This document shows positions 1-64,000 of a DNA stretch of 64,000 nucleotides, piece by piece. Each line of letters opens with the position of its first letter. The stretch's first letter is position 1. The translations under genes were made by a program, and so were the position numbers. The notes beneath the pieces were generated by a model. It did no database searches. It was not told the DNA's origin and worked only from the letters and a program-made list of their open reading frames with translations. Origin of the DNA: Levilinea saccharolytica (GTDB taxonomy: Bacteria > Chloroflexota > Anaerolineae > Anaerolineales > Anaerolineaceae); contig NZ_LGCM01000046.1 in NCBI RefSeq assembly GCF_001306035.1, forward strand, positions 1 to 64,000, given 5' to 3'.

Positions 1-1061
1 ACCGCCCCCCACAGCGCCCCCGCCCCCAGCCCGGCCAAAATTAGAAAAGCCGCGTTGGCGGGGATGAAATAGCGGTTGAAGAAGGTCGCGCGGGCCAGCA
101 CCAGCCGCAGCACCTCCAGCACGGCGAAAGCCGTTAAAATACCCACAGCCCGCCAGCGGCCGGTGCGCAGCGCCCCCCAGCCCGCCAAAACAAACAGCCC
201 AGCCGAAAGCGCCAGGCTGATATAGAGCAAAGGGTGGGTGGTGCGAAACAGGAAAAACGCATCCAAAGCCGGCTTCCAGCCGGTATGAATGGGCACCGCA
301 CCGCTGTGCGCGTACGCCGCCCATTTGGCCGTCACCGTATGGGGAATGGGCGAGCCAAACACCGCGCTGGCGTACACCACCCAGGGCAGGTAGATCCCCG
401 CAGCCGCCCCAGCAAAGCGCAGCCCCCCTGCCGCGCGCCGCTGCCAGATGGCCGCGGCCCCCAACAGCGCCAGCCACAACCCCGTATCCAGGCGCGTCCA
501 CAGCAGCAGTCCCCCCCACACCCCGGCCCAACCCCAACGCCCGCGCAGCCCTGCCCAGGCCGAAGCCGCCATAAACGCCAGCACCAGCGGCTGCTCCATG
601 CCCGCCAGGTCCAAGGCCGCCAAACGCGGCGCGCAGGCCAACAGCCCCACCGCGCACACGCGCCCCACCCGCGGCACGCCCAAACGAACCAGCGCCGCCC
701 AGGTCAGGCTCAGATAAGCCGCCGCCCCCGCCAGACCCAACAGGCGCGCGCCCAACACCGGCTCACCCCCCAGTGCCATCCACCCCGCCAGCAGCAGCGT
801 CAGTAAGGGCGTGGTTGAGCCGTAAATGGCCTCCCCAGGGTTATACACAAAGCCCTGTCCCGCGGCCAGATTGCGCGCAAACTGAAAGGTGATGTAGGCA
901 TCCTCCTCCACATAACCGCTGTAGAGCGCAAAGAACACGCGCAGCGCCAACCCAAAAGCCGTCAGGCTGATGAGTTCAACGCGCTGCGCCTTTGAAAGCG
1001 AATTGGAAGCAAAATTCAACGCGGCCGACCTTTCAACATTTCCAGAGGGGGATCCAGGCAT
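1..1061 (-). CDS. GT-C type membrane glycosyltransferase, C-terminus cut by window edge
   Basis: The minus strand is open from an ATG at 1061 to the window edge, about 353 codons, so the C-terminus is missing. The protein is very hydrophobic with many membrane segments. Near residues 35-60 it has the pattern EEDAYITFQFARNLAAGQGF followed by NPGE, typical of GT-C superfamily (ArnT/PMT-like) glycosyltransferases, where the acidic pair in the first periplasmic loop is catalytic. A later RYFIPANAAFL stretch also fits. These enzymes transfer a sugar from a lipid-linked donor at the outer membrane face; the acceptor cannot be told. There is no Shine-Dalgarno sequence. A TACAAT box lies 4 bases upstream of the ATG, which suggests a leaderless mRNA. 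It is divergent from the sensor gene that follows. Confidence 0.75.
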   Translation of the reverse strand, partial: MPGSPSGNVERSAALNFASNSLSKAQRVELISLTAFGLALRVFFALYSGYVEEDAYITFQFARNLAAGQGFVYNPGEAIYGSTTPLLTLLLAGWMALGGEPVLGARLLGLAGAAAYLSLTWAALVRLGVPRVGRVCAVGLLACAPRLAALDLAGMEQPLVLAFMAASAWAGLRGRWGWAGVWGGLLLWTRLDTGLWLALLGAAAIWQRRAAGGLRFAGAAAGIYLPWVVYASAVFGSPIPHTVTAKWAAYAHSGAVPIHTGWKPALDAFFLFRTTHPLLYISLALSAGLFVLAGWGALRTGRWRAVGILTAFAVLEVLRLVLARATFFNRYFIPANAAFLILAGLGAGALWGA

Positions 1062-1193
1062 AAAAATTGTACCATGAGGAGAGAAACTCAACCCTATGCG
1101 ATGGTATTCGGCAATATTCGTATTATGATATAGTATGATGAGCGCGGCGCGCACCCGCTGTTTAGATTGACCTGCGGCCCTAAACGGAGCGTC

Positions 1194-4058
1194 ATGACCA
1201 CCCCCATGTCTCAAGCCACAATCATTTTGCTGGTTGAAGACAATCTGATTGACTTTCACCTGATTTACGAAATGCTGACCCAATTGGGCGACAGCCGTGT
1301 TGAGATTCTGCACGCCGACACCCTGGCGGACGGAACACAGCAGGTCAATACGCACCGCGTGGATCTGGTGCTGCTGGATCTGAATCTGCCGGACAGCGAC
1401 GGGCTGGACACCTTTATCAAAATGCGCCAGGCGGCTCCCCACGCACCGGTGGTTGTGCTCAGCGGGGTAGACAGCAGTGAACTGGCCCTCCAGGCGGTTC
1501 AAAACGGCGCACAGGATTACCTGATCAAAGGTAAGCTCAACGCCGATTTGCTCATGCGCTCCCTGCGCCACGCCATCGAGCGCCAGCGCTGGGAAAAGCG
1601 CGTGCGCGAAACCGAAGCACGCTACCAGAACATCTTCAACGGCATCCGCGATGCCATTTTAGTAGAAGATCTGAACGGCCACGTGCTGGACGCTAACGAA
1701 AGCGCCTGCCGCATGTACGGCTACACTCGCGAACAAATCCTGCAAATGACCGCGGGTCAATTGGCCCCGCCGGAAGCCTTTCAGGAGTTTGACCGGTTGA
1801 TGCAGGAAATCGAAGCCACCGACCACACGATGGTCGAGGCCCCCAATCTGCGCGCGTCCGGTGAAATTTTCTATGCCGAAATCACCATCCAAAAAGATAG
1901 CCTGGGCGAACAGCCCGTGCTGCTGATTATGGTGCGGGATGTCAGTGAACGGCGGCGCACGGAACAGGCCTACCGCAATCTGGTGGAAAATTCGCTGCAA
2001 GAGCTGTACATTTTCCAGAACCGGCGGGTGGTGTATGCCAACCCGGCGGCGGTGCAAAACAGCGGCTACACGCTGGAAGAGCTGCGCGCCCTCTCCCCCG
2101 ATGAGGTACGCGCCAACGTCCACCCCGAAGACCGCGCGCGGGTGGCCCACAACGCTGAAGCACGTATGGGCGGGCAAAATGTTCCCAAGTTAGATGAAAT
2201 CCGCCTGCTAACCAAAGATGGGCGTACCCGCTGGGTGGCCTCCCTGGCGGTCTTGGGCGAATATGACGGCCAGCCCGCCATTCAAACCGCCCAGTTTGAC
2301 ATCACCGAGCGCAAACAGGTAGAAGAAAGCCTGCGCCACCGTCTGGCGGTTGAATCCCTCATCAGCCAGCTCTCCACCCAATTTATCAACGCCAGTCACG
2401 ACCAGATGGACGCCCAAATTGATACCGCTCTCCAGGCTCTGGGCGAGTTTGCCGGCGTGGACCGCTGCTATCTGGATATCTTTAACGAAGACCGTACCGA
2501 AATCGTAAAGGTGTATGAGTGGTGCGCCCCGGGCATCCAACCCATGCAGGATACCTTTGTGGGTCAATCGTTGAAAGACCTGAAATGGAGCATGGACACC
2601 CTGCACCGCTTCGAGCCGGTCTATGTCCCCAATCTCAGCGATCTGCCGCCCGAAGCGGATGGGGAACGCCAGTACTGGGATACCGACCAATTGACCTCCA
2701 TCCTGCTGCTGCCGGTGGCCTTCAAAAACACCCTCAGCGGTTATGTGGGTTTCTCCAACGTCAGCAAACCCAAGGAATGGGACGACGCCGATATCAGCAT
2801 GCTGCGCATGTTAGGCGACATGCTCATGAATGCCCTCCAACGCCAGCGGGCCGATACGGACCTGCGGCGCGCCCAGGAACACAACCGCCTGCTGCTGGAA
2901 AGTATCCAGACTCCCGTTCTGGCCGTAGACGACCATTTCCACGTGCAGTACTGCAACGAAGCCTTCACCCGCCTTTTCGGCCTTAACCCGGCTGAGCTGA
3001 CCGATAGGAGCCTGCTCGTTTACGCGCAGGAAATCCAACATTCGATCTTCTTCAAAGCCATTGATGAAGCCATCCACACCGGCGCCGCCCAAACCACCGA
3101 AGGCTGGCTCAACCAACGTTATTACCAGGTGTGGGTGTATCCCAACCCCACCGGCGCCCTTTCCATCGCCGAAGACCTGACAGAACGGAAGCAGGCCCAG
3201 GAAGAATTGGAGCAGGCGCGCTATGACCTGCATCAGATGATGGCCTCGGTGAATGACGCCCTTTGGTCGGGCACGGTGGATAAAGACGGGCGGCTGATCT
3301 ACCGCTACCTATCTCCGGTGATTGAAACCATCACAGGGGTAGCGTATGAAGCCCTGCGCGCCGATTCGCGCATCATCCGCCCGCGCATCCATCCGGATGA
3401 CCGCGATTGGGTTTTCCAACGCTTTGCCGAATTAAACGCCGGCCAGCGCAAAAAATCTACAATGGAATTCCGTCTGCTGAACGATGACGGCAGCATCACC
3501 TGGGTGCGCGACAGTCAGACCGCTCAGGTGATGCCTGACGGCCGTCTGCGCCTGGATGCGGTGGTCAGCGATATCACCGAACAGGTGGAAGCCCGCCAAC
3601 AGCTGCAAAAACGGCTGGAACTGGAAGCCCTCATCAGCCACATCACCACCCGCTTCATCAACGTCACCACACACAGCCTCAAAGACCAGGCCCAGTTTGC
3701 CCTGGAAGCCACCGGCCGCTTTGCAGATGTGGAGCGCTGTTATTGGGTCACCTTTAACCCCGGCGGCGACACGATTCAAGATGTTCAAGAATGGCTGGCG
3801 GCCGGAATCCAGCCCCGCCGCGACAGGCTGATAGGCTTGAGTTTAGACACCTTCTCCTGGGCGATGAAAGAACTTCGCAGCGAAGGGATCTTATCGGTGG
3901 ATCGTCTGGAGAATCTGCCCCCCGGAAGCCAGCACCGAAAAAGCCCTGTGGCAGGCGCAGGGCGTGCAGTCCATTTTGGCCATTGCCCTGGGATCCTCCG
4001 ATCAAATGGTGGGGTTCTTGGGCCTCAATCTAGAACAAACCTCCCGCCCCTGGGATGA
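1194..4058 (+). CDS. Multi-domain sensor (REC-PAS-PAS-GAF-PAS-PAS-GAF), N-terminal part of a frameshifted gene
   Basis: This 954-aa reading frame starts at ATG 1194, chosen because GGAG lies 7 bases upstream; ATG 1206 is an alternative. Domains in order are a receiver domain (about 1-125, motif LLVEDN and a phosphoacceptor Asp in VLLDLNLPDSDG), two PAS domains (about 145-390), a GAF domain (about 395-560), two more PAS domains (about 570-790) and the first half of a second GAF domain. The last ~45 residues are out of frame: the GAF homology breaks at a run of six C (3918-3923) and continues in the frame of the next entry. With five C the two frames join into a protein of about 1450 residues ending in a GGDEF-like domain. 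Role inferred: an intracellular sensor linked to a two-component pathway. Confidence 0.8.
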   Translation: MTTPMSQATIILLVEDNLIDFHLIYEMLTQLGDSRVEILHADTLADGTQQVNTHRVDLVLLDLNLPDSDGLDTFIKMRQAAPHAPVVVLSGVDSSELALQAVQNGAQDYLIKGKLNADLLMRSLRHAIERQRWEKRVRETEARYQNIFNGIRDAILVEDLNGHVLDANESACRMYGYTREQILQMTAGQLAPPEAFQEFDRLMQEIEATDHTMVEAPNLRASGEIFYAEITIQKDSLGEQPVLLIMVRDVSERRRTEQAYRNLVENSLQELYIFQNRRVVYANPAAVQNSGYTLEELRALSPDEVRANVHPEDRARVAHNAEARMGGQNVPKLDEIRLLTKDGRTRWVASLAVLGEYDGQPAIQTAQFDITERKQVEESLRHRLAVESLISQLSTQFINASHDQMDAQIDTALQALGEFAGVDRCYLDIFNEDRTEIVKVYEWCAPGIQPMQDTFVGQSLKDLKWSMDTLHRFEPVYVPNLSDLPPEADGERQYWDTDQLTSILLLPVAFKNTLSGYVGFSNVSKPKEWDDADISMLRMLGDMLMNALQRQRADTDLRRAQEHNRLLLESIQTPVLAVDDHFHVQYCNEAFTRLFGLNPAELTDRSLLVYAQEIQHSIFFKAIDEAIHTGAAQTTEGWLNQRYYQVWVYPNPTGALSIAEDLTERKQAQEELEQARYDLHQMMASVNDALWSGTVDKDGRLIYRYLSPVIETITGVAYEALRADSRIIRPRIHPDDRDWVFQRFAELNAGQRKKSTMEFRLLNDDGSITWVRDSQTAQVMPDGRLRLDAVVSDITEQVEARQQLQKRLELEALISHITTRFINVTTHSLKDQAQFALEATGRFADVERCYWVTFNPGGDTIQDVQEWLAAGIQPRRDRLIGLSLDTFSWAMKELRSEGILSVDRLENLPPGSQHRKSPVAGAGRAVHFGHCPGILRSNGGVLGPQSRTNLPPLG
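3918..3923 (+). other. Frameshift site: six-C run that splits the sensor gene
   Basis: Reading CTG with five C followed by GGAAGCC gives LPPEAS and continues directly into the GAF domain of the downstream frame. The sequence has six C, so the upstream frame runs out of homology. The parallel GAF earlier in the same protein has LPPEAD at this position, which shows where the frame should continue. Either a homopolymer sequencing or assembly error or a real slippery or phase-variable tract would explain it. Confidence 0.85.
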
Positions 4059-5544
4059 TCAGACCATGCACATGCTGCGCCTGATCGCCAGCATCTTCAC
4101 CAACCTGCACATTCGCATGCAGGCTGAAGAATCCCTGCGGCGCTCTGAGGCGCAGTACCGCGCCCTGGTGCAGACCCTGCCCGATTCCATCAGCACGATG
4201 GATATGAACGGCTGCTACAATTATGTGTCCGAACAGACCCTGCGCCTGTATGGATACGACTCTCCCGAAGAGATGCTGGGCACCTTTGCCGCCCTGGGCG
4301 TGGCCGAAACAGACCGGGAGCGCATGCAGCAAGATCTGCAAAACCTACGGGAAGAGCACCCCGTGGTCACCTTCACCGGCACAATGCAGCGCAAGGACGG
4401 CAGCCTGTTCTCAGGTCAGGCGCATATTGCCCGGCTGACCGATTCGGAAGGCAAGCCCACCGGTTACATCGTCTCCGTGCGCGATATCTCCGAAAGTTAC
4501 CGCGCGCAAATGGAGCTGAGCGGTTTAAACGAAGAGCTGCGCCGCACCGTGTTGGAACTGGAAAGCCGCAACAACGACGCTAATTTGCTGAACGAGCTGG
4601 GCGACCTGCTGCAAGGCTGTCTGAATGTATCTGAGGTCTACGACGTGGTCAGCTCCACCGTGCCGCGCATTTTCCCCGGAATGGCGGGTGGTCTGTATAT
4701 GTCCAACGCCTCGCGCCGCTATGTTGAATCCACCTTACAATGGAACACCCCCCTGCACAGCGAACTGGTCTTTGAACCCGACCGCTGCTGGGCGCTGCGC
4801 CGCGGACGTGCCCACCTGAGCGAGCCGGAACACAACAGCCTTTCCTGCCGCCATATCGTCGAAGACAGCCGCATCATCGCTCTGTGCACCCCACTGGTAG
4901 CCCAGGGCGAGACTCAGGGTCTGTTTTACCTGGAGGGCAGCCCCGACATGGAAGGCTTGCAGCGCACCCAGCAGCTGGCCACCATGGTTTCCGAACGCGT
5001 GGCCCTGGCCCTGGCCAACCTGCGCCTGAGTGAATCCCTGCAGGCTCAATCCATCCGCGACCCGCTCACCGGTCTCTATAACCGCTACTATATCGAAGCC
5101 ACCCTCCAGCGCGACCTGCACCGCGCCGTCCGCAAAAAATCGCCCATCGGGTTGGTCATGCTGCATTTGGATTTGCAGGCCCTGCCCGCCGCCAAGAAAG
5201 ACCATTGGATACAGACTTTGGCGGGGTATCTGCAAAGCAATGTGCGCACCAGCGACATCATCTGCCGGTACTCCGCGGATGAATTTCTCATCATCCTGCC
5301 GGACGCCCCGCTGACCGACTGCGTCCGCCGCGCCGAATCGCTGCATAAGGGCTTCAGCAGTCTGCGCAGGCATTACAAAGACATGGATTTCAACAGCATC
5401 CAGGTGGGTTTTGGCCTGGCGGCTTACCCCGAACACGGCGACCGCATCAATGACCTCATCGAGAAAGTGCGCATCGCCGCCAATCAGGCGGTTCAGGAGC
5501 CTGAGGATCCCTATCATATCGCGCCGCAAACAGCCGCCAGCTAG
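3964..5544 (+). CDS. C-terminal part of the frameshifted sensor: GAF-PAS-GAF-degenerate GGDEF
   Basis: The frame continues the GAF domain interrupted at 3918-3923; GTG 3964 is only the first start-like codon inside it, not a real initiation site. Domains are the rest of the second GAF (to about residue 55), a PAS domain (about 60-185), a third GAF (about 205-350) and a GGDEF-like domain (about 355-515) introduced by the usual RDPLTGLYNRYY. The active-site loop reads RYSADEF instead of RYGGDEF, and the substrate-binding D-x-D-x-F-K segment is replaced by LDLQALPAAKKD. By knowledge of diguanylate cyclases it should not make c-di-GMP; it may act as a sensory or GTP-binding module. Confidence 0.8.
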   Translation: MQSILAIALGSSDQMVGFLGLNLEQTSRPWDDQTMHMLRLIASIFTNLHIRMQAEESLRRSEAQYRALVQTLPDSISTMDMNGCYNYVSEQTLRLYGYDSPEEMLGTFAALGVAETDRERMQQDLQNLREEHPVVTFTGTMQRKDGSLFSGQAHIARLTDSEGKPTGYIVSVRDISESYRAQMELSGLNEELRRTVLELESRNNDANLLNELGDLLQGCLNVSEVYDVVSSTVPRIFPGMAGGLYMSNASRRYVESTLQWNTPLHSELVFEPDRCWALRRGRAHLSEPEHNSLSCRHIVEDSRIIALCTPLVAQGETQGLFYLEGSPDMEGLQRTQQLATMVSERVALALANLRLSESLQAQSIRDPLTGLYNRYYIEATLQRDLHRAVRKKSPIGLVMLHLDLQALPAAKKDHWIQTLAGYLQSNVRTSDIICRYSADEFLIILPDAPLTDCVRRAESLHKGFSSLRRHYKDMDFNSIQVGFGLAAYPEHGDRINDLIEKVRIAANQAVQEPEDPYHIAPQTAAS

Positions 5545-5582
5545 CAGCCTGTCGCACCGCCAGGGGCAGCGGGCTTTGGCGG

Positions 5583-5588
5583 TATAAT
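5583..5588 (+). promoter_or_regulatory. -10 box of a leaderless transcript
   Basis: TATAAT ends 7 bases before the ATG at 5596, so the transcript should start at or within a base or two of the start codon. There is no Shine-Dalgarno sequence and no clear -35 hexamer. Confidence 0.6.
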
Positions 5589-5595
5589 TGCGCCC

Positions 5596-6318
5596 ATGAA
5601 ACGACCGATCCTCTGGGTTCTAGTCGCAGGCATCCTTCTGGGATTCGCCGCCGCGGCGTATGCATATTACAACCACCGCGAAAACCGCGGCCGCACCGCC
5701 CAGGTCATCGCCTGGATCCGCAGCCCCCAGGATCACCCCGACTGGCGCACGCCCGCCGGCGAAACCTGCCCAGGGGCGCCCTTTCAAATGCCCACCGAAG
5801 GGTTCATCGGCTTTTTATGGGATGATTCCTTCCGCCCCGGCCACCGCCATTCCGGCATTGATATCTTCGGCGGCGGAGACCCCGGGGATACACCCGTGTA
5901 CGCCGCGTACGCGGGCTACCTCACCCGCCTGCCCGAATGGAAATCGAGCCTGATTCTGCGCATCCCCTCCGACCCCTTGCAGCCTGGGCGGCAGATCTGG
6001 CTGTATTACACCCACCTGGCCGACCCTGCCGGTCTCTCGCTGATTGACCCGGCCTTCCCCCCCGGCACGCGTGAGACCTATGTGCAAGCCGGCGCGCTCC
6101 TCGGCCGCCAGGGCAATTATTCCGGCACGCCCAATGCCCCCACCGGCGTTCACCTGCATTTTTCCATCGTGCGCGACGACGGACAGGGACAGTTCCTCAA
6201 CGAGCTGGACATCCACAACACCCTGGACCCCTCGCCCTATTTCGGCCGCCCGCTCAACGGCCCCCAAAACGATGGCGACATTCCCCACTGCACCCCAACC
6301 CAGGGCGGCGGCGCTTGA
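5596..6318 (+). CDS. Membrane-anchored M23 (LytM-type) peptidase
   Basis: This 240-aa protein has an N-terminal membrane segment (about residues 5-25) and an extracytoplasmic domain. The zinc-binding motifs of the M23/LytM family are visible: H-x3-D in RHSGIDIF (about 95) and H-x-H in HLHFS (about 190). M23 enzymes cut peptidoglycan cross-bridges, so a cell-wall or envelope role is likely, although the Chloroflexota envelope is unusual and the substrate is not shown. The domain is longer than a minimal LytM core. It is monocistronic by position and looks leaderless. Confidence 0.82.
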   Translation: MKRPILWVLVAGILLGFAAAAYAYYNHRENRGRTAQVIAWIRSPQDHPDWRTPAGETCPGAPFQMPTEGFIGFLWDDSFRPGHRHSGIDIFGGGDPGDTPVYAAYAGYLTRLPEWKSSLILRIPSDPLQPGRQIWLYYTHLADPAGLSLIDPAFPPGTRETYVQAGALLGRQGNYSGTPNAPTGVHLHFSIVRDDGQGQFLNELDIHNTLDPSPYFGRPLNGPQNDGDIPHCTPTQGGGA

Positions 6319-6404
6319 ACCCCCTGCCCCCGCGCAGCGAGCAGATGGTGCTGGTCAACGGCACGGTCAGCCGGGTACGTTCGGCAGCCTCGGAGTTTTT
6401 GACG

Positions 6405-6410
6405 TATAAT
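6405..6410 (+). promoter_or_regulatory. -10 box ahead of a structured RNA
   Basis: TATAAT with no good -35 hexamer. It is placed so that transcription would begin around 6417, at the base of the predicted structure. Confidence 0.45.
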
Positions 6411-6416
6411 AATCCT

Positions 6417-6546
6417 GTGCATGCCGTCTGTCCGGGGGAGAGCGATTCTTCGGGCAGCCCAACCCTAGAGATGCGTGCGGCGCTGGATCAGGCTTTGGTT
6501 TGAGCCAGCCCTGCCGCCCAACCCTCACCGGTCTGGTATGCCCGCC
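6417..6546 (+). ncRNA. Candidate structured small RNA or 5' leader of the acetyltransferase gene
   Basis: The stretch between the peptidase gene and the gene at 6579 has no convincing protein. Its ends can pair: GCATGCCG (6419-6426) with TGGTATGC (6534-6541) over 8 pairs including G-U, then CCGG with CCGG. Inside, GCGGC-GCTGG (6477-6486) pairs with CCAGC and GCCGC (6504-6516) around an AT-richer loop. Downstream of a TATAAT box this could be a 6S-like small RNA or a regulatory leader of the next gene. No Rfam family was recognised, and no terminator follows, which slightly favours a leader. Confidence 0.35.
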
Positions 6547-6578
6547 GCTATCCATCCACGCCTCCTGCAAGGAACGAG

Positions 6579-7367
6579 ATGATCACCTTTCGCGATATCT
6601 TCTCCACCCTCAAATCGCTGCCCATCCCCGCCCAACGGCCCGTATTGGTACATGCAGATCTTTCCGCCCTCGGTGAGATTCGCGGCGGCGCAGAAACGGT
6701 GCTCGGCGCGCTGACCGGAGCTTTTTCGGGGGTCATGACCCCCGCCTTCACCCTGCGCACCCAGGTCATCCCCGAAGACGGCCCGGCTCATAACGGTCTG
6801 ATCTACGGCAGCGGCCGCGAACAAAACGCCGCCGCCGAATATTTCAATGCGGATATGCCCGCGGATGAGAACCTGGGGGCGCTGGCCGAAACTCTGCGCC
6901 GCCACCCCGTCAGCCGCCGCTCCGATCACCCCCTGCTGTCCTTCGCCGGTCTGCAGGTGGATTCAGCCCTCAACGCCCAAACCCTGCGCGACCCATTAGC
7001 TCCCGTGCAGGTGCTGGCCGATCAAGAGGGCTGGGTGCTGCTGCTGGGTGTGGATCACACCGCCAATTTCAGCATCCACCTGGCCGAGCGCATGGCTGGG
7101 CGGCGGCACTTTGTGCGCTGGGCGCTCACCCGTTTCGGCGTGCGCGAATGTGCGGATGTGCCCGTGTGTTCCGCCGGATTTGAGGCCGCCGCCGAACCCT
7201 TGCAAGACCTGGTGCGCGGCCTGCCCCTGGGCAGCGCGCAGATCCTGGCCGTGCCCATGCAGCCCATGCTCACCCGCCTGGCGGAATGGATGCGCCAGGA
7301 GCCGAACGCGCTGCTGTGCGGCCGGGCGGAATGCTTGGCCTGCGCAGATGCGCCCCCCGAATCATAA
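6579..7367 (+). CDS. Aminoglycoside N(3)-acetyltransferase family protein
   Basis: This 262-aa protein has the AAC(3) family (antibiotic_NAT) pattern. An N-terminal LVHADLSALGEIRGGAETVL (about 23-42) matches the acetyl-CoA-binding region and LLLGVDHTANFSIHLAE (about 155-171) matches the family block LLLGV-x-H-x-x-N-T/S-x-H-L-A-E, with His and Glu residues associated with catalysis. Known members acetylate the 3-amino group of 2-deoxystreptamine aminoglycosides, but many chromosomal homologues act on other amines or have unknown substrates. Length fits the family. AAGGA lies 9 bases before the ATG. It is followed after 19 bases by a histidine kinase and may be co-transcribed with it. Resistance is not demonstrated. 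Confidence 0.78.
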   Translation: MITFRDIFSTLKSLPIPAQRPVLVHADLSALGEIRGGAETVLGALTGAFSGVMTPAFTLRTQVIPEDGPAHNGLIYGSGREQNAAAEYFNADMPADENLGALAETLRRHPVSRRSDHPLLSFAGLQVDSALNAQTLRDPLAPVQVLADQEGWVLLLGVDHTANFSIHLAERMAGRRHFVRWALTRFGVRECADVPVCSAGFEAAAEPLQDLVRGLPLGSAQILAVPMQPMLTRLAEWMRQEPNALLCGRAECLACADAPPES

Positions 7368-7386
7368 GGTCCCCGTGGAGAGACCC

Positions 7387-8973
7387 ATGAACGACCCCTC
7401 ACGCTCTTCTCTGGAACTGCTCTATCATGTGAGCCGCGAACTATCCAGCATGTTGGATCTGCCCACCTTGCTGCAGCGCGTCTTAACCCTGAGCGTTGAC
7501 AGCGTGGGGGCCGAACGCGCCACCCTGATCATCCTCGATGCACAGCTCAACCCCCTGGATGCGGCCATTATCTACAACCAGCAGTACATCCCCGATACCA
7601 CCCGCCAACTGCAGGCCACCCTCGACCAGGGCCTGGCGGGCTGGGTGCTGCGCCACCGCCAACCCGCGCTGATCACCAACACCGCCCAGGACGAACGCTG
7701 GCTGCGCCGCCCCGATGACACCCAGCCGCGAGGCGGCGAAAAATCCGCCGTCTGCGTGCTGCTGCCGGTGCGCGACCAGCCCGTGGGCGTGCTTACCATG
7801 GTCCATTCCGTTCCCGGCTTCTTCAACGAAGAGCATTTAGCCCTGCTCCAATCCATCGCCGATCTGGCCGGCGTGGCCGTGCATAACGCCCGCCTGTACA
7901 CCTCGGTGGAAATTGCCACTCGCCGCTACCATGAATTGTTTGAAGATTCCATTGACTCCATTCTCATCAGCGACCTGAGCGGCGTGATCATGGAAGCCAA
8001 CCGTCAGGCCCTGCACACCCTGGGCTACCCCTCGGTGGGCCTGCTGGGGCGCAACATCGGCGAGGTGCATCCCGTGCAGTGGGATCTCTTCGGCAGCCAT
8101 TTGGAGCTGCTGGATGCCGCCCGCACCATTTCCTATGAATCCGCCCTGCGCTGCTGGAGCGGCGAAACCCTGCCGGTGCAGGTGTACGTGCGCAAGGTCA
8201 CCCTGGAAGAGGAGACCATGCTGCAGTGGACCCTGCGAGATATTTCTGAGCGCAAGCGCATGGCCGCCATGCAGGAAGATCTGACCTCGATGGTGTATCA
8301 CGACCTGCGCTCGCCGCTGGCCAACATCATCAGCTCCATTGACATGCTGGAAACTTTGCTGCCCAGCGCGGGCGAAGCCGCCCCAACTCGCTCGGTGTTT
8401 GCCATCCTCAAGCGCTCCACCGAACGCATGCAGCGCCTGGTCAATTCGCTCCTGGATATCCACCGCCTGGAAGACGGCCAGCCCATCTCAAACCAGCAAA
8501 CGGTGCCCCTGGCCGACCTGCTGCGCGACTGCGTGGAGATTGTGACTCCGGGGTCCGAGAGCAAAAGTCAAGAAATTCAAACTGTCGTTCCGCCCGATTT
8601 CCCCCATTTGTGGATTGATCCGGATATGATCCGGCGCGTTTTGATCAATCTGCTCGAAAACGCGGTAAAATTCACCCCGCTGCACGGCAAGATTCAGGTT
8701 GGCGGCAAATTGGAAGGCGATTGGGCGGTGCTGTGGGTGCAGGATTCTGGCCCCGGCATCCCTGCGGAAGCTCGCGAACGGATTTTTGAAAAATTCGTCC
8801 GGCTGCAATCCGGCCCCGGCATCCCCAAAGGGGTGGGGTTGGGGCTTTCTTTTTGCCGTTTGGCGGTGGAAGCCCACGGCGGGAATATTTGGGTCGAAAA
8901 TAAACCCAGCGGGGGCAGCTCCTTTCAATTCCGGCTGCCGCTGGCTCACAACCTGGATGAATTATCGCTGTAG
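7387..8973 (+). CDS. GAF-PAS sensor histidine kinase
   Basis: The protein is 528 aa from ATG 7387; GGAG lies 9 bases upstream, and longer in-frame starts inside the preceding gene are rejected. It lacks membrane segments. Domains are GAF (about 15-165), PAS (about 175-280), a HisKA dimerisation domain with the phosphoacceptor His in MVYHDLRSPLANI (about 302), and a HATPase_c domain with N box (VLINLLENAVKFTP), G1 box (DSGPGIP) and G2 box (GVGLGLSFCRLAVEAHGG). It should be a soluble kinase sensing a small ligand or redox state. No response regulator gene is adjacent, so its partner is elsewhere. Confidence 0.92.
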   Translation: MNDPSRSSLELLYHVSRELSSMLDLPTLLQRVLTLSVDSVGAERATLIILDAQLNPLDAAIIYNQQYIPDTTRQLQATLDQGLAGWVLRHRQPALITNTAQDERWLRRPDDTQPRGGEKSAVCVLLPVRDQPVGVLTMVHSVPGFFNEEHLALLQSIADLAGVAVHNARLYTSVEIATRRYHELFEDSIDSILISDLSGVIMEANRQALHTLGYPSVGLLGRNIGEVHPVQWDLFGSHLELLDAARTISYESALRCWSGETLPVQVYVRKVTLEEETMLQWTLRDISERKRMAAMQEDLTSMVYHDLRSPLANIISSIDMLETLLPSAGEAAPTRSVFAILKRSTERMQRLVNSLLDIHRLEDGQPISNQQTVPLADLLRDCVEIVTPGSESKSQEIQTVVPPDFPHLWIDPDMIRRVLINLLENAVKFTPLHGKIQVGGKLEGDWAVLWVQDSGPGIPAEARERIFEKFVRLQSGPGIPKGVGLGLSFCRLAVEAHGGNIWVENKPSGGSSFQFRLPLAHNLDELSL

Positions 8974-9000
8974 ACGATCTTATTGTTTTGAGGAGCAGGA

Positions 9001-9861
9001 ATGCAAGAAATTGCGTCTCGTGTGTACATAGAAAACTCATATCCCGGCGTCACCCTGGGCGCAATCAATTGGCCGCACGGTCTGATTCTTATTGACGCAC
9101 CCTTCCGCGCAGAGGATGCGCGTTCCTGGCGTTCGGCGCTGCTCAACCTGGGCGGCGGGGTGGAACGCCTGTTGATCAACCTCGATTCCCACCTGGACCG
9201 CACCCTGGGCGCGCGCGCCATGGACTGCACCGTGGTGGGTCACGAAAAAACCGCCAGCATCTTTTCTGAACGCCCCCTGACCTTTAAGGCGCAGCCGGGC
9301 GAAGGCGGGGCCGAATGGGAACTGGTCAACGGCCTGGGCAGCGTGCGCTGGGCGCCCCCGGAAATCACCTTCTCGCACCACCTGCGAATTGAATGGGACA
9401 GCAGCCCCATCCTGCTGCAGCACCGCCCCGGCCCCACCGCGGGTTCCATTTGGGTGGAGCTGCGCGAACAGCAGGTGATCTTCCTGGGCGACGCGGTCAT
9501 GCCCAACCAGCCGCCTTTCCTGGCCAGCGCCGACCTACCCGCCTGGATCGAAACCCTGCGCGTGCTGGAACAGCCCTCATACGCCAACGCCACGCTGATC
9601 AGCGGGCGGGGTGGGGTGGTGTTGATGGAAGAGGTTCGCAATCAAATCGAATTTCTCAGCCGCGTGCAAAACGCGCTGGAAGGGCTGCACCGCGCAGATG
9701 CCGCGCCGGAGCAAACCCTCAGCCTGGTGGATGAATTGCTCTCAGGCTTCCGCTTCCCCGGCGAGTACCGCAACCTGTACCGCCAGCGTCTGGTGGGCGG
9801 GCTGATCCAATATTACCGCGCAAAATTCTGCCCGACCCCCGAAACACACGCGTCCCCGTAG
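9001..9861 (+). CDS. Metallo-beta-lactamase-fold protein with degenerate metal site
   Basis: This 286-aa protein follows the metallo-beta-lactamase fold layout: GLILIDAPF strand-turn, a metal-loop region, and FLGDAVM followed by ADLPAWIETLRVLE, typical of the superfamily. The metal ligands are largely lost. The HxHxDH loop reads LDSHLDR, the usual G-H-T-P-G-S reads GPTAGS, and the last His site reads ISGRGG; the Asp of FLGDAVM remains. It is therefore probably not a standard zinc or iron hydrolase, and may be a binding or regulatory relative. GAGGAG lies upstream of the ATG, 27 bases after the histidine kinase, so the two are probably in one operon. The stop codon lies inside the terminator loop. 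Confidence 0.72.
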   Translation: MQEIASRVYIENSYPGVTLGAINWPHGLILIDAPFRAEDARSWRSALLNLGGGVERLLINLDSHLDRTLGARAMDCTVVGHEKTASIFSERPLTFKAQPGEGGAEWELVNGLGSVRWAPPEITFSHHLRIEWDSSPILLQHRPGPTAGSIWVELREQQVIFLGDAVMPNQPPFLASADLPAWIETLRVLEQPSYANATLISGRGGVVLMEEVRNQIEFLSRVQNALEGLHRADAAPEQTLSLVDELLSGFRFPGEYRNLYRQRLVGGLIQYYRAKFCPTPETHASP

Positions 9862-9876
9862 GGACGCGTTTTTTTT
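9848..9876 (+). terminator. Intrinsic terminator overlapping the gene end
   Basis: ACGCGTCCC and GGGACGCGT form a stem over a CGTA loop, followed by eight T. The TAG stop codon of the preceding gene is in the loop and stem. Confidence 0.85.
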
Positions 9877-9880
9877 GGGT

Positions 9881-10255
9881 CGCCGGTCTTCCCCAAAATC
9901 CAATCCACGTTGGGGCACGCCGGTCTTCTACCAGGCTCCAATCCCTGTTGGGGCACGCCGGTCTTCTACCCGGCCCCGATGGTCATCTAGGTAGGCGTGC
10001 CCATGTGCCGGTCTTCTACCAAATCCAATCCACGTTGGGGCACCCCGGTCTTCCACCAAAGTCCGATCCCTGTTGGGGCACGCCGGTCTTCTACCCGGCT
10101 CTAAGGGTCATCTACGTAGGCGTGCCCTTGTGCCGGTCTTCCCCAGAATCCAATCCACGTTGGAGCACGCCGGTCTTCTACCCGGCTCTGATTCACGTTG
10201 GGGCACGCCGGTCTTCTACCCGGCTCCGATGGTCATCTACGTAGGCGTACCCGAA
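9881..10255 (+). repeat. 125-bp higher-order tandem repeat, three copies
   Basis: The core (C/T)GCCGGTCTTC recurs at 9881, 9918, 9956, 10006, 10043, 10081, 10131, 10168 and 10206. The spacing is 37, 38 and 50 bases, repeated three times, so the block has a period of exactly 125 bases with three sub-units. The 50-base sub-unit also carries CTACGTAGGCGTGCCC. There is no spacer diversity as in CRISPR. The same modules recur, inverted, at 56914-57291. Predicted frames through it are spurious. Confidence 0.92.
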
Positions 10256-10314
10256 TTTCGGCGTGCCCGCATTTCGGCGCGCCCAAATTTCTCCTCACCC
10301 AGATTTCCTCGCGC

Positions 10315-10962
10315 CTAACCCGCCTTTTGCCCGCACTCCGCGCAGAACTTAGCCCCCGGCACCAGCTTGGCCCCGCAGCCCGTACAGAATTCCGATGATT
10401 TCAGCTTCGCCCCGCACTCCGGGCAGAATTTGGCATTGGTCGCCTGGGGCGCGCCGCACTGCGGGCAGCTGGCGCGGATGGTTTCCCGCCAGTTTTCCTC
10501 GCCCAGCTTCTTATCCTCTTCGGCCATGGCCGCGTGCGCCCACACCTCTTCCACCGAGCGCGAAGACTGCGCAGCCGACATCTCTACGCCTAAATCCGGC
10601 GCACAGCCCTTGCACAGCCCCTTTTTGGTGTTCCAACATTTCTCCCGGCACACCCAGGCCGAACAGCGCGGGCACTGCATGAACTGCGGGCGCAGCTCTT
10701 TGGCCGCTTCCACAAAGGCCTCGTCATGCGCGCGTTCCCAGTTGGCCGAGCGCACCGATTCGCTGGCGTTGGCCGCCGTGCTGAACACGCCCCCAAACAG
10801 GCTGCTGGCCGTGCCCAGCGCGCTGCTGATCTTGCCGATGGCATACGGGCGAAAGCTGGTGCGAAAGCCGTTGCTGCACCGGTCGCAGAAGAATTCAAAC
10901 TGGAAGCCTTGTTCGGTGCTCTTATCGCTGTAGTTCCGGCTGAATTGGATCGAATCACTCAT
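10315..10962 (-). CDS. Zinc-ribbon protein with two C-terminal double ribbons
   Basis: The protein is 215 aa from ATG 10962, which has AGGAG at good distance; a longer upstream start is rejected. The N-terminal half has a CDRC pair (about 26-29) and a glycine/alanine-rich, possibly membrane-associating stretch around ISSALGTASSLFGGVF. The middle has QCPRC, CREKC and CKGC. The C-terminus has SCPQCG..FCPECG and FCTGCG..FCAECG zinc ribbons (about 165-213). Such proteins are usually scaffolds or adaptors; the partner is unknown. It is isolated between the repeat array and the divergent aminotransferase gene. Confidence 0.72.
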   Translation of the reverse strand: MSDSIQFSRNYSDKSTEQGFQFEFFCDRCSNGFRTSFRPYAIGKISSALGTASSLFGGVFSTAANASESVRSANWERAHDEAFVEAAKELRPQFMQCPRCSAWVCREKCWNTKKGLCKGCAPDLGVEMSAAQSSRSVEEVWAHAAMAEEDKKLGEENWRETIRASCPQCGAPQATNAKFCPECGAKLKSSEFCTGCGAKLVPGAKFCAECGQKAG

Positions 10963-11173
10963 CGCAAAGACTCCTGTTATCTGATGATGGCGGTTGAACG
11001 CCCCGGGCCGCGGTCCGAGACGGGTTAAGTATAGCCCCAAACCCCGCCCTTGCAAACTGAAACAGCCCCCGCCAAAACCTGCGGGATTTTCCTTTGGGCG
11101 CAGCGCGCATTTGGAATAAAATAATGGAGGGTCTCAACAGCCCAACCCTAAACAATCAGTCCTGGAGGACAGC

Positions 11174-12307
11174 ATGAAACGGCCTTTGCTCATGATCCCC
11201 GGTCCGGTGGAATTTGAAAGCGATGTCCTGGCGGCCATGGCCACCCCCGCCCACAGCCACGTGAGCGCAGAGTTTATCGAGGTCTTCGGTCAGGCCCTGG
11301 AAGACCTGCGCACCGTTTTTGCCGCGCCGGACGGCACGCCCTTCGTCATCCCCGGCAGCGGCACCTGCGCCATGGAGCTGGCGGTTGCCAACCTGGTGGA
11401 ACCCGGCGACCGCGCCGTGCTGACCGAGACCGGCTACTTCTCCTGGCGCATGCGCGACCTGCTGGAACGCCACGGGGCGGTGGTGGACATGGTCCACGCC
11501 CCAGCGGGCAGCGCCCCCAGCGTGGAGGCGGTGGAAGCCGCCCTGCGCAAAGGCGCCAAGCTGCTGGCCGTCACCCATGTGGATACCTCCACCGGTGTGT
11601 TGGCCCCCCTGGCCGAGTACGCCGCCGCCGCCCACCGCCACGGTGCCCTGGTGCTGGCGGATGGGGTCTGCTCGGTGGGCGGGCAGGAATTGCGCATGCA
11701 GGATTGGGGCGTGGATGTGGTGCTGACCGGCTCGCAAAAGGCCCTGGCTGTGCCCGCGGGGCTGGCCCTGGTGATGGCTCGCCCGGCCGCCCTGCAGGCC
11801 TTCCATGCGCGGCGCGCCCCCGTGGGCAGTTATTACGCCGATTGGGGTCTGTGGCTGCCGGTCATGGAAGCCTATTTGGAGCGCAAGGCCGCTTATTTCG
11901 GCACCCCCGCGGTGAACAACGTCTTCGCCCTGGGAACCAGCCTGCGCCAGATTCTGGCCGAGGGCATGGAAGCCCGTTGGCAGCGCCATGCGCGCCTGTC
12001 GCGCGCCTTTAAAGCCGGGGCCGCCGCCCTGGGGCTGGAACAGATCCCCGCCGAAGCCTATCAGGCCGTCACCCTCACCACCCTCTATTACCCGCAGGGC
12101 AAAGACGCCTCTGGCCTGAAAGCCGTCACCGAAGCCGGCGTCACCCTGGCGGGCGGCCTGTACCCCGACCTGAAAGCCCGCTACTTCCGCGTGGGTCACA
12201 TGGGCACTGCCCGCATCGGCGACCTGCTCACCACCCTGGCCGCCATCGAAGCCGCCTACGACCTGCCGCGCGGGGCGGGTGTGGCCGCCGCCCAGCAGGC
12301 CTGGTAA
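11174..12307 (+). CDS. Alanine/serine-glyoxylate aminotransferase family (class V)
   Basis: This 377-aa PLP enzyme begins LLMIPGPVEF, the signature start of alanine-glyoxylate and serine-glyoxylate aminotransferases. PLP contacts are visible in GSGTCAMELAV (about 63), ADGVCSVGG (about 165) and the Schiff-base Lys in TGSQKALAVPAG (about 192). The C-terminal FRVGHMG is also typical. The likely reaction is transfer of an amino group to glyoxylate, giving glycine. GGAGG precedes the ATG. It lies 15 bases before an aldolase gene that resembles 4-hydroxy-2-oxoglutarate aldolase, which would supply glyoxylate. Confidence 0.87.
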   Translation: MKRPLLMIPGPVEFESDVLAAMATPAHSHVSAEFIEVFGQALEDLRTVFAAPDGTPFVIPGSGTCAMELAVANLVEPGDRAVLTETGYFSWRMRDLLERHGAVVDMVHAPAGSAPSVEAVEAALRKGAKLLAVTHVDTSTGVLAPLAEYAAAAHRHGALVLADGVCSVGGQELRMQDWGVDVVLTGSQKALAVPAGLALVMARPAALQAFHARRAPVGSYYADWGLWLPVMEAYLERKAAYFGTPAVNNVFALGTSLRQILAEGMEARWQRHARLSRAFKAGAAALGLEQIPAEAYQAVTLTTLYYPQGKDASGLKAVTEAGVTLAGGLYPDLKARYFRVGHMGTARIGDLLTTLAAIEAAYDLPRGAGVAAAQQAW

Positions 12308-12322
12308 GGCAGAGCCCCCCTC

Positions 12323-13219
12323 ATGGATCTTTCCGGCATCTACCCCCCCATCGCCATCCCCTTCACCCAGGAGGAGGCGATTGACTTCGAAAGCCTGCAT
12401 TTTAACTTGCAGCGCTGGCTGAGCGAACCCATTGACGGCCTGGTCGTGCCTGGCTCCAACAGCGAGGCCGCTTACATGAGCCTGGAAGAACGCCTGGCGG
12501 TGATGCGTGTGTGCGCCCAGGCCGCGCGCGCCGCGGGCAAACGCCTCATCGCCGGAACGGGCATGGAGACCACCGCCGACACCATCCGCCTGACCCAGGC
12601 CGCCGCCGAGCTGGGGGCGGATGCGGCCCTGCTGCTGCCGCCCTATTTTTACAAGCCTGCCATGAACCGCGCTGTGCTCACCGCCCACTACCGGGCCGTG
12701 GCCGACGCTTCGCCCATCCCTCTGCTGGTCTACAACGTGCCCCAGTTCACCGGCGTGGCCTTCGATAACCCCACCCTGGTGGAGCTGGCCCAGCATGAAA
12801 AGATTGCGGGCATCAAAGACAGCTCCAGCAACATCGTGCAGATGGCTTCGCTGAAAGCCCTGTGCCCCTCCTTCCAGATCTTCGCCGGAACGGGCAGCGC
12901 CCTGCTGCCCTTCCTCAGCATCGGCGGGGCTGGCTGCATCGCCGCCCTGGCCAACTTTGCCGCCGCCGCGCTGCGCGAGGTGTGGCAGGCTTACGCCGCC
13001 GGGCGCAACGCCGAAGCCGCCGCCTTGCAGGTACGCCTGGCGCAGATCAACGCCGCCGTCACCAGCACCTACGGCGTTCCCGGCCTCAAATACGCCATGC
13101 AGCGCTGCGGCTACCGCGGCGGTTGGCCGCGGCGGCCTTTGCTGCCGCTGGATGCCTCCGGGCAGGCCGCTGTGGACGCTCTGCTGGACGCGCTGGGCCT
13201 GGCCGCCCCCAATTCCTAA
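12323..13219 (+). CDS. DapA-superfamily aldolase, probably 4-hydroxy-2-oxoglutarate aldolase-like
   Basis: This 298-aa (beta/alpha)8 aldolase has the Schiff-base Lys in AGIKDSS (about 165) and the Tyr in LVYNVP (about 137). The substrate loop reads VPGSNSEA rather than the GTTGE of dihydrodipicolinate synthase. The C-terminal INAAVTSTYGVPGLKYAM and the following CGYRGG resemble mitochondrial-type 4-hydroxy-2-oxoglutarate aldolase, which splits its substrate into pyruvate and glyoxylate. Position after a glyoxylate aminotransferase supports this. DapA itself, N-acetylneuraminate lyase or KDG aldolase remain possible. There is no strong Shine-Dalgarno; translation is probably coupled to the upstream gene. 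Confidence 0.72.
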   Translation: MDLSGIYPPIAIPFTQEEAIDFESLHFNLQRWLSEPIDGLVVPGSNSEAAYMSLEERLAVMRVCAQAARAAGKRLIAGTGMETTADTIRLTQAAAELGADAALLLPPYFYKPAMNRAVLTAHYRAVADASPIPLLVYNVPQFTGVAFDNPTLVELAQHEKIAGIKDSSSNIVQMASLKALCPSFQIFAGTGSALLPFLSIGGAGCIAALANFAAAALREVWQAYAAGRNAEAAALQVRLAQINAAVTSTYGVPGLKYAMQRCGYRGGWPRRPLLPLDASGQAAVDALLDALGLAAPNS

Positions 13220-13221
13220 AA

Positions 13222-13258
13222 TCCTCGCCCCTCGCCGCGCCCTGCGGTGGGGGGCTTT
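13222..13258 (+). terminator. Possible weak terminator hairpin
   Basis: CCCC-CGCCGC and GCGG-GGGG can form an imperfect stem followed by CTTTCC. Placement after the aldolase gene fits, but the T-run is short. Confidence 0.35.
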
Positions 13259-13268
13259 CCGGCGGTGA

Positions 13269-13287
13269 TATAATCCAAACGAAAGGA
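13269..13287 (+). promoter_or_regulatory. -10 box and Shine-Dalgarno of the asparaginase gene
   Basis: A TATAAT box (13269-13274) is followed by GAAAGGA (13281-13287), 10 bases before the ATG at 13298. This gives a very short leader. Confidence 0.5.
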
Positions 13288-13297
13288 CCCCCTATCC

Positions 13298-14344
13298 ATG
13301 ACCCACCAACCCTACCAACCTGTGCTCGAAGTCACCCGCGGTTCAACGGTTGAATCCGTTCACTACGGCGCCGTCGCCATCGTCGATTCCCACGGCAAGC
13401 TGCTGGCCAGTTACGGCGACCCGGATGCCGTCACCTTCCTGCGTTCCACCGCCAAGCCCTTTCAGGCCCTGCATTTCATGGAACTGGGCGGCGCGGATCG
13501 GTACGGCTTCACCGATGAAGAAGTGGCGCTGATGTGCGCTTCTCATTCGGGGACGGATGAGCACGTGCGCGTGGTGAAATCCATGCAGAGCAAGATCGGG
13601 GTCACCGAAGATCACCTCATGTGCGGGGTGCATTACCCCCTGTATGATAAGCTTAAATACGAGATGATCGCCCGCGGCGAAACCCCCACCCCCTACCGCC
13701 ACAACTGCTCCGGCAAGCACACCGGCATGTTGGCCCAGGCCCAGCTGCGCGGCGTGCCCCTGGAAGATTACTTGAATTTTGATCACCCAGTGCAAAAGAT
13801 GAACCTGCAAACCTTTGCGGAGATGTGCGGCATCCCGGAAAAGGATGTGGAACTGGGCATTGACGGCTGCTCGGCCCCCGTGTTTGCCGTGCCGCTGCGC
13901 AAAGCCGCCTACGGCTACGCGCGCCTGTGCGACCCGTTTGAACTGGAAGAAAAACGCGCCGCCGCCTGCCGCCGCCTCACCCGCGCCATGAGCAGCTTCC
14001 CCTTCATGGTGGCCGGGCCGGAGCGCTTTGACACCCTGTTCATGGAACAGGGCGGCGGACGGATGATCTCGAAGGCCGGCGCCGAGGGCTATCAGGGCAT
14101 CGGCCTGCTGCCGGGGGTGCTTTCGCCCGACAGCCCCGGCGTGGGCATCATGTTCAAGATCGCCGACGGCGATCAGGGCGGCCGCGCCCGTCCCGCCCTG
14201 GCCGCAGCCCTGGTGCGCATGTTGGGCTTGCTCAACGACGAACAGATGCAGGCCCTGGCCGAATTTGACCACCCCGTGGTGCGCAACTGGCGCAAACTGG
14301 CCGTGGGCGAAATCCGCACCTGCTTCCAACTGACCTGGCACTAG
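13298..14344 (+). CDS. L-asparaginase II (Rhizobium-type family)
   Basis: This 348-aa protein matches the Asparaginase_II family (unrelated to E. coli AnsB): RGSTVESVHYGAVAIVD at the N-terminus, FLRSTAKPFQAL (about 48-59) with the family's S-x-x-K, CASHSGTDEHV (about 80), NCSGKHTGMLA (about 135), and GIDGCSAPVFAVPL (about 188). It should convert asparagine to aspartate and ammonia. Full length for the family. It has its own TATAAT box and is followed after 16 bases by an endonuclease III gene. Confidence 0.92.
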   Translation: MTHQPYQPVLEVTRGSTVESVHYGAVAIVDSHGKLLASYGDPDAVTFLRSTAKPFQALHFMELGGADRYGFTDEEVALMCASHSGTDEHVRVVKSMQSKIGVTEDHLMCGVHYPLYDKLKYEMIARGETPTPYRHNCSGKHTGMLAQAQLRGVPLEDYLNFDHPVQKMNLQTFAEMCGIPEKDVELGIDGCSAPVFAVPLRKAAYGYARLCDPFELEEKRAAACRRLTRAMSSFPFMVAGPERFDTLFMEQGGGRMISKAGAEGYQGIGLLPGVLSPDSPGVGIMFKIADGDQGGRARPALAAALVRMLGLLNDEQMQALAEFDHPVVRNWRKLAVGEIRTCFQLTWH

Positions 14345-14360
14345 CCAACCCCCACAGCGC

Positions 14361-15032
14361 ATGAGCGACCTGCCCGCCAAAGCCGAAACCATCTACCAAC
14401 GCCTGTTGGATCACCTGGGGCTGCCCGCCTGGAGCGAACCCCAGCCCCCGCTGGATGAACTGGTCTCCACCATCCTGTCGCAGAACACCAACGACCGCAA
14501 CCGCGACCAGGCCTTCCACAGTCTGCGCGCACGCTTTCCCACCTGGGAGGCCGTGCGCGACGCTGACCCCGCGGCGGTGATCGAAGCCGTGCGCATCGCC
14601 GGTCTGGCCAACCAGAAAGGCCCGCGCATTCAGGCCGTGCTGCGCCAGATCACCGCGGAGCGCGGAGAGCTGGATCTGGCCTTCCTGAAAGACTGGCCGC
14701 CCGAAGAAGCCCACGCCTGGCTGACGCGCTTTAAGGGCGTGGGCCCCAAAACCGCCGCCATCGTGCTGGTCTTTTCGCTGGGCATGCCCGCTTTTCCGGT
14801 GGACACGCACGTGCACCGCGTCAGCGGCCGGTTGGGTCTGCGCCCGCCCGCCATGAACGCCGAGCAAAGCCACCCCCATCTGGCCGGACTGTTCCGCCCT
14901 GAAACCTACGGACCCGCCCACCTCAACCTCATCCGCCTGGGGCGGGAAATTTGCCACGCGCGCAAGCCGGACTGCCCCCACTGCCCGCTGACCGACCTGT
15001 GCGACGATTACCAGCAGCGCCAGCAAGGCTAG
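14361..15032 (+). CDS. nth: Endonuclease III family DNA glycosylase/AP lyase
   Basis: This 223-aa protein has the helix-hairpin-helix FKGVGPKTA (about 123-131) with the catalytic Lys, the catalytic Asp in FPVDTHVHRV (about 147) and a C-terminal iron-sulfur loop C-x6-C-x2-C-x5-C (CHARKPDCPHCPLTDLC). It removes oxidised pyrimidines in base-excision repair. Length is typical. The Shine-Dalgarno is weak, and it may be translated from the asparaginase mRNA. It converges on metK with a shared terminator between. Confidence 0.9.
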   Translation: MSDLPAKAETIYQRLLDHLGLPAWSEPQPPLDELVSTILSQNTNDRNRDQAFHSLRARFPTWEAVRDADPAAVIEAVRIAGLANQKGPRIQAVLRQITAERGELDLAFLKDWPPEEAHAWLTRFKGVGPKTAAIVLVFSLGMPAFPVDTHVHRVSGRLGLRPPAMNAEQSHPHLAGLFRPETYGPAHLNLIRLGREICHARKPDCPHCPLTDLCDDYQQRQQG

Positions 15033-15057
15033 CCCCGGCGCACAGCCCTTAAATCAT

Positions 15058-15090
15058 ACGGAGCGGCCAAAAACTGGCCGCTCCGTTTGT
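15058..15090. terminator. Bidirectional terminator between endonuclease III and metK
   Basis: ACGGAGCGGCCA and TGGCCGCTCCGT form a perfect 12-bp stem with a five-base loop. It sits between the ends of two convergent genes. Confidence 0.85.
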
Positions 15091-15110
15091 GTATTTGTGC
15101 TGCCCAGGAA

Positions 15111-16322
15111 TTACAGGCCGGCCGCCGCGCGCAGCGCCGCCGCCTTGTTGGTGCGTTCCCAGCTCAAATCCAGGTCGTCGCGCCCAAAGTGGCCGTAGGC
15201 CGCCGTCTGGCGGTAAATGGGCTTGCGCAGATCCAGATCGTGGATGATGGCGCCGGGGCGCAGGTCAAAGTGCTGACCGACCAGCTCGGCGATCTTCTCA
15301 TCCGGGATCAGGCCCGTGCCGAAAGTTTCCACGTTGATGCTCAGGGGGCGCGCCACACCGATGGCGTAAGCCACCTGGATCTCGCAGCGTTCCGCCAGGC
15401 CCGCCGCCACGATGTTCTTGGCCGCCCACCGCGCCGCATACGCGCCGGAGCGGTCCACCTTCGTCGGGTCCTTGCCCGAGAAAGCCCCGCCGCCGTGACG
15501 GCCCATGCCGCCGTAGGTGTCCACGATGATCTTGCGGCCGGTCACGCCCGCATCGCCCATCGGGCCGCCAATCACAAAGCGGCCGGTGGGGTTGACGAAG
15601 ATCTTCATGCCGCCGTCCACCATCTCAGCGGGGATCACGGGGTTAATCACATGCTCAATCACGCCCGCGCGGATCTCTTCCTGGCTGACTTCCGGAGCGT
15701 GCTGAGTGCTGATCAGCACCGTATCCACGCGCACGGGTTTGCCGTACTGGTATTCCACCGTCACCTGCGATTTGCCGTCCGGGCGCAGCCACGGCAGGGT
15801 GCCGTTCTTGCGCACTTCGGTCAGGCGGCGGGTGAGGTTGTGGGCCAGATAAATGGGCATGGGCATCAGGGTGGGGGTTTCGTTGCAGGCATAGCCAAAC
15901 ATCATGCCCTGATCCCCCGCGCCGACCGCTTCGATCTCGGCTTCGGTCATCTGCCCGGCTTTGGCTTCCATGGCCTTATCCACGCCCATGGCGATGTCGC
16001 CGGACTGGTTGGCAATGGCCACCTGCACGGCGCAGGTGTTGGCGTCAAAGCCCTTGATGGAGTTGTCGTAACCGATCTCGCGCACCACATCGCGCACCAG
16101 GCGGTCAAAATCCACAAAGCCGCGGGTGGTGATCTCGCCCAAAACCATCACAAAGCCGGTCTTAGTGGCGGTTTCGCAGGCCACGCGCGAATAGGGGTCC
16201 TGCGCCAGGCAGGCGTCCAGCACCGCATCCGAAACCTGGTCGCAGAGCTTGTCCGGGTGCCCTTCGGTGACCGATTCAGAAGTGAACAGGTACTTGGGGG
16301 AGTTCATAAAGGTGTTGTTCAT
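15111..16322 (-). CDS. metK: S-adenosylmethionine synthetase
   Basis: This 403-aa protein matches MetK over full length: [20 protein letters not shown] (ATP-binding His), [12 protein letters not shown] (about 137), [20 protein letters not shown] (phosphate loop) and the C-terminal YGHFGR. It makes SAM from methionine and ATP in the cytoplasm. The start is ATG 16322 with AAAAGGAG 9 bases upstream. Expression is controlled by a SAM-I riboswitch with its own promoter and terminator in the 200-base leader, a direct product-feedback design. Confidence 0.97.
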
Positions 16323-16338
16323 TCAAATGTCTCCTTTT

Positions 16339-16383
16339 AAAAAATGTGTCGCCCCGCCGGTTTCCGTGAGGGGGCGATACACA
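16339..16383 (-). terminator. Riboswitch-controlled intrinsic terminator of metK
   Basis: On the minus strand TGT-ATCGCCCC pairs with GGGGCG-ACACA, followed by six T, just after the SAM-I aptamer. It is the expression platform. Confidence 0.85.
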
Positions 16384-16393
16384 ACTGGCCGCC

Positions 16394-16493
16394 CTCCTAT
16401 CTCCCAGATTGTTCCTGTCGGAATTGGCACCTTGGCGATTGCCAGGTTGCCGAGGCTTCATAGGGCCGGTCCCTCCGCCTCTCTGGATAAGAG
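16394..16493 (-). promoter_or_regulatory. SAM-I (S-box) riboswitch aptamer
   Basis: The minus strand shows the S-box signature in order: CTCTTATC, AGAGAGGCGGAGGGACCGGC, CCTATGAAGCCTCGGCAACC, then AAGGTGCCAATTCC and GATAGGAG, which closes helix P1 with CTCTTATC. The conserved core and spacing fit SAM-I riboswitches, which bind SAM and terminate transcription. Its target here is metK. Confidence 0.95.
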
Positions 16494-16523
16494 TGCCATA
16501 TGGGGCATTTGAACTTCAGCGCG

Positions 16524-16552
16524 ATCTTATCATAGATTACAAGGGATGTCAA
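16524..16552 (-). promoter_or_regulatory. Sigma-70-type promoter of the metK riboswitch
   Basis: TTGACA (16547-16552), a 17-bp spacer, and TAAGAT (16524-16529) on the minus strand, with start expected near 16517, 24 bases before the aptamer. Confidence 0.8.
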
Positions 16553-16599
16553 ACCAAGCAGCGGATTATTCGTTGGGCGCAGATCTATTGAAAGAATAC

Positions 16600-16915
16600 G
16601 CTTCGCGTCCTTCGCGGTTCATACACAAGTTTTCTCACCGCCAAGGCGCAAAGAACGCCAAGAAAGCGAATCAACGAACCCACCCATCTTTGCGCCCTTC
16701 GCGCCTCCGCGGTTCATACACACATTTTTTACTGCCAAGACGCGAAGAACGCCAAGAAAACAAATAAACGAACCCCGTCCATCTTCGCATCCCGCGCCTT
16801 CGCGGTTCACACACAAGTTTTTACCGCCAAGAAACAAAGAACGCCAAGAAAGCGAATCAACAAACCCCGCCCATCTTCGCGTCCTTCGCGTCTTCGCGGT
16901 TCAAAATCATAATAT
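16600..16915. repeat. Three tandem copies of a ~94-bp dispersed repeat
   Basis: GCGGTTC recurs at 16614, 16709, 16802 and 16896 (spacing 95, 93, 94). Each unit contains ACCGCCAAG, AACGCCAAGAAA and AACGAACC, and ends with CTTCGCG-type sequence. Related single copies lie at 19548, 31930 and 46237. The stretch holds no gene. Confidence 0.85.
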
Positions 16916-17043
16916 TGGCGGTAGGGCGCGTTCCTAACACACCAATACCATCGGGCGTTTTGGTGCGTTCGATAAAGCTGAGCGCACACTACCTACTGAG
17001 GCATTTGAATTGCTTGGTGCAATCATGCGCAGGCGGCTGCTGA

Positions 17044-17331
17044 GCCAAGCAGCGCATACCAAAAAATCGAAGTGATGTTGGCTGTGCTTTTCGTCTATTC
17101 CCAAACAGGCGGATTATTTACCGCCATCATGATTTTCCTGATGACCATAACAAAGATGATATGTTTGCCCGCCTGGGTTTTGATATGGATGCAATTGGCT
17201 TGAGATACACCCAATCGCTGCTGTCTATTCTGATCCAGGCCAAGACCGAAAGGGTCACGCCAGCGAGGCGTGTCCCGCTGGCGCTGACGATGATGTTCTT
17301 TGATATGTTCAACGACTGGAACCTGATTTAG
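17044..17331 (+). pseudogene. Possible C-terminal remnant of an unidentified gene
   Basis: A stop-to-stop frame of 95 codons has protein-like composition, including MFARLGFDMDAIGLRYTQSL and a MMFFDMFNDW end, but no start codon before codon 40 and no Shine-Dalgarno. It lies in an AT-richer intergenic stretch beside repeats, so it looks like the tail of a broken gene. The family was not recognised. The surrounding 16.9-17.45 kb holds nothing else clear. Confidence 0.3.
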
Positions 17332-17455
17332 GGAAAGGAGTGGCTAACCCTGCACACTGAAATAATGATGAAAGCCGGTATGCTGCGCTTGAGGGAATCC
17401 AATGGTGAAGTTGGCAATTTCATCGCAGACTTCAAGCAAGTTACCTGCGTTGCCA

Positions 17456-17923
17456 TTACGTTGTTACAGATTGGTGCAAAGCCACCCGGATCATCACTGT
17501 CGTCTGCGCGCCCGCTTCCACTTCTTCAGGGCGGGGGGTTTTATTTTCGTCTAGGGTCACGCCATAAAATGGGGCGTCGTAGGGCGAGCGCTTCAAATGG
17601 GCCAAGAGACCAGCAGTCACAGCTTTTTTGTCATCGGCAATTGCTTCGGGTAGACCCAGCACATCCTTGCCGCGCAATCGCAGGGTGATTGGGACCTCGG
17701 GACAGAGGTTCTTCCACCATGTGGCGTGCGTAAAAATGTACAAGGTGCCGCCCTCTTGCGAGTAGCTGACCGGAGTGGTAAACGACTTGCCACTTTTACG
17801 CCCAGTGAAGGTTATCAACAGGAAGTTTTTGCTCAAGATGGCGTGCAAGGGCGAGCGCAAGATGAACTTGAGAATGTGATTGACCGCGGGAGGTATACCA
17901 CCGCTCGATTTTTGCTTTTTCAT
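17456..17923 (-). CDS. F420H2-dependent oxidoreductase (DDN/nitroreductase family)
   Basis: This 155-aa protein matches the deazaflavin-dependent nitroreductase family: a split beta-barrel with LKFILRSPLHAILSKNFLLI, TGRKSGKSFTTPVSY and LYIFTHATWWKNL, where the Arg-Lys-Ser-Gly stretch contacts F420 phosphate. Known members reduce quinones, nitro compounds or toxins with F420H2. It is the last gene of a three-gene operon (TetR, CPBP protease, this gene), 7 bases after the protease gene, with GGAG before the ATG. F420 use is inferred from the family only. Confidence 0.82.
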   Translation of the reverse strand: MKKQKSSGGIPPAVNHILKFILRSPLHAILSKNFLLITFTGRKSGKSFTTPVSYSQEGGTLYIFTHATWWKNLCPEVPITLRLRGKDVLGLPEAIADDKKAVTAGLLAHLKRSPYDAPFYGVTLDENKTPRPEEVEAGAQTTVMIRVALHQSVTT

Positions 17924-17929
17924 TTAGGG

Positions 17930-18778
17930 TTACTCCTTCTTTTTGGGGTTTAAAACCAGCCAAACCAAGCCCCATAGTGCGCCAGACAGAGAAACATACC
18001 AGGCCAGTAACAGCAATTCAGGGATACCCTGTGGCATGAAGATAAAAAGCACATTACCGGTCAAGCTCAGGTGCATCAGGATGGCGACGAACAGACTGTG
18101 GGTATGGTCGTAGGCCCAGGTCATCAAAACACGGTAGGCTGGAAGCACTGCCGCGTAGAAGAAAAACTGCGGCAGGAACAGGAGAACGGAAAAATCTCCT
18201 GAAGGTGTGCCGCTGCCCCACACGGCAACAATCAAGTGCCAAATTCCCCACATCAGGCCAAGTATCAAACCAGCGGCAAAGACCCCATGACGCTGCCGCA
18301 GCCTAGGGGTGACAAAGCCTGTCCAGCCAGGTTCTTCAAACAGACCAGCTACCAAACCCGCTGCCAGCGCCGGGATAATCAGCCCGGTTTTGTCTTTTGT
18401 AACCAAGATGCCCGGCGTAAACACCGAAGAGAACAGCGATAACCCCAACAGCGTCAGCGCAGCCAGCAAAGGGGTAAGGAATAGTGAGAGGGCATACCAG
18501 CGCAATCTCACCCGCCAGCGTAGCAGGCGCGCAGCGAAATCGGCCAACCCGGTGCGACCATCCAACAGGCCGGTAAGTAAAATACCCGAAAATACAGGGC
18601 CAACTGCCAACAGTGGGGCTACAATCGGAAGCAGGGTTTTTATTTCTTGGGCATTGGCTGGGAATCCATCCACCCCGCCAGCGGCAAGGAACACGCCCCC
18701 CCAAGAGATGCCAATAGTCATAACAAAATAGGTTAAGACCGGGTGACGCTTAATCGAGGCAAAGACATTTTGATACAT
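17930..18778 (-). CDS. CPBP-family intramembrane metalloprotease homologue
   Basis: The protein is 282 aa from ATG 18778, preceded by GGAAG. It has about eight membrane segments. The CPBP (Abi) motifs are present: LFEEPGWTGF (motif 1, about 163; the EE pair is present but the usual Arg is Thr), a His in LMWGIWHLIVAVWG (motif 2, about 195), and a C-terminal His in ILMHLSLTGN. Family members cleave prenylated or membrane proteins, or act in self-immunity. It lies between the TetR and F420-reductase genes in one operon. Confidence 0.82.
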   Translation of the reverse strand: MYQNVFASIKRHPVLTYFVMTIGISWGGVFLAAGGVDGFPANAQEIKTLLPIVAPLLAVGPVFSGILLTGLLDGRTGLADFAARLLRWRVRLRWYALSLFLTPLLAALTLLGLSLFSSVFTPGILVTKDKTGLIIPALAAGLVAGLFEEPGWTGFVTPRLRQRHGVFAAGLILGLMWGIWHLIVAVWGSGTPSGDFSVLLFLPQFFFYAAVLPAYRVLMTWAYDHTHSLFVAILMHLSLTGNVLFIFMPQGIPELLLLAWYVSLSGALWGLVWLVLNPKKKE

Positions 18779-18785
18779 CACAAAC

Positions 18786-19400
18786 TCACTTCCCGCCCAG
18801 CAGGCGTAACAACGCTTCACGAATGACATCGTCGGGAATATCGCGCCATTCGTGCGGGTACATCAACATCAGCCCGTTAATGAAAGAGAAGTAAAAGGTG
18901 GTCAGCAGATTAGGTTCCAGATCGGAGCGGAAACTGCCGTCTGCCTGACCCTGGGCGAAGATAGCATTCATTGTTTGGTGATACCCGGCGCCAATCTGCT
19001 CACTGGAGATGCCAAACTCAGCGAATTTCGCCACCCCGCCCTGCGCAAGGAAGGTAATCATAATGCTGATGAATTCATCCGCGCCCTTCTCACGGGAAAG
19101 TGCCAAGAAATCCCCGAGGAACCGGTTGAATTTTTCCAACCCGTTGCCAGCGCTTTTGACTGCCTCGCTCATCGTTCCGCCAATTGCCTGGAAGCCCTCC
19201 ATCAGCACCGCCTGAAAAATTGCTTCTTTCGATGGAAAGTGCCAATAGATGTTGCCCTGGCTCATCCCGGCTTGTTTGGCAATCTCTGAAACAGTGCAGC
19301 CATCGTAACCGCGCTCGGCAAACAGGCGTCGGGCGGTGGCGATGATCTTGGCCTGGCTTTCAGCGCGGATTTGTTCTGTTTGGGTTTTGGTACGAGGCAT
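18786..19400 (-). CDS. TetR/AcrR-family repressor
   Basis: This 204-aa protein starts at MPRTKTQ (ATG 19400); a longer TTG start would cover the operator and is rejected. The N-terminal helix-turn-helix is clear: RLFAERGYDGCTVSEIAKQA followed by GMSQGNIYWHFPSKEAIF. The ligand-binding C-terminal domain is typical in length. It is the first gene of the operon with the CPBP protease and F420 reductase. Two palindromes around its promoter suggest autoregulation. Confidence 0.9.
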   Translation of the reverse strand: MPRTKTQTEQIRAESQAKIIATARRLFAERGYDGCTVSEIAKQAGMSQGNIYWHFPSKEAIFQAVLMEGFQAIGGTMSEAVKSAGNGLEKFNRFLGDFLALSREKGADEFISIMITFLAQGGVAKFAEFGISSEQIGAGYHQTMNAIFAQGQADGSFRSDLEPNLLTTFYFSFINGLMLMYPHEWRDIPDDVIREALLRLLGGK

Positions 19401-19417
19401 ATGTTTTTCCTTTTTAC

Positions 19418-19475
19418 TGACTATATACTCAGTCATAGATAAGCACATTCTACTATCGACTGACTTTTTAGTCAA
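19418..19475 (-). promoter_or_regulatory. TetR-operon promoter with two palindromic operators
   Basis: On the minus strand TTGACT (19470-19475), a 17-bp spacer and TAGAAT (19447-19452) form a sigma-70 promoter. TGACT-TTTT-AGTCA (19461-19474) overlaps the -35 box, and TGACTATATACTCAGTCA (19418-19435) lies in the leader. Both have TGACT/AGTCA arms, as expected for a TetR-type site. Confidence 0.7.
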
Positions 19476-19547
19476 TAGTAATTGACCAGTCTTGTTATCC
19501 CAAAGTTAAAATGTCCCCTAAGGAAGAGGGCAAATCAATGAACCCCA

Positions 19548-19882
19548 TCCATCTTTGCGTCCTTGGCGCCTTCGCGGTTCAAACACAAGTTTTTTTCACC
19601 GCCAAGGAACAAAGCACGCCAAGAAAACAAATACACGAACCCCTGGCCTTCCGGTGCGTTCGATGAAACGGGGCATTACTTCGGCTCTGCTTTGCGTCCT
19701 TGGCGTCTTTGCGGTTAAATCCCACGATCTGGCTATTTCGGCGTGTAGATCGCTTCACCGCTGCGCGGTTCGCGATGACATCCAATTTACATGTCACTGC
19801 GAGCCCTCGGTTTTTGAGGGCGAAGCAGTCTACACCTCGAAAGGCCAAATCGCTTTGCGCCTCCGCGGTTCAAACACATAGG
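19548..19882. repeat. Dispersed repeat copy plus REP-like inverted repeat
   Basis: The stretch from the TetR operator to the ELW-sortase gene holds no gene. It contains one copy of the GCGGTTC/ACCGCCAAG/AACGAACC repeat, a TTCCGGTGCGTTCGATGAAAC module, and a CACTGCGAG...GAAGCAGTC inverted element around 19795-19835. Confidence 0.7.
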
Positions 19883-19943
19883 CTCATCCGCACATCCATC
19901 GCAGGATGGAGCCAGAATCCATCTACAGGCGCAGGCGAAATTC

Positions 19944-19961
19944 CTCCAATTGGAGTATATT
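19944..19961 (+). promoter_or_regulatory. Palindrome followed by a -10-like box
   Basis: CTCCAATTGGAG (perfect 12-bp palindrome) is directly followed by TATATT, 48 bases before the ELW-sortase ATG. It may be an operator overlapping the promoter spacer. Confidence 0.35.
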
Positions 19962-20009
19962 GAATAGGATGGAAAAGTGCTGTAAATAAAGGTCAGGGAG
20001 GACCATTTT

Positions 20010-21944
20010 ATGAAGAAGATCAACGCCCACCCCCTTGGAAGACAGCTTTGGGCCGTCCTTTTGGCCGCGGCCCTGCTGCTCAGCCCTACCGCGCCGGTGA
20101 CCGCCGCCGAACCCACCAACGGCCCCACACCCGCCCTGGCTGCGGATGTGAACGAAGGCGCGCCCAGCTCCGCCCCCAATCAGCTCGCTGCAATTGGCTC
20201 CACCTTGTTTTTCACCGCCGATGACGATGAATACGGCCAGGAACTGTGGCGCATCAGCCCGCCCTACACCCAGGCCTTCCGCGTCAGCGACATCAACCCC
20301 GCGGAAGGCAGCGCCCGGCCGGAATACATCACAGCGGTGGGGGATACCCTCTTCTTCCGCGCCGATGACGGCACCCACGGGTACGAGCTGTGGCGCAGCC
20401 AGCCGCCCTACACCAGCGCCGAGATGGTCACCGACCTGAACCCCGGCGCCGAAGGCTCCCTCCCCCATGAACTGACCCCCGTGGGCAGCGCCCTGTTCTT
20501 CGCGGCCAACGACGGCAGCAGCGGCACCGAGCTGTGGAAAACCGAATCGCCCTTCACCAGCGCCGTGCGCGTGGCCGATATCGCCGTCGGCCCTCCGGGG
20601 TCCAACCCCGATGAACTCACCCGCAACGGCTGGATCCTGCTCTTCAGCGCGGATGACACCCAGGGGCGCGAGCTGTGGAAATGCACCCCGCCCTACATCA
20701 ACACCTGCGAAATGGTCTCGGATGTGAACGCAGCGGGCAACGCCAACGTCAAAGAACTGACCTTCGTCAAAGACATCCTCTTCTTCACCGCCAACGACGG
20801 GGAATACGGTCAGGAATTGTGGATGAGCGAATCGCCCTACAACGTGCTGACCACGCGGGCGGTCAACGATTTCAGCACACGCTCCTACAACACCTATCCT
20901 TCTGACCTGCATGCCATCGGCGACACCCTCTTCTATACTGCCTCTATCGGTTTCATCGGCATGGAGCCCTGGAAAGTCGTCCCTCCCTACGGCAAAACCC
21001 AGATGACGCGCGTGGCCGATATCAACAGCACCATGTTTTTCATGGGCTCCTTCCCCTACGGCAAAATTTCCATCGGCGAGACCCTCTTCTTCATCGCCAA
21101 TGACGCCAAGTACGGCTTTGAGTTGTGGAAAAGCGTGCCCCCCTATGACGACGACAGCACCAAGCGCATCAGCGGCATCCGCGCCGGCATGGGCACGGGC
21201 GACATTCAGGAATTAACCGCAGCAGGCTCGGTGCTGTTCTTCACCGCCGATGACGGCAAGCATGGGCGCGAGCTGTGGAGAAGCGTCCCGCCCTATACCG
21301 ATGTCGAATTGGTGAAAGACTTGAACGGCGGTGCGGCCTCTTCCAACCCCGAAGCGCTCACCGCCCTGGGCGACAGCCTGTTCTTTGCCGCCAACGACGG
21401 CAGGAAAGGCATCGAGCTGTGGAAAGTGAGCAACAGCTTCAGCCTGCCGGCCAGCGGCTTTGCCCCCGCGCGCTTCACCCCCCGCGCCGGCCAGCCCGCC
21501 GCCTTGCAGCAGGTGGACGACTTGGTGCTGGAAATCCCCAAACTCGGCCAGACTCTCCCCATCGTGGGTGTGCCCTACGCTCAGGATCAATGGGACCTCA
21601 CCTGGTTGGGCAGCCAGGCCGGGTATCTGGAAGGCAGCGCCTACCCCACCTGGAACGGCAACACCGTCCTCACCGCCCACGCGGCCCTTTCCAATGGGCA
21701 GGATGGGCCGTTTGCGCGCCTGAGTGAGCTGCGCTGGGGCGATTCCATCGTCATCCACGCCAACGGCCAGCGCTTCCTCTACGAAGTGCGCACCGTTGAG
21801 CAGGTGGATCCTCAGGACGCTTCCGTTTTCGAGCACGAAGAGCTGGACTGGCTGACCCTGCTGACCTGCGCCCAATATGACCCGGCCTCCGACCGTTATC
21901 TCACCCGGCTGGCGGTGCGCGCCGTGCGCGTGGGTTTGCAGTAA
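20010..21944 (+). CDS. Secreted ELW-repeat protein with C-terminal sortase domain
   Basis: This 644-aa protein has a signal peptide (residues 1-32, ending TAPVTAA). Residues about 45-480 form nine ELW-type repeats of about 45-50 residues: LFFTADD..G-x-ELW..PPYT..V-x-DIN (one copy reads EPW). This family is related to the ELWxxDGT hyper-repeats, probably a beta-propeller. Residues about 505-640 are a sortase domain: LEIPKLGQTLPIVGV, His557 in TAHAALS, Cys620 in TLLTCAQYD and Arg633 in TRLAVRAV, the catalytic triad layout of class E/D-like sortases. No C-terminal anchor is seen. Strong AGGGAGG site 10 bases before the ATG. A transpeptidase carrying its own binding or propeller module is inferred; its substrate is unknown. 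Confidence 0.85.
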   Translation: MKKINAHPLGRQLWAVLLAAALLLSPTAPVTAAEPTNGPTPALAADVNEGAPSSAPNQLAAIGSTLFFTADDDEYGQELWRISPPYTQAFRVSDINPAEGSARPEYITAVGDTLFFRADDGTHGYELWRSQPPYTSAEMVTDLNPGAEGSLPHELTPVGSALFFAANDGSSGTELWKTESPFTSAVRVADIAVGPPGSNPDELTRNGWILLFSADDTQGRELWKCTPPYINTCEMVSDVNAAGNANVKELTFVKDILFFTANDGEYGQELWMSESPYNVLTTRAVNDFSTRSYNTYPSDLHAIGDTLFYTASIGFIGMEPWKVVPPYGKTQMTRVADINSTMFFMGSFPYGKISIGETLFFIANDAKYGFELWKSVPPYDDDSTKRISGIRAGMGTGDIQELTAAGSVLFFTADDGKHGRELWRSVPPYTDVELVKDLNGGAASSNPEALTALGDSLFFAANDGRKGIELWKVSNSFSLPASGFAPARFTPRAGQPAALQQVDDLVLEIPKLGQTLPIVGVPYAQDQWDLTWLGSQAGYLEGSAYPTWNGNTVLTAHAALSNGQDGPFARLSELRWGDSIVIHANGQRFLYEVRTVEQVDPQDASVFEHEELDWLTLLTCAQYDPASDRYLTRLAVRAVRVGLQ

Positions 21945-21971
21945 CCCCCCTCCCCCCTGAGCCGCTTTTCT

Positions 21972-22009
21972 CTGCGCGGGCCGGTCTTTTGCTAAGATCG
22001 CCCGCGCAG
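21972..22009. terminator. Long GC-rich hairpin between genes
   Basis: CTGCGCGGG-C-CGGTCTT pairs with AAGATCG-CCCGCGCAG (16 pairs, one G-U, one bulge) around TTGCT. It follows the ELW-sortase stop, but no T-run follows, so it may be a processing or blocking hairpin. Confidence 0.5.
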
Positions 22010-22016
22010 TTCATTG

Positions 22017-22022
22017 TATAAT
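22017..22022 (+). promoter_or_regulatory. -10 box of the HAD phosphatase gene
   Basis: TATAAT 32 bases before the ATG, with a CCGGAGA ribosome site between. The -35 region is occupied by the preceding hairpin. Confidence 0.45.
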
Positions 22023-22054
22023 CAAATCAACCCACCCCTCCCGGAGAAACCCGC

Positions 22055-22813
22055 ATGCCCAAAAATTATCTGATCGACATGGACGGCGTTCTGGTCAGCG
22101 GCAGCCGCCCCATCCCAGGCGCAGACGGCTTCATCCACAGGCTTCAGGAAGCCCAGGCGCAGTATCTGGTGCTCACCAACAATTCGCGCTACACCCCGCG
22201 CGACCTGGCCCACAAGCTGCAATCCGCGGGGTTAGATATCCCCGCCGAGCGCATTTTCACCTCAGCCATGGCCACCGCCCGCTTTCTCAGCCTGCAGCGC
22301 CCCAACGGAACCGCCTTTGTCATCGGTGAAAGCGGCATGACCCTGGCTGTGCATGAGGTGGGGTACATCATCACCGAACGAAACCCCGATTACGTGGTCA
22401 TCGGCGAAACCGACACTTACAACATGGATCAGCTCACCCGCGCCGCCCGCCTGGTGCATGAGGGCGCGCGCTTCATCGCCACCAACCCCGACGCCAACGG
22501 CCCCTCAGAGCATGGCCTGGTGCCCGGCTGCGGGGCTTTGGCGGCCCTGGTGGAACGCGCCAGCGGCAAGGCGGCCTTTTACGTGGGCAAACCCAACCCG
22601 CTGATGATGCGCATGGCGTTGAAATATCTGGGGGTGCATTCCGACAACACGGTCATGGTCGGCGACCGCATGGATACCGACGTGGTGGCGGGGGTGCAAA
22701 CCGGCCTGGATACCATCCTGGTGCTCAGCGGCATCACCCGCGCCGAAGAGGTGGAGCGTTATCCCTACCGCCCCACCCAGGTGCTTGATTCAGTGGCTTC
22801 CATTCAAGTTTAG
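22055..22813 (+). CDS. HAD-IIA (NagD-like) phosphatase
   Basis: This 252-aa protein has HAD motif I LIDMDGVL (residue 6-13), motif II VLTNNS (about 48), and motif III/IV in [15 protein letters not shown] (about 175-210) with an internal class-IIA cap. NagD-type enzymes dephosphorylate small phosphates such as nucleotides or sugar phosphates; the substrate here is unknown. Full length for the family. CGGAGA precedes the ATG. It converges on the RNase Z gene with only 4 bases between. Confidence 0.9.
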
Positions 22814-22817
22814 GGGG

Positions 22818-23753
22818 TCAGTCCTCGGAGGAACCTTCTTCGCGTTTGACGGTGTACACGTCAAAATCGCGCGCTACCAGCGTGTCGGCAAACACACTCT
22901 GGGCCTCCTGGAGCACGTCTTTTTCACGGTAGCGGCGCGAGATGTGCGTCAAAAACAACTGGCGCACCCCCGCCCGCTGGGCCAGCTCCGCCGAACGGCG
23001 CGCGGTCATGTGTGAAAACTGGCGGGCCATCTCGGCTTCTTCGTCCAGATAGGTGGCTTCCATCACCAGCGCATCGGCCCCACGGCACACCGGCAGCAGG
23101 CTGTCAATTTCACCCGTGTCACCCACCACCACCAGGCGCGTGCCGGGGCGGAAAGGCCCCAAAACGTCCTCAGGCCCCACCGTGCGCCCATCCGGCAGCT
23201 GCACTTTCTGCCCCGCCACCAGATTGCGCCGCCAGGGGCCGGGGGGAATGCCCAGGGCCTCGGCTTTTTCGGGCAGGAAGGGACGGTGCCCTTTTTGCTC
23301 AAAGGCGTAGCCCAGCGAATCGGAGCCGCGGTGATACACCGGGAAGGCCGAAACCGTCAGCCCGCCCTCATCAAAAAACACCCCCGGCGTCAGCGTGCGC
23401 AGGTGAATGGGGACGGGCGGCGAGTTCTTGCGCAGCACCACGCCGTAGAGCAGGTCGTGAATGCGTTCCAGCGCCCCAGCGCTGCCGAAAATTTCCAATT
23501 CTTCCATGCTCTCCCAACGCATCAGCGTGGAAAGCAGCCCGGCCAGCCCCAAAATGTGATCCAGGTGTGCATGGGTGATCAAAATGCGGTTGAGGCGCTT
23601 AAAACCCACCCCCGACTGCAAAATCTGGCGCTGCGTGCCTTCGCCGCAGTCCACCAGAAAACGAAATTCATCGTGCTTCACCAACAAAGCCGGCAGGTTG
23701 CGCCGCGCCGATGGCGCCGATGCGGAAGTTCCCAAAAAGATCAATTCAAACAA
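22818..23753 (-). CDS. rnz: Ribonuclease Z
   Basis: This 311-aa metallo-beta-lactamase has LIFLGTSASAPS at the start, the metal motif ITHAHLDHILG (H-x-H-x-D-H, about 60), VVVGDTGE, and FSHMTARRSAELA..LTHISRRY near the end, the tRNase Z pattern. It removes 3' trailers from tRNA precursors, needed where tRNA genes lack CCA as in this window. The start is a TTG at 23753; GGAAAGGA lies about 14 bases upstream and the only nearby ATG is out of frame. A TACAAT box precedes it. Confidence 0.9.
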   Translation of the reverse strand: MFELIFLGTSASAPSARRNLPALLVKHDEFRFLVDCGEGTQRQILQSGVGFKRLNRILITHAHLDHILGLAGLLSTLMRWESMEELEIFGSAGALERIHDLLYGVVLRKNSPPVPIHLRTLTPGVFFDEGGLTVSAFPVYHRGSDSLGYAFEQKGHRPFLPEKAEALGIPPGPWRRNLVAGQKVQLPDGRTVGPEDVLGPFRPGTRLVVVGDTGEIDSLLPVCRGADALVMEATYLDEEAEMARQFSHMTARRSAELAQRAGVRQLFLTHISRRYREKDVLQEAQSVFADTLVARDFDVYTVKREEGSSED

Positions 23754-23814
23754 GCGTAGTGCGCATCCTTTCCAGCAGAATGGCTCTATTGTACCAAATC
23801 CCGCGGGCGGATGC

Positions 23815-23853
23815 CAAAAAACGTCCCAGGCCGTGCTGCCGGGCCTGGGACGT
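23815..23853 (-). terminator. Intrinsic terminator of the NBR1-domain lipoprotein gene
   Basis: ACGTCCCAGGCC and GGCCTGGGACGT form a strong stem, followed by six T on the minus strand. Confidence 0.85.
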
Positions 23854-23877
23854 GAGGCTGCCTTGATTTGTCAGCGT

Positions 23878-25050
23878 TTATTTGATGATGCGCGGGTTAA
23901 TCCAAACCGCCCAATCCTGCCCAGAGCTGCCGTTGGCCGACACCTGGAAAAGGAACTTGACGTTCTTGCCCGCCAGCGAAGACAGGTCAATATCCAGGGT
24001 GCGCACGCTGTTGTCATAGGTCTCCAGCCAGCCGTCCGCAGGCCCCAGATCGGTCCAGGCGCCGCCGTCCGCGCTGTACTTGAGCAGGAACTTAACGTTG
24101 CAGGCGCTCCCGCCTTCCTTATGCAAACAGCCCACCCGCGCGCGGAAGCGGAAACCGTTCTCAATGGCGATCGCAGGATATTCGCCCTGAATGTAGCCGT
24201 CGTCCACCCATTCGGGATGGGTCTCAATGGCCATCGCCCCGGCTTCCAGGCCGGTTTCCAGCTTGGGGTTATCCAGCTTGCGCACAAACCCATCCGCATC
24301 ACCGTCGCTGCCCGGGCAGTCCAAATCACCCGCTCCGCTGCGCCAATCGGCGTCACAGTATTTTTCCACAAAGCTGTACTTCACGCTGGTACCGCTGGGG
24401 GTGCCTTCCTGCACCTTCACTTCCACCCAAAAGGCGGCGTTGGCCCCATCGCCCAGGCCAAAGGTAGCGCCGGAAGCGTTGCGCAGCTTCCAGTTACCGC
24501 GGTAGGTTCCCGCGCTGCCGGGGGTCTTCAGGTTGACCGAAAGGTCAATCGTCTGGCCAGGTGAAACGCTGCCGGGCAGGTTCTGGCTGGCCGGCCCGCT
24601 CATGGCATTCCCGCTGTCAAACACCAGGGCGTACGAGGTAGTCCAGGTGCAGGAACCCACGTTCTTCAAACGCCAGGTCTTGGTGAACGACTGGTTCAGG
24701 TTCAGGATGGTGCCGTCTGGAATCGAGACGTCGCTGACGAACTGCGCCTTATCACAAGGCACCGCAGTGGGCGGCACAGGTGTGGCCGGCGGGCGGGTGG
24801 GCTGGGGGGTGTTGGTGGGCGGGGCCGTGGGGGCCACCGCCGTCGAGGTGGGCGGCAGGGTCGGGTTGCCCGCGGTAATGGCCGTCTGCGTCAGCCCAGC
24901 TTCAATGGTCTGCGCCAGGGCGGTGATGGTGGCCTGGGGGCCTTCGGAGGTGGGCGTCACCTGCCCAGTGTTCGCCCCCGGAAAGTTGCAGGCAAGGGCG
25001 GTGAATACCAGCAAGGCCAATAAACGAAAAAACGGATGAATCGTACGCAT
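23878..25050 (-). CDS. Secreted lipoprotein with NBR1-like Ig domain
   Basis: The protein is 390 aa from ATG 25050 (AAGGAG upstream). A lipoprotein signal ends at LVFTALAC (Cys about 21). A Thr/Pro-rich linker (about 55-100) follows, then an NBR1 central (FW) Ig-like domain at about 105-215: FVSDVSIPDGTILN, KTWRLKNVGSCTW, DLSVNLKTPG and YRGNWKLRNASG. This domain is known from autophagy receptor NBR1 and is common in Chloroflexota surface proteins. The C-terminal part (about 225-390) looks like a second beta-sandwich with Cys pairs (KYCDADW..DCPG, GCLHKEGGSAC). An adhesion or carbohydrate-binding role at the cell surface is inferred. Confidence 0.82.
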   Translation of the reverse strand: MRTIHPFFRLLALLVFTALACNFPGANTGQVTPTSEGPQATITALAQTIEAGLTQTAITAGNPTLPPTSTAVAPTAPPTNTPQPTRPPATPVPPTAVPCDKAQFVSDVSIPDGTILNLNQSFTKTWRLKNVGSCTWTTSYALVFDSGNAMSGPASQNLPGSVSPGQTIDLSVNLKTPGSAGTYRGNWKLRNASGATFGLGDGANAAFWVEVKVQEGTPSGTSVKYSFVEKYCDADWRSGAGDLDCPGSDGDADGFVRKLDNPKLETGLEAGAMAIETHPEWVDDGYIQGEYPAIAIENGFRFRARVGCLHKEGGSACNVKFLLKYSADGGAWTDLGPADGWLETYDNSVRTLDIDLSSLAGKNVKFLFQVSANGSSGQDWAVWINPRIIK

Positions 25051-25166
25051 GTCGTCTGCTCCTTGAGCGGATACAAAAATGGATCCTGTCTGGCGCGCTT
25101 TCATTGACCGGATGGGTCAATGTATTTTTACCATCTTCTGTTGGCCTTTACAAGGATTGAAAAGCG

Positions 25167-25883
25167 TCAGGGCATCTCCAACCCGTGGGCTTCCAGAAGG
25201 GCAGCGTCACGCAGAATCTGGGCGGTGGGGCCGTCGGCCACAACCCGCCCCTGATCCATGACGACCGTGCGCGTAAAAAGTTCCCGAACCATGGGTAAAT
25301 CGTGAGTCGCCACCAGCATGGTCTGGGGCATTTCGGACAGCAAGTGAATCAGCGTGCGGCGCGCGCGCGGATCCAGCCCGGCCGAAGGTTCGTCCAGGGC
25401 CAAAACCTCCGGCTGCATAGCCAGCACCGTGGCCAGGGCGATGCGCTTCTTTTCCCCCACGCTCAGGTGGTGCGACACGCGCCGGGCATACTCTTCCATG
25501 TGCACCTGCGACAGGGCGGCATGAACGCGCTCGTCCACCTGGGCGGGCTTCAGCCCCTGGTAAATCGGTCCAAAGGCCACGTCGTCAAACACCGTGGGCG
25601 AAAACAACTGGTCATCCGGGGATTGGAACACCAGCCCCACCAGCGCCCGCACCCGCCCCAAATTCTTGGCGTTCACATCCAGGCCGCAAATGCGCAGCTC
25701 ACCCGTCTGGTGGCTGAGGATGCCGTTGAGATGCAGCAGCAAGGTGGACTTGCCCGCCCCGTTGGGCCCCACCAGGGCCACTTTTTCACCAGGGTGCAGG
25801 TGCAGATGCACTGCACTGAGGGCGGAATGGCCGTCCGGGTAGGCGTAATGTAAATCCACAATTTCAACCGAGGGTTGGCTCAT
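25167..25883 (-). CDS. cbiO: ECF transporter ATPase, CbiO/NikO type
   Basis: This 238-aa ABC ATPase has Walker A GPNGAGKST (about 39), a Q-loop in LVFQSPDDQLFSPTV (the DDQLF sequence is typical of ECF ATPases), signature SVGEKKR (about 141), Walker B VLALDEPSAGLD and the switch His in ATHD. It powers metal uptake with the CbiQ and CbiM products encoded just upstream. AAGGAAGG lies before the ATG. Last gene of the fur-cbiM-cbiQ-cbiO operon. Confidence 0.92.
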   Translation of the reverse strand: MSQPSVEIVDLHYAYPDGHSALSAVHLHLHPGEKVALVGPNGAGKSTLLLHLNGILSHQTGELRICGLDVNAKNLGRVRALVGLVFQSPDDQLFSPTVFDDVAFGPIYQGLKPAQVDERVHAALSQVHMEEYARRVSHHLSVGEKKRIALATVLAMQPEVLALDEPSAGLDPRARRTLIHLLSEMPQTMLVATHDLPMVRELFTRTVVMDQGRVVADGPTAQILRDAALLEAHGLEMP

Positions 25884-25895
25884 GTCCGACCTTCC

Positions 25896-26705
25896 TTAGG
25901 ATGCTCGCAGTAATAAAGACAGCGCCAAGAGGGCGCCCAAGAGGAATAAGAACAGCGTCAAAATCAGCCATTCGCGGCCCGGAACGCGCGGGGTGCTGCT
26001 GCTGCGCACCTCGCCGTCATAGCCGCGGGCCAGCATGGCCATATAAATGCGGTCGCTGCGTTCGATGGAGCGCAGGAACAGGCTGCCCGCCATGCCGCCG
26101 GCAACGCGCGCCCGCCACAAAACCGAGCCGCCCGGCCGCAGACCCGCCTGGGCGCTTTCACCGCTGCGCGCCGTGCGCGCCCGCATCAGACGCAGAGCTT
26201 CGTCGACCATCACGAACAGATAGCGCCACATGAGTCCGATGATGGCCACCAGCAGGCGCGGCAGACGCAGCGCACGCAGAGCCATCAGCAGGTCAGGGAA
26301 GGCGGTGGTGCTCACCAGCACCACCGCTGCCTGCAGCGAGATCCACGACTTGAAAGCGATGCTGAGCAAACGCACCACCCCCTCCTGGCTGGCCGTCAGG
26401 CTCCACGCGCCCAGCGAAACCGTCCACAGCGGGGTTCCGCTGACGGTGAAGGGCAGCGGCAAGGCCGCCAGGATGAAAGGCAGGGCCAGCAGCGCCCGCT
26501 TTTGATAGTAGCCCAGAGGGATATCCGAGAGCAGTTCCGCCGCCACAACCCCTGCCAGGAGCAGCAGGTACACCGCCCAGATCCCCGGCGGGGTCAGGGA
26601 GGTGGTCAAGATGAAGGCCAAGGCCGCCAGCAGCTTCACGCGCGCGTCCAGGCGGTGCAGCAGGCTGGGACGATCCTGGTAGGGGTCTAAGAAGTGAACG
26701 TGCAT
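25896..26705 (-). CDS. cbiQ: ECF transporter transmembrane protein, CbiQ/NikQ type
   Basis: This 269-aa protein begins DPYQDRPSLLHRLDARVKLL, the usual start of CbiQ. It has several membrane segments and the cytoplasmic coupling helices with Ala-Arg-Gly-type motifs (SIERSDRIYMAMLARGYDGE, about 225). It links the CbiO ATPases to the metal-binding CbiM component. It lies 7 bases after cbiM and 12 before cbiO in the same operon. Confidence 0.9.
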   Translation of the reverse strand: MHVHFLDPYQDRPSLLHRLDARVKLLAALAFILTTSLTPPGIWAVYLLLLAGVVAAELLSDIPLGYYQKRALLALPFILAALPLPFTVSGTPLWTVSLGAWSLTASQEGVVRLLSIAFKSWISLQAAVVLVSTTAFPDLLMALRALRLPRLLVAIIGLMWRYLFVMVDEALRLMRARTARSGESAQAGLRPGGSVLWRARVAGGMAGSLFLRSIERSDRIYMAMLARGYDGEVRSSSTPRVPGREWLILTLFLFLLGALLALSLLLRAS

Positions 26706-26712
26706 GGGTTCC

Positions 26713-27666
26713 TTAGGCTTTCGCTTGTTTACGGCGGCTTGCGGTCAAAGCCACAGCCGCGCCCAGAACAATCAACGCTCCGACGATGCCCGCCAGGATG
26801 GTGGCCGCGGCTTCGTTGGAAATGCCGGGAAAGACGTAATCCGGGATCACGTTATACAGCGAGCCTTGTGCAGTATCAATGAAGCCCTTCTGCTCCGCCA
26901 CCCATTCCAACCCATCGGGGTGTGCCGAAGCCAGCGGGGAAAGGATCACCAGAGCCAGCGCCAGCAACCCGCCGCCCACCCATACCGGGGTGTTCGAGCG
27001 CGTGCTGGGGGCTGCATCCCGCTGCAGCAGGTCGCGCCGCGCGGCAAAGATCAGCGCCAGGGCGCCAGTGGTGATCAGTCCCTCGCCAATGCCGATCAGG
27101 GCGTGGATGCCGGCCATCGCGGGCACAGCCACATTGGCCGGTGAAGTGCCCGAAGCCGCCAACTGCAAAGCCGTGGCCAGCGAAGCCACAAACACCGAGG
27201 CCCAGGCCGCCGCAAAACCGCCCACGAACAGCGTCCAGCTGCGCCCATTAGCCACCCGCTGGATCAGGCGGTACACCGCGTAGGCCACAAAGGGAGCGAT
27301 AATCGCCATGTTAAACAGATTCGCACCCAGGGCCAACAGCCCGCCGTCCTGAAAGATGAGCGCCTGCACCGCCACCACGCAGGTCATCACCAGCACCGCC
27401 GCCCAGGGGCCCAGCACAATGGTGGCCAAAGCCCCGCCGATGAGGTGGCCGGAGGTCCCGCCAGTCACGGTGAAGTTCAGCATCTGGCCCGCGAAGATGG
27501 CCGCTGCCAGAACGCCCATCACGGGCACTTCGCGCTCGCCCAAATCGCGGTTCACCCGCCGCAGCGACACGGCGATCACTGGCACGGCCAACACCCACAA
27601 AATGACCGCCACCAGGGTGGACAAAAAACCATCCGGAATATGCATGGGGGTAGGGGCAAATAACAT
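26713..27666 (-). CDS. cbiM: ECF metal-uptake substrate component, CbiM-CbiN type fusion
   Basis: The protein is 317 aa with the start at ATG 27666, supported by AAAAGGAG 8 bases upstream. The first 210 residues match CbiM/NikM (MHIPDGFLS, then FTVTGGTSGHLIGGALA and LFQDGGLLALGANLFNMAII-like blocks). The C-terminal 100 residues (ASAHPDGLEWVAEQKGF plus a last membrane helix) resemble the CbiN/NikN or PDGLE component. In known structures the metal is bound by the amino group of Met1 and by His2. Here seven residues precede MHIPDG, so either processing occurs or the start is ATG 27645. Substrate is nickel or cobalt; the operator favours nickel. Confidence 0.88.
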   Translation of the reverse strand: MLFAPTPMHIPDGFLSTLVAVILWVLAVPVIAVSLRRVNRDLGEREVPVMGVLAAAIFAGQMLNFTVTGGTSGHLIGGALATIVLGPWAAVLVMTCVVAVQALIFQDGGLLALGANLFNMAIIAPFVAYAVYRLIQRVANGRSWTLFVGGFAAAWASVFVASLATALQLAASGTSPANVAVPAMAGIHALIGIGEGLITTGALALIFAARRDLLQRDAAPSTRSNTPVWVGGGLLALALVILSPLASAHPDGLEWVAEQKGFIDTAQGSLYNVIPDYVFPGISNEAAATILAGIVGALIVLGAAVALTASRRKQAKA

Positions 27667-27679
27667 CACGGCTCTCCTT

Positions 27680-28087
27680 TTAGCTTGATTCTGGGTCCTG
27701 CCCTTTTTGGCGGCAGGTGGGACAAAGACCAAATAAGACCAGGTGGTTGGTGATAATCTCAAAGTGGTGGGTCTGTTCTAACTCCGCGAACAGAGCGCGA
27801 ACGGGCCCATCGGACAACTCAATTTCATGACCGCAGCCTTCGCAGATCAGATGATGGTGCGGGGCGGCGTGCAGAGCTTCGTACACCGGGGTGCCCAGGC
27901 CCATATCCGACACCGAAATGCTGCCCTGTTCCACCAAAAAACGCAGATTGCGGTACACCGTGGACGGGTTCAGCGAAGGCAGCTGCGGCTGCACGCGTTC
28001 ATAGACCTCCTGAACGGTGAGATGGCAGCCGCAAGTCTGCAAGAGTTCCAAAATGGCCCGGCGGGCAGAGGTGTTCCGGCTTTGCAA
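27680..28087 (-). CDS. Fur-family metal regulator (Nur/Zur-like)
   Basis: The protein is 135 aa from a TTG start at 28087, chosen because AAGGAG lies 7 bases upstream; the longer TTG start at 28105 would lie within the operator. The winged helix (LTVQEVYERVQPQLPSLNPS, TVYRNLRFLVEQG) and the metal region HAAPHHHLICEGCG..LCPTC are typical of Fur proteins, with two structural-zinc CxxC pairs. First gene of the operon with the nickel/cobalt ECF transporter, with a 16-bp palindrome ahead of it. A nickel-responsive Nur-like repressor is the best reading; Zur or a peroxide sensor is possible. Confidence 0.88.
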   Translation of the reverse strand: MQSRNTSARRAILELLQTCGCHLTVQEVYERVQPQLPSLNPSTVYRNLRFLVEQGSISVSDMGLGTPVYEALHAAPHHHLICEGCGHEIELSDGPVRALFAELEQTHHFEIITNHLVLFGLCPTCRQKGQDPESS

Positions 28088-28099
28088 GGCGGCTCCTTT

Positions 28100-28126
28100 T
28101 TGCAAATATTTGCAATAAGGATTATA
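28100..28126 (-). promoter_or_regulatory. Palindromic Fur/Nur-type operator with -10 box
   Basis: TTGCAAATATTTGCAA (28100-28115) is a perfect 16-bp palindrome, with arms like the TTGCAA/TTGCAA arms of actinobacterial Nur boxes. On the minus strand a TATAAT (28121-28126) lies just upstream, so the operator covers the transcription start of the fur-cbiMQO operon. Confidence 0.75.
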
Positions 28127-28194
28127 AGCTGTATTCCAGCAAAAATCTATGGGGTTAGAAAGTTTGTATAAGGTTAAATCCCCCGTAAATCTGG

Positions 28195-28242
28195 TTAAAA
28201 AGTGCTCGCCGCCTGGGTGAGGGGGGCACCCAGCCAGCGAGC
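28195..28242 (-). terminator. Intrinsic terminator of the two-gene hypothetical operon
   Basis: GCTCGC plus CTGGGTG pair with CACCCAG plus GCGAGC, followed on the minus strand by ACTTTTT. Confidence 0.75.
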
Positions 28243-28332
28243 AATTTCTATTATAGGCCGTACCGTGGTTCCGTCAAGGACGACGCCCAGCAAAATGCAG
28301 TTTTGGAATGAAATTGCAACAATTCCCCTGGA

Positions 28333-28788
28333 TCAATCAGCTCTGCGCTCCACCCCCGGCATCTGCTCCAGGGTGGCCTCGGCCCAGCGCCGCACTTCGG
28401 CACAGTAACTTTCGGCGCTGCCGGCCTGCGCAGCCACATCCGCCAGGGTCACGCGCCACTTCACGCGCGGCACGGGCGGGTCATCCGCCGAGCGCAGCAC
28501 CGCGGCCGTGCGCGCACAGGGGCGGTGTTCGGCGGCGGCCTGCGTGCGCAGCTGGTCAATCTTCAGCCCCTCCTGTAAAACCGCGCGCAGCTTCTGCTGC
28601 ACCCAGGCCTGCGCCTGGGGTGAATAACGCCCGTGCTGGATCATGAAACAGGCCACGGTGAAAAAATGCACCTGGCCGTAAGCTGGGTCCGCAAATTCCA
28701 ACGCCAGCAGGGCCTCAAACTGGCTCTGGCAATCCTGCCCGTCCTCCCAGCGCGCCCCGCACGCCGGGCAGGCAGGCTCGCCGCTCAT
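28333..28788 (-). CDS. DUF5946-like hypothetical protein
   Basis: This 151-aa protein starts with a CPACG motif (PACPACGARWEDGQDC) followed by a helical region with HFFTVACFMIQHGRYSP (about 40-57). This resembles the uncharacterised DUF5946 family found in soil and sediment bacteria. Function is unknown. Its ATG overlaps the stop of the upstream gene by 4 bases (ATGA), so the two are translationally coupled. Confidence 0.62.
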   Translation of the reverse strand: MSGEPACPACGARWEDGQDCQSQFEALLALEFADPAYGQVHFFTVACFMIQHGRYSPQAQAWVQQKLRAVLQEGLKIDQLRTQAAAEHRPCARTAAVLRSADDPPVPRVKWRVTLADVAAQAGSAESYCAEVRRWAEATLEQMPGVERRAD

Positions 28789-29291
28789 GCGCTCTCCGGT
28801 TGGGCCGCTTTCTGGCGGCGCACAGCTTCCATCGCCTGGCTTTCGTCCTGTTGGGCCGTGCAGCGCCCGTCCAAAAATTTCAGCGAGCGCACCTGGGTAT
28901 ATTTCCAGGCGGGGGCAAAGCCCATGTGCACGTACAGCTCAGGAATGAAACCGCGCGCAATCCACAAGCTGCCGCTGAAGGGCACGGGCAGCCCCAGGTT
29001 CTCGTACACGGTGCTGAACAGGCGCGGTACGGCGCGGTCGAATGGCTCAGGCACGATCCCGCCGATCGGCGGCCGGGCCGCATCTTCGGGCAGGTTGAGG
29101 GACAATTTTTCCAGCACCAGCCGCTCCTCCCGCAAACCGTATTGACACACATAACCGCGCCAACAGGCGGTGATGCGCGGCATAGGGAACAGGCCGTACT
29201 CCGCCGGAGAAAACAGCGGCGCACCGTGAATGGTCACCAGGTCAAACCCCTGGCCGTCCAGGCAGAAAGTATCCGGAAATTGAGCAGTCAT
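28785..29291 (-). CDS. Hypothetical protein
   Basis: This 168-aa soluble protein has no recognised domain. The middle is conserved-looking (PPIGGIVPEPFDRAVPRLFS, GLPVPFSGSLWIARGFIPEL). It is coupled by an ATGA overlap to the DUF5946-like gene downstream, so the two products probably work together. GGAG lies about 12 bases before the ATG. Confidence 0.6.
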   Translation of the reverse strand: MTAQFPDTFCLDGQGFDLVTIHGAPLFSPAEYGLFPMPRITACWRGYVCQYGLREERLVLEKLSLNLPEDAARPPIGGIVPEPFDRAVPRLFSTVYENLGLPVPFSGSLWIARGFIPELYVHMGFAPAWKYTQVRSLKFLDGRCTAQQDESQAMEAVRRQKAAQPESA

Positions 29292-29504
29292 GGGGACAAG
29301 GCTCCAGGAAGATCGGGCGAAAACCCGCGCCGAAATTCACTATGGGGATGAAGGCGTTGTGTTAAAATCAGAACGTTTCCATTTTATACCGTAGATTGTA
29401 CAAAAATAAAAGCCCCTCCGCTGCGGATGCAGTGAAAAAGCACGCCGCCAGCGTTGGATTTTCCCATCACTCTTTCTGTTCATTTTAAGTTGAAGGATCA
29501 ACTT

Positions 29505-31904
29505 ATGTCAGCCACGACAGGCGTATCCGAAAAAATCCGTTGCCCTAAGTGCGGCGCGATTCAATCCAAAAAGCTGCACGACTGCGAAAACTGCGGCATC
29601 CACCTGAAGTTTGTGGAAGATGCGGCCCACCCCACCCAGGGCCATCCGGCCAAGCTGGCGGTGGCGGACGCCTTGCTGCGAACGGTGCCCTTCGAAACCA
29701 AAGGGAAAATCTCCGGTCTGGTGTACCTCACCCCGCCCGGGGTCTTTTTCTTCCCGTCCCTGGGGAATTCTCGCACCATCACCTATGAGCACGTTTTGTC
29801 CTACAACCAGGTCGCCGGGCAAAAGTTCCTGTATTCCTTTTATTGGGATCGGGGATCGAGCCGCCAGGGGCAGATCCGTTCGATTTTTTATTTTCCCATC
29901 CTGCCTCTGGACAAGTGCTGCGCGTGCCAGGCGCCTGCCGCCCGATACGCCGTTGCCCAATGCAGTGTCGTCAAAGGGGCGCCGCCTTTTTCCATGACCG
30001 GCGTCAGCCAGGATGTCGTTGACCGCATTTCCACAGCCTGGGGGGCAGACCGCTACTGGATTCCGGTTCCGTTCTGCGCCAAACACAGCATGGAAAAAGA
30101 CGCCCAGGTGGAAGTCGTTTTGGATGAAAACCGCTGCCTGATTCGAACCACGTCGCCCACCTACAGCCAGTTCATCGCCAGCCGGTGTCAGGCCCCCGCC
30201 GTCGCCAAGACCCCCTTGCAGCGCGCCCGCCCCTGGGGAACGGCGCTTTTGGGGTTCAGCGCGGCCATGTTTCTGATCATCAACGCAGGCATCCTGTATG
30301 AAACCCTGCGCGATTCCGCCTCGAACCTGGGCAGCCTCCGCTTTTCGAACCTCTTGGGATTGGCTGTGGGCATAATTCTGGCGGTGCTGGCCGTTCGCTG
30401 GCTGCGCATGAAACCGGCAATTCCAGCCGCGCCCCCCGCCGCACTCGCCCCTCAGGCCGCACCCCAGCCCCGGCCGGTGGAAGCCCTTGCCCCGCCTAAG
30501 CCAGCCCCCGACCCCATCGAAACCGCCGTGCAGGGCCTGAAGAATTTCTCCACCCCCCAGGCCGAGCACCTGCAAATGATTCAAGTACTGAAAGACAGCG
30601 GCGACCCCCGCACGGTTGAGGTACTCACCCAGGCCCTGCGCCGCGCGAACGCCGAAGCTGCGTCGGTGTATGGAGACAGCAACCCCCACGCTCGCCGGGT
30701 GGAACTGGCCGCCTTCAGAGCCTTGATGCAGCGGGAGGACGTGAACCTGCAGGAGACGTTTAAACCCATATTCTCAAACCAAAAAACCGATCTGCAGGAT
30801 GCTGAGCTGATCTGTGCGGCGGCCGAGGGGCAAAATGCCCGTTCGCTCCAGTGCATTTTTGAATTTTTCAGTTCTCGCACCTTGCGCGAGGGTTCAGTGA
30901 TCACCCTGGCGTTTTATCATACCCTGGCGCAAATTGCCCAGAAAGAACCGGGGCTGTTTCAACCTTACCAACGCCACGAACACAAAGGCATCCAAAGGCT
31001 CGCCAATGAAGTCGCGGAAGTGGCGGAGGTGGACCAGGCCTTCCAGCCCGTCTATGCGGCTCTGGGCGCCGTTCAGCCGGCGGAGCTGCGCCAGGCGCTG
31101 AACCTGCCGGAGTTTCTGCCCCTCACGCCCAGCCTGGTGCTGACCTTAATCGCCAGGAACAGCGCTGGGGTCAACCAGGACTGTATCGAAGCACTGAAGT
31201 CCCCCGAAACAGCCGCCCTGCTGTACGCGCGGCTGCATTCAGACCGTCCGAAAATTCAGGCGCTGGCTAGAAATGTTCTGGCGGCGTGCGCGGATGAGGC
31301 GCTGACGGCGCAGATGTTGACACGGTTTAAGGATCAGCCCACCCCACAGGCGGCCAACCTGCTGGCGGTGATGACGGAAAAACTGCCCGCCCCGCAGGCA
31401 GTGAAAATCCTGGCAGCGGTGGTCACCCTTTTGCCCAACGCTGCCACCGCGAATGCCCTGGCCCAAAGAGCCGCCGACCCTCAGGCGCTTGAAGGGGTTC
31501 GCACCCAACTGGAAACGGTCTTTCAGGAATCGCCCGGGCTGGACACCGCCCTGCTGTTGGTCCGCATGCGCAGCCCCTTGCCAGCGGCTTATCTGATCTC
31601 AGAAATTCGTCAGGAAACGCGGGAGAAGCATTTTTACAAACCTGAGGAACAAAAACGCGCCCAGGCCGATTTTGAGACCCGCCTGAAGGCCATGACAGAT
31701 GGGTTGGTGCGTTTGCTTCAGGAAAATGGGGCTGCGCTGCCTATGTCGCAGGTGAAAGAACTCGCGCAAATCGAAGATGCGGTCTTTACCACGCATTCCC
31801 TCACTATGATCGATTCTGAAGAGGCGGATTTCGTGGAGAAAAAGACCTTTGCGCTCACCGCCCTGCGCGAGGCCGCGGTTCGGGAATTGGTGCTGCGGGT
31901 GTAG
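29505..31904 (+). CDS. Zinc-ribbon, membrane-anchored protein with helical (HEAT-like) C-terminus
   Basis: The protein is 799 aa from ATG 29505 (GAAGGA upstream). It has an N-terminal zinc ribbon CPKCG..CENCG (about 12-30), a middle domain with CCACQAP, two membrane segments (about 245-305: LLGFSAAMFLIINAG and LLGLAVGIILAVLAVRWL), a Pro/Ala-rich linker, and then about 450 residues of alpha-helical repeats reminiscent of HEAT repeats (VEVLTQALRRANAEA, TPQAANLLAVMTEK). No family was recognised. The layout suggests a membrane scaffold with a cytoplasmic binding surface. It is monocistronic. The 213 bases upstream hold only -10-like TAAAAT sequences. Confidence 0.7.
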   Translation: MSATTGVSEKIRCPKCGAIQSKKLHDCENCGIHLKFVEDAAHPTQGHPAKLAVADALLRTVPFETKGKISGLVYLTPPGVFFFPSLGNSRTITYEHVLSYNQVAGQKFLYSFYWDRGSSRQGQIRSIFYFPILPLDKCCACQAPAARYAVAQCSVVKGAPPFSMTGVSQDVVDRISTAWGADRYWIPVPFCAKHSMEKDAQVEVVLDENRCLIRTTSPTYSQFIASRCQAPAVAKTPLQRARPWGTALLGFSAAMFLIINAGILYETLRDSASNLGSLRFSNLLGLAVGIILAVLAVRWLRMKPAIPAAPPAALAPQAAPQPRPVEALAPPKPAPDPIETAVQGLKNFSTPQAEHLQMIQVLKDSGDPRTVEVLTQALRRANAEAASVYGDSNPHARRVELAAFRALMQREDVNLQETFKPIFSNQKTDLQDAELICAAAEGQNARSLQCIFEFFSSRTLREGSVITLAFYHTLAQIAQKEPGLFQPYQRHEHKGIQRLANEVAEVAEVDQAFQPVYAALGAVQPAELRQALNLPEFLPLTPSLVLTLIARNSAGVNQDCIEALKSPETAALLYARLHSDRPKIQALARNVLAACADEALTAQMLTRFKDQPTPQAANLLAVMTEKLPAPQAVKILAAVVTLLPNAATANALAQRAADPQALEGVRTQLETVFQESPGLDTALLLVRMRSPLPAAYLISEIRQETREKHFYKPEEQKRAQADFETRLKAMTDGLVRLLQENGAALPMSQVKELAQIEDAVFTTHSLTMIDSEEADFVEKKTFALTALREAAVRELVLRV

Positions 31905-31917
31905 CCCGCCCCCGCCC

Positions 31918-32330
31918 GGCAGGATGCGTTCGGTTTCATCGAACGCACCGGAATGCCAGGGGTTCGTATAATTGTTTTCTTGGCGGTAAAAAAACATGTC
32001 TTAGAACCGCGAAGGCGCAAAGGGCGCAAAGTAGTTTTTGTCTTTCGGGGTGTAGACTGCTTCGCCCTCAAAAACCGAGGGCTCGCGGTGACATGTCTAT
32101 ATGATGTCATTGCGAGACGCGCAGCGGCGAAGCAATCTCTATGCCGAAATAGCCCGGACATAGGGTTTGAACCGCCAAGGCGCCAGGGACGCGAAGATGG
32201 GTGGGGTTCCTTGATCCGCTTTCTTGGCGTCCTTTGTTTCTTGGCGGTAAAGAAAACATGTATTTGAACCGCGGAGACGCCAAGGACGCGAAGGGGTCAA
32301 GCAATATACACGCCATCCGGTAGGGGCACG
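31918..32330. repeat. Dispersed repeat copies, inverted orientation, plus REP-like element
   Basis: The gap between the 799-aa gene and tRNA-Arg holds no protein gene. It contains GTTTCATCGAACGCACCGGA and CTTGGCGGTAAAAAAACATG (the 94-bp family in reverse orientation, two copies) and a GTCATTGCGAG...GCGAAGCAATC inverted element at 32104-32140. Confidence 0.8.
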
Positions 32331-32385
32331 TCCTCTTACTACGAGGGCCCCCAACCTAAGGTTCTTTTATCCGAGAGGGAATTTG

Positions 32386-32459
32386 TGCCCCAGGAGGGAA
32401 TTGAACCCCCAACCTAGGCGTTAGGAGTGCCTTGCTCTGTCCTTTTGAGCTACTGGGGC
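32386..32459 (-). tRNA. tRNA-Arg (anticodon CCU)
   Basis: A 74-nt cloverleaf on the minus strand: acceptor GCCCCAG/CTGGGGC, D-arm GCTC/GAGC, anticodon loop CTCCTAA with anticodon CCT in DNA, T-arm with loop TTCAATT. The anticodon stem has one A-C mismatch next to the loop. CCA is not encoded. A TATAAT box lies at 32468-32473, 8 bases upstream. It reads AGG. Confidence 0.9.
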
Positions 32460-32498
32460 CTAAGCGCATTATAGCATAATTTCCCCTCGATCCGCGGC

Positions 32499-32930
32499 TT
32501 AAGCCGCGGCGCTCAGCTCTCCCAACCAGGCCAGCACGCGCGCCTCAATCTCATCCCGCACCCGCCGAAAACGCTGCAATTGGGCCTGCGCATCCCCCAC
32601 ATCCACAGCGGGATCGTCAAACGGCCAATGCAGGCGCGTGCCCACACCCGGGAAGATCGGGCATTGTTCCTCAGCGCGGCTGCACACCGTGATCAGGTAT
32701 CCAAAATGCATCTGGCCCAAATAGGTTTGCAGCGTTTTGGACGTATGGCCGCTCATGTCCAAACCGGCCTCCTCCATCACCTGCACCGTCAACGGGTGCA
32801 GCCCCTTGGGTTCCAGGCCCGCCGAATGCACCTCAAACCGGTCGCCCGCGTAATGGCGCAGCCAGGCCTCAGCCATTTGACTGCGGGCCGAATTGCCCGT
32901 ACACAAAAACAGCACCCGAATTTTCGTCAT
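32499..32930 (-). CDS. arsC: Thioredoxin-coupled arsenate reductase (LMW-phosphatase fold)
   Basis: This 143-aa protein has the P-loop FLCTGNSARSQMAE (C-x5-R, residues 8-16) and a C-x6-C redox pair in VCSRAEEQC (about 82-89), with the DDPA segment, matching pI258-type ArsC, which reduces arsenate to arsenite using three cysteines and thioredoxin. A plain low-molecular-weight phosphatase would lack the Cys pair. No ars permease or ArsR gene is adjacent; the anion permease at 50.6 kb is distant. Confidence 0.85.
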   Translation of the reverse strand: MTKIRVLFLCTGNSARSQMAEAWLRHYAGDRFEVHSAGLEPKGLHPLTVQVMEEAGLDMSGHTSKTLQTYLGQMHFGYLITVCSRAEEQCPIFPGVGTRLHWPFDDPAVDVGDAQAQLQRFRRVRDEIEARVLAWLGELSAAA

Positions 32931-33070
32931 ATCCCTCTCGCTCCCGTAGACCTAAAAGTGCCGCCAAACCGGCAGCCCGTACCTTGTTAATATACCCCGC
33001 CGCTGTTAACAGCTCGCAGCAAATAAGTTATCGTTGGGTTAACAAAGCACATCCCACCCCAGTGCCAACC

Positions 33071-33100
33071 AAAAACCGCCCATACGGGCGGTTTTAGATT
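33071..33100. terminator. Intrinsic terminator after the pyrophosphatase gene
   Basis: ACCGCCC-ATA-GGGCGGT with A-run and T-run on either side, so it can act in both directions. Its main client is the minus-strand pyrophosphatase gene. Confidence 0.8.
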
Positions 33101-33122
33101 TAATTTTTGCTTTCCAGCCCCC

Positions 33123-33734
33123 CTACGAACCGTAAGCGTCTTCGTAATCCTGCATGGCGGCTTCCACCACCTGCATGGCGCGCTTGGCGTCGTATACCTC
33201 TTCAATAAAGGTTTGGGCTTCCTTGCCCGGCACCAGTTTATACGTGCTGAAATAGTGGCGCAGACGCTCCACCAGCACTTTGGGCAGGTCGTCAATATCC
33301 TGGGCACTCTCCCAGAACAAATCATTGGCCAGCACGGCGATGATCTTATCATCCGCCTCGCCGTTATCCACCATCAGCATACCGCCCACCACGCGCACAT
33401 TCAGGATCACTTCTGATTTGGTGATGGGCCGCTCGCTGATCACGCAGATGTCCAACGGGTCGCCGTCGCCGCGTCCCGCCGCCATGGTCAACTGGCTGAC
33501 GCGGTCGCCGCAGAAAGTGCGCGGGATAAAGCCGTACAGCGTGGGCGGCTGCGAAGAGCTGCGCTGCGGACGATCCACGCGCAGATAGCCGGTGGTTTTT
33601 TCCACCTCATATTTCACCAGATCAAAGGGGGTAATTTCGATATAAGCGTGGACAATATGGGGCGGCTGGGGGCCAACCTGCAGACCGTGCCACGGGTGCG
33701 GACGCCAACGAAAGAAGGGGTTAGGAAAAGACAT
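33123..33734 (-). CDS. ppa: Inorganic pyrophosphatase, family I
   Basis: This 203-aa enzyme has the family I signature DGDPLDICV (about 92-100) and further acidic metal ligands (GEADDKI, about 125). It hydrolyses pyrophosphate to drive biosynthesis. The ATG at 33734 is preferred over 33740, because GGAGGA lies directly against the first and 8 bases from the second. The N-terminus [15 protein letters not shown] is longer than E. coli Ppa, as in eukaryote-like or Chloroflexi variants. Confidence 0.92.
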
Positions 33735-33815
33735 GATCATTCCTCCTGTTCCATTTTACTATGAACCCGGTAAAATAAGAGCAGGTTTCACCATTTTTTG
33801 CAAACGGAGGGTTCA

Positions 33816-34079
33816 TTGAGCGACATCAGCATTTTATTAGACCTGGTCCTGGCCGCCATGGCCATCGCCATCATCTGGCGCGGCGATTTTAACATCAGCG
33901 CCAACCGGCGCCTCACCGCCGTGCGCGCGCGCATCCTGGCCAGCCTGCTGCTCATCGGCATCGCCGTCGGTTACCTGGGCGGCGCCTTCCGCACCGTCAG
34001 CACCCTCACCATGGTGGCCATTTTGATTTTGGCCTACGTCCTCTCTGAAAAAATCGAGCCGCAGGACCCGAAAAAGTAA
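33816..34079 (+). CDS. Small membrane protein, unknown function
   Basis: This 87-aa protein has three predicted membrane helices (SILLDLVLAAMAIAII, ILASLLLIGIAVGYLGGAF, LTMVAILILAYVL). It starts with a TTG at 33816, 6 bases after CGGAGG. No family was recognised. It is divergent from the pyrophosphatase gene and is followed by a terminator before gyrB. Confidence 0.6.
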   Translation: MSDISILLDLVLAAMAIAIIWRGDFNISANRRLTAVRARILASLLLIGIAVGYLGGAFRTVSTLTMVAILILAYVLSEKIEPQDPKK

Positions 34080-34136
34080 ACCACCGCACCCAGGGGGCAA
34101 AAACCTGCTCTGCATCCTTCTCCCCAACCGCGTCTG

Positions 34137-34156
34137 AAAAAGCCCGCGGGCTTTTG
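34137..34156 (+). terminator. Short terminator ahead of the gyrB promoter
   Basis: AAAAGCCCGCGGGCTTTT is a self-complementary hairpin ending in T. It separates the small membrane protein gene from the gyrB leader. Confidence 0.6.
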
Positions 34157-34157
34157 G

Positions 34158-34327
34158 TATAATGGAGCTTCAGTCCGGGGTCAAAGAAAAGGCTCTTGAA
34201 ATCCATCGGCTGATGAGGTAAAATAAATAAAACATAAGTTCTAAATTCTCGCCCCACCGGTCCCCGCGGGTCGCAGCCTGGCCTGAGTGTTCTGCCGGTG
34301 GGATTTTTATGAACCTGGGAGCCGCGC
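34158..34327 (+). promoter_or_regulatory. gyrB leader with -10 box and possible attenuator
   Basis: TATAAT at 34158-34163 starts a leader of about 155 bases. Near its end CCCACCGG (34253-34260) pairs with CCGGTGGG (34295-34302), followed by ATTTTT (34303-34308), an intrinsic terminator only 20 bases before the ATG. An internal CCCCGCGGG can fold separately. This could control gyrBA by premature termination. It is not a known riboswitch to the extent I can tell. Confidence 0.5.
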
Positions 34328-36487
34328 ATGGTGAAATACAGCGCCGATCAAATTATCGAACTCGAATTCCTGGAAGCCGTCCGGCGGCGCCCAGGCATGT
34401 ACATTGGCAACAACAACACTCACGGTCTGCACCACATCCTGCTGGAAGTGGTGGATAACGCCGTGGATGAATGCATGGCGGGCTATGCTGACCTGATCCG
34501 CGTCACCATTTTCCGCGACGGAACCGTCACCGTGGAAGATAACGGCCGCGGCATCCCCATTGATTTCAAAGCCGAATCGGGCATGAGCGCCATGACCCAG
34601 GTGCTGCTCAAGCCCCATGCGGGCGGCAAATTTGGCGGGGACGAATCGGCTTACAGCAGTTCCGGCGGCCTGCACGGCATCGGCCTGAAATGCACCAACG
34701 CCTTTTCCTCCCTGCTCCAGGTGGAATCGCGCCGCCACGGGCTGGCCTTTCGTCAGGTGTTCTCCGAAGGCGGCCTTCCGAAAACCGAAGTGGAAATTTT
34801 CGATGCCTCCGGCAAAGTCGGCGAAATTAACGCCGAAACCGCCCTGCGCCTGGACCGCAAAGAGATGGCCACCGCCCTGGAAGTCAAGGGCAAAAAAGTG
34901 CCGGTGCAGACCATCACCGGCCAGCGCAGCGGTTTCAGCCTGACCTTCCGCCCTAACCGCGCCTGGTTTGCCCGCGAAATGGATTGGCCCAATCCGGAGC
35001 AGAGCGTCCCCTGGGACGCAGAGCGCCTGGATACGCGCTTCCGCCAGATCGCTCACCTCTATCCCGGCGTGCGCATCGAATTCCACGACCAGCGCGACGT
35101 GCGCAGCGAACCGCGCGTGTACTTCTCCAAAAACGGCCTGGTAGATTACATCGCCTATCTGAACGAAGGCCTCGACCCGCTGCACAAGCCCATCCTCTTC
35201 CGCGACAAGAGCGAAATTGACACCGAAAGCGGCAAACAAACCGTGGAAATTGAGGTGGCCATCCAGTACGCCGGTGAAGAGACCCAGATTTATTCCTTCG
35301 TCAACGCCATCCCCACCCCCCTGGGCGGCACGCACGTCACCGCTTTTAAAGCCGGCCTCACCAAAGCCGTCAAACAGTTCGCCGTCTCCAAAAAACTCTT
35401 CAAGGGTGAAGAGGATGTGCGCGGGGATGACGCCCTGCTGGGCCTGACCGCCATCGTCAAAGTGACCATGACCGGCACGCCGCAGTTCCTCTCACAGACC
35501 AAAGAAAGCCTCACCAGCCCCGAAGTGCACGGTCCGGTGCTTTCGGGCACGTATAACTACATGAGCGACTATCTGGAGAAGAACATCCCCATCGGCAAGG
35601 TCATCGTCAATCAGGCCGTAGCCGCTGCCCGCGGGCGCGAAGCCGCCACCCAGGCCCGCCGGCTGGTGATCAAAAAATCGGCCATGGACGCCGGGGAATA
35701 CGTGCTGGGCAAGCTGGCCGATATCCAGCGGCGCGGCGGCAACCCCGTGGTGCCCCTGGAACACACCGCCCTCTACCTGGTGGAAGGCGACAGCGCCGGA
35801 GGCTCTTGCAAACAGGGGCGCGATTCGCGCTACCATGCCATCCTGCCCCTGCGCGGCAAGATCCCCAACGTTGAGAAGATGAACATCAACGAAATCCTCA
35901 AGAACCGCGAAATCGCCGCCATCATCGCCGCGGTGGGTTCGGGGGTGGGCGCCGACTGCGACATTTCCAGCATGCGCTACGGGCGCATCAGCGTGCTGGT
36001 GGACGCAGACGTGGACGGCAGCCACATCGCCACCCTGCTGGCCACCCTCTTCTGGCGCACCATGCGCCCGGTGATCGAGCAGGGGCGCTTCTTCGTGGCA
36101 CGCCCCCCGCTGTACCTGCTGCGCAACAGCAAGACCAAAGAAGAACGCTACGCCTATACCGAAACCGAACGGGCTGACTGCGAACAGGAATGGAAGAGCC
36201 AAAACTACACCATTCAGCGCTATAAAGGCCTGGGCGAAATGAACCCCGAACAGCTGCGTGAGACGGTATTTTTCATGCCGGGCAGCAGCGCCGAAAAAGG
36301 CCGCCGCAGCCGCGCGGCCCAGGCCGCCGAGCGGCAGCTCACCGCCGCCGATTTTTCGCAGCGCGATCTGCGCATGGTGATTGAAGACGTGCACCGCACC
36401 CGCTCACTGATTGAGCGTTTGATGGGCAGCGAAGTCGGCCCGCGCAAAGACTGGCTGATGAACGTGGATTGGAGCGAGGAAGACTAA
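34328..36487 (+). CDS. gyrB: DNA gyrase / topoisomerase IV subunit B
   Basis: This 719-aa type IIA topoisomerase ATPase subunit has RRRPGMYIG, the GHKL residues [16 protein letters not shown] and [18 protein letters not shown], the TOPRIM motifs [12 protein letters not shown] (about 487) and DADVDGSHI, and [14 protein letters not shown] near the end. It is somewhat longer than typical GyrB, with an insertion after the GHKL domain (around residue 170-200) and an unusual [15 protein letters not shown] instead of the common GGLHGVGxSVVNALS. It overlaps the next gene by one base (TAATG), so subunits are made together. Confidence 0.92.
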
Positions 36488-38985
36488 TGGCAACCCCTGC
36501 AACTGAAATCAACGGCGAAACCACGATCCAGGAACAGCCGCTGGATCATTTTATCGAAGAGGCTTACCGGCGCTATGCCGTGCTGACCATCTTAGACCGC
36601 GCCCTGCCGGATGTGCGCGACGGCCTCAAGCCCGTGCAGCGCCGCATCCTGTATGCCATGGGCGACATGAACCTGAAAAGCTCCACCCCCCACAAGAAAT
36701 CGGCGCGTGTGGTGGGTGAAGTGCTGGGCAAATACCACCCCCACGGCGACCAATCGGTCTACGATGCGATGGTGCGCATGGCCCAGGATTTCTCCATGCG
36801 CCAGCCGCTGATTGACGGCCAGGGCAACTACGGCTCGATTGACGGCGACAGCGCCGCTGCCATGCGCTACACCGAGGCCCGCCTGGCGGCACTGGGTGAA
36901 TCCATGCTCGAAGACCTGGAAAAAGACACGGTCAACTGGCGCGCCAACTTTGACGGCTCGCTGAAAGAGCCCATCGTGCTGCCCGCGCGCTTCCCCAACC
37001 TGCTGGTCAACGGCGCCTCCGGCATCGCCGTGGGCATGTCCACCAACATCCTGCCCCACAATTTAGGCGAGGTGTGCGACGCCGTCCTGCACGTGGCCAA
37101 AAACTGGAAAAAACGCGACAAAATCAGCGTGGAAGAGCTGATGAAGCTCATCCCCGGCCCCGACCTGCCCACCGGCGGCCTGCTCTACCGCTACCGCGTC
37201 AACGGCGACGAGAAAAAAGTGGATATGATCGCCCGCGCCTACGAAACCGGCAACGCCACCCTGGTGTGCCAGGCCAAGGCCGATATCCAGGATATCGGCG
37301 GCGGGAAATCCGAAATCCTCATCACCGAGCTGCCCTATCAGGTGCAGAAATCCACCATTCTGGAGCGCATCGCCGCCAGCCGCGATAAATTTGGCGGCAT
37401 CACCGATGTGCGCGACGAATCGGATTACAACGGCATGCGCGTGGTCTTTGAAGTGGCCCGCGGCGCCGACCCCCACGACGTGCTGGAAAAGCTGCTCACC
37501 CACACCCAGATGCGCAGCAGCCTGTCCTACAACGCCCTGGCCCTGGTGATGGACCCCGAAGGCAAAGCCAGCCCCCACAACCTGACCCTGCGCGATATGC
37601 TGGTGGAGTTCATCAAGCATCGTCTGGAGGTCATCACCCGCCGCTCACAATATGAGCTGGATCGGGCCGAAGCCCGCCTGCACATCCTCACCGGCCTGCT
37701 CAAGGCCCTTTCGATGATTGACGAAGTTATTGATATCATCCGCCGTTCGCAAACCACCGAATCGGCCAAGGCCAACCTGATGAAAAAGCTGGCCCTCAGC
37801 GAGATTCAGGCCCAGGCCATTTTGGATATGCCCCTGCGGCGGTTGGCCTCGCTGGAACGCAAGAAGCTGGAAGATGAACACAAAGAACTCAAGGCGCGCG
37901 TCAAGGAATTAAAGGCCATCCTGGGTTCCGAAGAGCGCCGCCTGGAAGTGGTGGGGCAGGAAACCAGCGATGTGCAGGCGCGCTTTGCCACCCCGCGCCG
38001 CACCGTGATCGTGGAAGCCGAAGAAGGTCACCAGGCGCGCGTCACCGTCTCCGATCTGGTGACGCCCACCGAAACCCAGCGGGTAATGGTGACCGCCAAC
38101 GGTGTGCAGCGCGCCAACGCCAAAGGCTACCGCGAATCCGTCACCAAAAACAAACCTTCCTCCCGCGCGGTGGAAGCCGCCCTGCTGAAGGTCGAGGTTG
38201 CGCCGGATGAACGTCTGGTGATGATCTCCAGCTTTGGCCGCCTGTGGCAGGCCAACACCGGCCGATTGCCCCTGCAAGCCTCCTTCAGCGAGATTGGCCT
38301 GGAGCGCGGCGAACGCATTGTGGGCATGGGCGCGGCCCGCGCCGGGCACAAGCTGGTTCTGCTGACCCTTTCGGGCAGCATCAAGCGCGTGGCCGTGGAA
38401 GACCTGCCCAACGGGCGCACCGAGGGCAGTTGGACCGCCATCATCGGGCTGGCCAAGGATGACGAAGTCCTCTTCGCCGGAATCGCCAGCGACTCGGCTC
38501 ACATCGTGGTGCTCACCGGCGGCAGCGACAAGACTCCCCCGCGCGCGCTGCGCTTTGAAACCGGCTCCGTGAACCCCCAGGCCACCCCCACCGCCCGCGG
38601 TGTGGCCGCCATCAAAGTGTTGGATGATCCCCTGGTGGGCGCGGTGCTCATCGAACCCAACCAGTTCAAGCAGTTTGTCTATCTGCTCAGCGAACGCGGC
38701 CACCTCAAACGCGTCAGCCTGGAAGAATTCCCCGTGCAGGGGCGCGGCGGCCAGGGCGTTCAGGTGTGGAAGACCAACCCCACCACCGGCATGTTGACCG
38801 CCCTGGCGGTGGGTAAGGCCGATGTCGATTTGGATATCCTTTCGGAAAAGGGCAAGCGTCTGCGCATCAGTGCCAAGGATGTGCCCCAGGCCACGCGCGT
38901 GACCAAAGGCTCAGATCTGGGTGCCAAATACGCGGGCGGTGAGCTCTTCCCCGGCGAAGCAGCCGAATTCCTCAGCGCCTCCTAG
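36487..38985 (+). CDS. gyrA: DNA gyrase / topoisomerase IV subunit A
   Basis: The protein is 832 aa from ATG 36487, which overlaps the gyrB stop. It has the active-site Tyr128 in [11 protein letters not shown] and the quinolone region [12 protein letters not shown], where Gln89 replaces the Ser83 of E. coli GyrA; the acidic Asp87 equivalent (Asp93) is kept. The C-terminal beta-propeller contains QGRGGQG (about 748-754), a degenerate GyrA box (QRRGGKG), favouring gyrase over topoisomerase IV. With GyrB it introduces negative supercoils. Confidence 0.92.
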
Positions 38986-39003
38986 CGCCCCCTTTCCCCA
39001 TCA

Positions 39004-39031
39004 AAAAACGCCCCCGAAAGGGGGCGTTTGG
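39004..39031 (+). terminator. Terminator of the gyrBA operon
   Basis: AAAAAACGCCCCC-GAAA-GGGGGCGTTT: strong GC stem with a tetraloop, A-run on one side and short T-run on the other. Confidence 0.75.
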
Positions 39032-39089
39032 GATTAACAGTTGAACGCCTCAGCACGCCCTTCCCCAAGGGGGCCTGCCGCAACGCGGT

Positions 39090-39326
39090 CTAGATAAAAG
39101 GCAGCACCACCCTGCCCGTCAGCAGCAGGGCAAAAGAACTGAGCACACAGCACAGGATCAGCAGCATCAGCACCAGCAAAAAGCGCTGCGGAGCCGTCAT
39201 CCCCAAAAAGGTACCGCCCCCTTGGGCAGACGCGCGGCGCCGGCGCGGGCCTTCTTCCGGCGGAAGCTCCTCAGGGACTCCTTCCTCATATGAAGAAGCG
39301 GCAGAATTTCGCAAATCATCTAGCAT
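39090..39326 (-). CDS. Small single-helix membrane protein
   Basis: This 78-aa protein has an acidic, basic and proline-rich N-terminus (EELPPEEGPRRRR) and one C-terminal membrane helix (FLLVLMLLILCCVLSSFALL). Function is unknown. It follows the biotin ligase gene by 16 bases and is probably co-transcribed with it. Confidence 0.6.
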   Translation of the reverse strand: MLDDLRNSAASSYEEGVPEELPPEEGPRRRRASAQGGGTFLGMTAPQRFLLVLMLLILCCVLSSFALLLTGRVVLPFI

Positions 39327-39342
39327 GGTTGGCCTCCCAGCA

Positions 39343-40137
39343 TCAGGATCCTTCGTCCAGCGGGCGCAAATGCACGTCGCCAGCGATTACATTATAAACT
39401 TGCCCGGCCTCAGTCCGCAAGCGTAAACTGCCTTCAGCTTCCACACCCAAAAGCACACCTTCCACCGGCGGTTGATGGGGCGGGTCTACGCGCACGCGCT
39501 GGCCGCGAAAAGCCAGCCGCACCTGCCAGGCTTCCAGAAACGCTGGGCTGCCCAGGCGCGCGCGCCAGGCCGCCATGCCGCCCAGCGCCCCCCGCAGCAG
39601 TTGCCAACGCTCCACTGGCCGGCCCAAGGCCGTCTCCACACAGGTGGCCGGGAACATCACCGCCTCGGCGGGCGGCACGGCAGAGGGTGCAACATTCACG
39701 CCAACCCCCACCACCAACGCCCCCAGCCGGTCGCCGTCCCAGGCCGCCTCCACCAGGATTCCAGCGGTTTTGCGGCCGTCCAGGAGCACATCGTTGGGCC
39801 ATTTGATCTGCGGGTGCAGCCCCAGCGCCTCCAGCGCTTCGGCCAGCCCCAGCGCCGCCAGGGCCGTGAACTGCCCCAGATACGCCGTCTCGGCCGGGGT
39901 GGGGCGCAAAATCAGGCTGAAGGCCAGCGCCGCGCCGGACTGGGTCACCCAGCGGCGGTTCAGCCGCCCGCGCCCCGCGCTTTGAAAATCCGCCGCCACC
40001 AAAGCCCCATCGGGGGCGCCCTCCGCCGCCCAATCCAGGGCCAGCGTGTTGGTGGAACCCACCGCGGCATAGGCGCGCACCGCCGCAGCGGGCATATCAG
40101 GGGGAAAGCCGATCAGGGGCAGCAGGGGTTCGTCCAC
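39343..40137 (-). CDS. birA: Biotin--[acetyl-CoA-carboxylase] ligase
   Basis: The protein is 264 aa from a GTG at 40137, placed 6 bases after a TACAAT box, which suggests a leaderless mRNA; the longer upstream frame is rejected because its start would precede the promoter. It has the biotin-ligase core with VGSTNTLA, SAGRGRLNRRW (the GRGR biotin-binding loop, about 55), IKWPNDVLLDGRKTAGIL and GVGVNV, and a C-terminal SH3-like domain. The N-terminal DNA-binding domain of E. coli BirA is absent, so it is a class I ligase without repressor function. It biotinylates carrier proteins. Confidence 0.9.
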   Translation of the reverse strand: MDEPLLPLIGFPPDMPAAAVRAYAAVGSTNTLALDWAAEGAPDGALVAADFQSAGRGRLNRRWVTQSGAALAFSLILRPTPAETAYLGQFTALAALGLAEALEALGLHPQIKWPNDVLLDGRKTAGILVEAAWDGDRLGALVVGVGVNVAPSAVPPAEAVMFPATCVETALGRPVERWQLLRGALGGMAAWRARLGSPAFLEAWQVRLAFRGQRVRVDPPHQPPVEGVLLGVEAEGSLRLRTEAGQVYNVIAGDVHLRPLDEGS

Positions 40138-40143
40138 GCTATG

Positions 40144-40149
40144 ATTGTA
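40144..40149 (-). promoter_or_regulatory. -10 box of the leaderless birA transcript
   Basis: TACAAT on the minus strand, 6 bases before the GTG start of birA; no ribosome site lies between. Confidence 0.45.
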
Positions 40150-40183
40150 CCCGAAAAAAGCGCGGCCTCCGTCTGCCGGAAAA

Positions 40184-40221
40184 AACAAGGGCCAGAAGGG
40201 GGTGAATGACCCTTCTGGCCG
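40184..40221 (-). terminator. Terminator of the Hsp20 gene
   Basis: GGCCAGAAGGG and CCCTTCTGGCC form an 11-bp stem; on the minus strand CTTGTTTTTT follows. Confidence 0.75.
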
Positions 40222-40265
40222 ATGGCAAAGCTTAAGAATGGAGACTGCGCTCCTGAATACGATTG

Positions 40266-40688
40266 TTAGCGGGCGTTGACCTTAATCACCTTGGGGCGGG
40301 CCTGTTCCGCCTTGGGGATGCGCAGAGTCAGCACCCCATTTTCCAAATTCGCCTCGGCCTTGGCGGCATCCAGCGGTTCGGGCAGGCTCAGCGTGCGGTA
40401 AAAGCGGCCGCTGGGGATCTCGGAGAGCAGATAGTTGGCGTTCTCTTCACGGGCCAGCTTCAGTTCACCTTGCAGGGTGACGGCCTCGTTGACGATTTGC
40501 ACGCTCAAATCCTCCGGCCCCACACCCGGCAGCAGCGCGGTGAGCACATAGGCGTCTTCTTCGGCTTGCACACGCACGGGGAAAATCACTTCCGGGCGTT
40601 CGTTTTCGGCTTCCGCTTCCCACATACGCTGGGCCATGCGGCGCTGCGCCATGCGGCGAGTCCAAGGGTTCGTAACATACAGAGTCAT
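40266..40688 (-). CDS. Hsp20-family small heat-shock protein
   Basis: This 140-aa protein has an alpha-crystallin domain at about 38-135: FPVRVQAEEDAYVLTALLPG, the GRFYRTLSLPEPLD strand and the LENGVLTLRIPK strand, followed by a short tail with a V-x-K-V-N motif close to the I/V-x-I/V anchor. It binds unfolding proteins to prevent aggregation. GGAGGTG lies 6 bases before the ATG. Divergent from the 120-aa hypothetical gene. Confidence 0.92.
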   Translation of the reverse strand: MTLYVTNPWTRRMAQRRMAQRMWEAEAENERPEVIFPVRVQAEEDAYVLTALLPGVGPEDLSVQIVNEAVTLQGELKLAREENANYLLSEIPSGRFYRTLSLPEPLDAAKAEANLENGVLTLRIPKAEQARPKVIKVNAR

Positions 40689-40887
40689 GATTCACCTCCA
40701 AATTTTTACTGGTTGCCATCGCCCGCAGGCGATTTGTTGGTTAAGTTCTTTACGATCCTGATGATATCCCCCGCGTATTGGAAAATTGCTAACAAAAGAT
40801 TGGCGTTTTATAAGAGCCCGCAGGAAAGCAAAAGATGGGCAGCAAAAACTGTGGTATGATTCGCGCGTACGGATAAACGAGGAATGA

Positions 40888-41250
40888 ATGGACAATAAGA
40901 TCACAATTATCGAAGGCCCCACCCCCACCTTTGACGATATTCAGGACGGTTGGGCGCTGGGTTTAAACGAAGGCCCCTCCCTATATGACCTGGCTCTCAC
41001 CCGCCTGCGCACCTTTAACGGCCCGGCGTTGGTGCAGCGCTGCTACCGCAGTTGGAACCAACAGGAACCCATTTACCTGCACTTCCGCAACGACATCGGC
41101 CTGGAGGAACGCGTGCCCATCGTGGCCGCCCGCGCTGTAGACAGCGACGAAGGCCAGGTGCTGCTGCTGTGGGTTCGCCGCCGCCCGCAAGAAACCGAGT
41201 TTGAAATTGATATTGATATGGATGATGACGAAGAGGACGACCTGAGCTAA
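40888..41250 (+). CDS. Conserved hypothetical acidic protein
   Basis: This 120-aa protein has a globular part (EGPSLYDLALTRLRTFNGPA, YLHFRNDIGLEERVPIVAAR) and a strongly acidic tail (about 105-120: DIDIDMDDDEEDD). No family was recognised. The start at 40888 is supported by GAGG 7 bases upstream; ATG 40884 is out of frame. A TATGAT box lies 28 bases upstream. Confidence 0.65.
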   Translation: MDNKITIIEGPTPTFDDIQDGWALGLNEGPSLYDLALTRLRTFNGPALVQRCYRSWNQQEPIYLHFRNDIGLEERVPIVAARAVDSDEGQVLLLWVRRRPQETEFEIDIDMDDDEEDDLS

Positions 41251-41276
41251 TTCAGGGTTTCCCCCCACCGGATAGA

Positions 41277-41322
41277 ACGCCGCAGTGAACACCTTAATCT
41301 GGAGCTCTGCGGCGTATTTTTT
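41277..41322 (+). terminator. Intrinsic terminator
   Basis: ACGCCGCAG and CTGCGGCGT pair around a 21-base loop, followed by ATTTTTT. Confidence 0.75.
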
Positions 41323-41368
41323 CAAATCAGCCGACCCGACCCCCTAGACCCCCAAAAAAGGTGAAGCC

Positions 41369-42637
41369 ATGGCCCTCGATCTGAATCCCATCCGTGCTCA
41401 GTTTCCGGCCCTCAGCCGGCCCTACATCTTCCTGGACAATCCCGGCGGCACGCAGATTGCCAAAGCCAGCCTGGAGCGCATCCGCGGCTATTTGGAGAAT
41501 CACAACGCCAACCACGGCGGTGTTTTTCGCACCAGCCAGGAATCGGATGCTGTGGTGGATGCTTCGCGCCAGGCCGCGGCGGAGTTCCTGAACGCCTCAC
41601 GCCCCGAAGAGATCGTATTTGGGCCCAACATGACCTCGCTCACCTTCAACATCAGCCGCTCCCTGGGGCGCGTGTTGAAACCCGGCGACACCCTGGTGGT
41701 CACCCGCCTGGATCACGACGCCAACATCAGCCCCTGGCTGCTGATGGCTGAAGACCGCGGCCTTAAGGTGCGCTGGGTGAACTTCCACAAAGATACCGGC
41801 CTGCTGGATATGGACGACATGGCCGCCGCCCTGAACGAAAAGCCCGCCCTGGTGGCAGTGGGGTATTCCTCCAACGCCCTGGGAACCATCAACCCCATCC
41901 GCGAGATCACCGCCCTGGCTCACGCCGCCGGAGCGCTCATCTATGTGGACGCGGTGCAGTATGCCCCCCACGGCCCCATTGACGTGCAGGATCTGGGGGT
42001 GGATTTCTTGGTGTGTTCCCCCTACAAATTCTTCGGCCCTCACATGGGCGTGCTCTACGGCCGTTACGACCTGTTAGAAAGCCTGCCCGCCTACCGCGTG
42101 CGTCCTGCCCCGGCGCATGCCCCCGGCAAATTTGAGACCGGCACGGGCAATTTTGAGCACATGGCTGGGCTGCTGGGCACCTTGGAATACCTGGAATGGT
42201 TGGGCAACGCCTACGGCGAAGAACACGCCGAGCTGTACGCCAGCCGCTTCAAAGGCCGCGCCCTGGCCCTCAAACAGGCCATGAGCGCCAGCCGCGCTTA
42301 TGAATATGAGCTGAGCGCCGCCCTGCTGGATATCCTCACCCACACCCCCGGCGTGCATCTCTACGGCCCCGCCGACCCCCAGCGCCTGGAACAGCGCGTG
42401 CCGACCTTCTCCTTCACCGTGGACGGCTGGAGCCCCGAAGCCGTGGCCGCTGCCTTCGCGCAGCGTTCCATCAACCTGTGGAACGGCAATTTCTACGCCC
42501 TGGCCGTCACCACCCATTTGGGTCTGGAAGACCGCGGCGGCCTGGTGCGGGTGGGGGCAGCGCATTACAATACCCTGGATGAAATCGGGCGCTTTGGCGA
42601 GGTGTTAGCCGAACTGGCCGCCCAGCGCCCGCAGTAA
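41369..42637 (+). CDS. Class V aminotransferase, cysteine-desulfurase-like
   Basis: This 422-aa PLP enzyme has YIFLDNPGGTQIA at the start, RLDHDANISPW, VGYSSNALGTINPI, YVDAVQYAPHGPIDVQ and the Schiff-base Lys in CSPYKFFGPHMG (about 218). These features place it with the cysteine-desulfurase-like subfamily (VC1184 type) rather than with canonical NifS/IscS. The catalytic Cys loop near the C-terminus is not evident, so desulfurase activity is uncertain. It is followed after 26 bases by a second class V aminotransferase and probably shares its mRNA. Confidence 0.83.
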   Translation: MALDLNPIRAQFPALSRPYIFLDNPGGTQIAKASLERIRGYLENHNANHGGVFRTSQESDAVVDASRQAAAEFLNASRPEEIVFGPNMTSLTFNISRSLGRVLKPGDTLVVTRLDHDANISPWLLMAEDRGLKVRWVNFHKDTGLLDMDDMAAALNEKPALVAVGYSSNALGTINPIREITALAHAAGALIYVDAVQYAPHGPIDVQDLGVDFLVCSPYKFFGPHMGVLYGRYDLLESLPAYRVRPAPAHAPGKFETGTGNFEHMAGLLGTLEYLEWLGNAYGEEHAELYASRFKGRALALKQAMSASRAYEYELSAALLDILTHTPGVHLYGPADPQRLEQRVPTFSFTVDGWSPEAVAAAFAQRSINLWNGNFYALAVTTHLGLEDRGGLVRVGAAHYNTLDEIGRFGEVLAELAAQRPQ

Positions 42638-42663
42638 ACTGACTGCCAAGAAAGGAAATTCGT

Positions 42664-43746
42664 ATGAAAACCTATCCGATCCCCATGGTCCCTGGGCCGG
42701 TCAAAGTGCCGCAGCGCGTGCTGCAGGCCTACCTCACCGATTACGGCGCGGCGGATTTGGAACCGGAGTATCTCAGCCTGTACAACCAGACCGAAGCCGA
42801 CCTCAAGCAGATCATGGGAACCCAGCACTCGGTGGTCATCATGACCGGCGAAGGCATGTTGGCCCTGTGGGCAGCCCTGAAGAACTTCATGAAGCCCGGT
42901 GAACGGCTGCTGTGCCTGGGGACGGGGGTATTTGGCTACGGCATCGGCGATATGGCCCGCTCGCTGGGCATCCAGGTGAAAACCGTCGGCTTGCCTTACA
43001 ATCAGACCCTGCACAATTGGGATGAAATCGAAAGCGCCATCGCCGACTTCCGCCCCAAGATGATCACCGCCGTGCACTGTGAAACGCCCTCCGGCACACT
43101 CAACCCCATCGCCCCATTGGGCAAGCTCAAAGAGCGCTACGAAGTGCCCCTGCTGTATGTGGACGCAGTGGCCAGCCTGGGCGGCGCACCCGTGGAAACC
43201 GACGCCTGGCATGTGGACCTGATGTTGGGCGGCTCGCAGAAAGCCCTCTCGGTTCCCCCCGCCATGTCCTTCTTCACCGTCAGCCCGGCCGCCTGGGAGA
43301 TTGCCAAGCAGGTGAACTACGCCGGTTACGACGCGCTGCTGCCCTTCGAAACCGCCCCGCAGACAGGCTATTTCCCCTACACCCCCTACTGGCAGGGTCT
43401 GGCGGCGCTGCACGAAGGTGCGCAGATGCTCCTGGAAGAGGGTCTGCCGGCCAGCTTTGCCCGCCATCAGCGCCTGGCTGAAATGACCCGCCAGCGGCTG
43501 GTGGAAATGGGCTACAGCCTCTTCCCCGCCCCCGAAGCCGTCCCCTCCCCCACCGTCACCGCGGTGCAGGTTCCTGAAGGGATCGAATGGACCGACTTTG
43601 ACCGCAAACTGCGCGAACGCGGTTTGGTGGTCGGCGGCAGCTACGGCCCCCTGGCCGGAAAAGTTTTCCGTCTGGGGCACATGGGTTCGCAGGCTGACCC
43701 CGACCTGCTGGAGCAGGCTCTGGCCGTGCTCAAAGCCGTGCGCTGA
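42664..43746 (+). CDS. Alanine/serine-glyoxylate aminotransferase family (class V), second paralogue
   Basis: This 360-aa PLP enzyme begins IPMVPGPVKVP and has TGEGMLALWAALKN, YVDAVASLGG and the Schiff-base Lys in GGSQKALSVPP (about 192), plus RLGHMGSQA near the end. It belongs to the same family as the gene at 11174 but is clearly divergent. Activity on glyoxylate, 2-aminoethylphosphonate or another keto acid is possible. AAAGGAAA lies before the ATG. Confidence 0.83.
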   Translation: MKTYPIPMVPGPVKVPQRVLQAYLTDYGAADLEPEYLSLYNQTEADLKQIMGTQHSVVIMTGEGMLALWAALKNFMKPGERLLCLGTGVFGYGIGDMARSLGIQVKTVGLPYNQTLHNWDEIESAIADFRPKMITAVHCETPSGTLNPIAPLGKLKERYEVPLLYVDAVASLGGAPVETDAWHVDLMLGGSQKALSVPPAMSFFTVSPAAWEIAKQVNYAGYDALLPFETAPQTGYFPYTPYWQGLAALHEGAQMLLEEGLPASFARHQRLAEMTRQRLVEMGYSLFPAPEAVPSPTVTAVQVPEGIEWTDFDRKLRERGLVVGGSYGPLAGKVFRLGHMGSQADPDLLEQALAVLKAVR

Positions 43747-43771
43747 CCGCATACCGGCTGCATACATAACC

Positions 43772-43806
43772 ACCGGCGGAGGATTGAATCCTCCGCCGGT
43801 TTTTGG
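43772..43806. terminator. Bidirectional terminator between convergent genes
   Basis: ACCGGCGGAGGAT-TGA-ATCCTCCGCCGGT, 13-bp perfect stem, with T-run on the plus strand. It ends the aminotransferase operon and probably also the YedF-like gene. Confidence 0.88.
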
Positions 43807-43812
43807 ATGATC

Positions 43813-44169
43813 TTACAGGGTGATCACCCGCTCGGCGCGCATCTGCGCTTCCAGGATGTCGTTCATGCCGCCCACAATGCCCACCTGCACCTGATCGGCC
43901 AGCCCGTAATAGTTCAGGCAGGTGGAGCACAGGATCAACCGCACGCCGCGCTCTTCCAGGGCTTTGAGCTGTTCCAGCACCGGCGAACCGCTCACCGCCA
44001 GCTTGACCCCGTCGGTGTACAGGCAGATGGCGTTGGGCAGCCAGGCGTTTTCCAGCAGCAGCTTTAAATAGGTGCCTATCAATTTCAACTGCAATTCTCG
44101 CTCTCCCTGCCCCATGCCTTCGGCGCGGATGAGCACCACGGTGGATTGCGCTTTTTCCTGCAAATTCAT
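43813..44169 (-). CDS. DsrE/YedF-like sulfur-relay protein
   Basis: The protein is 118 aa from ATG 44169, with GGGAGGG 6 bases upstream; an in-frame TTG at 44184 is rejected. It matches the DsrE-like domain of the selenium-metabolism protein YedF: VLIRAEGMGQGERELQLKLI, a Leu-rich middle, and ILCSTCLNYYGL (CxxC, about 88) followed by VGGMNDI. The usual N-terminal SirA/TusA domain is absent. It may carry persulfide or selenium. It is preceded by a 190-base leader containing a strong terminator. Confidence 0.8.
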   Translation of the reverse strand: MNLQEKAQSTVVLIRAEGMGQGERELQLKLIGTYLKLLLENAWLPNAICLYTDGVKLAVSGSPVLEQLKALEERGVRLILCSTCLNYYGLADQVQVGIVGGMNDILEAQMRAERVITL

Positions 44170-44212
44170 GTCAGTCCCTCCCAAACGCTGGATGATGCCG
44201 CCCTGCTGCCAT

Positions 44213-44242
44213 AAAAAAACGCCGCCGGTCTCACCGGCGGCG
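44213..44242 (-). terminator. Leader terminator upstream of the YedF-like gene
   Basis: CGCCGCCGGT and ACCGGCGGCG form a 10-bp stem with a three-base loop followed by seven T on the minus strand. It lies between the promoter and the gene, as in attenuators. Confidence 0.75.
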
Positions 44243-44370
44243 CGCGCAATTCACATGCATTCCGTCCCAGGCGGATCGTCTCCGTCGAGCGTGCCTTGCG
44301 GTGAGGGGCAAACTGCTCCGGCGAACGCGGATCAAGTGGCGGGGCGGTGGATATTCATAAAATAAGTATA
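44243..44370 (-). promoter_or_regulatory. Structured leader with leaderless micro-ORF, candidate attenuator
   Basis: TATACT (44365-44370) is followed 6 bases later by ATG 44358, which opens an 8-codon peptide (MNIHRPAT) ending at 44332. The RNA downstream can fold: GAGC-TTGC paired with GCAA-GCTC around CCCTCACC, and CCG-CCC paired with GGG-CGG at the base. It is then closed by the terminator at 44213-44242. A known riboswitch class was not recognised. Confidence 0.4.
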
Positions 44371-44413
44371 CTGCATTTTTGGATGCGCGTGTATAAGATC
44401 GCGGGGCTGCCGG

Positions 44414-44442
44414 TTGACAAGCACCGCAAATTTGGGTATCGT
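44414..44442 (+). promoter_or_regulatory. Sigma-70-type promoter of msrPQ
   Basis: TTGACA (44414-44419), 17-bp spacer, TATCGT (44437-44442), 49 bases before the msrP ATG. Confidence 0.65.
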
Positions 44443-44490
44443 CAGGGTAGGAATAAACTACCGGTAATCTTATCTGTGAGGATGTGTGCC

Positions 44491-45458
<968 letters not shown>

Positions 45459-45459
<1 letters not shown>

Positions 45460-46103
45460 TGAAAGCCTGGCCGTACCTGCGCGCGGCCGCCCATGTGGGC
45501 GCGCTGCTGCCTTTGCTGCTGCTGATCTTTGACGCCCTGCGCGACAACCTGACGGCCAACCCCATTCAGGCCGCCACCCAGCGCAGCGGCACGGCTGCCC
45601 TGGTGCTGCTGCTCATTTCGCTGGCCTGCACCCCTTTGTATACGATCACAGGCTATGCGGACTTCTCACGCCTGCGCCGGCCCCTGGGGCTGTATGCCTT
45701 TCTTTACGCCCTGGTGCACCTGAGCATCTTTGTGGTGTTAGATTACGCCTTCGCCTGGGATTTGATTTTGCCTGAGCTGGCCCAAAAGCGCTATCTGATC
45801 GCCGGTTTGGGGGCCTTTGCCATTCTGTTGGCCCTGGCGGCCACCTCATTCACGCTGACGATGAAAGCCCTGGGAAAGCATTGGAAGCGCCTGCACCGGC
45901 TGGTATACGCCGCCGCGGGGCTGGTGGTGCTGCATGTGGCCTGGGCAGAGAAGGGCAATTTGAGCACACTGAGTGGGGACATCCTCAAGCCCGCCCTGGC
46001 GCTGGCGGTGCTGCTGGTGCTGCTGGGTCTGCGCCTGCCGCCCATCCGCCGCCGCCTGACGGCCCTGCGCCGCACCCCTCCGCGCCGGGTGATCCGCACC
46101 TAG
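45459..46103 (+). CDS. msrQ: Heme-binding membrane subunit MsrQ
   Basis: This 214-aa protein has six membrane segments of the ferric-reductase-like (YedZ/MsrQ) family. Probable heme-ligand His residues are in FLYALVHLSIF (about 86) and in WKRLHRLVYAAAGLVVLHVAW (about 145 and 158). It passes electrons from a quinone or flavin source to MsrP. Its basic C-terminal tail is longer than usual. Start codon overlaps the msrP stop. Confidence 0.9.
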
Positions 46104-46139
46104 CGGGGGTGAGGGCCGTCCTTCGTATTCGATGGAGCG

Positions 46140-46412
46140 GTACGTCCGCTACCGACCAAGTGTCATCGCGAGCCGCCGTTCTTTGGCGGCGTGCCCTCGC
46201 ACTTCGAGGGCGTGGCGATCTCTACCCCGAAAGGTAAAAATCACTTTGCGTCCTTGACGTCTTCGCGGTTCAAAGACAGGTTCTTTTCACCGCTAAGAAG
46301 CAAAGAACGCCAAGAAAGCAAATCAACGAACACCTGGCACTCCGGTGCGTTCGATGAAACAAACCGTCCCCCCTTCGCGTCCTTGGCGCCTTCGCGGTTA
46401 ACACCCCGCCCC
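46140..46412. repeat. Dispersed repeat copy and REP-like element
   Basis: The gap between msrQ and the ABC ATPase gene holds no gene. It contains GTCATCGCGAGCC...GGCGATCTC with a nested GCCGCCGTTC/TTTGGCGGCG hairpin and then a 94-bp-family copy (GCGGTTCAAAGACAG, ACCGCTAAG, AACGCCAAGAAA, CTCCGGTGCGTTCGATGAAA). Confidence 0.75.
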
Positions 46413-46417
46413 CAACA

Positions 46418-46450
46418 AAAAAGGCGCGCTCCCTGCGGAACGCGCCTTTG
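46418..46450 (-). terminator. Terminator of the ABC ATPase gene
   Basis: AGGCGCG-TTCC and GGAA/GCGCGCCT form a stem (AAAGGCGCG...CGCGCCTTT); on the minus strand TTTTTT follows. Confidence 0.75.
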
Positions 46451-46467
46451 GCTTTCATCCTCCAACC

Positions 46468-47463
46468 TTATTCCATCAGCCAGCAGGCCACCCAATGATC
46501 CGGGCTGACCTCTTTGAACTCCGGCTCCTGCTGCGCACACACATCCATCGCCATCGGGCAGCGCGGGTGGAAACGGCAGCCCTTGGGCGGGTTCACCGGG
46601 CTAGGTACATCCCCGCGCAGGATGATGCGCTTGCGTTTGAAGCGCGGATCCGCCACCGGGATGGCGGACATGAGCGCCTGGGTGTAGGGGTGCTGCGGAT
46701 TGCGGAACAGCTCATCCCGTCCGGTCAATTCCACCATCTTGCCCAAATACATCACCGCCACGCGGTCGGAAATATGTTCCACCACGCTCAGATTGTGGGC
46801 GATGAACAGATACGTCAGGTTAAATTCCTTCTGCAAGTCCTTGAGCAGATTCAGCACCTGGGATTGAATGGACACATCCAGGGCCGACACCGGCTCATCG
46901 CACACAATGAACTGCGGGCGCAAGATCAGCGCGCGGGCAATGCCCACCCGCTGTCGCTGGCCGCCCGAAAATTCATGCGGATAGCGGCGGGCGTGGTAGG
47001 ATTCCAGCCCCACCGTCTTGAGAATTTCCATCACCCGATCCCAGCGGTCCGACGGCGTGCCGATGTTGTGGATCTTCAGCCCTTCCAGCACCTGCTCGCC
47101 GATCTGCGTGCGCGGGTCCAGCGAAGAATAAGGGTCTTGAAAAACGATCTGAATATTGCGGCGCATGGCCTTCAGTTCGGCATCTTTGAGCTTAAAGATA
47201 TCCGCACCGTTAAACAGAGCCTGGCCGCTGGTCGGCTCAATCAGGCGCAGCATCGTGCGGCCGACCGTGGTTTTGCCGCAGCCGGATTCCCCCACCATGC
47301 CCAGCGTCTCGCCCTGGCGGATGTTAAAGCTGACGTTATCCACAGCCTGCACCCATGCCACCACGCGCTGGAGCACACCCCCGCGGACGGGATAAAACTT
47401 CTTCAAATTGGATACCTGGATGAATGGGTCGCCCTTCTGAACGGCGGTCTCGGCTACTGTCAT
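46468..47463 (-). CDS. Oligopeptide/dipeptide ABC transporter ATPase, DppF/OppF type
   Basis: This 331-aa ATPase has Walker [10 protein letters not shown] (about 58), Q-loop [12 protein letters not shown], signature FSGGQRQR (about 165), Walker [13 protein letters not shown] and H-loop IAHN. The C-terminal oligo_HPY domain ([24 protein letters not shown]) carries the Cys pattern seen in Opp/Dpp ATPases that hold an iron-sulfur cluster. It should power peptide uptake. Its partner ATPase, permeases and binding protein are not adjacent, so it is an orphan here. GAGGA precedes the ATG. Confidence 0.9.
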
Positions 47464-47547
47464 GCGATCCTCACAGCGGTTCTAGGATAAGGTGGGAATG
47501 AAAAGGGGCGCACAGCCGGGCAGCGTTTGCCTGACCCGACCAGAAAA

Positions 47548-47572
47548 ATTATACATGATTTTTTCCTGTCAA
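47548..47572 (-). promoter_or_regulatory. Promoter-like hexamers ahead of the ABC ATPase gene
   Basis: TTGACA (47567-47572) and TATAAT (47548-47553) on the minus strand are both perfect but only 13 bp apart, too close for normal sigma-70 contact. One of them, probably the -10, may be used without the other, or an activator may be needed. Confidence 0.4.
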
Positions 47573-47621
47573 CCCACATTTTCAGGGCAATTTTTGCACG
47601 AATTCAGAAATTTGTGCGCTT

Positions 47622-49532
47622 TCACCCGTAAAAATCCTGCCAGTGGAAGATCCACAGCGCGGTCAGCAGCTGCACCCCCACCAGCCAGGCCGCCGCGCGC
47701 GAAGGATGCTTGCACAGGGCGCAGATTTCACGCGCGGCGTACAGGCACACCAGCGGCACCAGGAACAGCCACAGACGCTGCACCTCACCGTCCGTCTGCC
47801 CGCCCACATTCAGGGCCGCATAGGTCACCCAGGCCGCCGCCAGCAGGGAATCCGCCGCGCCCGCCCGGCGGCGCACAAAAGTCCACACCGTGCGCGCCGT
47901 GTTCGCCAGGAACAGGATCACCAGGGGGTAACCGCTCCAGGTGAGCATCTCGGTGTTGTTCAGCCGCAGCGAGCGCAGGGTCTGCTCCAGCCCGGGCACG
48001 TAGTCCTTGGCGCGGCGGTGATTGAGCATGGCCGTCTGGTAGCGCTGCCAGATGTCATAATCCAACAGCCAACGAAAGGCCATATCCGCCACCAACATCC
48101 CCGCCCCCAACCACAAGAGCATGCGCAGCGTCACCGTCAGCGGGCGGGTGCGGCGGTTGAGCCAGCCGTCCAACACCACCCAGCCCCCCGCCAGCGCCGC
48201 CAGCGGCAGCAGCGAAAAGCTGAGGTACAGGCACACATAGATATAGGCCCCCAGCAGGAACATGATTTCCACCGAGGCCCGCCGCATCCCCCACCCCGCC
48301 AGCAGCAGCCCCCCCAAAAACAGCAAGGGGTACAGGGCGTTGTCTAAAAAGGTGGGGATGAGCAAAAAGCTGGGGCAGGAAAACAACAGCAGCGCCGCCA
48401 ACGCCTCGCCCTTCAGCGCCCCCAACCGCCGCGCCAACAGGGTCAACAGCACCAGGCTGAGGCCCGCTAAAAACGGGAAGGCATAGGCCTTCAGGCGCGT
48501 CAGGCGCAAGAAGCGCGTCTCGCGGTCGGCCTGCGGCTGGCCGGCGTTGGCCAGGCGCTCCAGTCCGATGTAGGTCAGCAGCACCCCAGGGGGCTTGGTG
48601 CCCAAATACCAGTCGTCGCCATAGCGCGCCTCATATTCCCTCAGCGCCTGGGGCAGGGACGGTTGGGCCGCCGCTGCCTGGGCGTAGCGGCTGAAAACCC
48701 CGTCGGCGTATTTCACCCGCAGGGATTCAAACCCGCCCCCCTCGATGAAGCCAAAGCTGATCTGCGCCGCCGCGGCCCAGCCCGCCAAGAGCAGCAGTCC
48801 CGCCCAACCCAGGCGCGGGCGAGAGCCCGCCCACAGCGCCAGGGCGAAGCTGCCCAGCAGAAGCACCCCAAAGATGATCCAGGCGCGGGAGTCCAGCGGC
48901 TTTTCATAGAAATACCACTTCCAGCCCGGCACGCGTAAAAAAGTCTCCAACCGAAAAACCAGCACGATCCAATGAAAGCCCACACTGCCCAGCAGCGCCG
49001 CTGCCAGCAGCCCGCGGAGCAGGCCGCCCGCCCGCGCCTGGGCGGTGATTTGGGCCGGAAAACGCAGCCCCAAAAACAGCAGAGTCTGCACCATCACCGC
49101 CAGGCCCCACACCCACAGCGGCAGAAAGCGCCCAAAAGCCGATGCCCCCAGTTGGTACAGGCGCGGCGCCCAATCCCCCGGGCGCGCCAGAATTTGGGTT
49201 GTCTCAAAAGACAGCGGACGGCTGAGCGCCCAGCCCAAAGCCGCCCAAAGCGCCGCCGCGGCCAGCAGCGCCAGCCCCCAGCCCCAAACGCGCGGCCCCA
49301 GGCGGCCTTCCAGCTCCTCCGCCAGTTGCGGACTGCGCGCCGCCCGCCAGGCCAGCGCGGCCAGCCCCCCCACCGCCGCCAGCACCGCCGCCGCCGCCCC
49401 CAGGCGCACAGCCGAATAGCCCAAAATCAGCCCGCCGCCCTCCGAAGGCTCGCGCAGCAGCCACACCACGGCCGCCAACCCCTCCAGCGCGCTCAGGCCC
49501 AACAGCAGGCTCAGTCCGCCCCCTTTACGCAT
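47622..49532 (-). CDS. Large polytopic membrane protein, GT-C-like
   Basis: This 636-aa protein has about a dozen membrane segments. A periplasmic stretch [28 protein letters not shown] (about 265-320) resembles the first loop of GT-C mannosyltransferase-like proteins, with a conserved K-x-P-P-G. Later segments ([31 protein letters not shown]) also fit that superfamily. It is less similar than the gene at the window start, and the substrate is unknown. It overlaps the end of the adenosine deaminase gene by 8 bases, last of a four-gene operon. Confidence 0.68.
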
Positions 49533-50544
49533 GCGCCCCCCGCGCTGCCGCAGTTTTCAGCGCCTGTTTTTCTTCCTCCGTCAGGAAGGCGGCTTCCAGG
49601 GCGTTGTACTGCGCCTGGCGGATCATCTCAGGCGTCAACCCCGCCGCGGGGGCGGCCACATTGTATTCGTGCGGCAGGTCAATGCCGCTGATGCCGGGGT
49701 CATCCGTGTTGATGGTGGCGCACAGCCCCGCCTCCAAAAAACGCCGCAGCGGATGGCTGGGGTAATCCGGCACGGTCGAGGTCTGCACGTTGCTGGTCAG
49801 CGAAGATTCGATGCCCACGCGCAGCCGCGCCAGGGTCTCCATCAAAACCGGGTCTTCCAACGCGCGCACGCCGTGGCCGATGCGCTCCGCGCCCAGCTCG
49901 CTCAGCGCGTTCCAAATGCTGTCCGGGCCGTCCGATTCACCCGCATGTGCGGTGATGCGCCATCCGGCGCTGCGCGCGCGGCGAAAATGTTCGCGGAACC
50001 AGGGCGCCGGAAAATGCGCCTCATCCCCGGCCAGGTCGAGGGCGGTGATGTGTTCGCGCTGCGTCAGCAGCGCCTCCAACTCGCGCTCGGCCGCCTCCAC
50101 GCCGTAGGTGCGGCTGAGGATGCCGATCAAATTGGCGCGCACGCCAAAATCGCGCTGCCCGGCCTGCACCCCATCCACAATTGCCTCGGTCACCCCTTCG
50201 GCTTGCAGACCGTGGGCCAGGGCCATGAAGCCGGGGCTGAAGCGCAGTTCGATGTACGCCAGCCCCTCGCGCTTGGCGTCCTCCACGTTTTCGTAAGCAA
50301 TCCGGCGGCAGGCGTCGTAATCCACCAACACCCCCACCATCCATTCAAATTTGGTCAAAAAGGCCATCACCCCCGGCTGTGGGTCGGTGACCTGCACATA
50401 CGGGCGCAGCGTTTCCACCTCCCAGGCGGGCAGGGGTAAATTGTGCTGGCGGCCCAGATCCAAAATCGTCTCCAGGCGCACCGCGCCGTCCAGATGGCGG
50501 TGCAGTTCCACCAGGGGAAAAGTTGGGTCAATCATCGCTGACAT
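49525..50544 (-). CDS. add: Adenosine deaminase
   Basis: The protein is 339 aa from ATG 50544 (GGAGGG 7 bases upstream); the long upstream extension is rejected. Zinc and catalytic motifs are present: [12 protein letters not shown] (HxHxDG), HAGESDG (zinc His and catalytic Glu, about 196), RIGHGVRAL and NTDDPGISG (about 278). It deaminates adenosine to inosine; adenine or aminofutalosine substrates are possible in this family. It lies 20 bases after the permease gene in one operon. Confidence 0.9.
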
Positions 50545-50564
50545 GACAGCCCTCCTAAGTTGGT

Positions 50565-51845
50565 TTAGAAGAAAAACAATACGTATAACAGGCTGGAGAC
50601 CGCACAGGCCACCAGCATCACCGGCAAGCCTCGTTTTGACCACAGCACCGGCGTGATGGGGTGGCGGGTGCGCTCGGAAAGCGAGGCAACGATCACATTG
50701 GCGGTGGAGCCGATGATCGTGCCGTTCCCGCCAAAACCCGCCCCAAAGGCCAACGCCCACCACAGCGGCCCCACATCCAGGCCGCTTTGCCCCAGCCCCT
50801 GAATCACCGGAATCAGGGCGATGGTGATGGGCACATTATCCACCACCGCCGAAAGACCCGCCACAACCCACAGCAGCACCAGCCCCAACACCGCCGGGGA
50901 GAGATGGCCCCAGCTCAAAATGGCCTGCGAGAGCATCGCCAACACCCCCGCGGCTTCCATGCCGCCCACCAAAATGAACAGCGAGGCAAAGAACAGCAGA
51001 ATATCCCACTCCACCCGGTTCAGCACCGCGCGCACATCTGGCCGGGTCCAAACCAGGGCCAAAGCTGCCGCCGCCAGGGCCACAAAAGAAGGGCGCACGT
51101 GCAGCTGCTCTTCCAGCATAAATCCAATCAGGGCCAGCCCCAAAGCGATTAAAATCCGCCGCACCATCTTGCGGTCCTTAATCGCCTCCTGGGGGTCCAA
51201 CTCCAAAACCGCCGCGGCCGCCTCGGGGCCGGGCGCGTGCAGTTCACGCCGGAACAGCCAGCGTAAAAATCCCAAAGTCACCACCCAGGTGACCAGCACA
51301 ATGGGCAGCGAATATACCAAAAAATCGGTAAAAGTGAAGCCCGCCGCCGAGGCAATCAGGATGTTGGGCGGGTCGCCCACCAGGGTGGCCACACCGCCGG
51401 TGTTAGAAAGCAGCGCCTCCGAAAGCAGGAAGGGCTGCGGGTTATACCCCAAAATCTCACAGATCAAGATCGTCACCGGCGCAATCAGCACCACAGTGGT
51501 CACATTATCTAAAAACATAGACACCAGGGTGGTCACGGCCCCCAGCAGCACCAGCAGCCGCACCGGCCGCCCGCCCGAAACCCGCCCCACCCACACCGCC
51601 AGAAACTGAAAAAATCCGGTTGGCTCCAACAGCGCCACCAGCATCATCATGCCCAGCAGCAGCCCCAGGGTGTTAAAGTCAATCGTGGCCACGGCCTGCT
51701 CTTCGGTGTAAAAGCCAAAGATCATGCCCGCCGCCACCATCACCACCGCCCCCACCAGCGCGATGATCGTCCGGTGCACTTTTTCAGAAAAAATGACGCC
51801 CAGGCACACCACAAAGATCAATGAGGAAATCCAAACAGCCGTCAT
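50565..51845 (-). CDS. Anion permease of the ArsB/NhaD superfamily
   Basis: This 426-aa protein has about 11 membrane segments and the two symmetric signatures of the ion-transporter superfamily: [18 protein letters not shown] (about 110) with [14 protein letters not shown] (about 148), and [17 protein letters not shown] with [16 protein letters not shown] (about 375). Members move arsenite, Na+/H+, citrate or other anions. Neighbouring adenosine deaminase and CBS genes do not settle the substrate. It lies 25 bases after the CBS gene. Confidence 0.85.
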
Positions 51846-51870
51846 GGTGTCCCCAGCCCTTTCTCCCCCC

Positions 51871-52326
51871 TCAGCCCAGCTTCCAGGCGCGCATCACCGC
51901 GCACCCAATGTCCACATGCGAAGCCAGACCGATTAAAACGCCGTGTTCATTCACCACCGGCAGGTCGCGGATGGCGTGATGGTGCAGCAGCGCCGCGGCG
52001 TACATGGGCGATGAATTTTCTTCCACAAAAATGGGTTCGTGCATCACCTCACGCACCGGACGCGCCAAATCTGCCGGGTCAGGCTGCTGCAATTCGCCTG
52101 CGCCAAAATGGGATACAAAGGCGAAATCCTCCACCAGACTCACGAAATCGGGCATGCCCAGTTCCAACAGATCGCGCAGCTTTACCACCCCCACCAACTT
52201 TCCCTCCGCATCCACCACGGGAAGCATGCCAACGTGATAGCGCAGCACGAAATCCACCGCGTCGCGCACACAAGCCGTATCAGGAAGGGTGTACACCTGG
52301 CGTTTCATACAATCACGGATTTTCAT
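51871..52326 (-). CDS. Twin CBS-domain protein
   Basis: This 151-aa protein is two CBS domains: MKRQVYTLPDTACVRDAVDF..MLPVVDAEGKLVGVVKLRDL and MHEPIFVEENSSPMYAAALL..RDLPVVNEHGVLIGLASHVD. Such pairs bind adenosine nucleotides such as AMP, ATP or c-di-AMP. First gene in the operon with the permease and adenosine deaminase, so it may couple the permease to adenine-nucleotide state. GAGGATT precedes the ATG. Confidence 0.88.
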   Translation of the reverse strand: MKIRDCMKRQVYTLPDTACVRDAVDFVLRYHVGMLPVVDAEGKLVGVVKLRDLLELGMPDFVSLVEDFAFVSHFGAGELQQPDPADLARPVREVMHEPIFVEENSSPMYAAALLHHHAIRDLPVVNEHGVLIGLASHVDIGCAVMRAWKLG

Positions 52327-52426
52327 CAGAATCCTCTTGTGGGAAAAGCCGTATCTGGGTGAATAATCCGATTATACCTGTTTCAGCGCCTCAGGATTTG
52401 GGATTCAGGCGGGTTTCTGCCCCAAC

Positions 52427-52460
52427 AAAACGCCGCCGGAGAGGTTTCTCCAGCGGCGGT
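52427..52460 (-). terminator. Terminator of the FAD oxidoreductase operon
   Basis: CGCCGCTGGAGA and TCTCCGGCGGCG pair, followed by TTTTG on the minus strand. Confidence 0.7.
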
Positions 52461-52481
52461 CAAGATGCAAGATCGGGCGGC

Positions 52482-53783
52482 TCAGGCCTGCCCGTCGGTC
52501 AAGATCATCTCCGCGGCGCGGCGGCCAATCTCCACCGCAAAGTTGGTGCCGCGATCCCAGGGGTACACCTGGCTCATGCTGGCAAAATACAGCCCGGCCA
52601 ATGGGGTGCGCACGGCGGGGATATGGCGCGAGTGGTTCAGCAGCGGAACCGGCTGGGCATAGGGCGTGCGGAACAGCCAGCTCTGCCGCACCCAATCCGG
52701 CTGAAAATCGGGGTTGATGCGTGCCAGCGAGGGTAAAAAGCGCTCCAGCAGCTCTTCCTGGCTCATCTGGAAATAGGCGTGATCCGTCTCCAGGTAGTCA
52801 CCCATATACAAGATATGATCGCCGCCAAAATGCTCCGGCGAGACGAAATTGGTGTGCTCCACCAGGGCCAGATAGGGGAACCCGGCGGATTTGGGCAGGT
52901 TGTACCAGTAGTAGCCCTGCGGCGAAAGCTGGCGGCGCAGCGCCAAAACCATCACCACCGCGCCCAGATGTTTCAATTCCAGCAGTCCCTTTAGATAATC
53001 TTCGGGGAGCTGCGGCGCCAGGCGCGCCATCCAGCCCGGTGAGGTGGTGGAAAGCACGCGGTCAAAGCGCTGATCCCCCGCGGCCGAGCGCACCGTCCAG
53101 CTTCCGTCCGCTTCGGACTGCAGGGCCGTCACCGGCGTGGAGAACAAGATCTTGCCGCCCAGCCCGCGCAAGTGCGCGGCGAAATCATCTGAGAAGGCCT
53201 GAAAGCCGCCCTGATAAGTGCCCAGCCGCGTGGTGCGTGCGTGCAGGCGCGCCCACATCCAGGCCATGTTCACCTGCTGGGCGTAGCGTTCGCCAAATTT
53301 GCCCACCAACATCGGCTCCCACATCTCGCGGTACACCGAATCGCCCGCCCATTTGCGCATCCAGGCTTCCACCGTGGTTTGCTCCAGCGGCTGCCAGTTG
53401 TTGGTCAGGCGCAGATACAGCCCCACCAGGCCAAAGCGAATCTTGTTCACGCCCCAGCCCAGCCCCGGATACAGCAGGGCTGCCGGGATGGAGTCAAAGG
53501 GGTAAAACTTGCCGCGGTGATACATGACCGTTTTGGGGCGCGGGAAGAGCATCTTGTGGCGCAAGCCCAGATCGTCCATCAGCTTCAGCATGTGCGCGTC
53601 GCTTTGGAACCAGTGGTGGTAAAAGCGCTCCACGCTCCAATCCCAACCGGGGGCCTTAAACCCCGCGGCCAGGCCGCCCGCCGCCTCGGCGGATTCAAAC
53701 ACGGTCACATCCTGCCCGGCGCGCAGCAGATCAAACGCTGCCGCCATGCCCCCATACCCAGCGCCAAGGATTGCAATTTTCAT
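52482..53783 (-). CDS. FAD-dependent amine oxidase / protoporphyrinogen-oxidase-like protein
   Basis: The protein is 433 aa from ATG 53783. It has the dinucleotide fold AILGAGYGGMAAAFDLLRAG (GxGxxG) with the acidic end VFESAEAAGGLAAGF, and a C-terminal FAD segment GLYFASMSQVYPWDRGTNFA (about 398). A middle section with YHHWFQSDAHMLKLMDDLG fits the NAD(P)-binding amine-oxidase family used in lipid, carotenoid or sugar metabolism. It follows, by 62 bases, a flippase-like gene, so a lipid-linked substrate is possible. AAGGA lies 11 bases upstream of the ATG. Confidence 0.82.
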   Translation of the reverse strand: MKIAILGAGYGGMAAAFDLLRAGQDVTVFESAEAAGGLAAGFKAPGWDWSVERFYHHWFQSDAHMLKLMDDLGLRHKMLFPRPKTVMYHRGKFYPFDSIPAALLYPGLGWGVNKIRFGLVGLYLRLTNNWQPLEQTTVEAWMRKWAGDSVYREMWEPMLVGKFGERYAQQVNMAWMWARLHARTTRLGTYQGGFQAFSDDFAAHLRGLGGKILFSTPVTALQSEADGSWTVRSAAGDQRFDRVLSTTSPGWMARLAPQLPEDYLKGLLELKHLGAVVMVLALRRQLSPQGYYWYNLPKSAGFPYLALVEHTNFVSPEHFGGDHILYMGDYLETDHAYFQMSQEELLERFLPSLARINPDFQPDWVRQSWLFRTPYAQPVPLLNHSRHIPAVRTPLAGLYFASMSQVYPWDRGTNFAVEIGRRAAEMILTDGQA

Positions 53784-53845
53784 CTCGTAGTGTCCTTTCG
53801 TGCTCCCATGCTGCCCCCCATGCTGCCGCGCTCCGAGGGCCGGCC

Positions 53846-54865
53846 TTACTCCGCCGCTTCCTGCGGCGACCGTACCACATCCTTGCCCCAGCGCAGCGGC
53901 TGACGCAGGTAGTAGTAGGCCCCCAGCAGGGTGATGGGGAACCACAGGGCGCCGTGCAGCACCAGCGTGTAGCCCGCCGCCATCTCGCCCGGAACGCCGT
54001 AGGCGCTCAGGAGGGCGATGCCCGGCGCGTCAAAGGTGCCCACATAGCCAGGCGCTGAGGGGATGGTGGTGGCCAGGTTGACAATGCCGTTCATCAGCAT
54101 CAGCGCGAAGAAGCTGACCTCGAAATCAAAGGCGTGCATCACAAACCAGTATTTACCCGTCTCCAACAGCCAGATCAGCACCGTGGTGAAGAAGATCATC
54201 AGCGCCTCCCAGGGAGAGCGCAGCGATTCCAGGCCGGTCAAAAAGCGCAGGGCCACGGCGCGGGTCTTCTCGCGCAATTTCACAGGCAAAAAGCGGTCTA
54301 CCGCCCAGTTCACCATGCGTTCGGTGACTTTGGGGAACATGGCCGCCAGCAGAAAGGCCACCAACGCGCCGAAGAACAGCAGCGAGCCGCCCAGGGTGAT
54401 GGCGCGGATGGACAGGCCGCCGATCACGCCCGATTCGCCCGTCAGGCGGCCCAGTTCGGATAAATTCAAAAAGACAAAGGCCAGCATGACCACGCCGTCA
54501 AAAATGCGTTCCACGATCACCGTGGCCAGCGAGGCCGAAATGGGCACCCCTTCGCGGTCTTTGAGGATGGCGGCGCGCAGCACCTCACCCGCCCGCGCGG
54601 GGTAAATGTTGTTGCCCATATAGCCAATGGCCACCACCGGGAACATGGTGCGCGTGGGGATCTTCTTCAGCGGGCGCAGCATGTAATGCCAGCGCCAGGC
54701 GCGCACATACACCCCCAAAAAGTACACCCCCACCCCCGGCAGCAGCCAACCGTAGCGCGCGGATTTGACCGCCGCCCAAATCTCCGCCGGATGCAGGCGG
54801 TTAAGAACCAGATACAAAAAAACGGCGCTGATGAGCAGCCCCAGCCAGAATTGCCATCGTTTCAT
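53846..54865 (-). CDS. Lysylphosphatidylglycerol-synthase-like transmembrane (UPF0104/AglD-type) protein
   Basis: The protein is 339 aa from ATG 54865, which lies 7 bases after a TATAAT box, a leaderless design. It has about eight membrane segments and the UPF0104 pattern: RAWRWHYMLRPL (about 57), NNIYPARAGEVLRA (about 85-98), and a late NGIVNLATTIPSAPGYVGTFD (about 265-285). Related proteins flip or modify lipid-linked sugars or phosphatidylglycerol. It is the first gene in an operon with the FAD oxidoreductase. Confidence 0.85.
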   Translation of the reverse strand: MKRWQFWLGLLISAVFLYLVLNRLHPAEIWAAVKSARYGWLLPGVGVYFLGVYVRAWRWHYMLRPLKKIPTRTMFPVVAIGYMGNNIYPARAGEVLRAAILKDREGVPISASLATVIVERIFDGVVMLAFVFLNLSELGRLTGESGVIGGLSIRAITLGGSLLFFGALVAFLLAAMFPKVTERMVNWAVDRFLPVKLREKTRAVALRFLTGLESLRSPWEALMIFFTTVLIWLLETGKYWFVMHAFDFEVSFFALMLMNGIVNLATTIPSAPGYVGTFDAPGIALLSAYGVPGEMAAGYTLVLHGALWFPITLLGAYYYLRQPLRWGKDVVRSPQEAAE

Positions 54866-54872
54866 GGGCCGA

Positions 54873-54878
54873 ATTATA
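54873..54878 (-). promoter_or_regulatory. -10 box of a leaderless transcript
   Basis: TATAAT on the minus strand, 7 bases before the ATG at 54865, the same spacing as at 5583-5596. No ribosome site and no -35 hexamer are seen. Confidence 0.6.
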
Positions 54879-54890
54879 ACACGCACCCCC

Positions 54891-54926
54891 TGAAAAACAG
54901 ACCGGAGGCGTTCCGCCTCCGGTCTG
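54891..54926 (-). terminator. Terminator of the phosphoglycerate mutase gene
   Basis: CAGACCGGAGGC and GCCTCCGGTCTG form a 12-bp stem, followed by TTTTT on the minus strand. Confidence 0.85.
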
Positions 54927-54950
54927 CACAGTCCGCAGAAACAACAGGTT

Positions 54951-55718
54951 TTACTTGGCTTTGGCCTGGTTCTTCACCGCTTCCGCGGCGGCCTTGGCCG
55001 CTTCGGGGTCGCCCAAATACCCGCGGGAGACCACTTTCAGGTCCTCATCCAGCTCGTACAGCAGGGGGATACCGGTGGGGATGTTCAATTCCACAATTTC
55101 ATCATCCGAAATGCCGTCCAGGTATTTCACCAGCGCGCGCAGGCTGTTGCCGTGAGCGGCGATCAGCACGGTTTCGTGCTTCTTCAGGTGCGGCACAATG
55201 CACTCGTGCCAGAAGGGCATCACCCGTTCCAGGGTGATCTTGAGCGATTCGGTGGAGGGCAGTTTGGCCGGGTCTACCTTGCGGTAGCGCGGATCAAAGC
55301 GCGGGTGGGTGGGGTCGTTGGCGTCCAGCACCGGTGGGGGCACGTCGTAGCTGCGCCGCCAAACCAGCACCTGCTCATTGCCGTATTTTTCGGCGGTTTC
55401 AGCTTTGTTCAGGCCCTGCAGCCCGCCGTAATGGCGTTCGTTCAGGCGCCAGTCGCGCACCACCGGGATCCACATCTGATCCATCTCATCCAGCGCCAGC
55501 CACAGGGTGCGGATGGCGCGCTTGAGCACGGAGGTGTAGGCGATGTCAAACAGCAGCCCTTCGGCCTTCAGCAGCTGCCCCGCCTGGCGGGCTTCCCGAA
55601 TGCCCTGCTCGGTCAGGTCCACATCCGTCCAGCCGGTGAAACGGTTGGACAGATTCCATTCGCTTTGCCCGTGGCGCAGCAGCACCAGCTTAATCGTGCC
55701 TTTTTTCTCGTCGGCCAT
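54951..55718 (-). CDS. gpmA: 2,3-bisphosphoglycerate-dependent phosphoglycerate mutase
   Basis: The protein is 255 aa from ATG 55718 (AAGGAG 8 bases upstream). It has [10 protein letters not shown] with the phosphohistidine (about residue 17), [13 protein letters not shown], the Glu in [11 protein letters not shown] (about 93), and [10 protein letters not shown] with the second His (about 190), the dPGM set. It interconverts 3- and 2-phosphoglycerate in glycolysis. Ala/Lys-rich tail (about 235-255) is a minor extension. Monocistronic. Confidence 0.95.
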
Positions 55719-55837
55719 GTTTACTCTCCTTGACCATGGGTAATTTTCTAACCCCAAACGGGGAAGGTTCCATTCCGTTACGGCCTTATTGTATCCTAGC
55801 CGTCAAAGTCCGGCAACCCTGCCGCGCTCATCTTCCC

Positions 55838-56215
55838 CTAGCGCAGCGCCCCCAGCAGGGCAAAGGCTCCCCCGCTGACCAGGAGCGTCAGGTACGGGAT
55901 CAGCGCATGCGCGCGCGCGGCCCACAGCGGCGCGGGGCGGTCGCTGCTCACCAGCCCGCCGGTCGCCATCGCCAGCACAAAGCAGACCGCTGCCAGCCCC
56001 ACCCCCGCCCATTGCAATGCGCTCAGCGGGGCCGCGCGCTGGGTGACGACCGCCTGCCGGATCAGCCAGACCAGGATCCCCAGCGCCGCCAGCTTGTGGA
56101 CGGTGAAAGCCGCCAGAGGGTAGGGCTTGCCTGCGCGGCTGAGGCCGTAACCCAGAACGAAAACCAGGCCAAACAAACCGCCCAAAGCGGCGATTTTCCA
56201 AATCGTAGGGGTCAT
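55838..56215 (-). CDS. Four-helix membrane protein, unknown function
   Basis: The protein is 125 aa from ATG 56215, which overlaps the TetR stop (ATGA). It has four membrane helices, with a His in FTVHKLAALGILVWLI (about 39) and another in AARAHALIPYLTLL (about 103), a layout reminiscent of small cytochrome-b561-like or DUF-type proteins. Binding of heme is only a guess. Coupling to TetR suggests it is the regulated product. Confidence 0.62.
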   Translation of the reverse strand: MTPTIWKIAALGGLFGLVFVLGYGLSRAGKPYPLAAFTVHKLAALGILVWLIRQAVVTQRAAPLSALQWAGVGLAAVCFVLAMATGGLVSSDRPAPLWAARAHALIPYLTLLVSGGAFALLGALR

Positions 56216-56829
56216 GCTTGCTCCTCTTGGGTAGGTGCAGCGGACGGCGAGGCCGCGGCAGCCCCACCCCAAAACATCTCAAAGCCCTGGCGGATGAGGG
56301 CGGCCTGCTGGTCAGGGTCCGGCGTTTGGCGCAGCAGCAGCATCACCGCCACTATGGCCTGATACAGCATTCCGCCGATCAGCTCGGGGGGGTACGGCCC
56401 CAACACGCCCTCCGCCTGGCCTTTTTGGATGGCGGCGTAGTAGTAGGCAAAGGCGCGCTGCGATTCAGCCAGGGTTTCGGGTGTGATCCACACCGGATCG
56501 CGCAGCTGCTGGGTGGCTTCGAAGGTATAGGGGCGTTCTAAAAACCAGCCCAAGGTGGCGCTCCACACGGCCCAAAAGGTCTCACGCGCCGAAAGCTGGG
56601 GGGAGAGCTGCGCGGTCACCCGCTGGGCCTGTTCATAGGCCAGCTGCAGGGCCAGTTCGTTCACCAGGGCTTGTTTGGTGGGGAAGTACAGAAACAGGGT
56701 GCCGGACGCCACCCCGGCCTCGCGGGCGATGTCGGCGGTGAGGGCGTTGGCCACCCCGCGCTCGGCGAAGAGTTTCAGCGCGGCGGCCAACAATGCGGTT
56801 TTTCGTTCGGGGTTGAGTGAGCGAGTCAA
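56212..56829 (-). CDS. TetR/AcrR-family regulator
   Basis: This 205-aa protein starts with a TTG at 56829 (AAGGAG 9 bases upstream). The helix-turn-helix region is KLFAERGVANALTADIAREA followed by GVASGTLFLYFPTKQALV. The C-terminal domain is of usual length with a Glu/Ala-rich tail. An imperfect palindrome lies just upstream, which suggests autorepression of the two-gene operon with the membrane protein. Confidence 0.9.
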   Translation of the reverse strand: MTRSLNPERKTALLAAALKLFAERGVANALTADIAREAGVASGTLFLYFPTKQALVNELALQLAYEQAQRVTAQLSPQLSARETFWAVWSATLGWFLERPYTFEATQQLRDPVWITPETLAESQRAFAYYYAAIQKGQAEGVLGPYPPELIGGMLYQAIVAVMLLLRQTPDPDQQAALIRQGFEMFWGGAAAASPSAAPTQEEQA

Positions 56830-56845
56830 GGGGTCTCCTTCTATA

Positions 56846-56892
56846 ATGACTGACTACTCACTCATTGTAATGAGGTTGGGGATATTTGTCAA
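56846..56892 (-). promoter_or_regulatory. Promoter and operator of the second TetR operon
   Basis: TTGACA (56887-56892), 17-bp spacer, TACAAT (56864-56869) on the minus strand. An inverted repeat ATGAGTGA-GTAG-TCAGTCAT (56846-56865, one mismatch) overlaps the end of the -10 box and the start site. Confidence 0.75.
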
Positions 56893-56913
56893 GGCCCCCA
56901 TGTGCCAGCGTTA

Positions 56914-57291
56914 GGGCACGCCTACGCCTGCCCCATCGGGGTGAGGGGGTAGACCGGCGTGCCCCTACGGGTTTTTGGCGGTGTGGGGGATGCCGGCGGT
57001 CGGGCACGCCTACGGTTGGCCCATCGGACCCAGGGGGTAGACCGGCGTGCCCCTACGGGTTTTTGGCGGTGTGGGGGGTGCTGGCGGTTGGGCACGCCTA
57101 CGCCTGTCCCATCAGGGCCGGGGGGTAGACCGGCGGTTGGGCACGCCTACGGTTGCCCCATCAGGGCCGGGGGGTAGACCGGCGTGCCCCTACGGGTTTT
57201 TGGCGGTATGGGGGGTGCTGGCGGTCGGGCACGCCTACGCCCGCCCCATCGGGTTCAGGGGGTAGACCGGCGTGCCCCGACGGGTTTTGGC
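56914..57291. repeat. 88-bp tandem repeat array related to the 9.9-kb array
   Basis: GGGCACGCCTACG begins at 56914, 57002, 57090, 57139 and 57227, giving spacings of 88, 88, 49 and 88; the fourth step is a unit with a 39-base deletion. Each unit also holds CCATC-GG, GGGGTAGACCGGCGTGCCCC and TACGGGTTTTTGGCGG. The modules GGGCACGCCTACG and ACCGGCGTGCCCC are also in the 9881-10255 array but in opposite orientation. It ends right at the epimerase stop codon. Confidence 0.92.
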
Positions 57292-58329
57292 CTAGAAGAA
57301 CAGCTTGACCACCTTCAGCGCCTTCTGCTTCCAGGGCACGCGGTGGGTCACGCCTTCCCCTTCGGTGAAGGTGTCCTTGTTCTGCAAATACCAGCGGTAA
57401 TTGCGCAGCATGGCCTGGCTGTTGGAATACAGCGGGCGGTAGCCCAACACCTGCTGGGCCTTTTCAATCGAAACAAACGAGTCCTTTGAAGCCGTCTCGT
57501 AAATCCACGGGTACAGCGGCGAAAGCTTGAGCTTTTCCAAAATCCGCAGCGCCGGGATCACCATCCAGGTGGGGAAAGGCACAATACGCTTGCCAAAGCC
57601 GGCCTCGTCCAAAACCGCCTGATAATCCTGGCGCATGGTGGTATATTCCGCCGCACCTACATTAAACGTGGTGTTGACCGCCGCGGCGTCCAGCGTGATG
57701 CACGCCAGAATCACCTGACACAAATCGTCCACATCCAGCAGCTGGTAGCGGTTGTTGCCCGAGCCGATCATGGGGAAATGCTTGCCCTGGCTGGCCCATT
57801 CGTAGAAAATGGCAAACACGCCCAGCCGCTCCGGCCCCACAAACGACTTCGGCCGCAAAATGGGCACGCACATGCCCTTCTCGCGGAAGGATTCGCACAC
57901 CGCCTCGGCCTCCACTTTGGCCTCGCCGTACGGCCCCACCCCATGCACCGGGTCGGTCTCATACAGCGGGTGGTGATCCGGCACGCCGTACACCGCCGTG
58001 GAGGAAATATGAATGAAGCGCTTGACCCCATAGGCATGGGCCTGTTCCATCAAAATGCGCGTGCCCTTCACATCGGTGGAGTAAATATCCTCCGGCGAAT
58101 ACAGCGGCAAGGCCGCCGCGGTGTGAATGACCACATCCGCCCCGGCCATGCTGCGCGCCACGGCTTGTGGGTCGCGGATGTCACCCTGCAAAAATTCGAT
58201 CCGGTCGCGTTCCGGGTACGTGAAATCCACCAGGTCAATCCCGGCGATGTCCGTATAGCCGCGTTCCAGCAGGTAGCGCACCAGGTTGATGCTCAAAAAA
58301 CCGCTGATTCCGGTGATATAGATTTTCAT
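57292..58329 (-). CDS. NAD-dependent epimerase/dehydratase (extended SDR)
   Basis: This 345-aa protein has an N-terminal TGISGFLSINLVRYL (TGxxGF, with the third Gly as Ser), the acidic end GIDLVDF, DVVIHTAAALP, a Ser in ISSTAVYG and the active-site YGEAK (Y-x3-K, about 135). These fit nucleotide-sugar or steroid-like 3-beta-HSD epimerases. The substrate is unknown. AAGGAAG precedes the ATG. It is not adjacent to other sugar genes. Confidence 0.87.
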   Translation of the reverse strand: MKIYITGISGFLSINLVRYLLERGYTDIAGIDLVDFTYPERDRIEFLQGDIRDPQAVARSMAGADVVIHTAAALPLYSPEDIYSTDVKGTRILMEQAHAYGVKRFIHISSTAVYGVPDHHPLYETDPVHGVGPYGEAKVEAEAVCESFREKGMCVPILRPKSFVGPERLGVFAIFYEWASQGKHFPMIGSGNNRYQLLDVDDLCQVILACITLDAAAVNTTFNVGAAEYTTMRQDYQAVLDEAGFGKRIVPFPTWMVIPALRILEKLKLSPLYPWIYETASKDSFVSIEKAQQVLGYRPLYSNSQAMLRNYRWYLQNKDTFTEGEGVTHRVPWKQKALKVVKLFF

Positions 58330-58421
58330 GCTGCTTCCTTTTTTTCATAATTTCGGCGGGCAGCCCGCCCCACCCAAATTATACCAGTCGTGAACTCATG
58401 CGGGGAAAATGTAAAACACCC

Positions 58422-58470
58422 TTGACATGTAAAGCAAACTTTACTATAATATGTACAGTTTACTTTACAT
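58422..58470 (+). promoter_or_regulatory. Consensus promoter with overlapping palindrome
   Basis: TTGACA (58422-58427), 17-bp spacer, TATAAT (58445-58450). The spacer contains GTAAAG-CAAA-CTTTAC (58429-58444), a perfect inverted repeat, and further TTTAC half-sites lie at 58459-58469. The next gene encodes a HTH protein, so autoregulation is likely. Confidence 0.75.
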
Positions 58471-58480
58471 GGGAGGGCGC

Positions 58481-58693
58481 ATGAAAAATCGCTTGGAAGA
58501 ATTTCGCAGCCAACGGGGCTGGACACAGCAGGAGCTGGCCGACCAGGTGGAAGTCTCCCGTCAGACGATCATCTCGCTGGAGAATGGGCGCTATAACCCC
58601 TCCATCCTGTTGGCCTTTCGGCTGGCGCGTTTGTTCCAGATGCCCATCGAAGATCTCTTTTTATATTCACCGGAGGAAGAAAACCATGAGTAA
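58481..58693 (+). CDS. Small HTH (XRE/YozG-type) regulator
   Basis: This 70-aa protein starts at ATG 58481 with GGGAGGG 4 bases upstream. It is almost entirely a helix-turn-helix: RGWTQQELADQVEVSRQTII followed by SLENGRYNPSILLAF. It overlaps the next gene, encoding a membrane protein, by 8 bases. Such HTH-membrane pairs are common, and the membrane partner may control the regulator. Confidence 0.9.
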   Translation: MKNRLEEFRSQRGWTQQELADQVEVSRQTIISLENGRYNPSILLAFRLARLFQMPIEDLFLYSPEEENHE

Positions 58694-59150
58694 CTATTCA
58701 CAGTGGGTACAGCAAAAACTGCGCCTGGGCTGGGTTTTTTTGGCCGCGGGGGTCATCGTGGCCGCGGCGGGGGCGTGGATCGGCAGCGAATTTGCCTACC
58801 TGCCCTACAACTTCCGCATCATCACCGGCCTGGGTATTCTCTTGGCTGGGGTGGGCTTCAGCCTTCTGGTGCGCTACTGGCACGCCCGCAAAAATGGGGC
58901 CGAGGCGCGCCGCGTGAGCGCCGCCGAACGCGACGAGCGCATGCTGCTCATCCGTGCCCGCGCCGGCAACCGCGCCTTTTGGGTCTCGCTGGGCCTCACC
59001 TACACCGGCCTGATGTGGGCCTCCTTCGCCGCCAACGGCAGCCTGCCTGAACTAAGCGGCGACACGCTGTGGTTCTTCCTGGCGGGGGCAGTGTTGGTGC
59101 CCTTCATCGTCTACATCGCCAGCATCGTCCGCGATCAAAACCGGCTGTAA
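58686..59150 (+). CDS. DUF2178-like membrane protein paired with HTH regulator
   Basis: The protein is 154 aa from ATG 58686. It has four membrane helices: LGWVFLAAGVIVAAAGAWIG, IITGLGILLAGVGFSLLV, FWVSLGLTYTGLMW and TLWFFLAGAVLVPFIVYIA, with a conserved-looking cytoplasmic loop AAERDERMLLIRARAGNRAF (about 80-100). The ERDER-x-x-x-I-x-x-K/R-A pattern resembles the DUF2178 family, usually next to a YozG-like regulator as here. Confidence 0.75.
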   Translation: MSNYSQWVQQKLRLGWVFLAAGVIVAAAGAWIGSEFAYLPYNFRIITGLGILLAGVGFSLLVRYWHARKNGAEARRVSAAERDERMLLIRARAGNRAFWVSLGLTYTGLMWASFAANGSLPELSGDTLWFFLAGAVLVPFIVYIASIVRDQNRL

Positions 59151-59170
59151 GCCCACCGCACACAAAAAAA

Positions 59171-59198
59171 GGCATCCCGCGCGGGATGCCTTTTGAGT
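59171..59198. terminator. Bidirectional terminator
   Basis: GGCATCCCGCGCGGGATGCC is a perfect self-complementary stem, with A-run before and TTTT after. It lies between the DUF2178-like gene and the convergent small membrane protein gene. Confidence 0.85.
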
Positions 59199-59214
59199 TT
59201 CCAGAAAACTGCCC

Positions 59215-59367
59215 CTAAAGAGTCACGATGGAGGACGCGATCCAGGTGATAATGATGATCACCGCCAGCACCGCGAACAGCACCCGCTGACGGCCTAAGC
59301 GCCGCTGCTCCTGCGAGGGGCCGGGTTTTCGCGTGGGGGTTTTGGCGCGCTTATTTTTTACTGCCAT
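59215..59367 (-). CDS. Small basic single-helix membrane protein
   Basis: This 50-aa protein has a strongly basic N-terminus (KNKRAKTPTRKPG, RRLGRQR) and one membrane helix (VLFAVLAVIIIITWIASSIV). Function is unknown. The start is the ATG at 59367; its Shine-Dalgarno is weak, with GGAAG about 14 bases upstream. It lies 87 bases downstream of the FmdB-like gene and may share its mRNA. Confidence 0.55.
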   Translation of the reverse strand: MAVKNKRAKTPTRKPGPSQEQRRLGRQRVLFAVLAVIIIITWIASSIVTL

Positions 59368-59454
59368 AAGGTTTATTTCACTTCCTTCTGCTGCTGGCAC
59401 AAAAAAAGCCCGGCTCAGCACGGGTGTGATCTTTCCGCCCGTGCCCAGCAGGGA

Positions 59455-59766
59455 TTAATCGCTGGTCTTGGTGACAGCCGTGCTGGAGGCGCTGGGTGTG
59501 GAGCTGCTCTCCGCCGCCGGTTTGGTCTCAGCCGCTTTCTCTGCGGGTTTCTCTTCGGTGTGCGTTGCTCGGCTCTGCCCAGAGGGGGAGCGGTGATCGG
59601 TGGCGTAAAAGCCAGAACCTTTAAAGACGATTCCGACCGGGGTATAGACCTTGCGCAGCGACTTCTTATTGCACTCCGGGCAGCGCGCCAGGGGCGGGTC
59701 AGAAAACCGCTGGTTGCGTTCAAACTGCACACCACAACTTTCGCACCGGTAGGTATAAATGGGCAT
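59455..59766 (-). CDS. FmdB-family zinc-ribbon protein
   Basis: This 103-aa protein starts at ATG 59766 with AAGGAG 10 bases upstream. It has PIYTYRCESCGVQFERNQ (CxxC) and ARCPECNK (second CxxC, about 29), the FmdB zinc ribbon, then GIVFKGSGFYATDHR and an Ala/Ser/Thr-rich tail. The family is thought to be regulatory. Probably monocistronic or with the small membrane protein. Confidence 0.88.
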   Translation of the reverse strand: MPIYTYRCESCGVQFERNQRFSDPPLARCPECNKKSLRKVYTPVGIVFKGSGFYATDHRSPSGQSRATHTEEKPAEKAAETKPAAESSSTPSASSTAVTKTSD

Positions 59767-59856
59767 AGCGATTACACTCCTTACAAGACTTTCCACGTAT
59801 TTCAATCTGGCATTATAGCAAGGAATTATAAGAATTTCAATAACAAATGGAGGGAT

Positions 59857-60519
59857 TTACCCTTTACTTTCCTCCTGTCCCGCCGAAAGCAGCCCGCGCT
59901 GAATGGCCGTGCTCACCGCCGCCGCCCGCGAATCGACCCCCAGCTTGTTGTACAGACTGGCCAGATGCGCCTTCACCGTGCGTTCGCTGATCCCCAAATG
60001 GTAAGCGATCTCTTTGCTGCGCTGGCCGCGCCCCACCGCCGCCAAAACCTCCAGCTCGCGCTCGCTCAATTCCGGTGCAGCCGAGGGCGGCGCCGCGCGT
60101 TGGGTTAACAGCCGCGCCAGCACTTCCGGCTGCAGCAAGGTTTCGCCGCGGGCTGCCGCGCGAATGGTGTTGAACAGGGTCTGGCGGTCGGTGTCCTTCA
60201 GCAGATAGGCGCGCGCCCCGGCCTGCAGCCCGCGCACCATCCCATCATCCTCGTTGTAGGTGGTCAAAATCACCACGGCAATCTGCGGGTGTTCAACGCT
60301 CAGGTGCTGGATGGCGGTCAGCCCGTCCATGCCCGGCATGCGCAGATCCATCAAAATCACATCCGGCCGGGTTTCCCCCGCCAGGCGCAGCGCCTCGGCC
60401 CCATCCGAAGCCTCGCCCACCAGTTCCATGCCCTCAGCCGTCTCCAGAATCAGGCGCAGCCCCTCGCGGATGATTAAATGGTCGTCGGCAATCAAAATGC
60501 GGATGGGGTCAGCCGTCAT
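59857..60519 (-). CDS. NarL/FixJ-family response regulator
   Basis: This 220-aa protein has a receiver domain (ILIADDHLIIREGL, phosphoacceptor Asp in VILMDLRMPGMDG, about 56, and LLKDT) and a C-terminal LuxR-type HTH (ELSERELEVLAAVGRGQRSK, then EIAYHLGISERTVKAHL). The ATG overlaps the kinase stop (ATGA). Probable target is the divergent ABC-2 exporter operon. Confidence 0.93.
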   Translation of the reverse strand: MTADPIRILIADDHLIIREGLRLILETAEGMELVGEASDGAEALRLAGETRPDVILMDLRMPGMDGLTAIQHLSVEHPQIAVVILTTYNEDDGMVRGLQAGARAYLLKDTDRQTLFNTIRAAARGETLLQPEVLARLLTQRAAPPSAAPELSERELEVLAAVGRGQRSKEIAYHLGISERTVKAHLASLYNKLGVDSRAAAVSTAIQRGLLSAGQEESKG

Positions 60520-61751
60520 GGGGCGGCCTCCGTGTCAACAGGAATGCACCAGCGCAGCAGCGTCCCCTGCCCCGGCGCAGACTGCACCCGGCACTCTCCG
60601 CCCAACAGGCGAGCGCGCTCCTGCAGCCCCAGCAGGCCGTAATGCCCGGCGGCCACCCCGGCGGGGTCAAATCCCCGTCCGTCGTCGCGCACTTCCACGC
60701 ACAGACGCCCGTCCGCGTTGCTCACCTGCACCCAGGCGTGGGCCGCCCCGGCATGGCGGGCGATGTTGGTCAGCCCCTCGCTCACCACCCGCCGCAGGGC
60801 TTCGCCCGCCTCACGGGAGAGATCTTCCGGTACATCCATCTGAACCGCACAAGGGATGCCCAGCGAAGTTTCCAGACGGTGCGCCTCGGCCGTCAGTTCC
60901 CGGGCCAAATCTTCGCTGGCGGGCCGCCCGCTGCGCAGGTCGTCAATCACCCGGCGCGCATCCCGCAGGGTTCCGCGCGCGCGTTCCATCGCCTGCTGCA
61001 CGATGGTTTGGGCGCGGTCGGTGCGCCCCCCCGCCAGGTGGGTATCCACCGCCTCCAGCTGCAAAATCAGCCCGGCCAACCCCTGAGCCAGGGTGTCGTG
61101 CAGCTCGCGGGCCATGCGCTGACGCTCGCTGCTCAGGGTCAAATCCTCAATCTGCGCCGCGTAGTCCGAAAGCTGGCGGTTAGCCTGTTCCAGCTCCGCG
61201 GCCAGTTTTTGGGCGCGTTCGCGCGCCTCGGCCTGGCGGCTGTAGAGGGTCACATACACGCTCACAAAGACCGCCAGCGGCAGCACCATCAACGCCCAAA
61301 AAGGCAGCTGCCCCCAACCCAAAAGAAGGCCAAAGTTAACTCCTGAAAGCAGCAGCAGGTACAGCGTCATGCCCACACCCGCGCGGCTGATGCGCAGAAA
61401 GCCCAAGGCTTCTCCGATCAAGCTCATGTACAGCCCAATCGCCAGGGCTTCCGCGGCGCTCATGGATACCAGGGTGAACACCAACCCGCTCTGCACCAGC
61501 AGCACAATCACCGCCGTGCGCGTGCTGAGGTTGAGGGTGATCACCGCCCAATGCAGCCCCAGGTGCACCAGCATCAGCGCGGTAAAGAGCACCAGCGTCC
61601 CCGGCTGGCGCATGTCAGGCTTATTGACCAGCGTCCAGACGTACAGAAAGACGACCGCCGCGGTCAGCATGTACCAAAACCACACCACCTGCTGGCTGTC
61701 TTCATCCGGTGGCTGAGAAGCTTTCAGCATCGTTTTCCAAGGAATGGGCAT
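60516..61751 (-). CDS. HisKA_3-type sensor histidine kinase
   Basis: This 411-aa kinase has about six N-terminal membrane segments (residues 22-175), a coiled linker, then the HisKA_3 phosphoacceptor QRMARELHDTLAQGLAGL (His about 218) and a HATPase_c domain with EVRDDGRGFDPAG and YGLLGLQERARLLGG. It pairs with the response regulator through an ATGA overlap. The signal is unknown; its membrane location and divergent exporter suggest membrane stress or a drug. Confidence 0.93.
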   Translation of the reverse strand: MPIPWKTMLKASQPPDEDSQQVVWFWYMLTAAVVFLYVWTLVNKPDMRQPGTLVLFTALMLVHLGLHWAVITLNLSTRTAVIVLLVQSGLVFTLVSMSAAEALAIGLYMSLIGEALGFLRISRAGVGMTLYLLLLSGVNFGLLLGWGQLPFWALMVLPLAVFVSVYVTLYSRQAEARERAQKLAAELEQANRQLSDYAAQIEDLTLSSERQRMARELHDTLAQGLAGLILQLEAVDTHLAGGRTDRAQTIVQQAMERARGTLRDARRVIDDLRSGRPASEDLARELTAEAHRLETSLGIPCAVQMDVPEDLSREAGEALRRVVSEGLTNIARHAGAAHAWVQVSNADGRLCVEVRDDGRGFDPAGVAAGHYGLLGLQERARLLGGECRVQSAPGQGTLLRWCIPVDTEAAP

Positions 61752-61812
61752 CGTCTCGCACCTCTTCTGCCCTGATTATACAGCCGCAGCCCCCAGGGCA
61801 CACCTGTCCATT

Positions 61813-61902
61813 CGGACATGTCCGTTCGTACCCGACCAAAGTACAGGCCGTCACTAACCGAACGACCGATGGCAAAAACGCCCCCGCCGTCTATACTGAC
61901 GG
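61813..61902 (+). promoter_or_regulatory. Divergent control region of the two-component and exporter operons
   Basis: CGGACATGTCCG (61813-61824) is a perfect palindrome, with GTCCATTCG and GTCCGTTCG as a direct repeat spaced 14 bases. CCGTC-TATACT-GACGG (61887-61902) is an inverted repeat around a -10 box, 45 bases before the exporter ATG. The response regulator is a candidate ligand for these sites. Confidence 0.5.
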
Positions 61903-61946
61903 TAGTTCCATTCGCTCATTTTTAATCGCAGGAAAGGGTAAACCGC

Positions 61947-62894
61947 ATGACCGATCGTTTTGCTATTGAAATTGTCGACCTTCATAAACAGTTTGGCCGC
62001 CAAACCGCTGTGCAGGGCCTCAACCTTCAGGTGCGCGAAGGTGAAATTTTCAGCCTGCTGGGGCCCAACGGCGCCGGAAAAAGCACCACCATCTCCATCC
62101 TCTCCGGCCTCATCGCCCCCACCCGCGGCGAAGTGACCCTGATGGGTCACCCCCTGCGCACCCAGGCCAACCAGGCGCGCGCATCCCTGGGCGTGGTGCC
62201 GCAAGATATCGCCCTCTACCCCGATCTGAGCGCGCGTGAAAATCTCTATTTTTGGGGGCGCATGTACGGTCTGCGCGGCCAAACGCTGAATCAACGTGTG
62301 GCTGATGTGATGGAGCTGATCGGCCTGAGCGAGCGCCAAAAAGACCGCGTGGGCACCTTTTCCGGCGGGATGAAGCGCCGCGTCAATATCGGCGCCGCCC
62401 TGCTGCACCACCCCGACATCGTCGTGCTGGATGAACCCACGGTCGGCATTGACCCGCAGAGCCGCCGCCACATCCTCGACAGTGTCAAAGAGCTTAACCG
62501 CCTGGGGGCCACCGTGCTGTACACCACTCATTACATGGAAGAAGCCGAAGAGCTTTCGGATCACATCGCCATCATGGATCAAGGCCGCCTGATCGCCCAG
62601 GGCACCCACGCCGAGCTGACCCAACTGGTGGGCGAGCAAACCCGCCTGGTGTTAACCCTCAGCCAGCCCCCCGACGGGGTTCTGGAAGTCTGGCGCCAAC
62701 TGCCCGGTGTGCAGCAGGTGTGGACCGAGGCCGAGAACGTCCACCTGCTGGTGGGCGACAGCACCGCGGTGCTGCCCCACCTGTTCGAGACCGCCGCTCA
62801 GGCCCACGTCCACATTGTGACCGTCAGCATCCAGGAACCCAACCTGGAAGCGGTCTTCCTTCACCTCACCGGCCGCGCTCTGCGCGACAGCTAA
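61947..62894 (+). CDS. ABC exporter ATPase (DrrA/ABC-2 type)
   Basis: This 315-aa ATPase has Walker A GPNGAGKST (about 40), signature FSGGMKRR (about 137), Walker B IVVLDEPTVGID and H-loop TTHYMEEAEELSD, with a C-terminal regulatory part of the DrrA/NatA type. It should power the permease encoded 15 bases downstream. AAAGGG precedes the ATG. Confidence 0.93.
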   Translation: MTDRFAIEIVDLHKQFGRQTAVQGLNLQVREGEIFSLLGPNGAGKSTTISILSGLIAPTRGEVTLMGHPLRTQANQARASLGVVPQDIALYPDLSARENLYFWGRMYGLRGQTLNQRVADVMELIGLSERQKDRVGTFSGGMKRRVNIGAALLHHPDIVVLDEPTVGIDPQSRRHILDSVKELNRLGATVLYTTHYMEEAEELSDHIAIMDQGRLIAQGTHAELTQLVGEQTRLVLTLSQPPDGVLEVWRQLPGVQQVWTEAENVHLLVGDSTAVLPHLFETAAQAHVHIVTVSIQEPNLEAVFLHLTGRALRDS

Positions 62895-62909
62895 AGGGGA
62901 GCATACCGA

Positions 62910-64000
62910 ATGAACCTGTTTACGATTGCTCTCAAAGACCTCACCCGCTCCCTGCGCAGCCTGTTCGCCGTCGGCATGATGGTGGCGGCCCCCTTGATGA
63001 TTGTAGGCCTGATCTACTTCGCCTTCGGCGGCATGTCCAGCGGAGAAACCGCCAAAATCGCGGATGTACGCGTGGCCGTGGTCAACCTGGATACCCCGCC
63101 CGCTGGTCAAGACGCCCTGGGCGGCCAACTGCTGTCTATGCTCCAGGATGAACGCATGCCCGATTGGCTGCTGGCCAGTCCCTACGACAGCGAAGCCGCC
63201 GCGCGCAGCGCCGTGCAGCGCCAGGAGATCGCCGCCGCGGTGATTGTGCCCGCCGATTTCACCGCCCAACTGATGAGCGCGGATGGGCACACCGAGCTGC
63301 GCCTGATCCACGATCCCACCCTCAGCATCAGCCCCACCATCCTGCGCTTGCTGCTCACCCAGTACGCCGACACCGTTTCGGCCATGCGCGTGGCCGTGAA
63401 TGTGCTGCCGGAGCCCAGCCCCCAGGCGGTGCAGCCGCTGGTCAGTTCCTACAGCGCCTGGCTCACCGCTTTTCTGAACAACCTCAACCACAGCCCAGAG
63501 CCTTATCTTCAGGTGCTCAGCCCCGCCCAGCAGCAAGACAGCACCAGCGCCACCACCAACCCCATGGCGCGCGTTCTGGGCCTGATCTTTGCCAGCCAAT
63601 TGGTGTTCTTCTCCTTTTATACGGGGGCTTACAGCGCCACCTCCTTCCTGACCGAACAGGAAGAGGGCACCTTGCAGCGCCTGTTCACCACCCCCATCCC
63701 GCGGGCGGTGATTTTGGGCGGCAAATTCCTCTCAGTGTTTGTGCTGTGCGTCCTGCAGGCCGCGGTACTGCTGACCGCCGGACGGCTGGCCTTTGGCCAG
63801 GGGCTGACCGTGGCAGCCGTGGTGGCGGCCCAGGTGGCAGCCGCGGGCGGCTTCGGCATCCTGCTGATCTCCTTCATCAAGAGTTCGCGCCAAAGCGGGC
63901 CGGTGCTGGGCGGCGGGCTGACCGTGATGGGCATGTTGGGCGGGTTATTCACCGCGGCGGTGCCCAACCCACCCGCCTTTATGAACCTGACCGGCCGCCT
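62910..64000 (+). CDS. ABC-2 type permease, cut by the window end
   Basis: The frame is open from ATG 62910 (GGGGAG upstream) to the window edge, 363 codons, so the C-terminus is missing. It begins NLFTIALKDLTRSLRSL, has a first membrane helix, then a large extracytoplasmic domain (VRVAVVNLDTPPAGQDALGG, AAVIVPADFTAQL), and further membrane helices starting LGLIFASQLVFFSFYTG with the conserved LTEQEEGTLQRLFTTPIPR. It fits YhgE/DrrB-like ABC-2 permeases for drugs or lipids. It pairs with the preceding ATPase. Confidence 0.92.
   Translation, partial: MNLFTIALKDLTRSLRSLFAVGMMVAAPLMIVGLIYFAFGGMSSGETAKIADVRVAVVNLDTPPAGQDALGGQLLSMLQDERMPDWLLASPYDSEAAARSAVQRQEIAAAVIVPADFTAQLMSADGHTELRLIHDPTLSISPTILRLLLTQYADTVSAMRVAVNVLPEPSPQAVQPLVSSYSAWLTAFLNNLNHSPEPYLQVLSPAQQQDSTSATTNPMARVLGLIFASQLVFFSFYTGAYSATSFLTEQEEGTLQRLFTTPIPRAVILGGKFLSVFVLCVLQAAVLLTAGRLAFGQGLTVAAVVAAQVAAAGGFGILLISFIKSSRQSGPVLGGGLTVMGMLGGLFTAAVPNPPAFMNLTGR

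Follow-up and report, generated by a model that had tools for sequence, protein, structure and literature searches.

A C-terminal sortase behind its own LPxTG-like motif: a candidate self-processing tail of large Anaerolineales proteins

Introduction

Known sortases act in trans on many substrates. In Levilinea saccharolytica, a single open reading frame (20010..21944, + strand, of the 64,000-nucleotide stretch of DNA analysed here, referred to as the window) encodes a 644-aa protein composed of a putative signal peptide, a predicted nine-repeat propeller, the hexapeptide LPASGF, a linker and a sortase, which raises the question of what a sortase does at the end of a large secreted repeat protein. 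A first-pass annotation of this DNA had answered with a possible secreted transpeptidase with built-in target binding, and had overlooked the main feature of the protein, namely the sorting motif LPASGF directly N-terminal of the sortase. Based on the conservation, distribution and predicted structure of this motif and its enzyme, we lean, by somewhat more than an even chance, towards the C-terminal 160–170 residues being a portable self-processing module that would use its own upstream LPxT-G as a cis substrate and pass the cargo to an amine.

Results

Architecture of the 644-aa protein

The chain starts with a cleavable-looking signal peptide as judged by eye (residues 1–33, MKK...VTAA; 20010..20108, +), where the full-length AF2 model has a helix at residues 9–23 at low pLDDT. 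The putative cargo follows, consisting of nine ELWxxDGT repeats (residues 38–474; 20121..21431, +) that were identified with NCBIfam model TIGR04534 (E 1.5e-82, 271.5 bits against a cut-off of 65, nine stretches) and are predicted by AF2 and VIA-align to form a nine-bladed beta-propeller. The eight ELW and one EPW counted in the first-pass annotation were all recovered, at residues 78, 126, 174, 221, 269, 319 (EPW), 371, 421 and 469. Next comes LPASGF (residues 479–484; 21444..21461, +), an in-cis LPxTG-like motif by its conservation, with Ser482-Gly483 as the expected scissile bond, and then a linker of near-constant length (residues 485–504; 21462..21521, +) in which the alignment revealed T490, Q495 and P496 to be conserved, together with a Tyr that is L499 in this protein.

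The sortase domain (residues 505–644; 21522..21941, +) was recognised by sequence and fold matches to PDB entries and by Pfam model PF04203 (residues 507–640, E 8.3e-22, 77.7 bits against 26.6), bearing out the earlier assignment. By these matches the tail is a member of the sortase superfamily, and enzymatic activity is ascribed to it by homology. His557 (21678..21680, +), the nucleophile Cys620 (21867..21869, +) and Arg633 (21906..21908, +), all catalytic by homology, stand where they had been placed at first pass, and the three columns are invariant in the 75 aligned tails described below (alignment A3); the conservation of the Cys among homologues, by which the annotation had proposed to be judged, thus holds in 75 of 75, and likewise that of His and Arg. 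A C-terminal anchor is absent, as had been stated, since the last predicted barrel strand of the full-length model (residues 629–643) closes the chain.

An orthologue of the propeller-sortase protein with 95% identity was found (L110). Five genes around the propeller-sortase gene were scanned, coding for an Rce1-like protease, a TetR regulator, a HAD hydrolase, a metallo-beta-lactamase-fold protein and an N_BRCA1_IG protein; no pilin gene was among these five. Elsewhere in the window, a SAM riboswitch (RF00162, 89.4 bits; 16394–16493, −) lies directly upstream of a gene at 15111–16322 that is metK-like by sequence inspection.

Occurrence of the sortase tail

A whole-protein search of 61 related genomes returned at least ten near-full-length matches in 9 of the 61, with E below 1e-149, one of them with an internal stop. 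Among the matches listed at E ≤1e-35, those restricted to the C-terminus begin at residue 443–479, mostly at 469–479, and lie on frames of up to 4021 aa; the exception among those listed is a 118-aa broken copy in which the match begins at residue 527. The retrieved loci were rescanned with query residues 501–644, leaving out the motif, and places scoring at least 80 bits were kept. Of the resulting 75 tail places, 73 have an LPxTG-like motif 21–24 residues ahead of the domain, 60 of the 73 being strict LPxTG, and the remaining two are cut or masked ahead of the motif site.

An independent scan of GTDB species genomes relied on the pattern WD[LV][TS]WL.. within the sortase, which is independent of the motif. 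Among the best 80 of 152 relatives (79 loci), the motif was present in 82 of 82 tails (63 strict LPxTG), with a spacing to the query start of 21–25 aa in 81 tails and of 42 in one. In the same best 80 of 152, both ends of the frame are closed for 46 tails, and 43 of these frames span 651–3165 aa. The three shorter ones measure 197, 352 and 487 aa; the 352-aa frame seems to be severed from its upstream part, and the passenger of the 487-aa frame opens with a signal-like stretch. The 197-aa closed frame (L184, 2113–2703, +) contains motif and sortase with nearly no passenger.

The carriers among these best 80 of 152 relatives are labelled Chloroflexota, mostly Anaerolineae, Anaerolineales or plain Chloroflexi, and cultured carriers include Ornatilinea apprima, Leptolinea tardivitalis and Pelolinea submarina. 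Outlying labels are Dehalococcoidia (L141) and an Acidithiobacillus MAG (L133), the latter probably reflecting a binning error. In a phylum sample of 151 genomes, 13 matched at 1e-25, of which 11 belong to the same order, including a 169-aa frame without the motif end (G169), and two to another family. The sortases of these two (L293 and L294, in G074 and G062) stand alone, have a membrane helix by eye and lack the motif; they are close to the tail family and are possible relatives of its ancestor. On a 180-kb plasmid of the Chloroflexota strain ZRK35 (CP069395.1, L296), a DUF11 protein with a sortase tail adjoins a heliorhodopsin gene.

Conservation of the motif

In the 75 tails, the motif columns contain Leu in 61, Pro in 75, Thr in 69 and Ser in six, Gly in 75 and Phe in 75, followed by Ala in 65 and Pro in 68, so that the form in relatives reads L/I/M/V-P-x-T/S-G-F. 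LPASGF itself has Ser rather than Thr ahead of the Gly, as do six of the 75 rows. The position x is occupied by Ala (23), Asp (11), Ser (10) and others, its entropy of 3.05 bits exceeding that of 156 of the 178 columns, and the positions immediately N-terminal of the motif are variable. Within the linker, Thr is found in 74 tails, Gln in 62, Pro in 56 of 73 and Tyr in 72. The fixed positions of the motif and the catalytic residues being invariant in the same 75 rows, the motif and the enzyme have been kept together. With Pro, Thr/Ser and Gly fixed and x free, the pattern is that of a sortase substrate; in a plain structural segment there would be no cause for just x to be free.

When Phe/Tyr was demanded after the Gly, the motif was found at the junction in about 142 of 144 tails (143 of 145 with slightly different duplicate removal), and the two tails without it (L081, L082) have a contig end or X-masked sequence ahead of the motif site. 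Outside the junction, this form of the motif did not occur once in 157,355 passenger residues, and the form without the Phe/Tyr demand occurred 70 times, i.e. 0.022 per 50 residues. Chance occurrence of the motif at the junction is ruled out by this comparison.

Two tails depart from the single motif. In L034 (G043; tail 1495–2034, −), the motif and linker (LPSTGFRHGEVTQLPKQPA) are tandemly duplicated ahead of the sortase, and in L062 two LPxTGF follow each other. The extra cut site in tails of the L034 type might allow two rounds of processing.

Passengers of the tail

The Levilinea genome contains four tails, on the propeller protein and on proteins of 649, 1968 and 3608 aa. The domain content of passengers was determined for six proteins, five of them being tails. 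No Pfam match was obtained N-terminal of the sortase in the 649-aa protein; the 1968-aa protein has Big_12 and HYDIN-like Ig domains and the 3608-aa protein has DUF11. Elsewhere, the tail was found on a 921-aa beta-helix protein of Pelolinea submarina (L182) and on a 714-aa protein without other Pfam matches (L141).

A role of the propeller as the targeting domain of the sortase was considered and is disfavoured, the same tail occurring on DUF11, Big_12 and beta-helix proteins and the near-full-length matches numbering at least ten in 9 of the 61 genomes. Since the domain content varies, a single targeting role of the passengers is unlikely, and the passenger looks like the cargo of the enzyme. 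Of the first-pass picture of a secreted transpeptidase, the propeller, the sortase with its catalytic residues and the missing anchor all stand, but built-in target binding fits poorly, because the propeller is one of several passenger kinds and an LPxTG-like motif lies between passenger and enzyme.

Predicted structure of the tail

The full-length AF2 model (10 rows) has a mean pLDDT of 79.9. In VIA-align, its residues 38–474 match the designed nine-bladed propeller 6tjh (Cake9; Z 23.7, 341 aligned, rmsd 3.7) and its C-terminus matches sortases; pLDDT is below 50 at residues 476–483 and 485–502. A model of the tail (residues 467–644, 75 rows, AF2) reached a pLDDT of 87.1, with 75 in the ten-residue block of the motif, 42 in the preceding block and 66 and 69 in the two following ones. 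The fold predicted for the tail is that of a sortase, the best PDB matches among those listed by Foldseek being sortases of classes C, A and E, mostly C, at E ~1e-10. The top VIA-align match is 3tbe_C (Z 18.2, 143 aligned, rmsd 2.7), tied with rows within 1 Z that include classes A and E.

Among 50 VIA-align rows, for which the class labels are in part our assumption, 18 are class C or C. diphtheriae pilin sortases, and 16 of the 18 begin at model residue 1–12, covering the motif; lid-type rows that do not reach it are 4d7w (start 31) and the lid mutant 6bwe (start 30). Of the other 32 rows, 31 begin at 25–36, and the class A entry 2kw8 begins at 9 and reaches the motif. Using the ends of the alignment ranges, assuming a gapless start and taking the lid numbering from passages of PMC3166054 and PMC3493515, Pro480 (model residue 14) falls on the lid residues Pro85 of 4g1h, Pro50 of 3rbk and Pro59 of 2w1j; in 4g1j its counterpart is residue 91, flanked by the lid residues Asp90 and Tyr92. 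As passages of PMC3493515 describe the class C lid to overlay the LPxTG peptide, the tail model puts the motif at the substrate site, and its predicted seat is the lid/substrate groove. The docked register is tentative, because the motif region has a pLDDT below 50 in the full-length model and the VIA-align start moves by 2–3 residues between the full-length and the tail model.

The same placement would also suit a motif that acts as a lid and nothing else, i.e. a class C-like pseudo-substrate plug silencing a secreted transpeptidase until a target bound by the passenger is met, which comes closest to the first-pass annotation. Passages of PMC3493515 portray class C lids as pseudo-substrates restricting access, and the best sequence and fold matches of the tail are mostly class C. 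However, the lid motif of class C is DP(W/F/Y) according to passages of PMC3166054 and PMC3493515, whereas in the tails the Thr/Ser-Gly flanking the scissile bond is invariant and x is free, as in a substrate, and the diversity of the scanned passengers speaks against the single targeting role that such a plug would call for. We consider a lid function by itself quite unlikely.

Fused and unfused sortases

In the Levilinea genome and 12 relatives, 67 PF04203 places were classed by open frame, with fused sortases defined as those on frames of at least 400 aa. The motif was present in 35 of 35 fused sortases and in none of the 32 others. It lies at most 50 aa upstream of the Pfam match in 34 of the 35 and slightly further in L224 (IPDTGY), where the Pfam match starts late. 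The Levilinea sortase on contig C45, with a 922-aa open frame, was classed as alone by hand, its counterpart in G001 being a 317-aa frame, and one of the 32 unfused rows is a 118-aa fragment of a broken tail, interrupted by a stop. Fused sortases are absent from G057, one of the 13 genomes. Unfused sortases were detected in all 13 genomes, one of them on a 299–345 aa frame in each of the 12 relatives.

In a tree of 79 sortase domains (the 13 genomes and some more), all 53 motif-bearing domains are gathered on the same side of a single branch (100/99, the bootstrap being unsettled). Forming one clade, they make the split of 35 against 0 the record of one evolutionary event, so that the tail family arose once, then spread widely and was long retained, and the 35 do not count as separate events.

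G045, from a more distant lineage of the same order, contains two long frames, of 2418 and 2230 aa, that end in a sortase and lack the junction motif, the 2418-aa frame having been examined at its end. The sortases of G045 (L084, L085) score below 80 bits and are outside the tail set; several have very long linkers, many are on one contig and several have an N-terminal membrane helix. On the minus strand of L004 in the Levilinea genome, a sortase-like 233-aa frame that ends in an LQTC motif and is not among the PF04203 matches adjoins an unfused 256-aa sortase; its PVVQQPA stretch recurs in a weak match of G005 (L229).

Ordinary sorting signals, for which the first-pass annotation had suggested a search, were looked for in the Levilinea genome with an LPxTGF DNA pattern. 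Of 13 matches, three are tails and one is an ordinary anchor protein (L102, G000:C10, 946–1620, +) of 224 aa with N- and C-terminal membrane helices by eye, ending in LPNTGF, a helix and RRLR; no second protein with such an ordinary sorting signal was found in the Levilinea genome. Ends of the same kind (motif, membrane helix and arginines) were also recognised in L234, L264 and L271 of the genomes G047, G014 and G030. L234 (G047) was obtained through the DNA pattern and reading, 15 of 19 pattern matches having been inspected in G047 and 15 of 16 in G018, and L264 and L271 through a text pattern in 30 sub-threshold PF00746 loci. PF00746 exceeded its cut-off in none of the 13 genomes and missed L102, L234, L264 and L271; its silence is therefore no evidence, and the anchor counts are lower bounds.

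With unfused sortases in 13 of 13 genomes, including the 299–345 aa frame of each of the 12 relatives, and with the same LPxTGF in ordinary anchors, the motif of the tail could be processed in trans. Cutting of LPxTGF and anchoring of the cargo would then fall to a distinct sortase in the membrane or to a second copy of the tail enzyme, the fused sortase being a by-product or serving other substrates. Yet, no membrane helix with a charged end follows the motif in the tail, and the near-constant spacing between motif and sortase, the conserved linker and the strict co-occurrence of motif and fused enzyme in the 13 genomes would be odd unless the cis enzyme uses the motif. Processing in trans is, in our estimate, rather unlikely.

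Class membership

TIGR01076 scored 58.2 bits against a cut-off of 39.35 and is matched by 75 of 75 tails at E 1e-5. The NCBIfam class models all stayed below their cut-offs, with 59.7 against 160 bits for class C (NF033745; 63.5 for the tail alone), 50.0 against 165 for class D (48.6 against 140 for the SrtD exception model), 40.0 against 160 for class E, 33.4 against 166 for class F and 30.5 against 158.25 for class GN. Membership of class C, D, E, F or GN was rejected on these grounds and, by that test, the tail is outside the described classes. Class C sortases have a C-terminal membrane anchor and lie in pilin gene clusters. No such anchor is present here and no pilin gene was found among the five neighbours scanned, nor is there a DP(W/F/Y) lid, LPxTGF standing in its stead. 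As for the traits of LPXTG wall anchors, the motif is present, with Ser for Thr, but not the membrane helix and positive charges behind it.

The polymerising class C sortases being closest in sequence and fold, the tail might join its cargo to a lysine or the amino end of the next copy and so build fibres without a pilus gene cluster. The class models are far under their cut-offs, and we hold such self-polymerisation to be very improbable.

Discussion

From an architecture that is conserved and occurs behind varied cargoes, we infer cleavage, action in cis and the nature of the acceptor as follows. The signal peptide would export the protein and the sortase would fold outside the cell. Cys620 would then attack the protein's own upstream Ser482-Gly483 (Thr-Gly in most relatives), giving a thioester between the enzyme and the new C-terminus of the cargo (...LPAS). 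A surface amine, supplied by a wall peptide or by the lysine or amino end of a second protein, would take the cargo, and the sortase would be left with a new Gly-Phe-Ala-Pro N-terminus. Such a route would make do without a membrane-anchored sortase and without the membrane-spanning charged C-terminus that substrates usually have. The distance of ~20 residues should permit the attack in cis.

Self-cleavage in cis is supported by engineered SrtA-LPETG-target fusions, which have the opposite order and, according to passages on BISOP in PMC2901362, self-cleave to 20 to 40% during synthesis. The cis reading is further supported by the use of LPxTGF as an ordinary signal in the same lineage (L102, L234, L264, L271). 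It is weakened by the two long fused frames without the motif in G045, by the tails forming one clade, and by the Ser in place of Thr in the 644-aa protein.

For the order as a whole, we regard it as an evenly poised proposition that large surface proteins of Anaerolineales reach display through a single-chain mechanism, in which each has a disposable sortase that cuts its own LPxT-G in cis and delivers the cargo to the surface or onto the following copy, acting as a natural single-use self-sorting tag that dispenses with both membrane-anchored sortase and sorting-signal anchor. If this reading is true, cutting and surface attachment of the protein may both be its own work, with no second enzyme of the usual kind, and the clade would possess a self-contained natural means of display, perhaps of single turnover. 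The way in which a large, mostly uncultured order keeps giant repeat proteins on its surface could then be explained, and environmental bacteria could become a source of ready-made self-cleaving tags.

Comparison with known systems

The literature searched, which was largely open-access and covered mostly at the level of title and abstract, yielded no account of a sortase that naturally has an LPXTG in cis. The parts are known, and it is the arrangement, a natural sortase bearing what looks like its own sorting signal, that was not found in print.

BISOP, like the tail, has enzyme and LPxTG substrate in one chain; as described in passages of PMC2901362, it is man-made for purification or labelling and has the order sortase-LPETG-target, whereas the order here is cargo-LPxTG-sortase. 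The 'substrate-fused sortase reagent' of Amer et al., as cited in a passage of PMC5148588, is likewise man-made. With the class C sortases SrtC1 and SrtC2 of GBS and SrtC1 of S. pneumoniae, the tail shares the barrel with His, Cys and Arg and, in the predicted tail model, an N-terminal segment in the groove at the place of the motif; it differs in having LPxTGF where those have the DP(W/F/Y) lid, and in the large secreted cargo ahead of it. LPXTG wall-anchored proteins (PF00746) are also secreted and have an LPxTG-like motif near the C-terminus, but end in a membrane helix and charged residues where the tail has a sortase domain. Finally, the protein resembles ELWxxDGT proteins (TIGR04534) in its nine repeats, which score far above the cut-off, and is set apart from them by the sortase tail behind the repeats.
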